A DNA stretch of 64,000 nucleotides from Crambe crambe (Eukaryota; Porifera; Demospongiae; Poecilosclerida; Crambeidae). A program made the translations under genes and the position numbers. Shown here in pieces: positions 1 through 64,000 of this stretch. The stretch is taken from the NCBI GenBank assembly GCA_963924555.1, contig OZ004581.1, positions 5,371,338 to 5,435,337 on the forward strand, written 5' to 3'. How positions within the stretch are numbered: position 1 is the first letter of the stretch; every line of letters begins with the position of its first letter. The notes beneath the pieces are model-generated. The model saw only the letters and a program-made list of their open reading frames with translations. It made no database searches and had not been told where the DNA came from.

Positions 1-544
1 AAAAAATAGGAAATGTATTGCACCCTATGCACTTCCGGTCTGGTGGCGTAAGGACTGTATTTACTCTGTTTTGTTCTCAATTTTGATTGTATTATTTCTG
101 TGAATGTCACAGGCAATAATTGGTAAAGTGGTCGACAATAGAATAATAGTAAATGAATGGCTGGTTGAGAATAGGTAGAGGTCGCCGACTTTACATCGTC
201 GAGTTCTAGTTACAAACTGTGATGTAACTTCACTTCCAGTTGACCTAGGAAGTATGGAATATTGACTAACTGCCAGATTAATTTGCTAGAGAATGAACTT
301 TGATCGGGGGGGGGGGGGGAATATAGTGGTAATGACGCTACATAGAAAAGTGTAATGTTTCCCAAAAAACACTTAGCACTTAAATCAATCAAGCTGACAT
401 TTAATAATAAACTAGTAGGCAGTGGCCAAATTAGCATGTGGGTGGTAGACAGGAAATAATGAATTTAATCACACTGACCTTGGAGGAAAGATGCAAGCGA
501 CAGTAATCGAAACACCAAGTAGGGATACAGGAAATGAATATACT
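1..544. other. Spacer without recognisable gene
   Basis: No coding segment or splice-bounded exon was recognised. The only landmark is a G homopolymer of about 13 bases near 307-319. Short open frames on the minus strand have no family resemblance and contain low-complexity residues. Confidence 0.6.
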
Positions 545-745
545 GTGATATAATGTCCTTCTGGAAGTTGGCCTCCAAGCTGATGGCTTTTGTATCCGTG
601 CATGTATGTATGTTTGTGATAGAATGTCCTTTGGCAGTTGGCCTCCAAGCTGACTTTGTCAATGGTGTTTATATTTGTGTTATAGATTGTATGTACGTAT
701 GTGATAGAATTTCCTTCTGGTAGTAGGCCTCCAAGCTGACTTTGT
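545..745. repeat. Three-copy imperfect tandem repeat (about 75-85 bp)
   Basis: The core TTGGCCTCCAAGCTGA recurs three times (near 569, 639 and, as TAGGCCTCCAAGCTGA, near 725). Each is preceded by GTGATA(G)AATNTCCTT, and the second and third also by TATGTATGT-like runs. The copies differ at several positions, so this is an old minisatellite. There are no regular spacers and no CRISPR-like conservation. Confidence 0.75.
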
Positions 746-2054
746 TGAAGGCGATCAGATTTTAGTATACCTTCATGAAAGACTTTTACTAACCACACCC
801 TCAATGTCACTCGTGCAGGTTTGTAGCAAATCAATAATGCAAGCACAATCTTACTAATATCATACATTATAGATCTCTACTTATGTTGGTATGGCAGAAA
901 TGGGGAGGTATATTTTTCTGTTAGGAGTACAGCCGGGTAAAATGGAGAAACAGCTACACATCGAGACGTCTGATTCAACTTGCTTTATCTAAATTTCCAT
1001 GTGCTCTCTAAAATTATTGTAGGTGGGACTGATTGTTTTCTTATAACAGCCCACTAGTTATTCCACTCAAGGTTGTAGAGTGAATTCTGCTGTTCAAAAC
1101 TGCCTTGCCATGCATCCATGCCTCTACTATTCAGTTCAATTCAGCAGTCTTAGTATAATCTAACAGCCCTCTATTCCATATACGTAGACATTGCCAGCTC
1201 ATGATTATCTTGGACTCAGCTGCTTCAAAACTAAAGTTTTCCACCTCCATGCCTCTACTACTCTGCAACTCTAAACTCGGAGCTTCCCTTGCATTATAAA
1301 GTATACAAGCAATAATTAGACCAACGCTATAGCGCACTATTGCTAACGCTTTTTAACGCCTAGATAAAGTGCGCTTTAGTGTGTATCTTCGTATAATGCA
1401 CATATGGGAAGCTTGACATATTATTGCGAGTTCACATGCTTTAGCAGATCATGCGTGTAATTGCGCGCTGAATTCTACACGGGACTCATAAGTCAAGATT
1501 ACAGGCAGGTAGAAGGCCTGGCGAGTATCTTGATGCTAATAAATAGATGAACAAGGAAATAAACTAGTAGAAAGTGGAATTATATTACACACTCTTCTCC
1601 AACAATTACCTGTATGACACTGTCTCTTAGACTCCAGAAAAGGTTGTTCGCCTGAAGGTCGTTTGCCTATCAGATAATATACTAATCATATTAGGTGATT
1701 ATAAGGCAGGTAGAAGTATTTTGATGGATGAAAACTATTTACAGGGAAAGTTATAAAAGCAGTACGTAGACAAATTAAAATCTTTAACTATAGGAACATA
1801 AAAATTACACACTCTCTTTCAACAATCTAATAATAACATTACTGATAAATGGATGAAAGTAATTTGGCTGCATATACTGTGGTGGCCATTTCCCAAAACA
1901 TTATTTATTTGTTCAACTGCACTCTCTAATACTACTAGGGGTGCATTAAATTCACTAACCTTACTTCATGCACACAAGCTTGGTCATCCTTTTTTTTTTT
2001 AAGCGAGTACTCACTGTGTATAATATCTATGCTGAGTCTTTAACTAACTGTAGC
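746..2054. other. Spacer, nothing recognised
   Basis: AT-rich sequence. A minus-strand frame at about 1131-1337 has no recognisable domain or splice context. A poly-T run sits near 1989-1999. Confidence 0.5.
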
Positions 2055-2452
2055 TACCGTACAGCGGGTTTTTTTCGGAGATAAAATATTTCGTTAATCA
2101 TCAAAGGACAACACAGATGAAGAATTACGGTAGTCTTTTATTCGGTACGGTATAGTTATTTTAGCACATGTGCAACAATATCTACGGACTTCGCTTCACA
2201 GCTGCTTCACTTGCATGCGTATATAGCCCTCTTTGCGATCGTGGTGATTTCTTAATTGATGGAATCTAGCTAGCTAAGTAGCTAGCTAAGAAGAAAGTGG
2301 ACCAGGAGGTTAGGTAAGTTCGTAGAATGTACGAACGTCTAAACGGTGGCTTTATTTGGAAAAAAAATTCGATAGAAAAATTTTCGGTAGATAGACTGAT
2401 TACCGAAATTACCGAATTTTTATCCCCACTGAAATTATCCCGCTGTATGGTA
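2055..2452. mobile_element. MITE with TACCGTACAGCGGG-type terminal inverted repeats
   Basis: The left end TACCGTACAGCGGG at 2055 is matched by CCCGCTGTATGGTA at 2439-2452, giving a non-coding element of about 400 bp. Inside the right end the text is rich in ACCGAAATT repeats. The TA at each outer edge is compatible with a TA target duplication. The ends resemble those of the elements at 41543-42157 and 57932-58446, so a related family is likely. There is no transposase. Confidence 0.6.
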
Positions 2453-3072
2453 CGTAACTATTCTTTGAAGTAGTAGAAACTGCTAAGCAAGTAAGGTAGT
2501 AGGCAAAGTATGATAAATGTTAATTGCTATGCTAAGATATGGTGCAAAGCATGCTTTGGTCGACCACCACCACCAACGAATTCATGATAATAAATTTTTC
2601 CCTGTTTTCTTTTGGAATGGAGTATATGGACTATGACTTGTAGCCACTATTTTTCATCAGAGAATTAAATGTATGTGTGATATGGTTAATTATCTGAATA
2701 GATCAACTTGCAGCTGTAACTACTATAGGGTATGTTCATGTAACATATTAAATTGATGGGCAAAGCAACATCAAAGTGCATGATTCTTTACATCTTTTGT
2801 AAGAGCAAGTACAGTACCAACTCATTTGTGCCGCAATACTATCCAAATACTATTAACAATAGCTTACACAAACAAGCCAATAAGTAGTATAGACTATAGA
2901 CCTTTGTAAGTATCACTATGCTTTAAGCAACAGTTCTAATTAACCATGCTTTTCTTCTTGATGTCCAAAAAACAGTAAAGAAATGAATAAGGCAGATGAC
3001 CATTGAACATTTACAACATGTTAGTCTTTAAGATGCATCAGCATGATGAAAAAAATCATGTGGAGTGATACA
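2453..3072. other. Spacer, nothing recognised
   Basis: No exon-like segment, RNA gene or obvious repeat was recognised in this AT-rich stretch. Confidence 0.5.
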
Positions 3073-3253
3073 TATAGGGATGACCATACAAAAAGTGAAG
3101 GAACAAGGATGAAATTGAGATTACAGAAGGATGAAAGTTGAATGTGGGCACACCACCTTATGACAGTGCATGTGTCCCAAGATTCGACTTCACCATTCTG
3201 TAATCTCAATTCCATCCCTGTTCTTTCAATTTTTTTGCATGGCCATCCCTATA
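3073..3253. repeat. Imperfect foldback, arms about 58 bp
   Basis: The left arm begins TATAGGGATGACCAT at 3073 and runs to TTACAGAAGG near 3130. It pairs with 3192-3253, which ends ATGGCCATCCCTATA. The arms carry several mismatches and flank a roughly 60-bp loop. The AGGGAT box near the tip is shared with the other hairpins of the window. Open frames that cross it on both strands are by-products of the inverted repeat. Confidence 0.7.
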
Positions 3254-3784
3254 TAGCTACATCATCCTACTTCTGTTGTTATTATTGTTTTGTTTTTTTC
3301 TACGTAGCTCTCTCAGTGGTGAAGGCAATGAATGGTAGTTAGTGACCAATCAGATTGTGGAACAAAAAAATATCTTCACACACTTAATTCATCACTAGCT
3401 ATAATAGTTAAATATCACATTCACTTGGTGGAAGTTTTGTTTTGTGACCAAAAAGATTAACTCAGTAGAGTAGTAAATATACAACATTCAAAAGACAAGC
3501 GAGCAAAGCAAGGTGCCAAGGCAGTAAAGCTGGAATGTATTGACTTATTGCAGTCAAGCAGTCCAACCAGAATACATGTCAGCCATAATTGAGTAGAAAG
3601 TAGAAAGGGCTAGCCTTTAAGCCACCAAGGAGACTACTCTCAATGTAATGGCCAATGAGATCAGCAGAAGTAGCCTTCGATAAATATGTGGCATTCCTAG
3701 CACTGGTAGTTTATGCAGTAACTAATTTGTAGTCAAATTTATTTGACTGCACATAACATAAAAATTATCAATATATCATCCAAG

Positions 3785-4690
3785 GAAGACCTGCCTGTGC
3801 GGAAAATGGAAAAGCTATTGAGCACTTTTTGGGAATTGTTCCTGCCAAAGAAGTCACAGCAAAAGCTCTAACTCAGTATATTTGCTTGATTTTCTTCAGG
3901 AATGTGGTATCCCAATTCAAAAATTGCGAGGACTGGTGGTTTGATGGTGCAAGAAGTCAGCTGAAATACAAGCTGTCCTTGAAGCACCTGAAATAGTAGT
4001 TACTAAGCCTAGTGATCACACAGTAGCCAAGCTCCATGGTTCACTACAGTCTAAGGAGCTTATATCTTACTACTGTGCCTGTAATGGTAAGTGGGACTAT
4101 CAAGTGCCTTCAAGAGCTCAAAGAGCATCCTGCAATAAGTACTTGAGACATGCCAGTCTCTTCAAGATGTTAGTGTATCAGAAGCTGACAAGACATCTTT
4201 GAATCTATCGCCCCTACATACAGAGTGTAATAGATCACATTTCAAGCCGAATGGAATCACCTGATGCTTTCTCAATATTTTTGATCCAATTCATTTACCT
4301 GATTCTGAAGAATCTCTATCAACTTATGGTATGGAGAAGTTGCACACCCTTACTGATTTTTATGGAAAGGAGCAGACATTGTCCTTTGAAGGTACGTAAC
4401 ACTGGAGTTTCAAAGCCAGCTGTTGATCCTGACCAAGCAGAAGCAGAATGGGAAATCTTTCTTAGGATTCTGCATAGATCTGAATCAGGGCTTCAGAACA
4501 TAGTGACCACCTTTTTAGCTAGCAGTGATTTAGTAGTTGGCTTTCAAACCTAGCATCCTTAGCTAGGTTTGCAGTGGTCTTACCTATGATAACAGCAACA
4601 ATTGAGCGAAGCTTCAGTGACATGAAGCTAATTAAAACTCAACTGAGGAGCAGACTTGGTGAAGAAATCCCGAATCATAAGATTTAGATA
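3785..4690 (+). pseudogene. hAT-superfamily transposase relic
   Basis: A decayed transposase copy is read in pieces. Near 3810 the frame gives a segment starting NGKAIEHFLGIVPAKEV, which fits the region upstream of the hAT catalytic core. Near 4563-4650 the frame LARFAVVLPMITATIERSFS, followed by DMKLIKTQLRSRL, is the conserved C-terminal dimerisation region of hAT transposases (serine-rich ERxFS motif). Between them a fragment with a YG..L..L motif near 4320 is visible. Multiple stops and frameshifts separate the pieces, so no functional enzyme remains. No terminal repeats or 8-bp duplication could be assigned. Known of the family: hAT enzymes excise and insert DNA with 8-bp target duplications. 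The hAT assignment rests mainly on the C-terminal motif. Confidence 0.7.
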
Positions 4691-4729
4691 GTATCACTCA
4701 GTATTGGAAGGAGAAAAAAACTAATGATA

Positions 4730-5062
4730 TAACATGTATGGCTGCTTGTGAATTACTTTGGGGGGGGAAGCTTCCCCCCTGCATCCCCCAGTATGGTTTG
4801 ACAACCAGTAGGTATGATGCCTTGTGCTTGCTTCAGTAAGTCTATCTGAGAATTCTAGCCCCCTACCTACAGCATGATAAGCTGGCCATCAGCTCTGAGA
4901 GCTTGTTTTTATATTTTGAAGTGATTCTTTGGATATCTCACCTTTGGTAATAGGCAATGCTTCTCATATTTCTTCCCAGTAATGTAGACATATAAAATAA
5001 CCCAAAATGTAATAAACTGAGAAAAGATTTTTTTTTTTTCATTTCAGGTACCCTTTAAAGTT
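4730..5062. mobile_element. Truncated arm of the TTAA foldback family
   Basis: The segment from the CCCCCAGTATGG area to the end TACCCTTTAA at about 5052-5061 resembles the inner and right parts of the complete element at 40133-41163. Shared blocks include CAGCATGATAAGCTGG, TTCTTCCCAGTAATGTAG and GTAATAAACTGAGAAA. Only one terminus is kept, so this is a truncated copy. It directly follows the hAT relic. Confidence 0.6.
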
Positions 5063-5397
5063 TCATTTCAGCTTAAAAAAAGAGAAGATTTTTGACCTGT
5101 GGGTCCAAGTGACCCCTCTGTACCTCAATTAAGTCTCATGTACTAGGCAGAACTCGTAGCTTACCAGAATGAAGACATGATTAAGAGAATATAGAAGGGG
5201 CCCTGAATAAGAAATTTATACTCTTTTGCTTGAATCTGTTTCAATATGACTTCCTTTAAAATTAATGTGTTAATAGCAAAGAAGCTACCATTACTATAAT
5301 GGCCAGAAATTTAAATTTGGTGAATGCAATAGCTAATTAATTCTGGAGGCTCCTTCTACAGAAAAATGTAATGAACCATTGATCAACACCATCGAGA

Positions 5398-5592
5398 TCT
5401 AAATAAAAAGTGAAGTAGGGATAGCCATAAAACTTACTATTCCTATCACTCCTAGCCCTCCTAATTTATAATCACACCTATATCACCCAACTTAAATCCC
5501 TACTTCACTCCCAAGTGAGTCAAGTAACCCATCACCAAACTCAGGAACCACAGCAATATTACAAAACTACTATTCCTACTTCACTTTTAGGC
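5398..5592. repeat. Degenerate foldback of the AGTAGGGAT class
   Basis: AAATAAAAAGTGAAGTAGGG at 5401 is mirrored by CTATTCCTACTTCACTTTTA near 5569-5589. The interior pairs poorly. Beyond it, 5640-5715 (GCCATCCCAACTTCTC, then TTTTTTATTTAGAATA) resembles the isolated arm end at 25922-26010. This is an eroded member of the hairpin class. Confidence 0.5.
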
Positions 5593-6783
5593 CTCCTTGG
5601 TGATGGGTACAGGTAAGGGGTCACTTGTTGCTGAACTTTTTCAAACTGTACACATTGGCCATCCCAACTTCTCTTTTTTATTTAGAATACGTATTTTTTT
5701 TTCCTTTTTCTCTAATAGTTAGGTAGATATGTGAAACAATCGTGGGTTTTTACGTACAAGTGTGAAAGTTGGCATACTCAAATAACATGATCCTAAGAGT
5801 AATTTCAGAAGTGTAGCCACCTTGGATTTGACCTTTGGTGATCTCTAGGTGCTCATTATCGGTAAGAAATGAATTCTCTACCCATTATATCGCTTAATTT
5901 TGGTCAAGGGTGCTTAATATAAAGGTCTCGTTTTAGGAAGTTGAATCAAGTCCATATCTTCTTCTGGTCATGGTCATTTTAGAATTAACATCAAGAACAG
6001 CAGTAAATTTGCCATCCAAGTCCGTTTGGCATTTCTAGACAAAGATAATAGATTAGATGCGTACATGGCAGTTTTCAGTTGAATGTTCACCACAACATTG
6101 GCACAAAGCAGTGCATTTCAGGGCCGCTTTCTTGCATTTGCACTGGCTTCTGCATCCTTTCTTGCAGCCACAGCACAGTATTTCTCTTGATGAAGCATTA
6201 ACCTTGTCCACAATGCTGCTGGGATCAACCCATCCCCAGTCCCCAGGAGATGGCAGGTTAAGAGTTACTTGAAGCATCTTGCCCCAGCAATATCCACCTT
6301 GGTACACAGCCCTTTTAATATGTGCTGCTCTGGTAGGAGGAATGGCATCCATGGCTCAACCTTTCTTTGTGAATAGGTGCTTTCGACACTCATCTATGCT
6401 CACCAGAGTACTGGTGTGGTCATAAAGCAGGATTGTAAACCATTCTAGCACAGCTATATCTGCATCAGACACAAGAGCTGGTCCAGTGGAAAGAGAAAGG
6501 AAAGTTGGTGTTGCTTCCTCATATGCCTTCCAAGTATCCTATGGTGTCTTCTTTCCCATGGTAGCAAAAAATGAAACTGTATCACACCCAGTATAGGTAT
6601 GGAACAATGTTAGGCAGAGCCAGGGACTTATTGGGCCCAAGGGATGCTGCAATTTCATGTGCAGGAATGTACCAGAAATGTTTGCCCGTCCCAAATGCTA
6701 ACCATGGCTCCCTTACATCTACCCTGCCACATACAAGATAACCACATCACTGTCGACTGTACACAGTAGAATCTTGTGAAAAC

Positions 6784-7345
6784 CTTCATTGGTCTGTGTT
6801 TCATATTTCTACAGAATCCAGTCATAATCTATCCATACAGTCCTCACTAAACAAGTACCAACTTTGACTTTAAGTCGATAGCTTTCGTACCTTTTAAGCG
6901 ATCATCCAGAGCTATGGTGATGGGTAACATGAGCTAGTAACTTACTTTCATGCTGCAGTTGATAAAAATACGTGCTGTTGCAAGTCCTGTTTTCTCTCTA
7001 GAGCTTGTAAGTTTTTTTCAATGCAGCAATTTTCTTAAACTTCGTTTATGTTTGTTTACTCTGTAGACTTTCCGTATACTAAGTAGCCGATAATTGGTGC
7101 TGCGACGGTCGATAATCGAGGACTTATGCTAGGAGGAGACCACCTAGCTATTTGCCAAAAAAATGGCAACAATTTTTGCGGGATATAGCTAGTGCTAACA
7201 AGACCAAGTTGTTTACTTTTCTGGTGAAGCACATTAGCACAAATGGTTTAGAGGTGGTGTATCCCTCCAAGGGACACCAGTCATCTGGCACATGAAGAGG
7301 CTGATATGAGGATGATCTTACACATTGCAGATGCAGTGAATGAAG
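6784..7345. other. Inverted 562-bp segment with CTTCATT/AATGAAG breakpoints
   Basis: CTTCATT at 6784-6790 and AATGAAG at 7339-7345 are exact inverted copies at the two edges. Flipping this interval restores two independent continuities. The PIN-like gene becomes continuous on the minus strand, and the left end of the TA element becomes continuous with its interior (GGTCTGTG joined to ACTGTGTCCG), exactly as in the unrearranged copy at 24510-25313. Confidence 0.88.
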
Positions 7346-7432
7346 ACTGTGTCCGAAAAGTATCATCTGAATCCAACGAAAAGGAGAGCTTCTGCAGCAG
7401 TTCCATTCCACTGTTAAATTATGAAGCAGTTT

Positions 7433-9296
7433 TAGTCCAGTCAATTTATAGTTTGACCCATAAGTAATTGCAACATATGGTTTCTCAACTGTTTCCTACA
7501 CAGAAAAATGTGCTCTCTAACATACTAAAAATCTTAAGGAATCTGATGAGGGGAAACCACAGAAAAAGGGTCACACATTGATCAAAATATGCAATAATTG
7601 CAACAAATGATTTCTCAACAGTTTCTTACACAGAAAAATGTACTTTGTAGCATACTGTTGAAGAGAAAACACAGAAATAGGGTCATGCACTGCGAAAAAG
7701 TTAGTTATCATCATATCCTTGGTTCATTTAGTTATTCAACAACATCATCAGAATTATCGTCGTCACTATCATCTTCATTTGGGGATGAGTTCATACAGCC
7801 AGACCCATTGCAATTTCCACACACAATAGAGCATCTAATGGCATGCTTTCTGCAGGTACATCTCATAGTACCACAATCTGTTTGACAGTTGCAGCGGATG
7901 ATGCGCAAAAGATCATCAGGAACAGGCATTAAATCAGATAAGTCTTTAAAGTCTGTGGTTGAATATGCGATTTGCTGGTGGCCACTTTCTCACAAAAGCT
8001 CTTATACCAAGAGACTCCCCAGGTTTCCCATTATACATGGCAACCAAGACTTGCTCCCCCGCAGCTGAAATTTCTTCAATAGAAGCTGATGGCAAGTTAA
8101 AGACTTCAGCGTGACTACAGAAGTGATTATTTTCTCTATATTTCTTCAGAGAGTAACCTTTTCCATGAAGTTGGGATGTTGTATCACATCCAAGAATCGC
8201 ATGTAGAAAAAGGATATGAGTACAAACCTCAGGGCCTAGGTGTTCTTTGACTGCCTGTATATTCCAACAAGCTACAAGATTCCAAACTTGCATGGTAAAT
8301 TAGAAGAGCGAGCAAATCTGTATCATCAGCAATCAATACAGTGTTCATAGTTGAGGCTGACTCCACTGATTTCTGCACTATTAGGAGGTCAACATCTCCT
8401 GTAGCATGATAAGTCCTGCAATTCTTTTCCATGAGCTTTGCACTAAGCAAATTGATAAACTGTTGCTTTTTATCCTTGTTTGCAAGAAACTGAGCCTTAC
8501 TCATGGTAAGATGCATGCTTTCTGTAAAGGTAACAGTAGCTCTTATTTGCCCCTTGGTTCGTCTCTGATATGTCGTGTCTTTGGTGGATTTGGATTGATA
8601 ACCATCAAAAACAACAACTGCATTCCCATATTTCCTTGTGACATACTCAGTATACACTGTGCAAATTTCCTTAGACGTGGCTCCTTTGGTCCATGCGATT
8701 CGCTGAAGTAGTGCTCCTCCATCCAACACATACTGGAGCTAACTAGATAATCCAGGAATGCTTTGAGGCAAAAGAGACCAGATTGCATTTGCTAGCACAG
8801 GCTTTTTATGTATCCCGAAGAAATTGTGGACCACTAAATAAAGCTGGTAGATAACTGCACAATTCATACTTAAAAATAGCTTCCAGGTTGTCTTGAGATT
8901 TCGTAACAAGAGTGTTAATTGCTCATCTAAATCTATTCTTGTGATCAGATATCTTAATACATAGTGCTAAGAGAGCGATTTTTAATTTTTTGGTTATTTT
9001 TGACCCATTTATAAGGTTACTACTCAACAGATTCTTTAGGAGTGATAGCTAGTGCATATTTTTCTGTGTATTTTTCTATAGTTGAGAAACCATTTTTTGA
9101 TATTACCCTTAAAATTTAAGCAATTATTGCATTTTTAGTCAACGTGTGACCAATTTTCTGTGTTCTCCCCTCATAAGATTCCTTAAGACTTTTAGTATGT
9201 TATAGAGCACATTTTTCTGTATAGGACACAGTTGAGAAACCTTGTGTTGCAATTACTTATGGGTTGACCCCAAAATTGTCATAAAATGACTGGACT
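7433..9296. mobile_element. TIR element carrying a PIN-like/CXC gene
   Basis: The left end AGTCCAGTCA near 7434 and the right end TGACTGGACT at 9287-9296 open inverted repeats of about 170 bp. Each end also holds a second, diverged copy of a roughly 130-bp subterminal block (TTTCTCAAC then CACAGAAAAAT). GTTT flanks both sides (7429-7432 and 9297-9300) and occurs once in the empty site at 24952-24955, so a 3-4 bp target duplication is likely. The only gene-like content is the minus-strand PIN-like/CXC pseudogene at about 7732-8945. No known transposase family was recognised. Either this family supplies the mobility function or a host-type gene was captured. Confidence 0.85.
7732..8945 (-). pseudogene. 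PIN-like nuclease-fold plus CXC gene inside the TIR element
   Basis: Reading the complement gives, in order, EAIFKYELCSYLPALFSG (near 8900), KPVLANAIWSLLPQSI, then YVLDGGALLQRIAW, and the PIN-like core with acidic residues in VVVFDGYQ, GDVDLLIV and ADDTDLLALL. Downstream comes HAILGCDTTSQLHGKG, and finally a CXC-type cluster IRCNCQTDCGTMRCTCRK followed by an acidic tail. The order of motifs matches the neighbouring pseudogene, but the sequences belong to a different subfamily. One stop and at least two frameshifts break it (overlapping frames near 8729/8543 and 8293/8229), and the stretch before the CXC cluster is shortened. The PIN-like acidic residues suggest a metal-dependent nuclease fold; activity is unproven. 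Cellular role unknown; nuclear location is likely if it acts on DNA. Confidence 0.8.
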
Positions 9297-9860
9297 GTTT
9301 ATGGTAGAAATGCTTCGTTCATTTTTTATATAATTTGTTATGATGATGTATTTTATAGCAAAAAATAGTATAAAAGTATCTTTTTAAGGGCCCTAACATG
9401 TAGTGGAGCAAAAGTGAAAGAAAAGAATGGAACAGACGATGATTGATATTATGATTTTCAACGGGTGGCCGATAATTGGTGTCGGTGGTCGATCAATGAT
9501 ATTTTAGTTGACGTAGTAGATTCAGCATAGCAAAATTTCTATCCAATTGTGAGGAAAATAATTTATATGATGTTATAGAGGATGAAATTATCTTTCTTAT
9601 GGTTGTTGTTTGAGACTTTGATGACCATCGGTGAGGGAAATATGGTGTGAGGGGCGAAGTATGGTCGATAATCGAGGACTTACGCTAATGCCTTTTGCAC
9701 GCTTGTTTCTTGCTTGAGATTTCAAGCTATTCTCATGGTATTGATCCCAGACAATATCAACTCGACGATGTGCTGCAGCTTGGCTTCAATGTATGGCAAG
9801 AAGACTTGACTGCATAGTCATCAAAAGTCTTGGCACCAAGAGGTTTTAGGAAGTTAACCA

Positions 9861-10275
9861 TCTAGAATAGTTATACTTCAGTGTCTGATAGCAATTCTCC
9901 AGACAGCTTAGGAGATCAGCCTTGGTTCCCTGTCTCAACTTGCCAAGGTTTTAGCTATAGCTATGTCTCTTAATACCTCAAGAGCACTGACATTCTTAAC
10001 TAGATCTTGGTTTAATAGCTAGCTTTGTATCAAGTGGGACAAAAAGGGTGTGGTTAGGGGAAGTGGGCATGGCTAGGCCAAAATTTTTCCACGCACATGT
10101 TCAAGCACCCCCTATGATAAGATCCTGGCTACACACCTGAATGACAGGTAAAGGATTATAGCACAATCAATTTTGAGCAGTGTGGTATAAATAAGTTATT
10201 TGATGATGATCAGATGATGATGATGATGAATGACCTGGTCTGGTTATGAATCAAGTCTCGATGAACACTAATCAA
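9861..10275. other. Spacer upstream of the PIN-like pseudogene
   Basis: No further family motif was recognised upstream of LGAKTFDDYAV (complement of about 9845-9810). A short GAT-rich run lies at 10201-10230. Confidence 0.45.
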
Positions 10276-11705
10276 GTGTATTGGGTACACACATAATAGC
10301 TACCAGTAAAAAGCCTTGAAAAATTATACAAAAAATTATGGTCAATGACAGTCTTATTATCACAGAGAATACGATAGTACTAGAGATGGCACTGATTGCC
10401 CCATTGAACTAATACTTAGTATCTTCTTTCATAACTCCAGAATACTTCCCTCGAAGACAGAACATCTTCAATGTGCTAGGACTCAAGTATGAAGAGCAGA
10501 AGACAAAGCAGTATCATTGGGGGAGCAAAGTGAGCCCACTAACAAATCTTATTCTACAAAATTTTCAATCTGTACATAGGTATGTTACGTCAGAGTCAAA
10601 GTTCAGATCACAAATTAGTATGCTCAAAGTATCTCATATTTTGCATGCAATATAGTGACGTCACTGGCTAACTGAGCATGCGTGCTTGCCCCACAATGCT
10701 TTGTATTTCCCTAGTTTTACAGCAACTTCTGAAATCGCTGTTTTCATCTGGTTATTCATCATCAAACAACTTATTTCAGAAATGGCTCATTCAAATGCTA
10801 TAATTTTTTCCTAAGAATCAGAAATAGCAGTACCACCCTCAGGAATGTCATCTTCAACTACATCCTCTGAGCATGTTGAATAAGAATCAGCAATACCTGA
10901 GGATGATACATCCTCCGAAATGTCACCTTTGACACGATACTATCACAAATGAAATAGGAAATTTCAGCTTTGCAAGTCTGCATTGATGTATAGCCTTCCA
11001 AGTAGGGCATGCAGAACCACCAAATAGTTGGAGAATGGATTGTTGTTTGATAGTATTATATCTTACTATGTCCTTTTACTCTGTGAGTTAATCCCTCTGA
11101 GGCACCCTGTCTTTTTGGTATTGCTAGTGTTATTTTTAACTAGCTACATTTTCAGCTATCATGCATGAAAACAATGAAAAATATAGGAGTACATAATTAT
11201 GCTGAGGGAACATTTTCCCATCTCTTCTGTTTAAGACTGCATCCCTTAATGACAAATCCCAAATTAGATGGCACCCACTTATTATCAAATGGTACTTGAA
11301 TTTGAAATTGCCTTCTAGTTTGGCATATCATGCCATGAGGAGTGGTGGATTTTTGACACTACCATCTGAACGAACCCTCTGTGATTATACCTAGATTTCA
11401 AGATGAAATCAATCAACAAGGATCTTTCTGACACTCAGATACGTTGCTGTATTAGTGGATGAGATGAAAGGACTATAATTTTAAACAAACATACCGGTGC
11501 ATCCCTGATGACCTTTACCATACCTTTGTAAAAAGACTACTACCTAAATTTGGCGATCAGGCCAAACCACCAAATTAAATACTCCGCCAATATTTCTGGC
11601 CATATGGTACAGCAGATACACAATTCGGTTCGTGAAAATACGGCCAACTTACTGTTGAAATAACTCACCATATTCCACAAGTGTGATAAATGATTTATTC
11701 TATAC
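10276..11705. repeat. Segmental duplication block A (copy at about 55206-55950)
   Basis: GTAAAAAGCC, ATTATGGTCAATGACAG, GATGGCACTGATTGCCCC and the transposase relic near 11250 recur in the same order at 55206-55950. The second copy is shortened by internal deletions. In the 11-kb copy the hairpin at 11711-11998 follows; the second copy lacks it. Confidence 0.85.
11255..11510 (+). pseudogene. P-element/THAP9-like transposase fragment
   Basis: A frame open for about 45 codons gives IRWHPLIIKWYLNLKLPSS, then LAYHAMRSGGFLTLPSERTL, then CDYT. This resembles the segment of P-type (THAP9-like) transposases with HP.II+W....S..AY..LR.SG...LPS.RTL.DYT. After a frameshift, VLVDEMKG-like codons follow near 11452. 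Only this piece is left, with no THAP domain and no termini. The copy at about 55440-55720 keeps YVAILVDEMKGLVFNKHTG, supporting the same family. The family name is from memory of its conserved motifs and is moderately certain. Confidence 0.6.
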
Positions 11706-11710
11706 TTGAT

Positions 11711-11998
11711 ACAAGTAAGTGAAAAAGCATTTCGTGAAATGAAAAAAGATGTAGGGATGACCACTGCTCAAAAAAGTAAGGAAACAAGAAGGATGGAATC
11801 TTTGTTCTGTATATCCAGCCAACAATCCCTACATATACGTACATTACTGCACTATAATCTGAAGCTACACGTATATGTAGGGATTGTTGGCTGGATATAC
11901 AGAACAAAGATTCCATCCTTCTTATTTCCTTACTTTTTTGAGCAGTGGTCATCCCTACATCTTTTTTCATTTCACGAAATGCTTTTTCACTTACTTGT
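11711..11998. repeat. Long hairpin, arms about 135 bp (ACAAGTAAGT ends)
   Basis: The ends ACAAGTAAGTGAAAAAGC at 11711 and GCTTTTTCACTTACTTGT at 11998 pair, and the arms match nearly perfectly up to a loop of roughly 40 bases near 11845-11875. Each arm contains GTAGGGAT near its base and ATCCCTAC near the loop. It is absent from the paralogous block near 55950, so it inserted after duplication or was lost there. A single diverged arm is found at 36347-36470. Confidence 0.9.
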
Positions 11999-12554
11999 TC
12001 CTGGTCTTTTTTTCCTCTCTTTTATGGTTTTAGCTATGTATAAAGTTCATTCTTCTATGTGTATGCAGGGACAGATGAAAGAAGAGTAGTTCTCCGATAG
12101 CATATCAGCCCAATCAACGAGTCAAGGTGTTGTGTCATGTCTTACTTGGCGGTCGAAGATGCTGAAATAGTCTACGGTGGTGAATCTAAATCCCCGAGTC
12201 GATACAGTAGTCTATCATCATTATCTAGAGCATAGATAATCTATACTAAGCTAGTTAGCTAGCTAGCTAGAGACAGCTGAGCAATAATTATTATAATTTT
12301 GAATAATTGGATATCAAATACATGCGCATGCGTATTATAGAAAAGATGGCTTCCTAATTGAATTAGTCGAGTGCTGTGCTCCTTACTGTCTCCTTTTTCA
12401 TCGACTCTTTCGAGGATCAACGAGTAGAAAAGATCGTAGCTGGTAGAATTTGGAGTGGATTTATCCAGAAATCATAGCTGTAGCTTGAGTGGTTCGAGAG
12501 ATATGGTTGTCTAAGAAGAATAACGATAACAATAGAGAAGAAGAAGAATCCAGC
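11999..12554. other. Spacer, nothing recognised
   Basis: AT-rich with TAGCTAGC-type runs near 12250-12270. No exon, RNA gene or hairpin was recognised. Confidence 0.45.
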
Positions 12555-12775
12555 GATTTACCTGCTTGCCGTATTTCTGAAACGGTAAGCTCCCTGGTCC
12601 TGAAACTTGGTCTGCACATTGTAGTAGGCTCTAGTAGGCTGGATAATCATTCACAGTAGCTTTGGTTAGGTCTAAGTGGGGGAACTAGAATTTCACTTTA
12701 GTATTAGTCTATAGGCGGCGCGCGCAGCCGTCCGAGTCATCCCTACATAGAGAGTGCTACCGCACTCTCTGATAC
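12555..12775. repeat. Dispersed repeat ending in CTACCGCACTCTCTGA
   Basis: The block TAGTAGGCTCTAGTAGGCTG, then GGCGGCGCGCGCAGCCG, ATCCCTACATAGAGAGTGCT and a short palindromic tail occurs here, at about 37350-37505 and at about 54948-55205. The tail matches the junction of the 230-bp satellite units, linking this family to them. Confidence 0.8.
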
Positions 12776-12779
12776 TTAA

Positions 12780-13649
12780 TTGTATCATTATATGGTATTT
12801 ATAGCTGATAGGCTACTCCATGGATGCTGACTTGTACGTAAGTGGCTAGGCAGCTGCATACAAAGAAAGGTGTAATACTCACCACAAAGCATTTAGATAA
12901 GCCTAGTAGGCAAAATTAGTTGGAAATTAGCTATGATTATGCACATGCTCAGTACAGCTTGAGATAACTCCTGAGATAATTATGGGCAGTTATCTCATGC
13001 TTCACCTGTGGGAAGATACTATTGTAACTATATCAAGTATAGAATAGACACATGTATCATGGATTTCCATTCAACACACATGATAGTGGCTCGCTTCATT
13101 CGCCAAATTAAATAATATAGGTAGTCCAAATTAACCTTGCATTGCAGGAGGGGGGGATCATTGAAATGGAGTCAGCAAAAGTGACCATTTATGTTAGCTT
13201 AATGAGTCCAGGGGTCCAATTTTTTTGCAACATAAATGGTCCTCTAGGACCACTTTTTGGGGTTACCAATAATATTATCTGCAAGTCAGATCAATAAAAA
13301 CACATTCAAACTTCATAACCTGTTGGGAAAGAGGTAAGCAGTGAGTTGCTTGAGTAAACCTGTTTACTAGAGATCTGAGCATTTGCAACTGAAGCTACCA
13401 TGTTAGCTTTCACAGCATCTTGCGCAAAGGTACAGTAAGAAGAATGCAATCTGACTATGAGCATTTTCAGCTAAAGCTACCATGTGCCATGTGCATGGCT
13501 GGAAGCTAGTTAGCTATAGAAAAGCTGGGCTTCCTCATCATCAGTAGTGATTTTCACAGTGGCAGAGCAGGACCCAATCGCTTTTATTTACTTCAGCAGT
13601 AGTACCACAGAAGTGGCTTAGACAATTGCTAAATTGTTTGCTAGCTGAG
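12780..13649. repeat. Segmental duplication block B, non-coding part
   Basis: 12780-14345 corresponds to about 55968-57384. The copies differ by a stretch at about 13151-13365 that is missing in the 56-kb copy. Nothing coding was recognised before the end of the MTAN gene. A small stem GAGATAACT...AGTTATCTC lies near 12960-13000. Confidence 0.75.
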
Positions 13650-15000
13650 TCAGGAATATTGTTGTGCAGGTGAACATGTCGTCGGGTATCCAGTACCCAA
13701 ATACACAAGAGCAAAGCTAAATAAAATCTCCTTACCTAAGATTTCACCTGAATCTTCTGCAATACGATTTCCTGTAAATTAATAATACTGGCATCAACTA
13801 AATTCAAATTTATCATAGTTGTGTTATATGTTATGTATACATTTCATGTCATTCGTGGTTCTGACACCCACTCATGTAGATATGTACATGTCTTCTACAC
13901 CAATAAGCTTTTGAAACCAACCTGTATGTGGTAGAGATGTTGCAGAAGTTTCTTTCCCTATACCTTCAGCACGCTCTATGCAGTGTTCTGTGTTAATAAT
14001 ACCATACATATTAAAAATTCACAAGTTGGAAACATTAGGTTCTATCTAATTGTGTGTGTCAGTTAGCTATGTAGAAGGATATTTACTACAGTTCTATAGC
14101 AGCAATGATAATATCCCACCATTATAATACATGAATTGAAAATCATACCTCTAGGGAAGTTGGCTCCTTCTTTATTGATCATTTTTTCCACATAATTAAA
14201 AGCAGCCATGGCTGCAGTAAATTGCCATTTTTTATCCTTCTTTCCATCTGCATAATCAGCAACTCCTTTAACTATGATAATTTTTTTCTTTTGACTTTCT
14301 TGAATTTCCAGGAGTTCACAACCTTCCATTTCTCCTCCAATAGCTTCCTTTTGTTTAGACTTTAATATATCTCGAAGTTGTTTGCTATTAATCAGAAAAG
14401 ATCCAGAAATGAACAGACCACAAATCGCTTTCGAACAACGATCAGCAGACACTTTATAATCTTTCCAAAAATTTTTCTTAAAACAGAAGACTCTCTCGAG
14501 ATAGTCATCCATTTTTTTACATCCATCGCGGAATTCAATATCAATGAGAGTACCAGATTCACCGTCTGTAAATTTAGGAGCTTTTACTTCAGTAATTCGA
14601 TTGGAAATGAGGACATCACCAAGACCATGCTTTTCACGATCAAAAGAATAACAAACACCAACAGCAATAATATACTGAACATTGGAAAAGAGATTATCAA
14701 TTGCATCTTTAAGATACTTTCCAGCATTGGCACCTTGACGAGTTCGAATTAAAGCTACTTTCTGTTCAGCAAAGAAACCAATTTCATAACCATGGAAGCT
14801 TTTAGCTTTTTTATCCCGTTGATTTGGTGCAGTGATATATGTAATTGCTGCTTCATATTCATTGTCGTTAGCAACATGAAGAATTACGACAATTTCTTTG
14901 CAAAATGTCACCAGATCTTCTTCTTCATGAGATTGAGGATCTGGTTCGTGATCAATACGATATTGCTGCTGTTCCTCTTCTGAGAAACGAGGTTTCTCCA
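13650..15000 (-). CDS. MTAN/nucleoside phosphorylase-domain protein (5' exons missing)
   Basis: Three exons are supported: 15000-14149 (acceptor TTTTGTAG, donor GAG/GTATGA), 13987-13922 (acceptor AACACAG, donor CAG/GTTGGT) and 13771-13736 (acceptor TTTACAG, donor TAG/GTAAGG), all joined in phase 1. Exon 1 encodes a complete PNP_UDP-type domain: VVILHVANDNEYEA (start strand), GANAGKYLKDAI, IIAVGVCYSFD, LGDVLIS, the substrate-binding IGGEMEG, and VKGVADYAD with the catalytic-type Asp. Family knowledge: such enzymes cleave the N-glycosidic bond of nucleosides such as methylthioadenosine; in invertebrates the domain is often joined to signalling domains. The two short exons encode HCIERAEGIGKE and NRIAEDSGEIL, related mini-modules. 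If the last donor is not used, the frame runs to TGA at 13650-13652. No in-frame ATG lies near 15000, so upstream exons are needed. A truncated paralogue lies at 56770-57390. Confidence 0.8.
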
Positions 15001-15724
15001 CTACAAAATTATCACAAAAAAATGTTTCAGTCAAAATTCACGATTGGCTATGAAGACATGGCAGAATAAACTAAGATGTTATTAAGTGAGTGTGCATGTG
15101 ACTGGATTTGCAAAAACCCACATTGTAGCGAAATAATTAGTATTTTAGTGAGTCCTATCATTTATTTTTTAACAATTTTTTCCCTGTATAAATCACAACT
15201 ATAATCCCTAAACAAATATCTGATAAAGTTTAGAGCTTAGACTAAAGTAGAAAGACTTCAAATAAAGTGCTACCCGTGTTGACTTTATCGCACATTTGCA
15301 CGCTAAAGCATGCTAAATCGCGACAATAAACGGCGCGTGTAGACGTTATTTTACGTGAGATTATTGCCGTTTATACGCCGTTTTCTGCGGAAGGTAGCAT
15401 AGCTAGCTTAGTTAGTTTATAAGCTGGAAAACCTCCTTAGTTGGTGATTTTCCACACGACTCTGCTCCGTGCACGAAGCCTTCGTGGCTGACTTGCTTGC
15501 TTTAGTGCTATATCTGAAGCCTTTCTAAACTCCAAAACTATTTCAGCAATGGATGGCCTGCGTGAATTGGGTAAGGATCATCAATATTACACATTAGTAA
15601 GTGACATATAATTAAGTAAGTAGGGAAAAAATGGTGTTCCGTTCTGTTTGCCTCACTGTATTAATTTTGCTGAGCAATGGCTGAGAAAGAGAAGATGGCA
15701 TATAATTTCCAGCTCATGAGAAAT
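15001..15724. other. Region upstream of the MTAN exon; possible short plus-strand first exon
   Basis: No upstream MTAN exon could be placed. On the plus strand ATGGATGGCCTGCGTGAATT followed by GG/GTAAGG at about 15549-15572 has the look of a short first coding exon with a good donor, but no partner exon is visible. An inverted pair (ATAAACGGCG at about 15326 and CGCCGTTTAT at about 15368) forms a modest stem. Confidence 0.3.
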
Positions 15725-16124
15725 AAAAATATTTCTAAATGAAAGAGTGATGTAGGCTGGAGTACATGACTATAAAAAGTACGGAAACAAGGTAATGGCT
15801 ATGTACTGCATTTGCTCTGCTAACTGTCACAGAATTGCATTGCTGCATGGATCGCATTTGTCACTGTGTTCTGCTAAAACCCTACATCGCTGCTGCCATA
15901 ATGATATTATCCTTTTTTGGCTACACCTTGCAGCGATGTAAGTTTATGTCAATTTTATGACAGTTAGCAGAACACAGTGACAAATGCAGTCCATGCAGCG
16001 ATGCAATTCTATGACAGTTAGCAGAGCAAATGGAGTAGATAGCCACCACCTTGTTTCCGTATTTTTTATAGTCATGTACTCCAGCCTACGTACATCACTC
16101 TTTCATTTAGAAGAAATATTTTTA
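15725..16124. repeat. Long foldback, arms about 180 bp
   Basis: AAAATATTTCTAAATGAAAG at the left pairs with CTTTCATTTAGAAGAAATAT at the right. The interior arms contain CCCTACATCGCTG / CAGCGATGTA. Some blocks (TTAGCAGA, GCATTG) are duplicated inside each arm. A sibling lies at 24237-24509 plus 25316-25368, where the TA element inserted; this copy serves as its empty site (CATGTACTCCAG at 16073). Confidence 0.85.
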
Positions 16125-16660
16125 CTCTCACTTATTTGCACACTTTATTCAAGGGGAACGGCCGGCTAAGAATGTCAAGAACGACCCTTTATCAAATAAT
16201 ATTACCATGCCCACCGCAACTAAGCTAGAGAGTTTTTTCTCAGTGAGTGTATAAACTAACTGTGTCTACGAAACGTTCTAGCGTTCCAGTATTGTGTAAG
16301 AAACGTCTACGTAGCATCTACGAAGTGTATAAACTAACTGAGTAACTGTGGAATCTATGAAGTGTTCGAGAATTTGAGTCGTCCACGAATGGCAATTGAC
16401 AGAGCTGTACTTCAATTTGAACAATACCATTCCTTACCTGAGGTATAAAACTTCAAGATGGTAGATATAGGATGAAGCAGTCGGGAGTTATGGCTGTCAA
16501 GCGTCCACAAAGGCACTCGGACGGCAATTGATAGTTAGGACTTGAGTTTTACTTCAATTTGAACAATACCATTCCTTAGATCAGGTGTAAGCTACAATAT
16601 GGTAACAAGATCGTAGATATAGGATGAAGCAGTTGGGAGTTATGGCTATCAAGAAGAAGA
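16125..16660. repeat. Repeat block shared with 25370-25870
   Basis: Words such as GAACAATACCATTCCTTA, GTAGATATAGGATGAAGCAG and CACTCGGACGGCAATTGA recur here and at 25370-25870. In both places the roughly 130-bp unit is itself tandemly doubled. No coding potential was seen. Confidence 0.75.
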
Positions 16661-16664
16661 TTAT

Positions 16665-16902
16665 TATCAAGAGTGCGCTAGCACTCTCTAAGTAGGGATG
16701 GCGGGTCAAAGGTCATAGGACTGTATAAACTAAAAACTCTTCTTTCTCTTCTACCCTTACTCGACAGGTTCTCAGAAGGCTACAGTGAATTATTATATCT
16801 ACAAAGAAGAGAGGGGAATGTTCAAAAGCCAAAAATTCATTCGCTAACATAAGAAAAAAACGAGTTCTAAAATTGACTTTTGTTCTATTTCTTTATAATA
16901 AA
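16665..16902 (-). repeat. Inverted single copy of the 230-bp satellite unit
   Basis: The sequence from GAGTGCGCTAGCACTCTCT to AAAATTGACTTTTGTTC is the reverse complement of the units tandemly repeated at 22061-23223. It bounds the cassette array on its left side, facing the tandem copies on the right. Confidence 0.85.
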
Positions 16903-17163
16903 ACAAGTGAATGCAAAAAATTTCTTCTAAATAAAAAGGTTAAGTAGGGATAGCTTAAAATCTAGCTGGGCTATATAATGTACTGCAGCCTCGTATGAAA
17001 ACAATCCCTACATTTACATCCACTACCTATAGCTAGCTATGGCAGTTGTAAAAGTAGGGATTGTTTTCATACGAGGTTGCAGTACATTATATAGCCCAGC
17101 TAGATTTTAAGCTATCCCTACTTAACCTTTTTATTTAGAAGAAATGTTTTGCATTCACATGTT
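16903..17163. repeat. Hairpin 1 of the cassette array
   Basis: ACAAGTGAATGC...GCATTCACATGT ends with arms of about 115 bp that match almost exactly. The modules GTAGGGATAGC, ACTGCAGCCTCGTATG and ACAATCCCTACATTTAC are seen on the left arm. The loop region holds TAGCTAGCTA. Confidence 0.9.
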
Positions 17164-17884
17164 TCTATCCTTTTTTCTTAGTGCTTGAAGTTGAATGTAA
17201 GTTGTGTATGTAAAGAATTGAGTGGCAGTATTGACTGTCACTTCAACTGAGAGTATAAAATATAACCAAGCCCACAACCACACCCACCTTGGAGTCCATT
17301 AACTGTATCAAAGGCATCTCCCTTAGCACCGAGGGAGAAGTTATTAATTTGACACGAGTCTACAGTACAGTACTATACAAAGCCAGCTCTACATAAAACT
17401 TATCTTTTTTTCTTTTGTAGGTACATACACAGTCTCTGGTTGAAGAATTTGTTTAGCTATTTAAGTTTTGTCTATTATTTAATATAAAACTTTACAGCAA
17501 CAGCAATGTAGCTTAATGACATGTGCATGGCATGGTGAAGTGAGCTGACTACACTACAGCCAAGTACTGGCTATAATACTACTATAAGATGAGCATCTGT
17601 ACTGCAATTCAGCAAGGAGTGACTGGAACATCATCAGATAAGAATAATAGCTAGCTAAACGAAGACCTAGCTAAGTTTACGTGGCTCCGCCCATAAGCCC
17701 CGCCCCCTATCAACGTGCGCTTCAAAATGGCGTCGAAAGATTAGCTAGTGTTCCGAGTGCTCGAATAGTGAAGTAGAGCCTTAGTCAAAACTAATAGCAA
17801 AAGATCAGCCTCTAGGTGCCGCTCTAACAGATGGCCAAAGCAGAATTTTGATGACTATAGCCAGTAAGCCGGTACGTCGATCTG

Positions 17885-17914
<30 letters not shown>
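17164..17914 (+). repeat. Composite unit 1 (acceptor-like, promoter-like and donor-like parts)
   Basis: The order is TTTCTTTTGTAG (acceptor-like, near 17410), CAGCAACAGCAATGTA, GTGAGCTGACTACACTACAG, GC boxes plus CAAAATGGCGTC (17681-17734), AAACTAATAGCAAAAGATCA, donor-like CCAGTAAGCC, then a TTA microsatellite at 17883-17914. The microsatellite leads directly into the next hairpin. Seven further copies exist in the window (starting at about 18176, 18972, 19927, 21014, 23224 inverted, 26720 and 59377). Confidence 0.85.
17681..17740 (+). promoter_or_regulatory. GC-box plus YY1-like promoter motif
   Basis: GGCTCCGCCC and AGCCCCGCCCC are followed by CTTCAAAATGGCGTCGAAAG. GC boxes bind Sp1-like factors, and AAAATGGCG is the YY1 core, which in animal promoters often marks start sites and reads downstream in this orientation. 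Equivalent motifs are at 18510-18560, 19440-19490, 20340-20390, 21833-21870, 23391-23440 (inverted), 27045-27088 and 60187-60228. Promoter activity is inferred from motifs only. Confidence 0.5.
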
Positions 17915-17916
<2 letters not shown>

Positions 17917-18175
17917 AAGTGAGCGCAAAAAATTCCTTCTGAATAAAAAGGTTAAGTAGGGATGGCCTAAAATCTAGTTGGGCTGTATAATGTACTGCAG
18001 CCTCATATGAAAACAATCCCTACATTTACATCCACTACCTATAGCTAGCTATGGGCCGTTGTAAAAGTAGGGATTGTTTTCATATGAGGCTGCAGTACAT
18101 TATACAGCCCAACTAGATTTTAGGCCATCCCTACTTAACCTTTTTATTCAGAAGGAATTTTTTGCGCTCACTTGT
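17915..18175. repeat. Hairpin 2 of the cassette array
   Basis: ACAAGTGAGCGC...GCGCTCACTTGT ends. The arms are near-perfect, about 118 bp, and differ from hairpin 1 by matched substitutions on both arms (for example CATATGAGG against CCTCATATG). About 175 bp separate it from the promoter-like motif upstream. Confidence 0.92.
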
Positions 18176-18740
18176 TTCTATTCTTTTTCTTTGTGTTTGA
18201 AGTTGAAAGTAAGGTACATACAGTCTCTGGAAGAATTTATTTAATTATTTAAGTTTTGTCTATTATTTAAATATAAAACTTTACAACAACAGCAATGTAA
18301 ATGACATGTACATGACATAGTGAAGTGAGCTGACTACACTACAGCCAAGAATTATAATAGTACTATAGGATGAGCATCTATACTGCAATGCAGCAAGGAG
18401 TGTCAGGAACATCATCAGATGATAAGAATAAATAGCTAGCTAAATGAAGACCTAGCTAAGCTTAGTTAGAGGCGAGGCTGTACTGTAGCCACACGTGCAC
18501 TTATACGTGGCCCCGCCCATAAGCCCCGCCCCCTAGCGACGTGCGCTTCAAAATGGCGTCGAAAGATTAGCTAGTGTTCCGAGTGCTCGAATAGTGAAGT
18601 AGAGCCTTAGTCAAAACTAATAGCAAAAGATCAGCCTCTAGGTGCCGCTCTAACAGATGGCCAAAGCAGAATTTTGATGACTATAGCCAGTAAGTCGGTA
18701 CGTCGATCTTATTATCCTTATTATTATTATTATTATTATT
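18176..18740 (+). repeat. Composite unit 2
   Basis: A shorter copy that lacks the first part of unit 1. It keeps CAGTCTCTGGAAGAATTTAT, the GC boxes with CAAAATGGCGTC at 18549-18560, donor-like CCAGTAAGTCGG, and the terminal TTA microsatellite. Confidence 0.85.
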
Positions 18741-18971
18741 ACAAGTGAGTGCAAAAAATTTCTTCTAAATAAAAAGTTAAGTAGGGATAGCCTCTGTATA
18801 ATGTACTGCAGCCTCGTATGAAAATAATCCCTACATTTACATTCACTGCCTACAGCTAGCTATGGGCCGTTGTAAATGTAGGGATTATTTTCATACGAGG
18901 CTGCAGTACATTATACAGAGGCTATCCCTACTTAACTTTTTATTTAGAAGAAATTTTTTGCACTCACTTGT
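18741..18971. repeat. Hairpin 3 of the cassette array
   Basis: ACAAGTGAGTGC...GCACTCACTTGT. The arms are about 105 bp, shorter than the siblings by a block deleted from both arms alike (the CTAGCTGGGC segment is missing). Matched loss on both arms implies arm-to-arm correction or an ancestral difference. Confidence 0.9.
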
Positions 18972-19662
18972 TTCTATCCTTTTTTTATGCTTGAAGTTGA
19001 AAGTAAGTTTGTGTAAGTAAAGAATTGAGGGTGGCAGTATTGATCGTCACTTGAACTGAGAGTATACAGTGATTATTATTTGACATGAGGCTACAGTACA
19101 AAGCCAGCTCTACATAAACCTATCTTTTTTTCTTTGTAGGCACATACACAGTCTCTGGAAGAATTTATTTAGCTATTTAAGTTTTGTCGATCATTTAATA
19201 TAAAATTTTACAGCAACAGCAATGTAAATGACATGTGCATGGCATGGTAAAGTGAGCTGACTACACTACAGCCAAGTACTGGCTCTATAGGATGAGCATC
19301 TATACTGCAATGAAGCAAGAAGTATCAGGGAGATCATTAGATAAGCTAGCTAAACGATTAAACTGAAGACCTAGCTTACTAAACTTAAGAGCTACTGAAC
19401 TGATTAGGCTGCACTGTAGCTACATATGCACTTATACGTGGCCCCGCCCATACGCTCCGCCCCCTACCGACGTGCGCTTCAAAATGGCGTAGAAAGATTA
19501 GCCGAGTGCTATCGATATCACTGATTTGTGAAGTAGCGCTTTAGTCAAAATTAATAGCAAAAGATCAGCCTCTAGGTGCCGCTCTAACAGATGGCCAAAG
19601 CAGAATTTTGATGACTATAGCCAGTAAGCCGGTACGTCGATCTTATTATTATTATTATTATT
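18972..19662 (+). repeat. Composite unit 3
   Basis: It holds TATCTTTTTTTCTTTGTAG (acceptor-like), the GC boxes and CAAAATGGCGTAG at about 19480-19492, AGTAGCGCTTTAGTC, CCAGTAAGCCGG and a TTA microsatellite. Relative to units 1 and 2 it carries CGATATCACTGATTTGTG, which is shared with the inverted copy at 23.3 kb and with the 27.9-kb copy. Confidence 0.85.
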
Positions 19663-19926
19663 ACAAGTAAGCGCAAAAATTTCTTCTAAATAAAAAGGTT
19701 AAGTAGGGATAGCTTAAAATCTAGCTGGGCTATAATATAATGTACTGCAGCCTTGTATGAAAATAATCCCTACATTTATATCCACTACCTATAGCTAGCT
19801 ATGGCAGTTGTAAAAGTAGGGATTATTTTCATACAAGGCTGCAGTACATTATATTATAGCCCAGCTAGATTTTAAGCTATCCCTACTTAACCTTTTTATT
19901 TAGAAGAAATTTTTGCGCTTACTTGT
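19663..19926. repeat. Hairpin 4 of the cassette array
   Basis: ACAAGTAAGCGC...GCGCTTACTTGT with arms of about 118 bp. It has matched variants on both arms (CTTGTATG/CATACAAG) that distinguish it from hairpins 1-3. Confidence 0.92.
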
Positions 19927-20569
19927 TTCTATCCTTTTTTCATAGTGCTTGAAGTTGAATATAAGTTTGTGTATGTAAAGAATGGAGTGGCAGTATTGAC
20001 TGTCACTTCAACTGAGAGTATGCAGTGATTATTAATTTGACATGAGTATCTCTTTCTTTTGTAGGTACATACACAGTCTCTGCATGGTTGAAGAATTTGT
20101 TTAGCTATTTAAGTTTTGTCTATTATTTACTTTATAGCAACAGCAATGTAAATGACATGTGCATCGCATGGTGAAGTGAGCTGACTACACTACAGCCAAG
20201 TACTGGCTATAAACAATAGTATAAGATGAGCATTTGTACTGTAATTCAGCAAGGAGTGACTATAACATCATCAGATAAGAATAAATAGCGATTAAACTGA
20301 AGACCTAGCCGAGCTTAGCTAGCTTAAGAAGCTTACGTGGCTCCGCCCATAAGCCCCGCCCCCTAACGACGTGCGCTTCAAAATGGCGTAGAAAGATTAG
20401 CTAGTGCCGAGTGCTATCGAATAGTGAAGTAGAGCCTTAGTCAAAACTAAGAGCAAAAGATCAGCCTCTAGGTGCCGCTCTAACAGATGGCCAAAGCAGA
20501 ATTTTGATGACTATAGCCAGTAAGTCGGGACGTCGATCTTATATTTATTATCCTTATTATTATTATTAT
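19927..20569 (+). repeat. Composite unit 4
   Basis: It holds GTAGGTACATACACAGTCTC, CAGCAACAGCAATGTA, the GC boxes with CAAAATGGCGTAG at 20379-20391, CCAGTAAGTCGG and an ATT-type microsatellite that abuts the next, different hairpin. Confidence 0.85.
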
Positions 20570-21013
20570 GAATGCAAAAAATTTCTTCGAAATAAAAATG
20601 TGAAGTAGGGATGCTATTATAACTGCAGCTTCATTATGAAAACCAAGTACTGCAGCATCGAAGCAGTATGGCCCAAAAATCGAGCTGGAATATGTATTAT
20701 AACTGCATGCAAGAGAGTGAACTTAGTGAAGTGACCCTTACCCATCATCAAGTACAAGATACTATTCCTACTTCACTCCCATGATCAAGGGCCAAGGGAG
20801 TGAAGTAGGAATAGTATCTCGTACTTGATGATGGGTAAGGGTCACTTCACTAAGTTCACTCTCTTGCATGCAGTTATAATACATATTCCAGCTAGATTTT
20901 TGGGCCATACTGCTTCGATGCTGCAGTACTTGGTTTTCATAATGAAGCTGCAGTTATAATAGCATCCCTACTTCACATTTTTATTTCGAAGAAATTTTTT
21001 GCATTCACTTGTT
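20570..21013. repeat. Hairpin 5, arms about 215 bp, near perfect
   Basis: GAATGCAAAAAATTTCTTCG at the left and its complement at the right enclose arms that pair almost without mismatch, and the loop is only a few bases around 20785-20793 (CAAGGGCC). Inner modules are delimited by AAGTAGGGATGC, ATTCCTACTTCACTCCC and their complements. The same hairpin lies at 58931-59375. Confidence 0.93.
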
Positions 21014-22060
21014 TGCATTCTTTTTCTTTGTGATTATGAAAATTGATAGACACTAAAGGCTTCCTTGATTGAACTAAATTTATTTAATGATCAGTATTTC
21101 ATTCTGTTCAGGGAGGAGAGTTTGAAGGATGATCATCTGCAGTGTAATGGAGTACTGAAAGGAGTGAACATTTTAAAAAGTGAACAGCATTAGCTAATTG
21201 TTACATATGTGATCACTGAAATAATTATTGAGATGGTACGTATGTCTTGCTTGAGGGAGGAGTATGGGGAGTTTATGCATTTGGTGTAGTGATCATAATA
21301 GTGGATGCCATCAAATGGCCACATCCTGTGCAGGTGTTATATGAGGAGAACTGCTATTAATTGCCCCACCCCTTTTATGAGGTAATATCGCGAAGATTTT
21401 TTTCATACGAGGCTGCAGCACATTATAGATAGCCCAGCTAGATTTTAGGCTATCCCTACTTAACCTTTTTATTTTTTACGCTCACTTGTTTCTATCCTTT
21501 TTCTTAGTGCTTGAAGTTGAATGAGGGAGGCTACAGTACAGTACTATACAAAGCCAGCTCTACATAAACCTCTTTTGTATGTACATACAGTGTCTCTGGT
21601 TGAAGAATTTGTTTAGCTATTTAAGTTTTGTTGATATAAAACTTTACAGCAACAGCTAGCTATGTAAATGACATGTACACGGCATGGTGAAGTGAGCTGA
21701 CCACACTGAGCCAAGTACTGGCTATAATGCTACTATAGGATGAGCATCTGTACTGTAATTCAGCAAGGAGTGACTGAAACATCATCAGATAATGAATGAA
21801 GACCTTGGCTATAGCTAAACTTAAGCTTACGTGGCTCCGCCCATAACCCCCGCCCCCTTCAAAATGGCGTAGAAAGATTAGCAGCTGTGTTCCGAGTGCT
21901 ATCGAATAGTGAAGTAGAGCCTTAGTCAAAACTAATAGCAAAAGATCAGCCTCTAGGTGCCGCTCTAACAGATGGCTAAAGCAGAATTTTGATGACTATA
22001 GCCAGTAAGTCGGTACGTCGATCTTATTATTATTATTATTATCCTTATTATTATTATTAT
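21014..22060 (+). repeat. Composite unit 5, leading into the 230-bp satellite
   Basis: It starts with a block not seen in units 1-4 (GATCAGTATTTCATTCTGTT region), then a hairpin half-arm remnant (CATACGAGGCTGCAGCACAT, near 21408). The usual composite order follows, with GC boxes and CAAAATGGCGTAG at 21860-21872 and donor-like CCAGTAAGTCGG near 22002. The microsatellite at 22025-22058 is followed by the 230-bp units instead of a hairpin. It is nearly identical to 59377-60398. Confidence 0.85.
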
Positions 22061-23223
22061 TATAAAGAAAAAGAACGAAAAGTCAATTTTAGAACTCGTT
22101 TTTTTCTTATGTTGGCGAATGAATTTTTGGCTTTTGAACATTCTCCTCTCTTCTTTGTAGATATAATAATTCACTGTAGCCTTCTGAGAACCTGTAGAGT
22201 AAGGGTAGAAGAGAAAGAAGAGTTTTTAGTTTATACTGTCCTATGGACTTTGACCTGCCATCCCTACTTAGAGAGTGCTACCGCACTCTCTGATAAAGAA
22301 AATGAACAAAAGTCAATTTTAGAACTCGTTTTTTTCTTATGTTAGCGAATGAATTTTTGGTTTTTGAACACTCTCCTCTCTTCTTTGTAGAAGTAGTATC
22401 TCACTGTAGCCTTCTGAGAACCTGTAGAGCAAGGGTAGAAGAGAAAGAAGAGTTTTTAGTTTATACAGTCTTATGACCTTTGACCCGCCATCCCTACTTA
22501 GAGAGTGCTAGCGCACTCTCTGATAAAGAAAAAGAACAAAAGTCAATTTTAGACATCGTTTTTTTCTTATGTTAGCGAATGAATTTTTGGTCTTGGAACA
22601 TTCTCCTCTCTTCTTTGTAGATGTAATAATTCACTGTAGCCTTCTGAGAACCTGTAGAGTAAGGGTAGAAGAGAAAGAAGAGTTTGTAGTTTATACAGTC
22701 TTATGACCTTTGACCTGCCATCCCTACTTAGAGAGTGCTAGCGCACTCTCTGATTATTATAAAGAAATTGAACAAAAGTCAATTTTAGACATCGTTTTTT
22801 TCTTATGTTAGCGAATGAATTTTCGATTTTTGAACATTCTCCTCTCTTCTTGGTAGATGCAATAATTCACTATAGCCTTCTGAGAACCTGTAGAGTAAGG
22901 GTAGAAGAGAAAGAAGAGTTTTTAGTTTATACAGTCTTATGACCTTTGACCCGCCATCCCTACTTAGAGAGTGCTAGCGCACTCTCTGATTATTATAAAG
23001 AAAAAGAACAAAAGTCAATTTTAGACATCGTTTTTTCTCATGTTAGCGAATGAATTTTTGGTCTTTGAACATTCTCCTCTCTTCTTTGTAGATGTAATAA
23101 TTCACTGTAGCCTTCTGAGAACCTGTAGAGTAAGGGTAGAAGAGCAAGAAGAGTTTTTAGTTTATACAGTCTTATGACCTTTGACCCGCCATCCCTACTT
23201 AGAGAGTGCTAGCGCACTCTCTG
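22061..23223 (+). repeat. 230-bp tandem satellite, five units
   Basis: Units lie at about 22061-22293, 22294-22523, 22524-22753, 22754-22989 and 22990-23223. Each contains ATTCTCCTCTCTTCTTTGTAG (a strong acceptor-like tract), TGTAGCCTTCTGAGAACCTG, GACCTTTGACC and the palindromic junction AGAGTGCTAGCGCACTCT. Inverted single copies lie at 16665-16902 and 35687-35905, and a direct copy at 60399-60630. The first unit keeps an open frame that the others break. Confidence 0.92.
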
Positions 23224-23938
23224 ATAAGGATAAATATCAGATCAACGCCCCGACTTACTGGGTATAGTCATCAAAATTCTGCTTTGGCCATCTGTTAGAG
23301 CGGCACCTAGAGGCTGATCTTTTGCTATTAGTTTTGACTAAAGCGCTACTTCACAAATCAGTGATATCAATAGCACTCGGCTAATCTTTCTACGCCATTT
23401 TGAAGTGCACGTCGGTAGGGGGCGGAGCATATGGGCGGGGCCACGTATAAGAACTTTGGCTACAGCAGTTCAGTAGCTCTACTAGGTCTTCAGTTTAATC
23501 GTTTAGCTAGCTATTTATTCTTATCTGATGATCTGCATATGCTCATCCTATAGTAGTATTAGCCTCGTACCCAGGCTGCGAAAAAAGCGGCCTGGGTATG
23601 AGGCTAATAGTAGTATTATAGCCAGTACTTGGCTGTAGTGTAGTCAGCTCACTTTACCATGCCATGCACATGTCATTTACATCGCTGTTGCTGTAAAGTT
23701 TTATATTAAATAATAAACAAAACTAAAATAGCTAAATAAATTCTTCCAGAGACTGTGTATATGTGCCTACAAAAGAAAAAAAGACAGGTTTATGTAGAGC
23801 TGGCTTTGTATAGACTATAGTACTGTACTGTAGCCTCATGTCAAATATTAATAATCATTGCATACTCTCAGTTCAAGTGACACTCAATACTGCCACCCTC
23901 AATTCTTTAACTTACAACTTACTTTCAACTTCAAGCAC

Positions 23939-23969
<31 letters not shown>

Positions 23970-23975
23970 TAGAAA
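23224..23975 (-). repeat. Composite unit 6, inverted
   Basis: This is the reverse complement of the composite unit: CGACTTACTGG (donor complement) at 23250, the YY1-like core as CTACGCCATTTTG at 23390-23402, GGGGGCGGAGC, GCTGTTGCTG, and CTACAAAAGAAAAAAAGAC (acceptor complement). A poly-A run of 26 bases at 23941-23966 lies before the next hairpin. A small palindrome is inserted at 23559-23617. Confidence 0.85.
23559..23617. mobile_element. Tiny palindromic insertion
   Basis: AGCCTCGTACCCAGGC...GCCTGGGTATGAGGCT is present only in the inverted composite unit. It is flanked by TAGTAGTATT on the left and AATAGTAGTATT on the right, while sister units have one TAGTATTATAG. This implies insertion with a duplication of about 9 bp. 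Confidence 0.6.
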
Positions 23976-24230
23976 TAAGTGAGCATAAAAAATTTCTTCT
24001 AAATAAAAAGTTAAGTAGGGATAACCTAAAGTCTAACTGGGCTGTATAATGTACTGCGGCCTCGTATGAAAACAATCCCTATTTTTACAACAGCCCATAG
24101 CTAGCTATAGGCAGTGAATGTAAATCTAGGGATTGTTTTCATACGAGGCCGCAGTACATTATACAGCCCAGTTAGACTTTAGGCTATCCCTACATAACTT
24201 TTTATTTAGAAGAAATTTTTTATGCTCATT
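23976..24230. repeat. Hairpin 6, same family as hairpins 1-4
   Basis: AAGTGAGCATAAAAAATTTC at the left pairs with GAAATTTTTTATGCTCA at the right. Arm-matched variants such as TGCGGCCTCG/CGAGGCCGCA show this copy is distinct from the array members. Confidence 0.9.
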
Positions 24231-24236
24231 ATTATT

Positions 24237-25368
24237 ACAAGTGAGAGTTAATACATTTCTTCTAAATGAAAGAGTGATGTAGGCTTGAGTACATGGCTAT
24301 AAAAAGTACGGAAACAAGGTGCTGGCTATGTACTGACCCTACATTGCTGCATGGACTGCTCTACTGTCATAAAATTGACATAAACCCTACATAGCTGCTG
24401 CCATACTATCCTTTTTGGCAGCGATGTAGGGTTTATGTCAATTTTATGACAGCGATGTAGGGTCAGTACATAGCCAGCACCTTGTTTCCATACTTTTTAT
24501 AATCATGTAGCGTAAGTCCTCGATTATTGACCATCACCGATTATCGACCGTTGCAGCACCAATTATCGGCTACTTAGTATACGGAAAGTCTACGGTAGTA
24601 AACAAACGTAAACGGAGTCTAAGAAAATGGCTGGATTGAAAAATATGAAAAACTTACAAGTTCTAGAGAGAAAACAGGACTTCAACAGCACGTATTTATC
24701 AACTGCAGTATGAAAGTAAGTTACTAGCTCATCGGCATGGCTCTGGATGATCGCTTAAAAGGTACGAAAGCTATCGACTTAAAGTCAAAGTTGGTGCTTG
24801 TTTAGTGAGGACTGTATGGATAGATTATGACTGGATTCTGTAGAAATATGAAACACAGACCAATGAAGACTGTGTCCGAAAAGTATCATCTGAATCCAAC
24901 GAAAAGGAGAGCTTCTGCAGCAGTTCCATTCCACTGTTAAATTATGAAGCAGTTTATGGTAGAAATGCTTCGTTCATTTTTTATATGATGTATTTTATAG
25001 TATAAAAGTATCAAGGGCTCTAACACGTAGTGGAGCAAAAATGAAAGAAAAGAATGGAACAGACAATGATTGATATTATGATTTTCAACGGGTGGCCGAA
25101 AATTGGTGTCAGTGGTCGATCAATGATTTTTTAGTTGACGTAGTAGATTCAGCATACTAAAATTTCTATCCAATTGTGAGGAAAATAATTTATATGATGT
25201 TATAGAGGATGAATTGATCTTTCCTATGGTTATTGTTTGAGACTTTTGACGACCATCGGTGAGGGAAATATGGTGCGAGGGGCAAAGTATGGTCGATAAT
25301 CGAGGACTTACGCTACTCAAGCCTACATCACTCTTTCATTTAGAAGAAATGTTTTTACTCTCACTTGT
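24237..25368. repeat. Foldback split by the TA element
   Basis: ACAAGTGAGAG at 24237 pairs with CTCTCACTTGT ending at 25368, but the right arm is interrupted between 24509 and 25314. Without the insertion the arms pair like those of the sibling at 15725-16124 (AGGCTTGAGTACATG against CATGTACTCAAGCCT). Confidence 0.88.
24510..25313. mobile_element. TA-target TIR element, copy 1 (complete, non-autonomous)
   Basis: The ends GCGTAAGTCCTCGATTATTG and CGATAATCGAGGACTTACGC form a 25-bp terminal inverted repeat flanked by TA at 24508-24509 and 25314-25315. The sibling hairpin at 16073-16079 shows the site before insertion. Subterminal ATTATCG words recur at both ends. No transposase frame is present. 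This intact copy is the key to decoding the scrambled copy at 6791-9685. Confidence 0.92.
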
Positions 25369-25369
25369 T

Positions 25370-25921
25370 TGCACACTTTTTTCAAGGGGCATGGCTAAAG
25401 ATGTCAAGAACGACCCTTTACCAAATAATCTTACCACGCCCACCACAACTCAGCAAGACAGTTTTTCCTCAATAGTGTCTACGAAGCGTTCTAGCATTCT
25501 AATGTTGCTACGTAGCGTCTACAAAGTGTATAAACTAACTATGCTGTGTTCGAGAATTTCGTCCACGAAGGCACTCAAACAGACTTGAGCTTTAATTTGA
25601 TCAATTTGAACGATACCATTCCTTACCTGAGGTGTAGAGCTTCAAGATGGTACCAAGATCGTAGATATAGGATGAAGCAGTTGGGATTTATGACCGTCAA
25701 GCGTCCACGAAGGCACTCGGACGGCAATTGACTGTCAGGACTTGAGCTTTACTTCAATTTGAACAATGCCATTCCTTAGATCAGGTATAGAGCTTCAATA
25801 TGGTACCAAGATTGTAGATATAGGATGAAGCAGTTGGGAGTTATGGCTGTCAAGAAGAAGATTATTATTATTATTAATGAGCGTGGGTGTTTTGCGTGTC
25901 AAGCCTACATAGAGAGTGCTA
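25370..25921. repeat. Repeat block shared with 16125-16660
   Basis: The second copy of the block, again with a doubled unit containing GTAGATATAGGATGAAGCAG. It ends in an ATT microsatellite near 25861-25876. Confidence 0.7.
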
Positions 25922-26400
25922 TACTTTTTTGAACCATACACATTAGGCATCCCTACTTGCCTTTTTTATTTAGAATAAATATTTTTTCCTTTACTTGTCA
26001 TCTATTTTTTTGATGTAATTCAGGTAGAGACGAAAGTATGGTGGAGTCCATCTTTCCAGTTGGCATAAGAATTAAGGCCTGCAGCTAGCTATCACCGTTG
26101 GGGACAGTAAATAGATTGATTTGACAGACAAGAAGAAACTCTTAACCAAGATCACTATTCGCTCTGCCAAGACACGCGGTTCAAAGAATCAAAAGGCGGG
26201 GCTGTTTCTATATAGCGCAATGGGTAGACAATGTCACGTGTACGGGGCAGGGCATAAAAATGTCTGCCTCGTCGTAGGTTGAAAGCTAACAAGTTGGAAA
26301 ATGACGTGCTATTCTTGAACATGTCGAGTTAAAGGTAAAGGATTATAGTGCAGTTATTTCTGGTATCAGAGAGTGCAGTAGCATGGATTAGTATGGAATG
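25922..26400. other. Isolated hairpin arm end, then spacer
   Basis: 25922-26010 (ACACATTAGGCATCCCTACT, TTTATTTAGAATAAATAT, ACTTGT) looks like one arm base of the foldback class without its partner; 5640-5715 is a relative. From 26010 to 26400 nothing was recognised. Confidence 0.5.
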
Positions 26401-26582
26401 GGCGTGGCTTCTCTCATTAGAATAATACAAACTGGACTCTCTGTATCTCTTCTATTCTTGCTACAGGCTCAACTAAACTTCTTACATCTGGAAAACAGTG
26501 CAGAAGATGATAATATGTCTGCTTGAACTCCTCCAGAACAGCGTCAACAATCGGCACCAGCCGCCGTCTAAATCTAAAATTT
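26401..26582 (-). CDS. Exon-like conserved fragment, function unknown
   Basis: Read on the complement, a segment after an acceptor-like TTTTAGATTTAG encodes RRLVPIVDAVLEEFKQTYYH followed by LLHCFPDVRSLVEPVARIEE. The same peptide with few changes is encoded on the opposite strand at 34499-34680, which suggests either a dispersed repeat or a duplicated exon that stayed open. I do not recognise the family. No partner exon is visible. Confidence 0.35.
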
Positions 26583-26719
26583 TTGCCTTGGCACCAGAGT
26601 GCCGAGGCACAGTGCCAAAGGTGACTATCTATGATGGTACGTATTAATAGTGCGCGCAATGATGCGCGGTGATGCGTATCGAGCACGTGCATTATTAGCA
26701 CTAGCTCTCTAGCTAGCTA

Positions 26720-28115
26720 GCTAAGCCAACACAAAAGGCACATACACAGTCTCTGGAAGAATTTATTTAGCTATTAAATTTTAAGTTTTGTCTATTATTT
26801 AATATAAAATTTTACAGCAACAGCAATGTAAATGACATGTGCATGGCTGGTAAAGTGAGCTGACTACACTACAGCCAAGTACTACTATAGGATGAGCATC
26901 TGTACTGCAATGCAGCAAGGAGTGTCAGGAAGATCATCAGATAAGAATAAATAGCTAGCTAAACGATTAAACTGAAGACCTAGCTTAGCTAAACTTGCTG
27001 CTGAACTGATTAGGCTGCACTGTTGCACTTATACGTGACCCAGCCCACACACTCCGCCCCCTACCGACGTGCGCTTCAAAATGGCGTAGATTAGCCGAGT
27101 GCATGCTATCATAGATATTAGACACGGAACAGGATTGGAAACTGCCTACGTCATGTGACGTCACGCCCATTAAGCTAATACATTTCGCGCATGCTATCCG
27201 CGTTGTAACCATAGAAAATTTAGCCCTATTGTCGCAATACATTTTCTGAGGAAGAGAGGTACAGACTTTGTGGGACTAGAGCTACGAGTGCAAGTACTTT
27301 TCTAGCAATTTTATCCTATAGAAGTTTGGAAGGTAAAGTTTCTTACTGGAATAGACTGAAATAAGAGTGTAGTGATTGTTCTTGGTGTAGGATATGTTGC
27401 TAAAGATTTTATAGGCCTACCAATTTGTGGGACTAAAACAGGACTCGCATAAATTTAGAAGTCAAGTATTTGGTATCTTTTAGTAGTATAATAGTTTGTC
27501 TATCGGATGATATATGTTATTGATTCATAGCTGTTAGTTTTTTTTGATTGCAGTGTTAAACTATGGGTTAAATAGTTATTATTATTACATTTCTATTATT
27601 TATTTGCATTATCATGTCTTATTATCCACTCCATAAAGCTCTCTGCACAAGAATGGGCATCTATAGATGGCTGGAGAGGAAGACTAAACTCTTCATCTTT
27701 CAAAATCCTTGAGATACTGAATCTCATAGATTTGTACTGTCTAGCTAGATCTAGTATCATATTAAGTTTTATTATTTTTATAGAAACACAACATGGAAAC
27801 ACTCTAGCCCAGCTAATATTAAGCTACTAGACTAATATCTACTCTGATATCTTTTGTAGAACTCATCCTTAACTATGTGGTAACTATGCATTCATATCTC
27901 GCGCCAAAATTTCCCGGCAAACACGGATAGCACGCACATGGTAGTATTAAGTTTCCAATCCTGTTCCGTGTCTACTATCTATGATGCTATCGATATCACT
28001 GATTTGTGAAGTAGCGCTTTAGTCAAAACTAATAGCAAAAGATCAGCCTCTAGATGCCGCTCTAACAGATGGCCAAAGCAGAATTTTGATGACTATAGCC
28101 AGTAAGTCGGTACGG
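26720..28115 (+). repeat. Composite unit 7, split by a TIR element
   Basis: 26740-27110 carries CACATACACAGTCTCTGGAA, CAGCAACAGCAATGTA and CAAAATGGCGTAG (27077). The rest (TGCTATCGATATCACTGATT, CCAGTAAGTCGG) resumes at about 27985 and ends at 28115. There is no TTA tail and no hairpin behind it. Confidence 0.82.
27111..27984. mobile_element. TIR element inserted in composite unit 7
   Basis: TAGACACGGAACAGGATTGG at the left is mirrored by CCAATCCTGTTCCGTGTCTA at the right. TGCTATC at 27104-27110 and 27985-27991 is a probable 7-8 bp target duplication of the GTGCTATCG word present once in the uninterrupted units. The length of 874 bp, with no recognisable transposase, fits a non-autonomous element; an 8-bp duplication would suit hAT. 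The minus-strand frame at about 27596-27802 is not recognised. Confidence 0.75.
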
Positions 28116-28119
28116 TCTT

Positions 28120-28270
28120 CATCATAAAAAGGTTCCCGTTGCGTTGCCGTACAACGTCCGTAGAACGCTCAAGCGTTGTAATAAAAACCGTGTGCGAATG
28201 CTTTATGAACACAAAGCAGGCGTTTGCGTTGAACGGCCAAATTAAACGTACGTAGTTGGGTTCGAAATTA
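28120..28270. repeat. CpG-rich dispersed repeat
   Basis: GTTCCCGTTGCGTTG and CGTAGAACG-type words are shared loosely with 29550-29740 (GTTCCCGTTCCGTCC, CGTAGAACTGGCGTTGAACG). CpG density is far above the neighbourhood. No function is assigned. Confidence 0.4.
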
Positions 28271-28274
28271 CTAA

Positions 28275-28676
28275 ACGTTTTTACGGTATGAAAGCACGCA
28301 GCAATTCCAGCAAAAACGTTCATCAGCAGCAGATCGACAGCGAGATGACCTGCAGGCAGTCTTCGAGGAAGGCCTTGAGCTCTATGTAGCTAGATATCGA
28401 CTTGTGCATGCTAGTGGTGGTACAATTTCTTCTACCTTCATCGTGTCTGTAAAGTTTCATCACACTGGAAATCTGACACTAGAACATCAGGGTGGTGTAT
28501 GCTATAGCTAGCTGTAAGTGCAGAACTAGCTACGTAGCTAGCTTTGCTTTGTCAGCCTAGTTAGACTTACTGCAGTTTCTGGTGCCTTACATGTTGCTCT
28601 TTATGTACCAACTGATCTTGGTCTCTCTCTCTTCTCTTAGAAGTTTGAGCATCAAGAAGCTAAAAGAATAGTGTAA
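28275..28676 (+). CDS. Candidate two-exon gene fragment, unknown product
   Basis: From 28275 a frame encodes DDLQAVFEEGLELYVARYRL, then VHASGGTISSTFIVS, with more balanced codon use than the flanks. A donor-like TCT/GTAAAG follows at about 28450. At 28641 a very strong acceptor (CTCTCTCTCTTCTCTTAG) leads to KFEHQEAKRIV and a stop, in phase 0 with that donor. No ATG or upstream exon was located and I do not recognise the protein. It could be a real small gene tail or a chance open stretch. Confidence 0.3.
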
Positions 28677-28679
28677 ATG

Positions 28680-29549
28680 CCAGGGGTTGAATATGCTAGG
28701 TGCTGCAACTCTACTCAGATAGGTCTATGTATGTTTAAACCTTACATTGGTCTTGGTTATTAGATTTATTAGTTTAACCTCCTCAATATTGATCTTTGAA
28801 ACAATCAGGACACTCAATCTTTGTCCATGATCATGTATTACAGATCGAGTCTTTGGTGGGTGCATGCTTTGCTCTCCATGGCATAAGTACTGACAGGGTT
28901 ATGTGGACTCCTTATGATAAAAATTGACAATCAGGACAGATCTTTTTGTCCCATGACTCCCTCAATTATATCTGAGACCATGCATGACAAAGTTCACTAA
29001 TGCCAGTAATCATGATAGGAATCACTAAAAGTGGACCAGAATGCTGGGCTTGGCTGACCTTACACCCATATAGCTAGCTAGCATGTCATACAATTATTTG
29101 ACAATCAAGTCAAATGCCCTAATGTGCACAACATGAGGAATGGCATTCATACACCTCACCAGTGTTCAATTTATCCAGATTCGGGAATATCTACCATGCA
29201 AACCTTTACTCTCTGCATTGATCACTTCAGCTGGTTTAGATAAAGATCAAAGAATGTTGTGGCTCTCCCCAAAGTGATGAGAACAAAGATGTGGCCACCA
29301 ACATCATAATTATGCATGCATGGTCTCAGAGGAAAATTGGATATCAATGAGGACACATTAATTTTTGTGTAAACTGAAACTCATAGTACTGTATAACTGG
29401 AAATATTGGTGGGAATTATATTATACGATTTCCTCATAAAAATACCAATGACGGTATTTAATTTGACGGAATATGAAATTGCGCAAAATAAATAATGCAC
29501 GTGCGTCGTGCATGCGAGCTGTGTACTAGCTAGCCATATACGGTAGGCT
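28680..29549. other. Spacer, nothing recognised
   Basis: No exon, hairpin or terminal repeat was recognised in this stretch. Confidence 0.45.
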
Positions 29550-29740
29550 GCAAAAAAAAGTTCCCGTTCCGTCCACGTAGAACTGGCGTTGAACGCCTTG
29601 ACCGTTGCAGTTTCTACACAGTCCTCCGTGCGTTTAATTTTCTACACCGTTTAACATCAAGCGTTGCACGTCTGTTCAACGTTCACGAAGAAACGGTAAG
29701 AAGCATAGCCATGTACGTACGTAGGTGAAAAAACGTTATT

Positions 29741-30186
29741 ACAAAACGTAACCCTAAGCCTAAAAGCTTATAGAACTATGCGTAGCTATCTCTCTAGGCT
29801 GACTAGCTATCTCTCTAAGCTGACTAGCTTATGTTGGCACTAGAGCTAGCACTCAAGGTGGCGAGCAACAAGCAAGGTGCCAAAGACTAGCCCCACTGAA
29901 ATTGCTAGAGGAAGATAGGCACAGCTTAGGCTTAGCTACCCTAAATTGGGAAGTTGTTCATTAGATAATAATTCAGGTTTATAATTTTCATTTTCATTGT
30001 TACAGCTTACTTGTAATTACTATTTTGAATTCATGTGATTAATTTTCATTGCTGAACATAACCACGAAAATAAATGAACATCCAAATCTAGGTATACAAA
30101 ATGTGATGCTGCAATTTTTATTAATTTTATTTCGTCCCACAATAGCACACAGAAGCCAAAGTAAGTCGGGACTTAAGGCACTACCA
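29741..30186. other. Spacer, nothing recognised
   Basis: AT-rich, with duplicated GCTGACTAGCTATCTCTCTA words near 29789-29830. No gene evidence. Confidence 0.45.
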
Positions 30187-30207
30187 ATCTCTCTCTCTCT
30201 CTCTCCC

Positions 30208-30240
<33 letters not shown>
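30187..30240. repeat. (CT)n(CA)n microsatellite
   Basis: A run of CT dinucleotides is followed by CA dinucleotides up to 30240. Frames across it are repetitive and not genes. Confidence 0.95.
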
Positions 30241-30242
<2 letters not shown>

Positions 30243-30612
30243 CCCTGAGAATTTTGTAGCTACCTGGTTACCTTTAGTAATTATTTACACATTATTAACT
30301 TACCAATTGCTTCCAGTGTTTCTCCCAAGTCTGCTTCGATACGTGATCCTGCAGAAGTATGTGATCCTACATGATCATAAAAATGGAAATTATAACACTC
30401 TTTGAGGGAGTTCAATAAGTATGTCCCTCTTTGGATTGACCATAATGGGGTGGGGTGGGGGGGAGTGGGGTGAGGAAAGACACTATAATGCATACTGTAA
30501 ATTGGGAAATTTTCTTTAGGTAGTAATTAATTCATGCTTACAATTTCCATGTTAATTATAAACAACGCAGTACAACCACAACACTATTATTTTAATACAC
30601 TTCAGTTAATCA

Positions 30613-30682
30613 GACTAGCTAATTCATATCCAGCAGCCTGGAAAAAATTTTTTCAGGCTGCTGGATATGAATTAGTCTGTTT
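30613..30682. repeat. Perfect short palindrome
   Basis: TTCATATCCAGCAGCCTG and CAGGCTGCTGGATATGAA flank an A/T loop. The stem is about 33 bp. It resembles the tiny palindromic insertion at 23559-23617 in size. Confidence 0.85.
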
Positions 30683-30727
30683 GTTGTGGTTATGCTGCGT
30701 TGTTCTCATTCATAGCATTTACAGTGT

Positions 30728-31029
30728 AGAATGGATGGAAGAAGAGCTAATAACCTGGATAGAAGATTGTAGAGGAAAGAATATAACGCCACCTTTGAAT
30801 ATTTGCCACGATAACAGGTTTTCTGTTTCAATTTAGCAACAGAGTCGATTTCAAGCTCAATACAGTGGATAACCAAGGGTTCCACTGTATTGAGCTTGAT
30901 ATCAAAGAAATCGACTCTGTTGCTAAATTGAAACAGAAAACCTGTTATCGTGGCAAATATTCAAAGGTGGTATTATATTTTTTCCTCTACAATCTTCTAT
31001 CCAGGTTATTAGCTCTTCTTCCATCCATA
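30728..31029. repeat. Inverted repeat, arms about 145 bp, next to an RT relic
   Basis: GATGGAAGAAGAGCTAATAA at 30732 is the complement of TTATTAGCTCTTCTTCCATC at 31005. The pairing continues inward to CTGTATTGAGCTTGA at both sides of a loop near 30875-30885. The right arm runs directly into reverse-transcriptase sequence, so the left arm is probably an inverted partial copy of the same element. Confidence 0.85.
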
Positions 31030-31640
31030 CTCCGAGTCTTTCATCCCTAGAAGTCACTGATGCTGAGGTTATGAGAACGATTGCTGGCATGAGATCTGAT
31101 GAAGCCTCAGGACCAGATGGCATCTTGAGAGAATTAATGATCTTCTCTCAAGAAATCAGTTTGGTTTCTGCCCACACAGCTCTACTCAGGAAGCACTACT
31201 GGCAGCAACCAGATGTTGGCTTGCTACTTTGGAGGAGAGAGGTAGTTTTCTTTCATTTGAGATTTGAGCAAGGCTTTTGATACACTTCCTCACTCCCTGA
31301 TTATTGGCTCCTTGGCGCATGTTGGGGTTTGTGGGGAGTTGTATCATCTGCTAACTTCCTGAAGGAGAGACAGCAGAAGGTTTTCCTTGAAGGTATTTGC
31401 TCAGCTGCCACAAGTGTCACCTCTGGGGATCCAGAAGGCTCTATCTTTAGCCCCTTACTAGCGTTGACCCTCTAACTCAGCTCTCCTTCTCATGGTGCTA
31501 CACTGGGGATGGCAGACGACATTGTTCTCCATAAATCCATGAACACTGACTTGGATCTACAATCTGATGTCAACATGGCCAAAGCTTTTGGCAAGAGAAT
31601 GGTGAATGAATTGGAGCCTTAAAAGTGGAGTAACACTGAA
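31003..31640 (+). pseudogene. Non-LTR retrotransposon reverse transcriptase relic
   Basis: Pieces in shifting frames give VTDAEVMRTIAGMRSDEASG, then PDGI (the GPDGI block of RT domain 1), QFGFCPHSSTQEALL, DLSKAFDTLPHSLI (domain with the first catalytic Asp), SGDPEGSIFSPLL (a changed GVPQGS block) and MADDIVLHKS (the YADD-type block, here MADD). The order is that of Jockey/CR1-type ORF2 proteins. Frameshifts and the altered catalytic box show it is inactive. The 5' endonuclease part and the 3' end were not found. Confidence 0.82.
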
Positions 31641-31758
31641 AGTAGTGGTCACAGATGAATGCCATAAATTTCCAGCATAATGTATAGAATTTCAATGGGA
31701 TTATAGGAAATGTGCTTCATCTCTGGTATGGAAGCAGAACATTTTAATGTACCAATTT

Positions 31759-31795
31759 TTTTTTCTTTCTTTCTTTCTTTCTTTCTTTCTCTTCA
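31759..31795. repeat. (TTTC)n microsatellite
   Basis: TTTC repeats lie just before the repeat block at 31800. They may be the tail of the retroelement upstream. Confidence 0.9.
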
Positions 31796-31799
31796 AGAT

Positions 31800-32350
31800 T
31801 CAACCACATACCAAGTAGAAAAACAACAACAACAGCTTAGTTCTTATTTGTATTTTTTTAATTTTTAGATTACAGATGTGTCATTGAGAGAAATTGTCAA
31901 GGCAATAATTATTTTGATCATTAAAAGATATTATTTTGCTAGTAAGTAAACAGGTGAAAGGTCAACTCTACTCTCTCACTAGTGTCTCAAGTCACAGATT
32001 ATTGAAGCTGGAAGGCCATAACATGATGAAACTAATACAAGCAGCTGATTATGACCTACGTAGCTGCATTTTGAGTATTAATACAGATGACAGTTAAAGC
32101 TGACTAAACCACATAATGACTGCTTAGCAGCTGTCGGCAATCAAGGCTTGGTAAAGAACTCTGTTTGCACATGTTCTTAGATTACATGGTAAAGATCGTC
32201 AACATAGAGACAATAGTATAATTTCTGACCTGATGTGCAGTCCAAAACGAAGTAGAGTTAGGTCTGGAAATAATGTTCATGCATGCAAGTTGTAGTATCA
32301 TTAATTTTTCTGCTTTGTATGCAGTTACCCTTGTTACATACCAAGTAGAA
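31800..32350. repeat. Dispersed repeat, copy at 36493-37310
   Basis: CCACATACCAAGTAGAAAAA, GTCAAGGCAATAATTATTTT, GATTATTGAAGCTGGAAG and GTAAAGATCGTCAACAT recur at 36493-37310, where an internal part is doubled. Non-coding on both strands as far as I can see. Confidence 0.8.
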
Positions 32351-32379
32351 GAAAATATGTAATGTAATGTACGCGTTTC

Positions 32380-33780
32380 TTCCCGAGTACCTTAGTGCTT
32401 CGTTACCATCACAGAGCTCTAAAGCAACTTCATCCTTCTTAACTTAGAGGTCATGCCCAGGTGCCCAGCACCCACACATTGACAAGGGGCAGAGTTTCAA
32501 ACTAGACACTTGCTCTCTGGCACTGGAAGTGCCAACTAAAGCCTAGAGAAAAGAAGCAAGGAACCGAAGCTTTCATGGAATATTTAGTTCAAATATCTAA
32601 CCTCTATGATCCATTTCCTAACTTTTCGTCATCCTCAAGTTCATCTACTTTGCCTTGTTCATCAATACTATTCTCAACTCCAGATTCTAATCCTGTTAAT
32701 TCTCCCACGTCTACTAACTACACCTGCTTCTACTGTTGGTACTTCACTGATATTCCATCTGTGTCTATTGGACCATTGGTTAATTCCTCCCTACCAGTCT
32801 CTACTACACCTGGCTCTGCTGCTGTTTATTCCTCCCCACCAGTCTCTACCACACCTGGTTCTGTTGCTGTTTATTCCTCCCCACCAGTCTCTACCACACC
32901 TGGTTCTGCTGCTGTTTATTCATCCCCACCAGTCTCTACCACACCTGGTTCTGCTGCTGTAGACTGGTGGGGAGGAATAAACAGCAGCAGAACCAGGTGT
33001 GGTAGAGACTGGTGGGGAGGAGTAAACAGCTGCAGAACCAGGTGTGGTAGAGACTGGTGGGGAGAAATAAACAGCAGCTCTCTCTTTCATGCCTGGTTCT
33101 GCTGCTGTTTATTCTTCCACACCAGTCCCTGGTTCTGCTGTCATTAGTTTGCCTACATCAGCCTGTTGTTAGTTCAACACCATTTTTATCATACCCATCA
33201 AAGCAAGTTATGCATGTGTGCAGAGGCCATCGCAATAATGGAAAGTAAGGAAAGGAAGAAACAGGAGCAATTGCAAGCAAAAGAAATGAGGAAGAAAGAG
33301 AGGGAAGAAAAGAAGCGTCTCAAAGAAATTGAAATGAAGTGGAAGAAAAGGAAAGGAAATCAGTTCTCAGAGCAGAGGAGAAAGAGAAGAAAGAAGCTGA
33401 AGGTCCAAGAAAGAGACCTAGAAGCTGCAAAGCAGAAAAGAGCTGAGAAGAAAGAACAGAGAAAACAGAGAGCAGCTGCCAAGAAGTCAGCTGCAAACAG
33501 TGCAAAGAAGTCAACTTCAGGGGAGAAGAAGCATCTTCAGAAGAAAGTCACTGACTGTAATCCATCAGTTGAAACAACTGATAGTAGTCAATGCCCAGTG
33601 TGTCTGGGAGTGTATGAAGATGATCTAGTGGATAAAATTTTGATAAATGAATGGGTTAGCTGCACTAATACTGAGACATGTGGACTCTGGATGTATGTGG
33701 ATTGTAGAAGGCAACAGTTATTCATGCTATATATATTCAATTTTAGAATGATTCATCTCTTAACTGAACTTATGTCTTGA
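32380..33780 (+). pseudogene. C-terminal region of a pogo/Tigger-type transposase
   Basis: Two frames in succession are read. 32575-33147 encodes a Ser/Thr/Pro-rich linker with 15-residue repeats (VSTTPGSAAVYSSPP). 33220-33770 encodes AIMESKERKKQEQLQAKEMR followed by a long Lys/Glu/Arg coiled-coil-like stretch and a zinc-ribbon-like end: CPVCLGVYEDD, then NEWVSCTNTETCGLWMYVDC. Pogo-like transposases of cnidarians and sponges commonly end this way, with W.HxxC in the last box; here the His position is Tyr. No DDE core or terminal repeats were found upstream, and the two frames are out of register, so it is a relic. A domesticated host gene cannot be excluded without expression data. Confidence 0.6.
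32785..33085. repeat. 45-bp minisatellite that flips orientation
   Basis: Four direct units (CCAGTCTCTACCACACCTGG core) at 32785-32960 are followed by three inverted units (CCAGGTGTGGTAGAGACTGG core) at 32958-33080, making a head-to-head array. The reading frame stays open through the flip, changing the encoded repeat from VSTTPGSAAVYSSPP to DWWGGINSSRTRCGR. Confidence 0.88.
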
Positions 33781-33893
33781 TATAAGCTATGATTGAATGT
33801 CTTTGGACACTATACAAAAAAAAATACCTTTTTAAGAGCCGATAATACAGAATTTTTGGGTAAGGATCGTGAATTGATTAAAATTAAGTGCAT

Positions 33894-34184
33894 ACAAGTG
33901 AAAGGAAAAAAAATTTATGCTAAATAAAAAGGCCATGTAGGGTTAGCCTGTACTTTAACAGTTTCTGTCAACAAAAAGCTGTCTTCAATGATAATCCCTA
34001 CATCACTGCCTCCCACCAAGCTGCTTTAATTGTTCATGTCAGTATAAAAGTGTTCTGCTTGGTTTAGGCAGTGATGTAGGGATTATTATTGAAGGCAGCT
34101 TATTGTTGACAGAAACTGTTAAAGTACAGACTAACCCTACATGGCCTTTTTTTATTTAGCATAATTTTTTTTCCTTTCACTTGT
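33894..34184. repeat. Hairpin with ACAAGTG ends, arms about 120 bp
   Basis: ACAAGTGAAAGGAAAAAAAA at the left pairs with TTTTTTTCCTTTCACTTGT at the right. Inner arms contain TGTAGGGTTAG, CAGTTTCTGTCAACA and ATCCCTACATCACTGCC. The ends and AGGG box are shared with hairpins at 11.7 and 17-24 kb, but the arm interiors are unrelated. Confidence 0.9.
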
Positions 34185-34498
34185 TTGTTTACTTTTTGTT
34201 TGAATAATTATTGTTTTCAAGTGATAATTAATTAATAGCTGGTTGGCACGCGCATACGTGCACGTGCGTGATAGTGACAGACGTGCGCGCATGACAAATG
34301 AAAATGGCTGACATAGTTTATATAATGAAAAGTCGTTCGATATGAGTGATCATTTTGAAGGGAAACTGTGGATATAACGATGGTAAAAGCACATTGTGTG
34401 GTTATAACTGCACAAGTTGATATGAATTTCATTGTCGTATGTGAAAGGATCATGGAATTACAGCCTGGCAAGAAGATGATGATGATGAACGAATCATA
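34185..34498. other. Spacer, nothing recognised
   Basis: Contains a CpG- and GTGC-rich patch at 34245-34295. No exon was recognised. Confidence 0.4.
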
Positions 34499-34680
34499 AA
34501 AATTTTAGATTTAGGCGGCGGCTGGTGCCAATCGTTGATGCTGTTCTGGAGGAGTTTGAGCGGTCATATCATCATCTTCTGCATTGTTTTCCAGATGTAA
34601 GAAGTTTAGTTGAGCCTGTACCAAGAATAGAAGAGATACAGAGAGTCTAGTTCGTATTGTTCTAATGAGAGAAGCCACGC
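34499..34680 (+). pseudogene. Second copy of the exon-like RRLVPIVDAV fragment
   Basis: After acceptor-like TTTTAGATTTAG the frame encodes RRLVPIVDAVLEEFERSYHH and FPDVRSLVEPVPRIEEIQRV, then a stop where the 26.4-kb copy reads Gln. It lies on the opposite strand to that copy. Confidence 0.35.
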
Positions 34681-34689
34681 CCATTCCAT

Positions 34690-35680
34690 GCTAACCCTAC
34701 ATGTCAATGAGCAGTCGAAGTTAGTGTCTCCTGATAAATACTGATTCTCTAGGTCTCGTAGTGTTCGACGATGTTGAAGGATTAGGCTGGTCGAATTTTG
34801 TTGATTTTTGGTATTCAGAGTTTTCAAAGGTCACTCGAAAAGTCTAACTAGGAGGTTAGCTAGCCACCTGCAATATAAAAGTTATGATGTGATTTTATTT
34901 ACGTGGTCGAATAATGATGACTTACTCTATATACTAGCTTAAAAATTCATATCAAAAAACATCCAGCATTTCAGATGTTCCTCAGGGATAGCCTTGTTCC
35001 CAAGCCTTCGTCTCTCACTTGTATTCTCTCTACAGAAGAAAAAGGTAAAGTATCATGCAGGAGGAAGAGAAGAAGAAAAATAAGAGAGAAGAAGGCCTGA
35101 TACAACTTATCACGTGAGTGACATCAAGTGTATAGAGAGGACTTTAATCGTGCGTGGGCATGTTTTACTCTAGAGCATGACCATGCCTACGCCATCTGAC
35201 CGGACAATCAAACAGATCAGACTGTCCTCGTGATTGTAAGTTTGAATACTTCAGGCCTACTGGAGCAGTCTGTGACATCTAGGATGGTGAAGATCAGGAG
35301 TAAACCCTAGAACTAACGATCTAGCTGCTACTAGAGAGTTAGCTACGTAACAGAAAAGATATAGCTAGCCACATTGCATGCTAGACTGTGCACTAACAAG
35401 TTAGTCTTTTAAAAGACTAGGAATGCCTCGGTACTCAAGTGCAACCTTTGACCTATTTATTTTAAATGCTTTAGCTACAGTAGAGACAAAAGGTGGTAAA
35501 GATACACTGAGGGATCACCAGCTTGAAGCCAGAGTCCTACAAGGATGATTATGTTTGCTGTATGGGCATAAATAATGAAAAGTACAGGGGTTTGTGGGGT
35601 CAAATGTTTGTACGAAATGTTTTCTCTCGGCTTCTTGGCTGTGGAGAGTTCCAAATAATGCACACTGAGCAGCATGGCTT
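34690..35680. other. Spacer, nothing recognised
   Basis: No exon or repeat was recognised. CTCTCTACAG/AAGAAAAAG/GTAAAG near 35030 could be a micro-exon by splice signals alone, but there is nothing to join it to. Confidence 0.4.
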
Positions 35681-35686
35681 ATCAGA

Positions 35687-35905
35687 GAGTGCACTAGCAC
35701 TCTCTAAGTAGGGATGGCAGGTCAAAGTCCATAGGACTGTATAAACTAAAAACTCTTCTTTCTCTTCTACCCTTACTCTACAGGTTCTCAGAAAGCTACA
35801 GTGAATCATTACATCTACACAGAAGAGAGGAAAGTGTTCAAAAACCATTCGCTAACATACGAAAAAAAACGACATCTAAAATTGACTTTTGTTCAGTTTG
35901 TTCAT
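35687..35905 (-). repeat. Inverted single copy of the 230-bp satellite unit
   Basis: It starts at GAGAGTGCACTAGCACTCTC and runs to AAAATTGACTTTTGTTCA, the reverse complement of the units at 22061-23223. A short deletion lies near AAAACCATTCGC. Confidence 0.85.
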
Positions 35906-36346
35906 AATAATAATAAGATCAGCGTACTGACTCACTGGCTGCACCTATGACATTTTGTTGCGATCTACTCTAGTGCTACTTCCAGGCATGCCTTTTCAAC
36001 GCTTAGAACTGCCGTTTTGAATGGCTATTCTCACGCATAGCTTGATTGAAGTATGTGTACTGGATTCTACCAGCTCGGTTGAAGCATTGATCCTCAGCTG
36101 TTTAATAGATGGATGCGCAGTGCCTCCTTCACCCTCAATTCTCCAGGTCTGCTGGCCCTGTCAATTCCTGCCAGGTCAGAACCAGTCACGCATCATGCAT
36201 TACGTCATCAGACTAAGCTTTATAAGTCACCTCACCATATGTGTAAATGTTAGATGTTTTTCGAATGATATGAATTTTTTTAAGCTAGTATCTAGAGAAG
36301 TTTTACATAGTTTTTTTCATATGCAGCTAGCTGAGAATAGTAATAT
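35906..36346. other. Spacer, nothing recognised
   Basis: No gene or repeat could be assigned. The plus-strand frame at 36021-36425 has no recognisable domain. Confidence 0.4.
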
Positions 36347-36470
36347 ATTGTTGGCTGGATATACAAAACGAAGATTGATCCCATTTCCATCCTTCATCCC
36401 TACCCTTGCTTCCTTACTTTTTTGAGCAATGGTCATCTCTACATTTTTTTTTCATTTCAACAGAAATGTT
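36347..36470. repeat. Single arm of the 11.7-kb hairpin family
   Basis: TTGTTGGCTGGATATACA, TTACTTTTTTGAGCA and ATGGTCATC match the right arm of 11711-11998 with substitutions and an inserted segment. The partner arm is missing, so it can no longer fold. Confidence 0.75.
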
Positions 36471-36492
36471 TTTTTTGTTGTTTTTTTTGTCG

Positions 36493-37310
36493 ACCACATA
36501 CCAAGTAGAAAAAAAAACAGGCAATAAGCCTTATTCATAATTATTTACAATGTATGCCTTTTTTACATTACAGATGTGTCACTGAGAGAAGCTGTCAAGG
36601 CAATAATTATTTTGATCATTAAAAATATTTTGCTAGCAAGTTAACAGGTGAAAGGTCAGGAAGCACAACTCTACTCCCTCACTAGTGTTCCAAGTCACAG
36701 ATTATTGAAGCTGGAAGACCATAACCTGATAAAAGATAGGAAACATTTCCATAATACAAGCAGTTGATTATGACCTAGCTGCTTCTTGTCAGCTATTAAT
36801 ACAGATGATAGTTAAAGCTGACTAGATACTCACCTGAACCACATAATGCCTGTAGACGAGTCTAATCTCTGTCTGCAATCAAGGCTTGCTGCTACAGGAG
36901 AAAGCTAAAGAACTCTGCTTGCATGTGTTCTTAGATTGCATGGCAAAGATCGTCAACATGGAGACAGTAGTACGATAGTAGGCCTAAAGCTGACTTGATA
37001 CTCACCTGAACCACATAATGCCTGTACACACTGCTGCTTAGCAGAGTCTCATCTCTGTCTGCAATCAAGGCTTGCCGCTACTGCACGTGTTCTTAGATTG
37101 TATGGTAAAGATCGTCAACATGGGGACGGTAGTACCATTTCTGACCTGATGCGCAGTCCAAAACGAAGTAGAGTAAGGCACTCTAAGTTAATAGCATGGA
37201 GAAGGACAAAGGTACTTTAGAGATCTGTGATGGCAATGAAGCTCTGTGGTACGCAGAGAAGAAACACGCTTTGATTAGATTAGCTTACATTACAATACGT
37301 ATTTCCTTTT
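36493..37310. repeat. Dispersed repeat, longer copy of 31800-32350
   Basis: The block around GCTGACTTGATACTCACCTGA and AACCACATAATGCCTGTA is present twice in tandem (about 36810-36970 and 36988-37130). The 32-kb copy has one. Confidence 0.8.
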
Positions 37311-37344
37311 CTACTTGTGTATGTAATTTTTTTTCCCTCTCTTC

Positions 37345-37505
37345 ACTTTGTAGTAGGCTCTAGTAGGCTGGATAATCATTCACAGTAGCTTTTGTTAAGT
37401 CAAAGTGGAGGTACTAGAATTTCACTTTTGTATTAGTCTATATGCGGCGTGTGCAGCCATCCGCATCATCCCTACATAGAGAGAGTTACCGCTCTCTCTG
37501 TTATA
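37345..37505. repeat. Dispersed repeat ending ATAGAGAGAGTTACC
   Basis: Third copy of the 12555-12775 family: TAGTAGGCTCTAGTAGGCTG, ATGCGGCGTGTGCAGCC and a palindromic CTCTCT tail. Confidence 0.8.
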
Positions 37506-37509
37506 CATG

Positions 37510-38101
37510 TAATTATCCCCCTTCATGTGTAGACTCCTTAAAATGAAAAAAAAAGGGCATTGTGTTCCCGTGACAATATTATAATTATTTCCTCAACAAG
37601 ATCATGCATGATAGAGTCTACTGATAATTTTGGTGGGAGTAGACTGAAGGATTTCATAACACTGCAGCTTTTATTTATGGCAACCTTGGGTAAACTACAC
37701 TCGTCCCACAATGCTTGGTGGACATCTAAGTGACTGTATGGTGCATTATAATTATGTACACAGTGATATTACAGGGGTAGCTACACTCAATAGTTTAATA
37801 GCTACCATGCACCCTCTTTTATTGAAACACATAAGGTGAATACAGAGATGCATGCTTGAGAAGTCTGCATGCAGGTCAGACATGGAGCTGCAGATTGGCA
37901 GAGTAATGCAGTGAAACTTCTGATAAAGGACACTCCAAAAGAGAGGGATAAATGGTTGGGTCCCAAGTCCATTCTTCAGAGGTTGCACTGTTATTTTTCA
38001 TACAATAGAACCTCAAAGGACATACAAGATAAAAACTTTAAACAAAAGTACAGTTGATACACAGAGAGACTCTCTACAAAAGAACTGTCCCAATGGTGTA
38101 T
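37510..38101. other. Downstream region of the double Death-domain gene
   Basis: On the minus strand this follows the stop at 38102. AATAAA (plus TTTATT at 37818-37823) lies about 280 bases after the stop and could be its polyadenylation signal. No other gene was seen. Confidence 0.45.
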
Positions 38102-41100
38102 TTATTTAGAGGTTTCACTGCAGCTACTGATTATTATTATACCTTTGCTACCAGATTCAGCAGATGCACTTGCCGTGCAGAATCTTTCATCAGCTATGAA
38201 TAAAGATTAATAGATGAATAAGATACCTTAACATCTTAAAATTAGAGAGAGATGCTCCACAAATAATAATAAAAGCATAAGGATCAAGATTATAAAATGG
38301 CAGGAAATAATTGCCATCTCTTCCATAGAAAACAATGGTCTATTAATATTGTATACATTATGTGGTTATAATCACGAGTACTGAAGATGAAGAAATGGCT
38401 TGTGTTTATAGTAATATTTCTAACTCTAACTTACTAGTCATCTTTTTAGCCAAGCCTTCATTACTACCACCCATTGGGTGAGCTACAGCTTCGATCAAAC
38501 TCTGGATGGTGGTGGGTTCTGGAATCACATCTTCAATATAAAATGTATTCAAATTCTATAGGAGGAAAATAGATAGCTTATAATTTCATGCTGTAGCCAG
38601 AGTTTTTTGAGAGAGGATTCTAAAATATCCGCACATTAGTGCAGAAAATTTTTTGCCTGACCATGCCCACTTTCCTATAACCACATCCTCTTTTGATAAC
38701 ATAGGTTTTTTAATTATAAACAAAATATTGACTTAGCTAGCAGCTGCAATGCAGCATATGAAGGCAGTAAAAGTATGAAGATGGTACCACTTCTTCACAA
38801 TCTGCTAGCTACCTATACAATACAGTTTTTACAGCAAGATTTATACATAATCTCAGGCTCCAAGCCACCAACTGCGAGACTAACTACTCAGTAGGGCTAA
38901 GTTATAAGTAAAACTGGTTGACCTTTTCTGGATGAAAATAATATGCATCATTTGTTTCTCTCTCGCTTTGAGCTCACGATTGATCAATTAATCGATTGAT
39001 TGATCGGTCGTTCGCGAACGCGCATAGCACGCACTCGCGTTTAAAACATTCTGAAAAAGTGGTTCGACTGAACCACCCGAACCACCCCTGGCTACGCCCA
39101 TGCTACCCCTAGCCCTAGCCTTGCATTGAGAAATTCCACTGGCTGACTATAAGTTACATTAGGCAATTCCAAGTGTGGAGAACACTTCCAATAAAACATC
39201 TAATAATTATTTCTTTTCAAAAGTGGTCATTTTATCTGCTCATCAAATAATAGCTAATAATTATTATGTCAGAGTTTGAACCATCCCACTCTAAAAAATG
39301 ATACCTCAATTAAATGATTAAGTTTATCATCCATCGTTTTCATCGAGTCCTGGTCATCATCAATGATCTCCAGCTCACCCACTGGCACTCCCAGAAACGC
39401 TCCTATCTCAAACCACTTTTGCTTGACATCATTCAGGCTCTCCACAAGTACAGATTTGTCACACTTGGAAATATCCACTCCATCTGAAGATGAATTGTTA
39501 AACAATTTTGTTGACCATCTACGTATTATATATTATTTTTACAGATTAGAATCTTACAGCCCAAGTGCAAGAGTGGTTTCTATGGCTAGTTGCTAGAAGT
39601 AGTTGGGTACTGTTGGGTTATGGGTGAGGTTATTGAAATTAGGGGACGATCATTGCTAGCTACATAGCCACATGTTATTCAGCAAGCTGACTCTCTAGTC
39701 ATGATGACTCATTGAAATTGTGAAATATATCTAGGGGTCTACACTCAAAAATGTAGTACATGTCCGAATGGGCCTTATTCAGAAATATTTCATGAAATAA
39801 CACACACCTGAATTCTAAATCACGCACACTCGCAGGAAATTGCCAGGAAAATGATCTGGGGTAATGCATTTAAAAAAACAGGGCTTGTTTTGGTCAACAA
39901 ACAGCTGCTGTGCCTACGTAGCTGTTTGCAAAATACCACAATAAACCATAACAACAACAAGATTGGAGCTTGTAGAAGTGGCATAACTGCAGAAGGTAAG
40001 CTGAAATAGTGCATGAGCAGCAAAAGCGGCGTTCTAGCTAGCTACCTTTATTTGAGGGTGGGGGGTCATAGCTGGGGGCACTATGCTTAGACCTGCTAAA
40101 GTTTTGATAGAGTAACTATATGAACCAATTAAAGGGTAACTGACATGAAAAAATTATTTCTCAGTTTATTACATTTTTGGGTTGTTTTGTATGCCTACAT
40201 TACTGGGAAGAAATATGACAAGCATTGGTTGAAGTTTCACTGAGAAATAGCAGTAGAAGTTGGCCATTTCATTTACATCCTGTTTGGGGCGGGGCTTACT
40301 TGTGATGTCATAGAGGGAACTCATTGTACAATCTCTATTGAAAATAATACAAATGCTGGAGTCTGTATTTCACACATGGTTCAGTGTATTCCCTCCAAAC
40401 TTTGAATCTTAGAGTATGCTAAAAGTTATACCAAAATTTGAAGTTCATGACTATTACCAAAGGTGAGATATCCAAAGAATCACTTCAAAATGTAGAAACA
40501 AGCTCTCAGAGCTGATGACCAGCTTATCATGCTGTAGGTAGGGGGCTAGAATTCTCAGATAGACTTACTGGAGCATGTGTGAGCTATACAGCACAAGGCA
40601 TCATACCTACTGGTTGTCAAACTAAGCATACAAGCTGACTAGCCAGCTAGCCTAGCCATTAGGCATCATCTTTGAGCTGTATAGCTCACACATATCTAAG
40701 ACAGCTCACACATACTCCAGTAAGTCTATCTAAGACTTTTAGGCCCCTACCTACAGCATACTTAGATTGGCCTCAGCTCAGACAGCCTGTTTTTACATCT
40801 TGTATGTAGTGAAGGATAGCTCACCTTTGATCAGAGGCATGGACTTTAAATTTTGTTACAGCCTTTAACATACCCTAGCATTTGTTAGTGCAAACTTTGG
40901 AATGGAAGTATCAAACCTTATGTGAAACACAAACTCCAACATTTTTATTATTTTCAATAGAGATTGTACAATGAGTTCCCTCTATGACATCACAAGTAAG
41001 CCCCGCCCCAAACAGGATATAAATGAAATGGCCAACTTCTACTGCTATTTTCTCAGTGAGACTTCCACCAATGCTTCTCATATTTCTTCCCAGTAATGTA

Positions 41101-43201
41101 GGCATACAAAACAACCCAAAAATGTAATAAACTGAGAAATAACTTTTTCATGTCAGTTACCCTTTAACTATATAAACTGTCATTCTTGGCTTGGCTCACT
41201 GGAGTCATTGCCAGCTAGTTAGCCAATAGGGAGAGCAGTAGTGTGTGACACTCTAGCTAATTTATTGGTGTAAACTTTTCTTTGAGTTCAAAATCATGCA
41301 CTGAAGTGATTGGTCTGTTATCTTTGATGTCATACCCAAAACGGCCTAACTTGGTGTGTCATCTGTCAGATCAATCGACAAAGTTATAATCCTCACTGTA
41401 ATAGGTTACAAATAGACTATGCTACGTTCAGTTTGATTCTCATGCTTTTCAATTTGGGAGCCATTTTGATAAGAAATGCCGATGTTCACCCAGATACAGT
41501 GTCTACCATTGTCCTCTTAGACTATAACTGGTATAGAAACTACCGTATAGGGTGGGTTAATTTCATCAGGGAAAATTTTTTGTCTATTTCACCGTTGGTA
41601 TAAAGAGTCGAAATTTTATTCGTCATAATTTTTACTGTCATAAATTTTTGTACGCATTTTTTGCGCAACACACGTGGCAGATCGTCAATTGTGATCGCTT
41701 CATACGTGTGAGAACTAGCTAGAGACTGCATGCTGTAAGAGAACTGCTCCAAAAGCTGCTCGTGGCTCTTCTCACATAGTTGCACCAGGTAGGGATCTCT
41801 CCAATCCTGATGGACCATTGTCCGCTTTGTCACCATCAAGGCTATAGAAGCAGCTAACAGTGCAGTTGAAGAGATGCAGGAAGAGTCTCAGATTAAAGAG
41901 AGAGGTCCATACATTAAGATGTCTTCTCACCTACACTCCAGCTCCTCTCCTACAGTAGCAGCCCAAATAGCTTTGCATTCGTGATAGCCATGAACACAAG
42001 TGTCTCTCTCGAAATAGCTGCCTTTGTGCTTCAAAAGAAACTGGGCGGGGGAAAAAATTCATCTTCAATGTGCATGTGTGAAGATTTATCCATTCATTAG
42101 TATAATGATTCTGGAAATGATGGAATTTTTTCCTAACGAAATTAACCCACCCTACAGTAGTCAGCATGCTTTTCCCAACAACATGGTGGAACTCTGCCCA
42201 CTTCAATAATTCTGTCTATAGCCGACAATAGGTAATGGACAAAAATTGATAAATGCTACTAAAAAGCTTTCCTGGGACTGTCATAATAATAATAATTATT
42301 GTGCACATCCTTACTGGACTATTAAATAACACATACTCATTTTAGGTGGATCCTTTTCATATTCTATAAAAAACAAAAAAATAACCATCATAAAGGATTA
42401 CTGTACTGTAGCATAGGTTTCATTTTACCTTGCCACTTTTGAGCTATCTGCATGGCAGCTGGACGGTTATTTCCTCCAAGCTTATCTGCCACGATACAAA
42501 CAACTGATTTCCAACAAGCATCAAAGTTTGGTGACTCTTTCTTGATCCATGAATCCATTGCATAAATCAAGCCCTTGACTGAGTTATCTACAATCACAAA
42601 TGAATTGAACCTCAATTTAAAAAATAAAGACACTGTATAGTGTTGAAAGAGTTATTCATGGGCAGACTGACAAACAAACAAACAAAGACAAGATGCAGCA
42701 CTGACTTGCACTAATGCGTTTTTGGCTATAATACCACACACAATCAGTGACATCAATCTGCCCCACAATAGCTAATTAGCTGTTTCAACCGTCACTTTCA
42801 ATAAAGGATATTCAATGCAACATTTCAGCAAAAGGACACAGCTACCTTCGTAGGCCTACAACGTAGGATATAATTCCATGGGGGAAAAAGGATATTGACT
42901 GTCTAGCTATATTATTAAGCCATGAATCAAGTAAGTACTTTTGCATTTTTGCATCAGATTTTCCTTCTCTGCTGAGCCCAGACACTTTCCTGCAATTTCT
43001 TTCCACCTGGCTTGAATACCAGATAATGCTTTCATCAACTTTCTGAGATCTTTTACATCTAGATAAATGATCATAGCCAGATGCAATTTTAGCTAATAGC
43101 TAAGGTATTATATTTATTGTACCGAATTTCCTAGTAGACACATCTGGAAATTCTGCAAATATCTTTTTGCAAGAGTTCGGTATTTGTCCCCTCCAATCCA
43201 T
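38102..43201 (-). CDS. Double Death-domain protein, six exons, 249 residues
   Basis: Exons (minus): 43201-43123, 43058-42939, 42587-42429, 39483-39305, 38555-38435 and 38193-38102. All junctions are GT/AG; the phases are 1,1,1,0,1, and every split codon closes, giving 750 nt including the TAA stop. The ATG starts MDWRGQIPNSCKKIFAEF. Death domain 1 (residues about 28-118) begins VKDLRKLMKALSGIQARWKE and ends with a CWKSVVCIVADKLGGNNRPA segment. Death domain 2 (about 130-218) begins LNDVKQKWFEIGAFLGVPVG and ends EPTTIQSLIEAVAHPMGG. Each domain is split in its middle by an intron. Death domains are six-helix adaptor folds that assemble signalling complexes for cell death and immunity; tandem Death domains without an enzyme suggest a cytoplasmic adaptor. 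Introns 3 and 4 are long, and intron 3 holds two mobile elements. Exon 1 and the last donor choice are the least certain parts. Confidence 0.78.
40133..41163. mobile_element. Large TTAA-flanked foldback element (Kolobok/piggyBac-like target)
   Basis: AGGGTAACTGACATG at 40133 and CATGTCAGTTACCCT at 41163 are flanked by TTAA at 40129-40132 and 41164-41167. The arms run inward for several hundred bases (TCAGTTTATTACATTTTTGG, GGGGCGGGGCTTACTTG, then TAGGTAGGGGGCTAGAA). No transposase is present. TTAA duplications occur in piggyBac and Kolobok; the AGGG end fits Kolobok better, which is inference. It sits in intron 3 of the Death-domain gene. Confidence 0.85.
41543..42157. mobile_element. MITE with coding-like interior, in an intron
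   Basis: TACCGTATAGGGTGGGTTAA at the left is mirrored by TTAACCCACCCTACAGTA at the right. The minus-strand interior (41839-41690) encodes HQDWRDPYLVQLCEKSHEQL, then LEQFSYSMQSLASSHTYEA, with codon use more gene-like than the flanks. It could be a captured host fragment. No family was recognised. Confidence 0.65.
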
Positions 43202-43529
43202 AGTAAGCTAAGTTAATACTCAATAGTAACTCTCTCCAGTCCTGCAGTGCTTGAAAGTGGCGGATCCAAGCGGGTACAGTGGATTTAGCTACGTTCCGTT
43301 CGAATATTCCGTATGCGTGCGTGCATACCTACATTTATATTAATTTTAATTATTGTATTTTGCGTGGGTGGATCAAAGGAGCGGTACTGTGCTATATCCT
43401 TCACACACCACCGTTTTTGAATAGGCTGTGCTGTATGAAACTCGTACAGTTCAGCCCATACAGCATGCATGCAATGCAATGCGCAATAAATTGCACAAAG
43501 CACAACTGATCCAACTATGAACAAGCTAG

Positions 43530-44842
43530 GGATCATCTGACTTATCCGGCACCTCGAATATTAATTAATTTCGCGATGACCTTTGACCTTTCCGCGAACT
43601 TGGCGCTAAAAGAGCGGGAATTTCAAGTGCCAGAGATGTCTTTGCTTGAACTTGGCCCAATTTTATTTGGGGATATAGAGAAGCTAATTTCATATATGAG
43701 GGGGAGGGGCTTCTTGCTTCAACTTTGACTTGTTCCAGGTAATTATAATTATACCTGCCGTGTCAAACAATCAATAAACAAACAAAAACAAACAAATTAA
43801 TTAATTAAGGTAAATCAAACACATTGATTCTAGATGCAACATAGCCATGCGGGAGATCCCAAGGAGTGATGCAAGAGATAAGTATAGTTGGTGGTGTAGA
43901 CAATGTAAGGGACGGAAGAGGATCCGAACAGGTAGCTTCTTCCAAAAGTCTAACAACACTCTGCAACAATGGATGCTGATGTTGTACCTGTGGGCCAGAC
44001 AGTACCCTGTTACTGATGCAGCAGAGGAGGCAAAAATGAGCTTGAGAGTGGCCATTGATATTTACCAGTGGTTTCGGGAGGTCTGCACCACCAAACTACT
44101 GCAATCTCCGGTGGTACTTGGGGGGCCTGGAGTGATAGTCCAGATTGACAAGTCACTGTTTCGGCATAAGCCAAAGGTGTGATGGAATAATAGTAGCTAA
44201 TATATCAGTATTTATTTTCACACTCCCATAGAACCATAGAGGAAGGGCTACCACCCAAGAAGTCTGGGTTTTTGGATTGGTGGATACTTCACATACTCCA
44301 GCACTGGGCTTTATGAACATAGTAGGTCAGCGTGATGCAGCCACATTGCTACCCATCATACAAGCTCATGTTGCACCTGGGCTGCGTACAACAGGATAGC
44401 TTCACTTCCAAACGTGGCCTCCCACTCTACTGTAAATCACTCGATCACATTCGTCGATCCAGTAACCCACACCCACACTCAAAAGAGTCCTATTGGAATA
44501 GAGTGAAGACTAAAGCATATGAAGGGCTGCCATGCTCATCAGATTCCAAGCTATTTGGACGAATTCATGTGGAGAGAGAGACATGGCACCACCAAAGCAA
44601 TGGCTTTTTCAAATATGATGAGGGACATAGCAGCTATTTTCCCTGTATAATTAGTGATAAGTTATAACTATTAATAATACCCCAACTAAATTAGGCCTTA
44701 CTTTGATTCATTGATTCATAAACTAGTCTTGACAATCGAACAGCTGGCAAAATCAACAAAATCTTGTAGCAGAGGTCAGAGGTCATCGCGAAATGGCGCG
44801 AAATTAATTAATATTCGAGGTGCCGGATAAGTCAGATGATCC
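43530..44842 (+). mobile_element. Merlin (IS1016-like) transposon with 8-bp duplication
   Basis: The 46-bp terminal inverted repeats start GGATCATCTGACTTATCCGG, and CAAGCTAG duplicates lie at 43522-43529 and 44843-44850. An 8-9 bp duplication is typical of Merlin. The whole 1.3-kb element, including its transposase pseudogene, is preserved. Confidence 0.93.
43636..44650 (+). pseudogene. Merlin transposase with two introns, recently broken
   Basis: Exons are 43636-43738, 43834-44176 and 44232-44650, with GT/AG borders (TCCAG/GTAATT..TTCTAG and AAAG/GTGTGA..CCCATAG). The protein starts MSLLELGPILFGDIEKLIS, then has CNIAM...WWCRQCKGRKRIRTGSFF (zinc-binding N-terminal part), VQIDKSLFRHKPK (first catalytic Asp), NHRGRATTQEVWVFGLVDTS, STVNHSITFVDPVTHTHTQ, SYWNRVKTK (third acidic region, shifted frame) and FMWRERHGTT near the C-terminus. 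This is the DDE order of IS1016/Merlin enzymes. A frameshift in exon 1, a stop after VAPG and frameshifts in exon 3 disable it. Family members cut and paste DNA in the nucleus. Confidence 0.9.
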
Positions 44843-45099
44843 CAAGCTAGAAGAGTTACAAAGCAAGCCCACAGATTCTTACTTTACATTTTTACAGGAT
44901 GCGTTGGGTTCTGTGGTTTCCAAACAATGTGATTATTGACCAAAAAATTTAATCAAGACTCAATGAATATCATCAAAATTATTGAACACAAAGTCAAAAA
45001 TAATGAGAAAGTATAATGCACCTATATACAGGAAATTAGTCCATAGATATAGTGTGGTACAGCTCCTTTGTAAATCCACCCATGCAAACTACAATAAAT

Positions 45100-45290
45100 T
45101 ACTTAGAGCATGCACTGAAGGTCATGCTGTGGATATGTGTAATAATTATAGCACTCAAAGTATGGTCTCAAGACACAATATAGCACTTGGCTTTGCCTCG
45201 TGCTATATTGGCCTCTTGATCACACTTCTCGTACTATATTACACATACAGCACTCCCTACTCCCTTCAGTGCTATAACTATTTTCTTGTG
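45100..45290. repeat. Foldback with ATATAGCAC stem
   Basis: AATATAGCACTTGG and CGAGGCAAAG-type pairing gives a short central stem (ATATAGCAC / GTGCTATAT). Outer words GCACTGAAGG and CCTTCAGTGC extend the fold. It lies inside the outer TIR element. Confidence 0.6.
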
Positions 45291-45393
45291 TACAGCATAC
45301 GGAATATTCGAACGGAGCGTAAATCCACTATACAGGCATAGGCGTGTCGGAAATCAAAATTGTGGTACACGCATGCACCATAATTGAAATCTG

Positions 45394-45394
<1 letters not shown>

Positions 45395-45456
<62 letters not shown>

Positions 45457-45490
45457 TTATTATTATTATTATTATTATTATTCATTATTA

Positions 45491-45521
<31 letters not shown>

Positions 45522-45540
45522 TTTATTTATTATTTTTATT
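45395..45540. repeat. (ATT)n / (ATTT)n microsatellite
   Basis: An almost pure ATT run with a TTTA tail of about 145 bp. The Ile/Tyr-rich frame across it is an artefact. Confidence 0.97.
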
Positions 45541-47177
45541 AACTCCAGAATAGAAAACAAAGAAAAAGCAGCTGAGAAGGTTGAAATGAAAGAAAAAATT
45601 ATATCTGGATTAACTTTGTACAACTGAAGTCTAAATACTACAAAGCAAATAGTACAGCACTTAACAGCACACTGGAACTCCTACAATAGATAATAAGAAA
45701 GTCCTCGTTAATTATCATTAATATGTGGTATATAAAACTAATAGTATAGTCTCTATAAACACTCATTCAGGAGAGCTTTCTGGTTATAAGTCGTTAGAAG
45801 TGTCCCTGTAAGTAGCTTAATTGAATGGGCAATTTCTCAACATCAATTCTAGGCCACTAGTAATCATGAGTTATTAAGTATGGAAAAGTGGATGCATATT
45901 ATTCTATTTCTGCCTCATTATTATGCAGATATCATACTCCACAGGTCCTACATGATAGTAGATACTGACTTGAGTTTGAAAGAGATAGAGTTACTTATGT
46001 ATCTGGCACTTTGAGTAACATCGAGTATGCCTCCCTTGCTGTATTTGTGCTATAGACATTATTGTTTAGCAGCCAATGCTAAATTCATAATGGTTGACAT
46101 GATTGAAATTCTGTTACTGTATGATTCCTGAGACCCTCTCTACCAGTTGATACTGTAAAAAGTGTACAGTCTACCTTCATATTTTTTGAAACCATACCCC
46201 CCCTTTGAAAACTCTGCTCATTCAAAGGCCCCTAAGGATGTGGTAAAAAAATTTTAACAACTGAGGTCATGTCAAGTCTTCCATATATGGAGGGGGGTAT
46301 CACTTTTTTGAGTAAATCAAGCTTATAGTGGGGTAGATATGGATGTTTAAAAATATTTCTTTATTGATCCACTCTTAAGATCTGAAAGCTCATTGCCTCT
46401 ACTTCATATTATGCAATCTCTGAGTCATTATGATAAATATTTAATAGCTGACACTGTGGGGATATAACCTTCAGTCATGCCAATATAGAGTATTCAATTA
46501 GAGAGGTACTTTATTTCCCTCCCTTCCAATGAGCAACCAAGTAGTAACAAATTAGCGATGACAGCTGATTTCAAAGCTAAGTGGCTGCAGTCACAGTAGT
46601 GTGAATGGAAGGGAAATAAGTTGTTGTTCTTACCATGTAGCTACAAACTAGCTCACGTGCGCACGGAAGGGGGAGGGGAAGAAAGAGAGCCTGGTACATA
46701 TTGACAGTGCATGCTCACAGAAATCTGTTCTTCCGTAATTTTTCGGTTCATTCTAATTATTCAAATGTCAACAATATTATTGTTGCATAATAATAATAAT
46801 GTTCCCTGGATTTTTTTTTTGTTGTTGTTTCCTGGATATCTGGATTTGAGACATATAATCCAGGGAAATCTGGATGATTGGTATATATGTTGTAGGGTTC
46901 ACTGCATCACTGTTCTTTATTGTGGGCAATGTTGATAATGCTGTAACCAATGCTACTATAGACTTAGGATTCCTCTGTATAAATGTTATACTCTCTAAGT
47001 AGGAATGGCGGGTGCCCCATTGGAGTGGGGCCTATACCATTTTTTTATGCTTAGGTGACGGGACATTGGTTTATAGCTCCTTCATACTACCCATCATAAC
47101 TTGAAAATAGGCTCAAAAGAAAGCTTATTTCACGGTATATTTTATACTACTAAAGACCTCAAATAAGAATATTCATA
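45541..47177. other. Spacer with one weak small inverted repeat
   Basis: TTATTTCCCT...CCTTCCA near 46510 and TGGAAGGGAAATAA near 46606 form a pair of about 15 bp that could bound a 120-bp MITE. No gene was recognised. Confidence 0.4.
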
Positions 47178-47401
47178 GCTCATCACCTATTTGTGGTGGA
47201 CCTTTGATATTCCTTTATGGGCCTAGCTAGTAGCTATGTGCTTTTTTTAAATTTTTTTTTTAGGGGGTTCAGTTCAAAAGGAATTTTCATTACATGTTGA
47301 GACAGAAAAATCTTTTGAACCGTATCTCCTTAAAATAAAACATTCATGTGGCTCATAGAAGCCATAAAAGGAATATCAAAGGTCCACCACATGTGGTGAG
47401 C
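47178..47401. repeat. Foldback with 40-bp arms
   Basis: CTCATCACCTATTTGTGGTG followed by GACCTTTGATATTCC pairs with GGAATATCAAAGGTCCACCA followed by CATGTGGTGAG. The arms differ by a few bases. The spacer holds a poly-T run. Confidence 0.8.
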
Positions 47402-48823
47402 TATTGTTGTCTGACTTGACCTAGTAGCACATAATATTTAACTACTTCTAAAGAACCTAGTAGAAGATCAAAGGTTGGCTAGTCAGTAAGTCCAGTATTT
47501 TTACACACTCCCACTCAAACATTCATTATTGCTGCAATCTGATGCAAATACAGCTACATGTTTATTAGTTTACTGCCAGGGAGTAATTCCGGGACTGAGG
47601 TCACCTGGCTAGCATGAGTATATTTCAGCTACCAGAACTGCATGGTTTACTCTACCCTTGAAATTCTGGCCGGTCACCCAGAACAGCCTCCTATCAAAGG
47701 ACTTAACTGTGGCTTCCGAAGTTGGGCTACTTGAAAGGAGGCTACGTAAATTTTGGTTTTTGATAATATTATACTCAATCTGCCCATTATCAGTACACAG
47801 GTTGTCACATAAAGGGTCATCAATTGCACACATGCACGTTCATCTCAATCAGCTGGAAATAAAACTTTTAGGTGATAAAATTTCCAAATAGTACTCTACT
47901 ATGAAAATCTTGCCTTTTCAGCTGTTAAAAGTTTGTTGTTGTTGTTGTTATTTTTCAATAGCTGTACTGCCAACAAGATAGAGCATTACAGGATGCTTCA
48001 ATAATGTTTAAACAATGTTTATTTTCTGCTTATTATGACTCATAGTTGAGGGATCTAGGAATAATAGGTAGCTAACCTTGGAGGGAAGACTTACTGAGCC
48101 AGGCCTTGATAACTAACCCTGTATTTACTTCTGAACCTACGACATGGCAGCCACCAATTCTTGATTCATTGCCTCACATATTAAATTTCACTTAAATTGG
48201 GTTGGTCCCATCCTTTGGATATGTACTGCTGTAAGATGTAGCATCCACATAGGTGGCCTTATTACTAACTTTGTGGGAAGTCAACCAGTAGTTCTAGCCA
48301 TGGGTCTCACCCAAATTTAACAAGTTTCCTTATTAGAGCTATGCAAAACAATTCCCATTGTCCTATCACCTATTAGCTTTGACATTTCTGTCCTTGCCCA
48401 TCATGCAAGGACAAATTGACAAACACATTGGGTACAGGAACTCTCTGAGTATGGAACGTGATAATGAGGTGACTATTCAGTAACCACATCTCAATACAGA
48501 ATACTGCAATGATCACACAAGACAGAATGATATGAAGTAATTTAGAAATAATGCCTGTTACAATGGGACTGGAATACCTATATCATTATGCATGAATGTG
48601 GGAGTGTCCTTCTTGCCCATTTCCAAGCCTTGACTAACTCAAACTCTGGCCATAGCTATATACAGTGCTTTGCAAGTTGGTTGCAGAGTTCACATCCTAT
48701 GTAAACTCTATAATTATGCATGCTACTGCAAACACAATTGATGGAAGGAAACCAATATCCTCAGATTGCAGATTGGGCTTATCGAATTTTGGAGATGTTG
48801 GTGTGGATCTATGCATGGGACTT
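47402..48823. other. Spacer, nothing recognised
   Basis: No exon or transposon end was recognised. The minus frame at 47609-47833 has no family match I know. Confidence 0.4.
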
Positions 48824-48947
48824 GTACAGTGAATTGCAAGTTGGTTGTCCAATGTAAGATGGATAACTGTGTTAAATCTGTGTGGCTTTTCCTCAATAGA
48901 TTTTATTGTGTTTTGTTTTAGGACAACCAACTTGCAATTCACTGTAC
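48824..48947. mobile_element. TA-type MITE with perfect 26-bp inverted repeats
   Basis: TACAGTGAATTGCAAGTTGG and CCAACTTGCAATTCACTGTA mirror each other exactly (the extra inner bases TTGTCC/GGACAA also pair). TACAGT...ACTGTA ends are usual in Tc1/mariner derivatives. The length is 124 bp. A related end, TACAGTGCTTTGCAAGTTGG, lies at 48661. Confidence 0.85.
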
Positions 48948-48956
48948 TTCATGCTG

Positions 48957-49124
48957 TACAGGGTTTTGCAACAAGAATATGCTCAAATTGTTGTGATAGA
49001 GCTATACTACTGTGGTCCAGGCCTATTGTTCTAGTTACCTACTCTGCTACTACTTCCAAATAAGGAATGGTCTTGGGTCTCCAGTCTTCTAGCTCTCTGT
49101 TCCCAAGATTCTGCAAAACCCTGT
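48957..49124. mobile_element. Adjacent TA-type MITE
   Basis: TACAGGGTTTTGCA at the left and TGCAAAACCCTGTA at the right. It is about 168 bp, non-coding, and ten bases away from the previous MITE. Confidence 0.75.
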
Positions 49125-49129
49125 ATGTG

Positions 49130-51530
49130 AAACTTGCATTACTTCACTTATAATAAACTTAGTGTTCTTGGAGCATGGACAACTGAAGTGAAAAGCACAG
49201 TATGTGATGGTTGCATTACTTCTTATGGAGCATGGACAACTGATTGAGTGTTAAGACTTTGAAATGAGCAATGGTCCCTGAGATAGTCCAGACACTTCCA
49301 CCAATGGACAGTGACTCTAGACCTCTACAAATAATAAGGTTGTGTGTTCCAGTTTATGTGATTGAAGTAAAACACAGGTGTCTGATGAGAGGTAAACCAA
49401 TATCCTGGTCTGGTATTGATAAGTACTCTGAGTGGGAATATGGTCAGACTTTAGACTGTGTACAGTGCTTTGCATATGGTCATCTCTCACCAGGCAGATT
49501 GGACTCCTGCTAAGGAACTCATGTTATAACAGACCCTGTAGGGTTCACCTGACAGGGAGGGCTGAGACCTGAATATGACCCCTACTATCCAGCAAAAGTC
49601 ATACCACCCAGAAGGGTGGGAGGATAATATGGGGAAATATCCCCAGGGAAAACCCGTAAAGTTACTAGGCAACTATAGTGAATAAATTCCCCACTCCCCA
49701 TTATTATATTGGTGATATTCTATATCTACCTCATGATTAGTGTACAGCTTCAACCAGAAGCAGAAACATATTGCAGGACATGCAGTAACACTCTCATCAT
49801 GTATGTACATCTGGACATGATTATCTAATCATTGAAATTGTGTCAGATAAGGGGCAAATGAAGGAATGGACTGGAAAATATCCAATAATGGACTGTCATT
49901 GCAATTAAGCCCTTGTATTTCAATATAATCAAGATACATTGGGTTCTCATACATTCTGATCCCACACTAAATCATCAGTCCTGCATCCTGAAAAAAATCC
50001 AGTCTTATCATTCTAACTGTTATTAGAAAAATTAAAGAGGGCACTTTAATACACATAGAGGGTCTATAATACAGGAAGGATAACTACAGAAAAGTCACTT
50101 CTCAAATATTATGTCACTATTAAGGACAACTGCTAAATGCAGTGGAATAAATCTAAGACTGTATATAGTGTTCCATTTAACCTCCCTTCTCATGAAAATT
50201 TAATAACCACCACATACACTGCACCCACTCTGACCTGATTGGGTAAAGTGTAGCAGAAACCAAGTTCAAGGTAAAGGGTTTGCACCTGCATCTCCTGGGA
50301 TAGTTAGGTGGGTAAATAAATTATCCCAAGTGTGTCCATTATTGGGAGGTTCCATTGTAATTATGGTGCAGGAGAGAAAGAGTGAACAAACAAAGAGCAG
50401 AATTGAGAAGGTTCAAAAAAGGAATCAAAATAATTAATTAAGGTCATAATAAAACCCACAACAAATTAAAGGACACCATCCCATCAGTAAAGTGAGGACC
50501 TCTCTGAACTTGATGGATCGACTCCTCAACAAGCCAAGGATAGAGTGGGTAAAGGGTTTCAATATAAGAAAATCACAAGTATGGATAGGACACAATGTCA
50601 AAGATTCCAATAGTGGGCCATGAGGTGCTCAGGTCTACAAACTCCCCTTCAGCACTATCCATGCTAGGGACAAAGTGAGATGGGGGGAGGAGCAATAAGA
50701 ATTATACCTATCAGATGGGGATGGAGAGAGTCAATGCATTGCACATACCTGTTTGACTGATGTGAATGAATTCTGACCAGTCATCTCACAGAGATCTCAC
50801 TCCAGCTACTCCAGCAACTCCTAATAACCCACAATTTGTTCATCAGGGAGGAGATTCCCAGGCATTCAAATGGTGCAGGAACCCTATCAAGGGAGAGAGA
50901 ATTAGTATGGCAAGGCTAGTGTTAATTCTGCCCAGATACATGTTCAGAGTTCTTTCCTATCTTCAATCAAGAGTCACTGACCTAACTGACAGTCACTTGC
51001 TTGGCTGGGCTGATGGTGGACACTCTTGCAGGTATCGAGGTAGTCTCAATAAGCAGAACAGATTGTTTAGAGTACTGGCAGACAATTAATAGGTAAAGGG
51101 TAAGGCTAGGGAGAGTACTGTGCTTCAGGGGATGCTCCACGAGGGAGGAAGGGGGGTGGCACCCCCATCCACAACTGTAGTAGCTCTATTATGTAACTTC
51201 CTGCCAGTACTCTAGCCACACCGTAACTATTAATCGATCAATGTGACATGAAATGGATGATCATCAGAAGTGTTCTCCCCAGATACTCACTCTGTCAAGA
51301 CAACTTACTCCATGGATCACTGGATGATCTAACATAAACGGCAGGAGTTTCTTGCTCACAGATGGTTCCTCCAGAATACTTCCCTCTGAATATGCAGTTC
51401 GCTGAGATATTCTACGAGCAAGCTGTACTCTTCGAACGAAAGTGTGCCTAAAAGCTGATGGAAATAATGCCCACCACCAGTCAGCCCCACCCTTCGAATA
51501 CAATGCGCATGCGTGAAAGGGTAACAACAC
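49130..51530. other. Spacer, nothing recognised
   Basis: An imperfect doubled block (TTGCATTACTTC, GGAGCATGGACAACTGA) lies at 49138-49245. Open frames at 49271-49513 and 50766-51089 show no domains. No splice-linked exons were found on either strand. Confidence 0.4.
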
Positions 51531-52412
51531 TCAATTAAAATGCATCTCTAATAGTTGGTCTAATCCAATATCTTCCAGCACAGAAATCAGAGTCTCCCAG
51601 GACACAGGTTGTCTCCCACCCCCACTGAACCACTCCTGAAAAATATGGCAGTTGATACTTTGAACATTCATGTGAAGTTGGAGTTCTAGGGCACTGATAT
51701 GGGCACCAGTTTCATCCTCAAGAAGTAATGTTCCAAATTTAAAGTGCTTTATCCCAATCTCTCGAGCCAAGTTCACTTTAGAGTCTTGTAAGGGGAAACA
51801 CAGGATGTCCATCATGGAGGAGGGCAAGACACTGTGGAATGAAGACAAGGAACTATTAATGTCACAAAATCCAAGATAAGGGATATGATTACAACTAGCT
51901 ATCACTTCATAGGACAAGCAACTTTCAGAATAGCAAGTAGCTGCGCTATTCAGCAAGGTTGAACTTACCTTCAGATTATGTGAATTAAGTATGCATTGCA
52001 GGAGCAGTTGGAGGAGATGCATGGCTGGATAGTGATGTAGATGACTGCAGTACTTCTGAATCTGTATGTAAAATGTAGTGGTACTAGCAATAGCATAAAA
52101 TGCTAGTAGATACACACCTTTATCATAATTTCCACAGATGGAACATTTCTCAGCATTAAGAGTTGCTTCTAAATCTACTGTCAATTTTTCCTGCCGGCCA
52201 TCCTTCAGCAAGTTGTATAAGCATCTCTGTTTCTCTGAGTAGTGTTTGCAATGGGTCATTTGAGCCAGCACATCTCGTGAGCAATCAACATCTGTTTGCT
52301 ATGTATTCGATGCGATAAGGTGGGATGCCAACAAGCTCAGTTATCTTCTTCCAGTAGGGAGCCAAGTCATCCAGGATTCTGTGCCCACCAGTTTCAGGGT
52401 CACTGATAGAAG
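51531..52412 (-). pseudogene. Death-domain gene with a frameshift
   Basis: An exon starting after acceptor CTTCTATCAG at about 52412 encodes DPETGGHRILDDLAPYWKKI followed by TELVGIPPYRIEYIAN, a Death-like domain. A one-base slip near 52296 moves the frame to DVDCSRDVLAQMTHCKHYSE..., ending at donor AAAG/GTGTGT (about 52131). A middle exon 52061-51969 (acceptor TTTACATACAG, donor AAG/GTAAGT) is plausible. The last exon, 51831-51531 (acceptor CATTCCACAG), encodes LAREIGIKHFKFGTLLLEDE then WETLISVLEDIGLDQLLEM and a stop, a second Death-type domain. The middle exon reads a Ser/Thr-rich linker or a stop depending on phase. A sequencing slip rather than a mutation is possible. Confidence 0.62.
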
Positions 52413-52621
52413 TATTTGATTAGCTGTAAGCTTTCATAGTTGCATAGATCTCTCAACTAAAGGACAGTGTATAATTTTGTATAATTTGTATAATTTATAC
52501 ACTCTATACAAAATAAACTCCAAAGAGTACAATCTCTCTAATATGTCCACTATTCCATTGTTCCAACTTTCAGGGGGGGGGGGGAGATAATTACTTAGTG
52601 ACTAAGTTACTTTTGCATTTT

Positions 52622-52735
52622 TGCATCAGGTTTCTCTTCTTTAACGAGCCCAGACACATTTCTGCAATATCTCTCCACTTGCCTTGAAATAGCTAATGCT
52701 TTCATCGACATTCTGAAATCTTTTACATCTTAAAA
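52622..52735 (-). pseudogene. Broken Death-domain half exon
   Basis: After acceptor TTTTTTAAG the frame reads VKDFRMSMKALAI and, one base shifted, QGKWRDIAEMCLGSLKKRNL. It is clearly paralogous to exon 2 of the double Death-domain gene (VKDLRKLMKALSGIQARWKE at 43058). No second half exon follows. Confidence 0.7.
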
Positions 52736-52739
52736 AATC

Positions 52740-53399
52740 AAAAACAGAATTCAATGATACAGCCGCATAGCCAGTTAGCCAGCTAGATGCCTCTATAGCT
52801 AGTTGCAATTTATCCTCATGAGACATAAGAGAATAGCTGCTATGTGGCAACAAGTTTCACCTATGACCTTCCAGCCTCAGTCCCTAGCACTTACAGTAAG
52901 TAAGGAGCTAAATGTCTTCTTTTATAGACTAGCATTTCACTAGGTTTCAAACAGGAAAACCTGCCTAAACTTTAAAAACCACATACATCAGAACTTACTA
53001 GGAGCTATAAAAGAAAGAGTATGTATGGTGCTTTATACAGACTTGACACTTTCTTGGACTAAGTGTGGATACTAGCTATATCCCAGTCCACCTGTGTACA
53101 GATTTATATAATTATTCAATTAGAAACGTAGCAATTTCAATGTGTCCATGGTTACTTGCTATCATTAATGCTGACACACCACTAGATCAATAAATCATTG
53201 ATAATGCTGCAACTTTTTCAATATTAATTTACCCTCAAATATTCAGACCATTCTTCCCTTATTTGAATGTTGGTGACTCTGTCTGAGCATCGATAATTGG
53301 GTACAGATCACCCAGTGGCCAACACTTTGCATTCATACCTGTCTTTGGATTGTGCTTTTATCACAATAACTCCCATTGGTAGGCCATTATATACTTCTT
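52740..53399. other. Spacer, nothing recognised
   Basis: No Death-domain second half and no other exon was recognised. Confidence 0.4.
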
Positions 53400-53770
53400 T
53401 TCATTTTCATAAGCTTGAAACTTTCCATTTCACCTCCAATAGCTTCATATTCTGCATCCTTGAATTTTTTCCTTCTTCACTATAGCTATACTGCTTACAT
53501 AAAAGAAATAAGCAAGCCACAATGAGCTTTTGAAGAGCAATTCCTGGATACTTTGAATGTATCATTCCAATAAATTGTCTGCTAACGTGTTTTCCTAAGG
53601 TCTAGACTGATGTCAATATGTTCACCTCAAGGAAGAATATCAGAGCAACACCTTTTATGATTTTCAAATGAAGATGGAGCAACCTTGTAAAGTTACTCCC
53701 TATGTATAGCTATGTCATACATGAGCACCACAATAATGGTATGATGATAACACCAACAAGGTATTATTTT
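53400..53770 (-). pseudogene. Eroded MTAN-domain relic
   Basis: On the complement, VGVIIIPLL-like, ENHKRCCSDILP and AIGGEMESFKL pieces match, in order, IIAVGVCYS, REKHGLGDVLIS and AIGGEMEGCELL of the MTAN gene at 14-15 kb. Nucleotide words such as CCATTTC.CCTCCAATAGCTT are shared. Heavy frameshifting. Confidence 0.5.
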
Positions 53771-54112
53771 GAGCATGCATCACACAGAATGCTTGCATTG
53801 TGAAGTGCAAAAATGACACCTAAGTTAGTGGTATAATTATGTAGCTAGCAACAGTGTCACACACCATTGATGCTCCTATGACTTTATGATGACCATAAGT
53901 ATGTTGGTGTTAAATTTATTGAGGCTTTTCAGATTTCATAGTGAGCACTTCCTACTATTTTTTTTTTTTTTTTTTTTTGCTTGGTCCTTACGACTTCCAT
54001 AATTTAATATTGATAACCCTTACCCACTGAACACACATGGAGTGCCAGCAACAATTACTACCCACACCAAAATGGTTACAGTTCTTTTACAAGGAATATA
54101 GCTACTATAGTT

Positions 54113-54539
54113 TTAAAAAATAGTTTTTCTACTGAGTTTTTCATAGAGGCTATTGTCAAGACCTTGCACAGATTCAGCAAGCATCTTCCAACTTGGCTTC
54201 CCAAATCGCTCATAATTGTACTCCAATTCCAACCATTGCTTCAATGCTTCAGAAAGACATCCCACAACATCACCTGGATAATTGCGTTTAATGATACCTA
54301 TGTTATCAACACCGAGACACAGTTTGCCAGCAAATAGTTCCCACTTAGAAGCCAGTGACTTTACTTTATTGAGTATGTCTTGATGATCATCTTTGTCTAA
54401 ATGAAAATGAAAGAATATGAATATCATACCACAATCATGTGAATCTAGTCAGCTTATTACCTAGTTCTGCTCTTTCTTCATCAACACTGGCAACTTTAGC
54501 ATTTCCATAGATGATAAATACACATAGAGCATAAAGCAT
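54113..54539 (-). CDS. Small Death-domain protein, two exons
   Basis: Exon 54539-54461 starts ATG and encodes MLYALCVFIIYGNAKVASVD followed by EERAEL. The donor is TAG/GTAATA, the intron is 64 nt with acceptor TTTTCATTTAG, and exon 54396-54113 continues in phase 1 with DKDDHQDILNKVKSLASKWE and a full Death domain (LGVDNIGIIKRNYPG, ALKQWLELEYNYERFGKPSW, MLAESVQGLDNSLYEKL) to a stop. The total is about 121 residues. The first 15 residues are hydrophobic like a signal peptide, which would be odd for a Death domain. Alternatively the 5' piece is part of an internal exon and the true gene starts further upstream, perhaps with the MTAN exons at 56.8-57.4 kb, whose donors are also phase 1. Confidence 0.6.
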
Positions 54540-54947
54540 CCTTATGAAATCAATATTTCCTATGAATATGGCTGCAGGTAGTTAGGTACCATAGTTCTGT
54601 ACTTGAAACTTTGAATACATTGATTATTATTGTTCTGTTAATAGTATTGAAGAAGCTCCAGAGGGAGTAGTAGCTTTCTGACCTGGAGTGCTAATACATT
54701 GGCAGGGTTTCAACAATTTTTTTTTTTTGGGGGGGGGGGGGCCCTCCCCCCACCCCAGTAGATGAAACCTTGATTGGAATACTGTGGAAAGTAGATCATG
54801 GCAGTTTGATGGCAGAATACGTACTACGTAGGTTTGCTGTTATCGACAACAACACCATGACTATTTTATCTTGCATGTATAGCTACCTTGAATGGATTTG
54901 ATGGAGCTTTAGGGATGATCACATTGAGGACAGCTTCACTTACCTGC

Positions 54948-55205
54948 TTGCCATACGTATTTCTGAAACAGTAAGCTCCCTAGTCCTGAAACTTGGTCTG
55001 CACGTTGTAGTAGGCTCTAGTAGGCTGGATAGCTAATCATTCACAGTACTTTTGTTAGGTCTAAGTGGGGGAACTAGAATTTCACTTTTGTATCATCCCT
55101 ACATATTTTTTCATTTCACGAAATATTTTTTCCCTTACTTGTTAGTCTATAGGCGGCGCGCGCGGCCGTCTGAGTCATCCCTACATAGAGAGTGCTACTG
55201 CACTC
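54948..55205. repeat. Second copy of the 12555-12775 dispersed repeat
   Basis: Same order of words as at 12.6 kb, with an insertion at about 55095-55142 (ATCCCTACATATTTTTTCAT to CCCTTACTTGTT) that looks like a single hairpin arm base of the 11.7-kb family. Confidence 0.85.
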
Positions 55206-55965
55206 TTTGAAATTGGGTACATGAATAACACCAGTAAAAAGCCTCGAAAAATTATATAAAAATTATGGTTAATGACAGTCTTATTATTGAAGAATACGAT
55301 AGTACTCTCTAAGTAGAGATGGCACTGATTGCCCCATTAAACTATTAATTTTTTTTTTCATAATTCCAGAATACTTCCTCAACTCCCAACTTGAAGACAA
55401 AGCAGTATCGTGGGGAGGAGACTGCATCCCTTAATGACAAACACCAAATTAGATGGCACCCACTTATTATCAAAATGTTACTTGAATTTGAAATTGCCTT
55501 CTAGTTTGGCATATCATGGCATGAGGAGCAGTGGATTTGTGATATTACCATCTGAACAAACCCTCTGGTTATTTTCAAAATAAGCCTGGATTTCAAGATG
55601 AAGTCAATCAATGATTACTTGGTAAAATTCCAAAGGATCTTCCTGACACTCAAAGATATGTTGCTATTTTAGTGGATGAGATGAAAGGACTAGTTTTCAA
55701 CAAACATACTGGTGTCTTACATTCACCTCTGATGACCTTTACCATACCTTTGTAAAAAGACTTTACTGCTGCAGAATTAGTTTTGGCGATCGAGTCTTCA
55801 ACTGCCAAACCACCAAGTTAAATACTCTGCCAATATTTCTTGCCATTATGGTACGACAGAAACATGATTCGGCTTGTGAAAATATGGCCACCTTACTCGT
55901 GAAATACGTAACTTGCCATATTCCACAAGTGTGATAAATGATTTATTCTATACTTAAAAATAAAT
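55206..55965. repeat. Segmental duplication block A, second copy
   Basis: Counterpart of 10276-11705. The P-like transposase fragment (about 55440-55720, plus strand) is better preserved in its later part: YVAILVDEMKGLVFNKHTG is readable near 55660-55716. The 11.7-kb hairpin is absent. Confidence 0.85.
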
Positions 55966-55967
55966 AT

Positions 55968-57384
55968 TTGTATCATTATAATTATGGTATTTATAGCTGA
56001 TAGGCTACTTCATAGATGTTAACTTGTAAGTGGCTAGGCAGCTGCATACAATAATACTCACAACAAAGCACTTAGATAAACCTAGTGCCTACTGACAAAA
56101 GTAGTAGAAATCAATCAGTGGCCTTGGAAATTATGATTGTGCACATGCTCAGTACAGCATGAGATAGCTACTGAGATATTTATGGGCAGTTATCTCATGC
56201 TTCGCCTATGGGAAGATACTATTGTAACTATTATAAGTATAGAATAAAAACATATATCACGGATTTCCATTCAACACACCTGATAGTGGCTCTCTTCACC
56301 AAATTAACCAAAATTACAAAGGTAGTCCAAATTAACCTTGCATTGCAGGAGGGGGTCCGACTATACCTGTTTACTAGAGATCTGAGCATTTGCAACTGAA
56401 GCTACCGTGTTAGCTTTCACAGCATCTTGCACAAAGGTAAGAAGAATGCAATCTGATTATGAGCACTTTCAGCTGAAGCTACCATGTGCCATGCGCATGG
56501 CTGGAGCTAGTTAGCTATAGAAAAGCTGGGCTTCCTCATCATCAGTCTGAAGTAGCCCGTGATTTTCACAGTGGCAGAGCAGGAGTTGAAAGAGGCCCAA
56601 TCACTTTTACTTACTTCAGCTCTCTGATTCTGCAGTAGCACCACAGAAGTTGCTTAGAGCTAAATACAATTATTTAAATGCTAAATTGTTTGCTAGCTGA
56701 GTCAGGAATATTGTTGTGCATGTAAACGTGTCGTCAGGTATCCAATACTCAAATACACAAGAGCAAAGCTAAATAAAATCTCCTTACCTAGGATTTCACC
56801 TAAACCTTCTGCAATACGAGTTCCTGTAAATTAATAATACTGGCATCAACTAAATTCAAATTTATCATAGTTGTGTTATACATGTACATATCACATGTCA
56901 TTCGTGGTTCTGACACCCACTCATGTAGATATGTACATGTCTTTTAGGCCCATAAGCTTTTGAAACCAACCTTTATATGCTTGAGAAGGTACAGATGTCG
57001 CAGAAGTTTCTTTCCCTATACCTTCAGCAAGCTCTATGCGGTGTTCTGTGTTAATAATACCATACATATTAAAAATTTGTGAGTTGGAAATATTAGTTGT
57101 GTGCGTCAGTTACGTAGTTAGCTATGTAGAAGGATATTTACTACAGTTCTATAACAACAATGATAATTCATGAATTGAAAATCATACCTCTGGGGAAGTT
57201 GGCTCCTTCTTTATTGATCATTTTTTCCACATAATTAAAAGCAGCCATGGCTGCAGTAAATTGCCATTTTTTATCCTTCTTTCCATCTGCATAATCAGCA
57301 ACTCCTTTAATTATGATTTTTTTTTTCTTTAGACTTTCTTGAATTTCCAGGAGTTCACAACCTTCCATTTCTCCTCCAATAGCT
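55968..57384. repeat. Segmental duplication block B, second copy
   Basis: Counterpart of 12780-14345. Identity is high enough that words of 20 bases or more are shared throughout. It stops abruptly inside the MTAN exon at 57384. Confidence 0.85.
56736..57384 (-). pseudogene. 5'-truncated MTAN gene copy
   Basis: The 3' part of the MTAN exon (IGGEMEGCELLEIQES to INKEGANFPRG, about 57384-57189, donor GAG/GTATGA) is followed by exon EHRIELAEGIGKETSATSVP (acceptor AACACAG) and exon GTRIAEGLGEIL (acceptor TTTACAG, donor TAG/GTAAGG). The domain's N-terminal two thirds is missing because the duplication breaks at 57384. As at 13650, reading past the last donor stays open to a TGA (about 56702). Confidence 0.75.
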
Positions 57385-57389
57385 CTGTG

Positions 57390-57931
57390 GTATTCATCCA
57401 CCCACTAATTAGAGTAATGAAGTGTGTAACAATGCCTCCGACCTGTGAACTTTAATTTCAGTATAAAGTGTCCCTGTGACTTTCAGTATTTTCAGCCACC
57501 TGATGTGTATAGTGAATTTGCCTAAATTTCAGTATTTAAAATTCTTCAGTTTTTTCAAATTCCAGTAAAAATACTGAAGAATCAGTATGGTTGGAGGCTC
57601 TGGTGTAATTTTATAGCCTAGCTGATTTAAGAAAGCCATAGCGAACCAAAATGGGTGTGATTTCTAAAATTATTTACCCTTCTTCTTTAAAGGATCAGCC
57701 CCTGATAATAAGCTGTTATCTTAGATACCTGCCACTCAGAGACTAGCATTCTCAAATGTATGGAATTATCCTTAATCACTTGAAAACTACAATGAATCAT
57801 AGGTCAGTGTCAACAACGTCAAGGTTAGTCTCGCAGGCCACACCCCTACTAACGTGATTAGGAAATTATATGTTCACTGAGCTGTGCTGTCATTCGTAGT
57901 CGCCTAGCTGTGTTGTCATGCTCTTAAAGAA
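57390..57931. other. Spacer, nothing recognised
   Basis: Contains TTCAGTATT words repeated at 57490-57570. No gene evidence. Confidence 0.4.
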
Positions 57932-58446
57932 TACCGTAATCGTATAAATTTTCGATGGGGTTTTATTTTCGTTTTTTTCGTAGTCTCGTAGTCGATCAGA
58001 ATCCTCGAAAATAATAAATGAAGTCTTAGTACTATGACGTCATATATGACGACGATGCGCGTGCGATGCGATATCGATAGCAGCTGGAAAAAAACCTGGA
58101 GCAGATAGTCCGTGAGACGAGAGTATCATGCTTCTTATACTGGGATCATGGCCGTTACCTGTCTCGCCTTCCGTAGCAGTCTAGATTTTAGTCTGGCGTC
58201 TCCAGCCCAGCTTTTCTTCTTTTGGGGGGACTATCTAGATTTCTCTGTAGTAGCCACGAATCACGAGAAGGTAGCCATCATGCATGTCACTCGGCCCCAG
58301 CAGCAGGTAATGATATAGCTATTATGCGCATGCATTATTTTCCATGTGCTTGCTACGAAAATTAGACCTGCGGAAATTTTTTATTATAGGAACAGCTCCG
58401 GAAATCACGAAATTTTAAACCTCCGAAAATTTATATGATTACGGTA
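57932..58446. mobile_element. MITE with TACCGTAATCGTATAAATTT ends
   Basis: TACCGTAATCGTATAAATTT at the left is mirrored by AAATTTATATGATTACGGTA at the right. It is 515 bp. The interior plus frame at 58112-58318 begins MRREYHASYTGIMAVTCL and shows no known domain. It is related by its ends to 2055-2452 and 41543-42157. Confidence 0.75.
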
Positions 58447-58500
58447 TGACCTAAGAGGAGGTAGTCTATATGTAGTCTACCTATATACCAGGTGACTATA

Positions 58501-58665
58501 GCCCCGTTTACATGGGGGTTCTAACCCAGATTTGACCCGGATTCGCTTCGTATGTGAACGGTGCCAACCTGGATTCCAATCCGGGTAGCCCAACCCACAT
58601 CAATTAGGTTGGTTGGAATCCAGATCGAATCTCAACCCGGGTTGGGCACGCGTGTAAACACGGCT
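58501..58665. mobile_element. Short TIR MITE (CCGTTTACA type)
   Basis: GCCCCGTTTACATG at the left and GTGTAAACACGGC at the right, with TA on both sides. The interior contains repeated AACCCGG/CCGGGTT words that can fold. Confidence 0.65.
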
Positions 58666-58930
58666 TATGAGAATAAGAAGACCTCAGAGTGACCAATCAG
58701 ATAACTGTATTCAAGCTAGCTATGTTCTATATTAATCTGTTACTTCCTACGTAACTCCTACCAAATCCGATAACTACCACAGATGTTCTAATGATTATAG
58801 CTGCATGATTGATTGCTTTATTTGTGTGTGTAGAAGATCAAGGAATGTCACTTGAAACTAACAAGAGAGAAAGAATATGTAAGTATCTTCATAATCTCCA
58901 GATGCATTTGGTCTCTCAGTTGTATGTAGA

Positions 58931-59375
58931 AAGTGAATGCAAAAAATTTCTTCGAAATAAAAATGTGAAGTAGGGATGCTATTATAACTGCAGCTTCATT
59001 ATGAAAACCAAGTACTGCAGCATCGAAGCAGTATGGCCCAAAAATCTAGCTGGAATATGTATTATAACTGCATGCAAGAGAGTGAACTTAGTGAAGTGAC
59101 CCTTACTCATCATCAAGTACAAGATACTATTCCTACTTCACTCCCATGATCAAGGGCCAAGGGAGTGAAGTAGGAATAGTATCTCGTACTTGATGATGGG
59201 TAAGGGTCACTTCACTAAGTTCACTCTCTTGCATGCAGTTATAATACATATTCCAGCTAGATTTTTGGGCCATACTGCTTCGATGCTGCAGTACTTGGTT
59301 TTCATAATGAAGCTGCAGTTATAATAGCATCCCTACTTCACATTTTTATTTCGAAGAAATTTTTTGCATTCACTT
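58931..59375. repeat. Hairpin, second copy of 20570-21013
   Basis: AAGTGAATGC...GCATTCACTT ends. Both arms match the 20.6-kb hairpin almost base for base. Here the outer AAGTGA is kept at both ends. Confidence 0.93.
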
Positions 59376-60398
59376 GTTTGCATTCTTTTTCTTTGTGATT
59401 ATGAAAATTGATAGACACTAAAGGCTTCCTTGATTGAACTAAATTTATTTAATGATCAGTATTTCATTCTGTTCAGGGAGGAGAGTTTGAAGGATGATCA
59501 TCTGCAGTGTAATGGAGTACTGAAAGGAGTGAACATTTTAAAAAGTGAACAGCATTAGCTAATTGTTACATATGTGATCACTGAAATAATTATTGAGATG
59601 GTACGTATGTCTTGCTTGAGGGAGGAGTATGGGGAGTTTATGCATTTGGTGTAGTGATCATAATAGTGGATGCCATCAAATGGCCACATCCTGTGCAGGT
59701 GTTATATGAGGAGAACTGCTATTAATTGCCCCACCCCTTTTATCGCGAAGATTTTTTTCATACGAGGCTGCAGCACATATAGCCCAGCTTGATTTTAGGC
59801 TATCCCTACTTAACCTTTTTTATTTGAAGAAATTTTTTACGCTCACTTGTTTCTATCCTTTTTCTTAGTGCTTGAAGTTGAATGAGGGAGGCTACAGTAT
59901 AGTACTATACAAAGCCAGCTCTACATAAACCTCTTTTGTAGGTACATACAGTGTCTCTGGTTGAAGAATTTGTTTAGCTATTTAAGTTTTGTTGATATAA
60001 AACTTTACAGCAACAGCAATGTAAATGACATGTACACGGCATGGTGAAGTGAGCTGACTACACTACAGCAAAGTACTGGCTATAATGCTACTATAGGATG
60101 AGCATCTGTACTGTAATTCAGCAAGGAGTGACTGGAACATCATCAGATAATAAATGAAGACCTTGGCTATAGCTAAACTTAAGCTTACGTGGCTCCGCCC
60201 ATAAGCCCCGCCCCCTTCAAAATGGCGTAGAAAGATTAGCAGTGTTCCGAGTGCTATCGAATAGTGAAGTAGAGCCTTAGTCAAAACTAATAGCAAAAGA
60301 TCAGCCTCTAGGTGCCGCTCTAACAGATGGCCAAAGCAGAATTTTGATGACTATAGCCAGTAAGTCGGTACGTCGATCTTATACATTATTATTATTAT
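59376..60398 (+). repeat. Composite unit 8, copy of unit 5
   Basis: Near-identical to 21014-22060, with GC boxes and CAAAATGGCGTAG at 60218-60230 and donor-like CCAGTAAGTCGG at about 60356. The terminal microsatellite is shorter. Confidence 0.88.
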
Positions 60399-60630
60399 AA
60401 AGAAAAAGAACGAAAGGTCAATTTTAGAACTCGTTTTTTTCTTATGTTAGCGAATGAATTTTTGGCTTTTGAACATTCTCCTCTCTTCTTTGTAGATATA
60501 ATAATTCACTGTAGCCTTCTGAGAACCTGTAGAGTAAGGGTAGAAGAGAAAGAAGAGTTTTTAGTTTATACTGTCCTATGGACTTTGACCTGCCATCCCT
60601 ACTTAGAGAGTGCTACCGCACTCTCTGATA
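60399..60630 (+). repeat. Single 230-bp satellite unit
   Basis: It closely matches the first unit of the 22-kb array, including the GGACTTTGACCTGCC variant. It ends in CTACCGCACTCTCTGA and is followed by unrelated sequence. Confidence 0.9.
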
Positions 60631-60869
60631 TGAAGCAGAACACTGCTTCCTGCTGGGAGATAATAAATTCTCAGATAGGAGGCTAACTAGAATAACAACT
60701 GACCCACATGGTGTAAATTTTGAGACATTGTCCATAAATAAATTTTGGCCACAAATATTTCCATTAAAGAGAGGTCAGCACCAGAGGACTCAGGTTAAGG
60801 TAGCATTCTCTGCATTTTGGCCAGCCCAATAATATATAATACTAATAATGGTCTGTCACGAAAAATTTG

Positions 60870-61105
60870 GACCGGGGAAAAAACTGGACCGGGGGTCCAG
60901 TTTTTTCCATGAAAAAAGTGGACCGCCTTTACCAAAAGTTATCCGGGCATATCAGCTTATACATAACTGAGCAGCGCTACCCACCAGACTGTAGTCAAGA
61001 CAAAAAGAGAGCTATTGGAGAGAAAGCAGCTATGTTCAATGTAAGAAAGGGAGTTCTTTTCATCAAGAAGAAAAAGAAGAGCGTGGTAAGACCTGATTTT
61101 TCATA
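60870..61105 (+). pseudogene. Integrase N-terminal linker fragment of a Ty3/Gypsy-type element
   Basis: After a palindromic GGACCGGGGGTCC patch, a frame reads YITEQRYPPDCSQDKKRA and KAAMFNVRKGVLFIKKKKK. This resembles the YL....YP.G.S..+KR.+R..A..F.+..G.L+ segment that precedes the zinc-binding domain in Gypsy integrases. The zinc domain itself is lost. Fragment only. Confidence 0.55.
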
Positions 61106-61399
61106 GGTGCTTATTATGCTTGTAGATAGCTAGCTAGCTTAGCTAGCTACGCATGAAGTTGAGTCTAGATGCAATCATGGTGATTCTACTTAATTATGGC
61201 CTTACTGGCTACCAGCATAGATACTATATATCTACTGCACAGTATAATTATGGTATCTGTACCAGATTTTTGGCCTCTGTAAAAGAAGCTCATGAAATTT
61301 GCCTGTAGCTGTAGCTAGCTATGTACCAAGTTACCCAGCTATTCTCTTCAAATAAATAATCAAATCAAATATCATTCTGATGACCTTGGGTTTTCCCTA

Positions 61400-62150
61400 T
61401 CCCTGACCAAAAGGCTGTATGGTTTAATAGTGGACATACTGATGCTGAGATCATGTGTGTGGTGTTCCAGAAAGTCTACTATCGGAGAAGGGACCCAATC
61501 AGCTATCCTACCTGATGACCGATGTATGCAGTCTTCTTGGAATTACGAAATTGAATACTACAGCATACCATCTTCAGTGTGATGGCCTCACCGAGAGGTT
61601 TAATCGTACTCTCGTACTCTAAAGACGCTGATATGCAAGCATGTTGATGTCTATGGGAAGCAGTGGGACAAGTATTTACATGGGATGCCTATGAGGCAAC
61701 AGGCGAGAAGCCATCTTACCTTCTTTATGGTAGCTATCCTATTGAAGCTGCATTTCTTCCTGCTAATGAGGTAGAAGGGGCTGACCTGACAGGCTACCGA
61801 TGCGACAGGAACTCACTGAGATACTCAGTCAATCCAGAAAACCCAGAAGCATTGCAAAAAGTACTATAATAAGGTGAACAAATGTTCTCCTATGCAGTTC
61901 AAGATTGGCGGTCTAGTGCTATTTCGATTTCCTCAGGAAGAATCTGGGAAGTTTCAGAAGTTATCTCGTCTGTGGCATGGACCCTATATATATTGAGTTT
62001 TTGAGGTGACTCCAACCGGCATTGCAGGAAAACGTGTCTACACTTCAAAAGATGATATTATTCATGTACTGAGTTACCCTAGTTATCTGACCATCCCTCT
62101 ACTATGGAAGAAAGTAAGCTCGGGGCAAGCTCTAACTGGAGGAGGGGGTG
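61400..62150 (+). pseudogene. Ty3/Gypsy-type integrase core and C-terminal fragment
   Basis: Frames near 61480-61600 give the core motif GITKLNTTAYHLQCDGLTE followed by RFNRTL, the conserved region containing the third catalytic acidic residue. Later ATGEKPSYLLYGSYP (about 61690) and PANEVEG follow, then a GPY-like end near 61975-62100. Stops and frameshifts break it. The GGAGGGGGTGTGTGACAGT at 62140-62158 could be the end of the coding region followed by a long terminal repeat start, but no matching second repeat was identified. Confidence 0.72.
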
Positions 62151-62158
62151 TGTGACAG

Positions 62159-62504
62159 TAACATTAATTATTACTTTTATCATTACTAACTGTTATGTAA
62201 TCATCATTGTGATTTCACTTATGACGTAATCTTGTATCACATGTTCACTCCTTGATTTGTGACCCTTGAGTAAAGTCTAATATCACTTGAGATGCTGCCT
62301 GGTGACATTACATGAATAATATATCTGATATAAAGTAGTCTTGTCCTACATGTAAATAATAACCAGATAGTCAACAAGTGAATTTTATATAGCATGCAGT
62401 TATATTCCTACATAGGTATCCTTTCAAGGAAAAAACAACTTGACAAACTTCAATAGACTTGATTAACTTATAATTATTGGGAGGAGGGTGGGTTAATCTT
62501 CAAA
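62159..62504. other. Spacer, possible LTR remnant
   Basis: Begins TGTGACAGTAAC after the integrase tail. No paired copy was found, so LTR status is unproven. No gene. Confidence 0.35.
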
Positions 62505-63140
62505 GCCAGGTCCACTGGACCTGCCTAAATTTCAGCAGCGAAACTGGACCAGGTCCACTGTTTTCCCCTGCCAAAAATGGACCTGCCTGGATTTCAACAG
62601 CGAAACTGGACCAGGTCCACTGTTTTCCCCTGCCAAAAATGGACCTGCCTGGATTTCAACAGCGAAACTGGACCGGGTCCACTTTTTTCCCCTGCCAAAA
62701 ATGGACCTGCCTGGATTTCAACAGCGAAACTGGACCGGGTCCACTGTTTTCCCCTGCCAAAAATGGACCTGCCTGGATTTCAACAGCGAAACTGGACCGG
62801 GTCCACTTTTTTCCCCTGCCAAAAATGGACCTGCCTGGATTTCGACAGCGAAACTGGACCGGGTCCACTTTTTTCCCCTGCCAAAAATGGACCTGCCTGG
62901 ATTTCGACAGCGAAACTGGACCGGGTCCACTTTTTTCCCCTGCCAAAAATGGACCTGCCTGGATTTCGACAGCGAAACTGGATCGGGTCCACTTTTTTCC
63001 CCTGCCAAAAATGGACCTGCCTGGATTTCGACAGCGAAACTGGACCGGGTCCACTTTTTTCCCCTGCCAAAATTGGACCGGCCTGGATTTCGGCAGGAAA
63101 ATGGACCGGGTCCACTTTTTTCCCCTGCCAAAAATGGACC
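62505..63140. repeat. 60-bp minisatellite, about 10 units
   Basis: The unit contains GGACCGGGTCCACTTTTTTC, CCCTGCCAAAAATGG and ACCTGCCTGGATTTC. Early units carry GGACCAGGTCC, later ones GGACCGGGTCC, and CAACAGCG gives way to CGACAGCG along the array, a polarity in variants. Because 60 is divisible by 3, five of the frames stay open over hundreds of bases; none of these is a gene. Confidence 0.95.
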
Positions 63141-63284
63141 GGTGTCGCAGCGAAAATGTTCCCACGCGCGATTGTTCCTCAGGAACAAAAATGCTAGCGT
63201 AGGAGTTCCACCCGGAACAATTACGCATGCGCGAAAATGTTCCGCTGCCGCATGTATGTTCCTGCATTTTCCTGCCAGAACAAT

Positions 63285-64000
63285 AATGACTACAAAGAGA
63301 GCGGTGACGTATGATGAAGTTTATCAGTACTTGAGTAAGGCTGACTCGAAATACGCTGCTAACTGTTCAGAAAGCAGGAGGAGAGCTATAAGAAAATTTT
63401 CTAAGAATGTTGTACTGGTAGATGGAGTTCTCCATTATGATGAGAGGAAGTGGATCTCTGATTCTAAGCTTCAGCAACAAATATTGAAATCAATCCACAG
63501 TGATTCTAGTGGCGGGTGTCACTTTGGGAGAGATAAAACGAGAGAGAAAATAGCCAAGAGATACTACTGGCATGGAATGTATGATGATATTGATTTGTTT
63601 GTTAAAACCTGCATCGATTGTCAGAAAGTAGCTATGGCAGCATCTTTAATATTATAAAGCAAAAAACTATGGTTATAATTTTTTCTCAGGCTAATCCTAA
63701 ATTCATGAAATCATTTTCCACTTTGAAGCCAATTCCTATCTCGAGTACTTGGGATAGAATTGGGATTGATCTAATTGGCCCGCTTCCTGCTACAAGGAAA
63801 GGAAATAAGTCAGTTGTAATACAGCAATAGCTAGCTGTATGTTAGCCGCAGATTATCATGTGGTTTTGTGCCTGTTTTTTCCTGAACATAATTATTATGT
63901 AGCTATGCATGTCCTTACTTGTTAGAATGTGCATGCATGCTAACTTTTATATTTTGTTTCAGATATTATCATCACATGTATTGATTATTATTCCAAATGG
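63285..64000 (+). pseudogene. Integrase zinc-binding domain and core start (runs off window)
   Basis: The frame from 63285 encodes VTYDEVYQYLSKADSKY, then ILKSIHSDSSGGCHFGRDKT, REKIAKRYYWHGMYDDID and TCIDCQK: the H2C2 zinc-binding domain of Gypsy/Ginger-type integrases. A frameshift near 63650 follows, then STWDRIGIDLIGPLPATRKG (first catalytic Asp region), a gap of about 130 bp with an acceptor-like TTTTGTTTCAG at 63961, and IIITCIDYYSKW at the window edge. Whether the gap is an intron or an insertion is undecided. It is the second integrase copy in tandem and belongs to the same broad family as the fragments at 60.9-62.1 kb. Confidence 0.75.

Follow-up and report, generated by a model that had tools for sequence, protein, structure and literature searches.

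Structure of the element and its insertion site

The window analyzed here is a stretch of 64,000 nt from the 143 Mb genome of the sponge Crambe crambe (contig C1:5371338-5435337). Between positions 7433 and 9297 it contains an element with inverted ends, flanked by a short duplication and enclosing the broken remains of a single gene, which is read on the minus strand. The features of the locus are as follows, in window coordinates; residue numbers refer to the protein of an intact relative, L068, described below.

6089..6781, minus strand: relic of lineage B, nuclease end and CXC
7131..7371, plus strand: inverted segment from the middle of the lineage B nuclease relic, HEEADMRMILHIADAV, adjoining the insertion point
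7430..7432, no strand: left target duplication TTT (GTTT, 7429-7432, if 4 bp)
7433..9297, minus strand: internally deleted, non-autonomous DNA transposon copy
7433..7601, plus strand: left terminal inverted repeat, TAGTCCAGTCA...
7465..7656, plus strand: left subterminal repeat block, a 62-nt unit present twice (7465-7526 and 7595-7656; 87%)
7783..7938, minus strand: remains of the CXC/eight-cysteine cluster at the C-terminus, matching residues 1409-1460
7947..8266, minus strand: second part of the nuclease relic, in two frames, containing GCDTTS (residues 1251-1362)
8265..8939, minus strand: first part of the putative XPG/FEN1-like nuclease relic (residues 1006-1236)
8910..8916, no strand: internal deletion junction in common with copies L034 and L035, from the alignment on L031
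9050..9256, minus strand: right-end repeat blocks, 9050-9070 with 9203-9223 and 9080-9106 with 9230-9256
9120..9297, minus strand: right terminal inverted repeat, ...TGACTGGACT(G)
9298..9300, no strand: right target duplication TTT (GTTT, 9297-9300, if 4 bp)
9687..9944, minus strand: beginning of the nuclease relic of lineage B
24862..25315, plus strand: empty site, a related copy of the flanks without the element

The inverted ends are imperfect and about 170-178 bp long, positions 7434-7601 aligning with 9120-9296 at 85% over 178 columns (E 1e-54). The inverted ends with subterminal repeat blocks described in a first-pass annotation of this DNA are therefore real, with the borders corrected to 7433-9297. 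The window copy starts with TAG and finishes with CTG; the remaining copies with two ends read TAG...CTA. Its flanking duplication is TTT if the final base belongs to the element and GTTT otherwise. Because the base following GGACT is an A in all eight other copies with equal flanks, we counted this base as the element's own, which disfavors a 4-bp duplication. Of the 3-4 bp GTTT duplication proposed before, the short duplication itself stands, and it is more likely the 3-bp TTT, in line with nine of the ten places at which both ends were located.

The empty site that had been recognized in the same window was confirmed. Positions 24862-24986 correspond to the joined flanks, with 125 identical bases across the junction and a single GTTT, and the likeness continues to 25315 (91% over 482 columns in all). 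The neighboring relic, previously assigned to a second subfamily, is likewise real and belongs to lineage B of the same protein. Since pieces of lineage B lie on both flanks, the element is embedded in the remains of an older member of the wider family to which it belongs. A 25-nt direct repeat (7107-7131 and 9663-9687) bounds the inverted segment of this relic and is found again at 24508-24534 and 25289-25315. Elsewhere in the window, positions 11711-11998 form a near-perfect palindrome of 288 bp with 94% self-complementarity, which may be a small foldback element.

Gene remnant within the copy

The gene remnant consists of four pieces in three frames on the minus strand (8939-8265, 8266-8009, 8006-7947 and 7938-7783), which match only parts of residues 1006-1460 of the L068 protein. 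Its first nuclease part contains the motifs LDGGALL, VVFDGY..K...RR, GDVDLLIV and ADDTDLL. The PIN/FEN-like and CXC content reported initially is thus real, the gene itself being broken. A single-sequence fold of the nuclease piece gave no usable model (pLDDT 41). In Pfam scans of the window pieces and of the long frames from related loci, nothing exceeded the cut-off, including any DDE or XPG family.

Copies with related ends in the genome

The left end, used as a query against the genome, yielded at least 44 matches, and a 15-base end pattern was found at 37 places, compared with 10 for the pattern read backwards. We analyzed 20 stretches around end matches (L031-L050), giving 21 places together with the window. 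Both ends could be located at ten of them (the window, L031-L036, L040, L041 and L049); L037, L038, L039, L042-L048 and L050, with one end missing or ends unpaired, were left out of the flank count. Equal 3-bp flanks were present at nine of the ten places (TTT, TAG, TAG, TAT, TTC, TAT, AAA, TTA and TAG), the exception being L049 with TTA and ATA. Judging by their common flanks, L040 and L042/L043 look like duplicates of one insertion.

The L068 protein matched 17 of the 21 places at an E-value of 1e-4; no match at this threshold was obtained in L038, L044, L047 and L050. The earlier suggestion that such genes multiply in the genome is borne out. Longer copies with like ends, L031 (4172 bp) and L032 (4548 bp), contain N-terminal and transposase parts as well. 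L032 matches residues 8-590 and 827-1460 of L068 in several frames. These matches include the cysteines of the N-terminus, the first Asp and the Glu of the candidate catalytic triad described below, the nuclease and the cysteine cluster, but the first of them stops just before the second Asp, which was covered by no match in any of the 21 places. Part of the transposase region is kept in L031, L032, L033, L037 and L049. L031 (C10) also has a 185-bp in-frame insertion without a stop at 3513-3697, and sequence matching this insertion is present at five further genomic places.

An intact relative and further lineages

The intact relative L068 (C20) is a copy of 5299 bp at 652-5950, with the ends TAGTACAG and flanks TAT/TAT. 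It has a single uninterrupted frame of 1476 residues from the first ATG, with 62-68% identity to the family of the window element in the three parts compared. The protein is encoded at C20:5964179-5968606. A more distant relative, L071, has the ends TAGTCTGG and flanks ATA/ATA. The ends of L068 and L071 were located by a search requiring equal flanks and are illustrations, not independent tests. Lineage B comprises about 30 loci, among them L072, L073 and L074, with the parts in the same order as in L068. Lineage C is represented by L069 (C10:295500-302000), where one open frame of 1600 residues (1449-6248, minus strand) again shows the order transposase, nuclease, cysteine cluster. The ends of L069, L070, L072, L073 and L074 were not found within the stretches searched.

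L068, L069 and L074, each with a long open frame and each from a different lineage, have 105 identical columns in a rough alignment, and both halves of the protein are present in each of them. Three acidic residues upstream of the nuclease, D435, D591 and E856 in L068, are identical in these three frames and are the candidate residues of a probable DDE transposase core. At the position of the second Asp, L072 has an N, and L069 aligns only loosely there (ADEGVY). A region upstream of the nuclease with all or part of the candidate D, D, E was found in L032, L068, L070, L071 and lineage B loci. Copies with a DDE transposase were named in the first-pass annotation as evidence against a nuclease-only element; copies with a probable one were found, their D, D, E having been picked by conservation and not from a fold. 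An NCBIfam scan of three proteins gave no match above a cut-off, the three pattern matches in viral contigs included no relative, a PDB search with one long frame alone returned nothing, and the transposase-region profile had one irrelevant hit in the PDB.

Downstream, the nuclease acids D1084, D1123, D1195, D1217, D1219 and D1278 are identical in L068, L069 and L074, where the motifs lie in one open frame with the transposase region. They appear in the order of acidic motifs that is general to the XPG/FEN1 family. The third motif reads EEAD in lineages B and C, a form known from XPG/FEN1 nucleases, and lineage A has a motif resembling GIGK, a further likeness to FEN1, EXO1 and XPG. In contrast to these enzymes, the nuclease is fused here to a cysteine cluster as well as a transposase region, and its similarity is too weak for the family models. 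A nuclease-CXC profile retrieved four PDB sequences, the first being IscB (E 0.055), which we took for a chance match. The other three were EXO1 (E 0.07-0.16); two stretches with motifs lined up in these matches, which are not significant alone. Motif order and the non-significant EXO1 match, used together, suggest a putative XPG/FEN1-like nuclease.

The C-terminal eight cysteines, within residues 1424-1456 of L068, are also identical in the three frames. Their spacing resembles that of CXC domains such as the pre-SET CXC, and preSET_CXC matched one of nine proteins scanned (E 0.012, below the curated cut-off). CXC spacing is also known from domains of the Tesmin/TSO1 type.

A probable transposase region resembling DUF6589, and the pairing of DUF6589 loci with helicases

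The transposase region distantly matches the Pfam family DUF6589 in two of five proteins scanned, L068 (E 9e-4) and L073 (E 0.002), both below the Pfam cut-off; L069, L074 and L072 gave no match. On L068 the match covers residues 608-819 and so falls after the second Asp and ahead of the Glu. Genome-wide, DUF6589 gave 110 matches, which were merged by hand to 81 loci. At least 40 of the 81 loci, and at least 33 of the best 36, have Helicase_C on the opposite strand within 2.5 kb, compared with about 0.5 loci expected by even spread. The DUF6589 loci adjoining Helicase_C (for example C3:7080171-7082212, C17:2223733-2225774 and C20:3734852-3736893) are probably elements of the AcademH type. This pairing at the strong loci suggests that DUF6589 may be the Academ transposase core. 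None of the papers searched mentions DUF6589.

Probable affiliation with the Academ superfamily

From these comparisons, we consider with good confidence that the element at 7433-9297 derives from a cut-and-paste transposon, most likely one of the Academ superfamily and its AcademX lineage, and is a decayed, non-autonomous copy with an internal deletion. The name is based on the architecture, namely a 3-bp duplication, a probable nuclease and a transposase region with a distant match to DUF6589, and the assignment was made by architecture and description. A transposase core that is accompanied by a helicase in some elements and by a nuclease in those of a sister lineage fits the written account of Academ. 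A Cys8 finger was reportedly given as an Academ feature in the first report of these elements, and the eight-cysteine cluster found here is a likeness to that description.

In the excerpt of PMC10045372 (citing Kojima 2020), AcademX elements are described as encoding a nuclease and generating target duplications of 3 or 4 bp, matching the DNA transposon with a probable nuclease and 3-bp duplications observed here. The longer copies, with 4.5-5.3 kb, come near the mean of 5565 bp that an excerpt of PMC10294476 gives for curated bivalve Academ elements. The window copy differs from AcademX in being a 1.9 kb deletion form whose nuclease frame is broken and whose transposase core is gone. The architecture hence fits a described superfamily, unlike the initial view that none was known with such a protein.

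AcademH elements encode a helicase and have duplications of 9 or 10 bp, according to the same excerpt of PMC10045372, whereas a probable nuclease and 3-bp duplications are found here. The distant transposase region would be a feature in common, provided that DUF6589 is the Academ core. We ruled out AcademH by the 3-bp duplications and by the rarity of nearby helicases: among the Helicase_C matches listed, one lies within 5 kb of any of the 59 nuclease-lineage loci, at a distance of about 4 kb.

Other combinations of a DDE transposase with additional modules were also considered. KDZ transposons are DDE elements with CXC modules. KolobokP, KolobokD and KolobokE are DDE transposons with extra nuclease modules (PMC9587614, excerpt). 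These and KDZ differ from the present elements in having other nuclease folds; they were set apart by description, and no match to them was seen. None of the papers searched combines a DNA transposon, a PIN domain, CXC and terminal inverted repeats.

Alternatively, the elements could form an unnamed DDE-XPG-CXC superfamily of their own, related to Academ but outside it. The agreement of the eight common cysteines with the reported Academ finger argues against such a separation, as do the nuclease and the duplications of 3 or 4 bp in the AcademX account (PMC10045372, excerpt). Pointing the other way, no curated family covers the protein, its DUF6589 similarity is weak (E 9e-4), and none of the 59 listed nuclease-lineage loci lies within 5 kb of a DUF6589 locus above the cut-off. 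On balance, we regard a superfamily outside Academ as distinctly unlikely.

Internal deletion forms and selection

In an alignment with L031 as reference, the same gap from position 372 to position 2309 appears in the window copy, L034 and L035. Relative to L031, the window copy lacks about 1.94 kb, which in L031 includes the cysteine motifs of the N-terminus and some of the transposase region. The three copies with this common junction occupy three sites with different duplications (TTT, TTC and TAT), from which it follows that the deletion form itself was copied. Copying of such a gutted form depends on protein from another source. Deletions of a different kind are present in L033 and L036. 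A second deletion form is represented by L040 (C10:2336203-2338169) and L041 (C17:2547796-2549825), which retain only the nuclease-CXC half (residues 930-1458); they are 93% alike and have related ends at different sites.

That two separate deletion forms (window/L034/L035 and L040/L041) keep the nuclease-CXC half without the transposase core would be expected if this half alone were the mobility protein of an undescribed element. The deletion forms L036 and L049, in contrast, have lost most of the nuclease instead, and the long open frames L068, L069 and L074 all contain both halves. The matches in the window copy, L034, L035, L040 and L041 are split over frames, with one long open piece in L035. 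In the nuclease part, dN/dS was 1.36 between the window copy and L035 and 1.1 between the window copy and L034, which likewise speaks against a nuclease acting alone, though the value was 0.64 for L034 and L035. Mobility by the nuclease-CXC half alone thus appears very improbable. The initial view of the PIN/CXC protein as the sole gene of an undescribed superfamily is most likely wrong, as longer relatives join the nuclease-CXC half to a probable DDE core.

Within L031, L032, L033 and L037, dN/dS of the nuclease part ranged from 0.54 to 1.75 with few changes, and between this group and the window/L034/L035 group from 0.40 to 0.83. The window remnant would therefore seem to have had no visible upkeep by selection after the deletion; the numbers are small and weak selection is possible. 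Between families, silent sites in the transposase and nuclease parts have reached saturation (pS 0.74-0.84), unlike replacement sites (pN 0.20-0.39), which indicates that both parts are kept by selection in active lineages.

Capture of a host PIN/CXC gene by an unrelated element with terminal inverted repeats, was raised in the first-pass annotation and is suggested by the window copy, in which nothing but fragments of nuclease and CXC can be seen. It is hardly credible and not needed, as the protein or pieces of it occur in about 30 lineage B loci and in 11 elements whose ends are paired and whose flanks are equal, including the two from the equal-flank search. Of the other option given there, that PIN-like/CXC proteins serve an undescribed mobile element, the link to a mobile element holds.

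Overall, it is unlikely either that the nuclease-CXC half acts alone, in deletion forms that arose at least twice and spread, the free protein perhaps helping or competing with the full-length one, or that the DDE-XPG-CXC group is separate from Academ.

Proposed mechanism

For a decayed AcademX copy mobilized in trans, we propose the following scheme. The full-length protein would consist of N-terminal zinc-finger-like cysteine motifs, the probable DDE core, the XPG/FEN1-like nuclease and the eight-cysteine cluster, in this order. Acting in trans, the transposase core would bind the long repeated ends, cut at TAG/CTA and insert the element with a 3-base stagger by DDE-type strand transfer. The probable role of the nuclease would be to process DNA flaps or strand intermediates by trimming or resolving them, and the cysteine cluster may bind zinc and probably DNA. 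The window copy would have lost the transposase core, then spread by protein made elsewhere, after which the leftover nuclease frame decayed.

What had looked like a new class of mobile element is removed by this interpretation, the nuclease-only copy being what an internal deletion leaves. The intact relative L068, two further lineages and the deletion forms, all from one genome, provide material for asking what role the nuclease plays.
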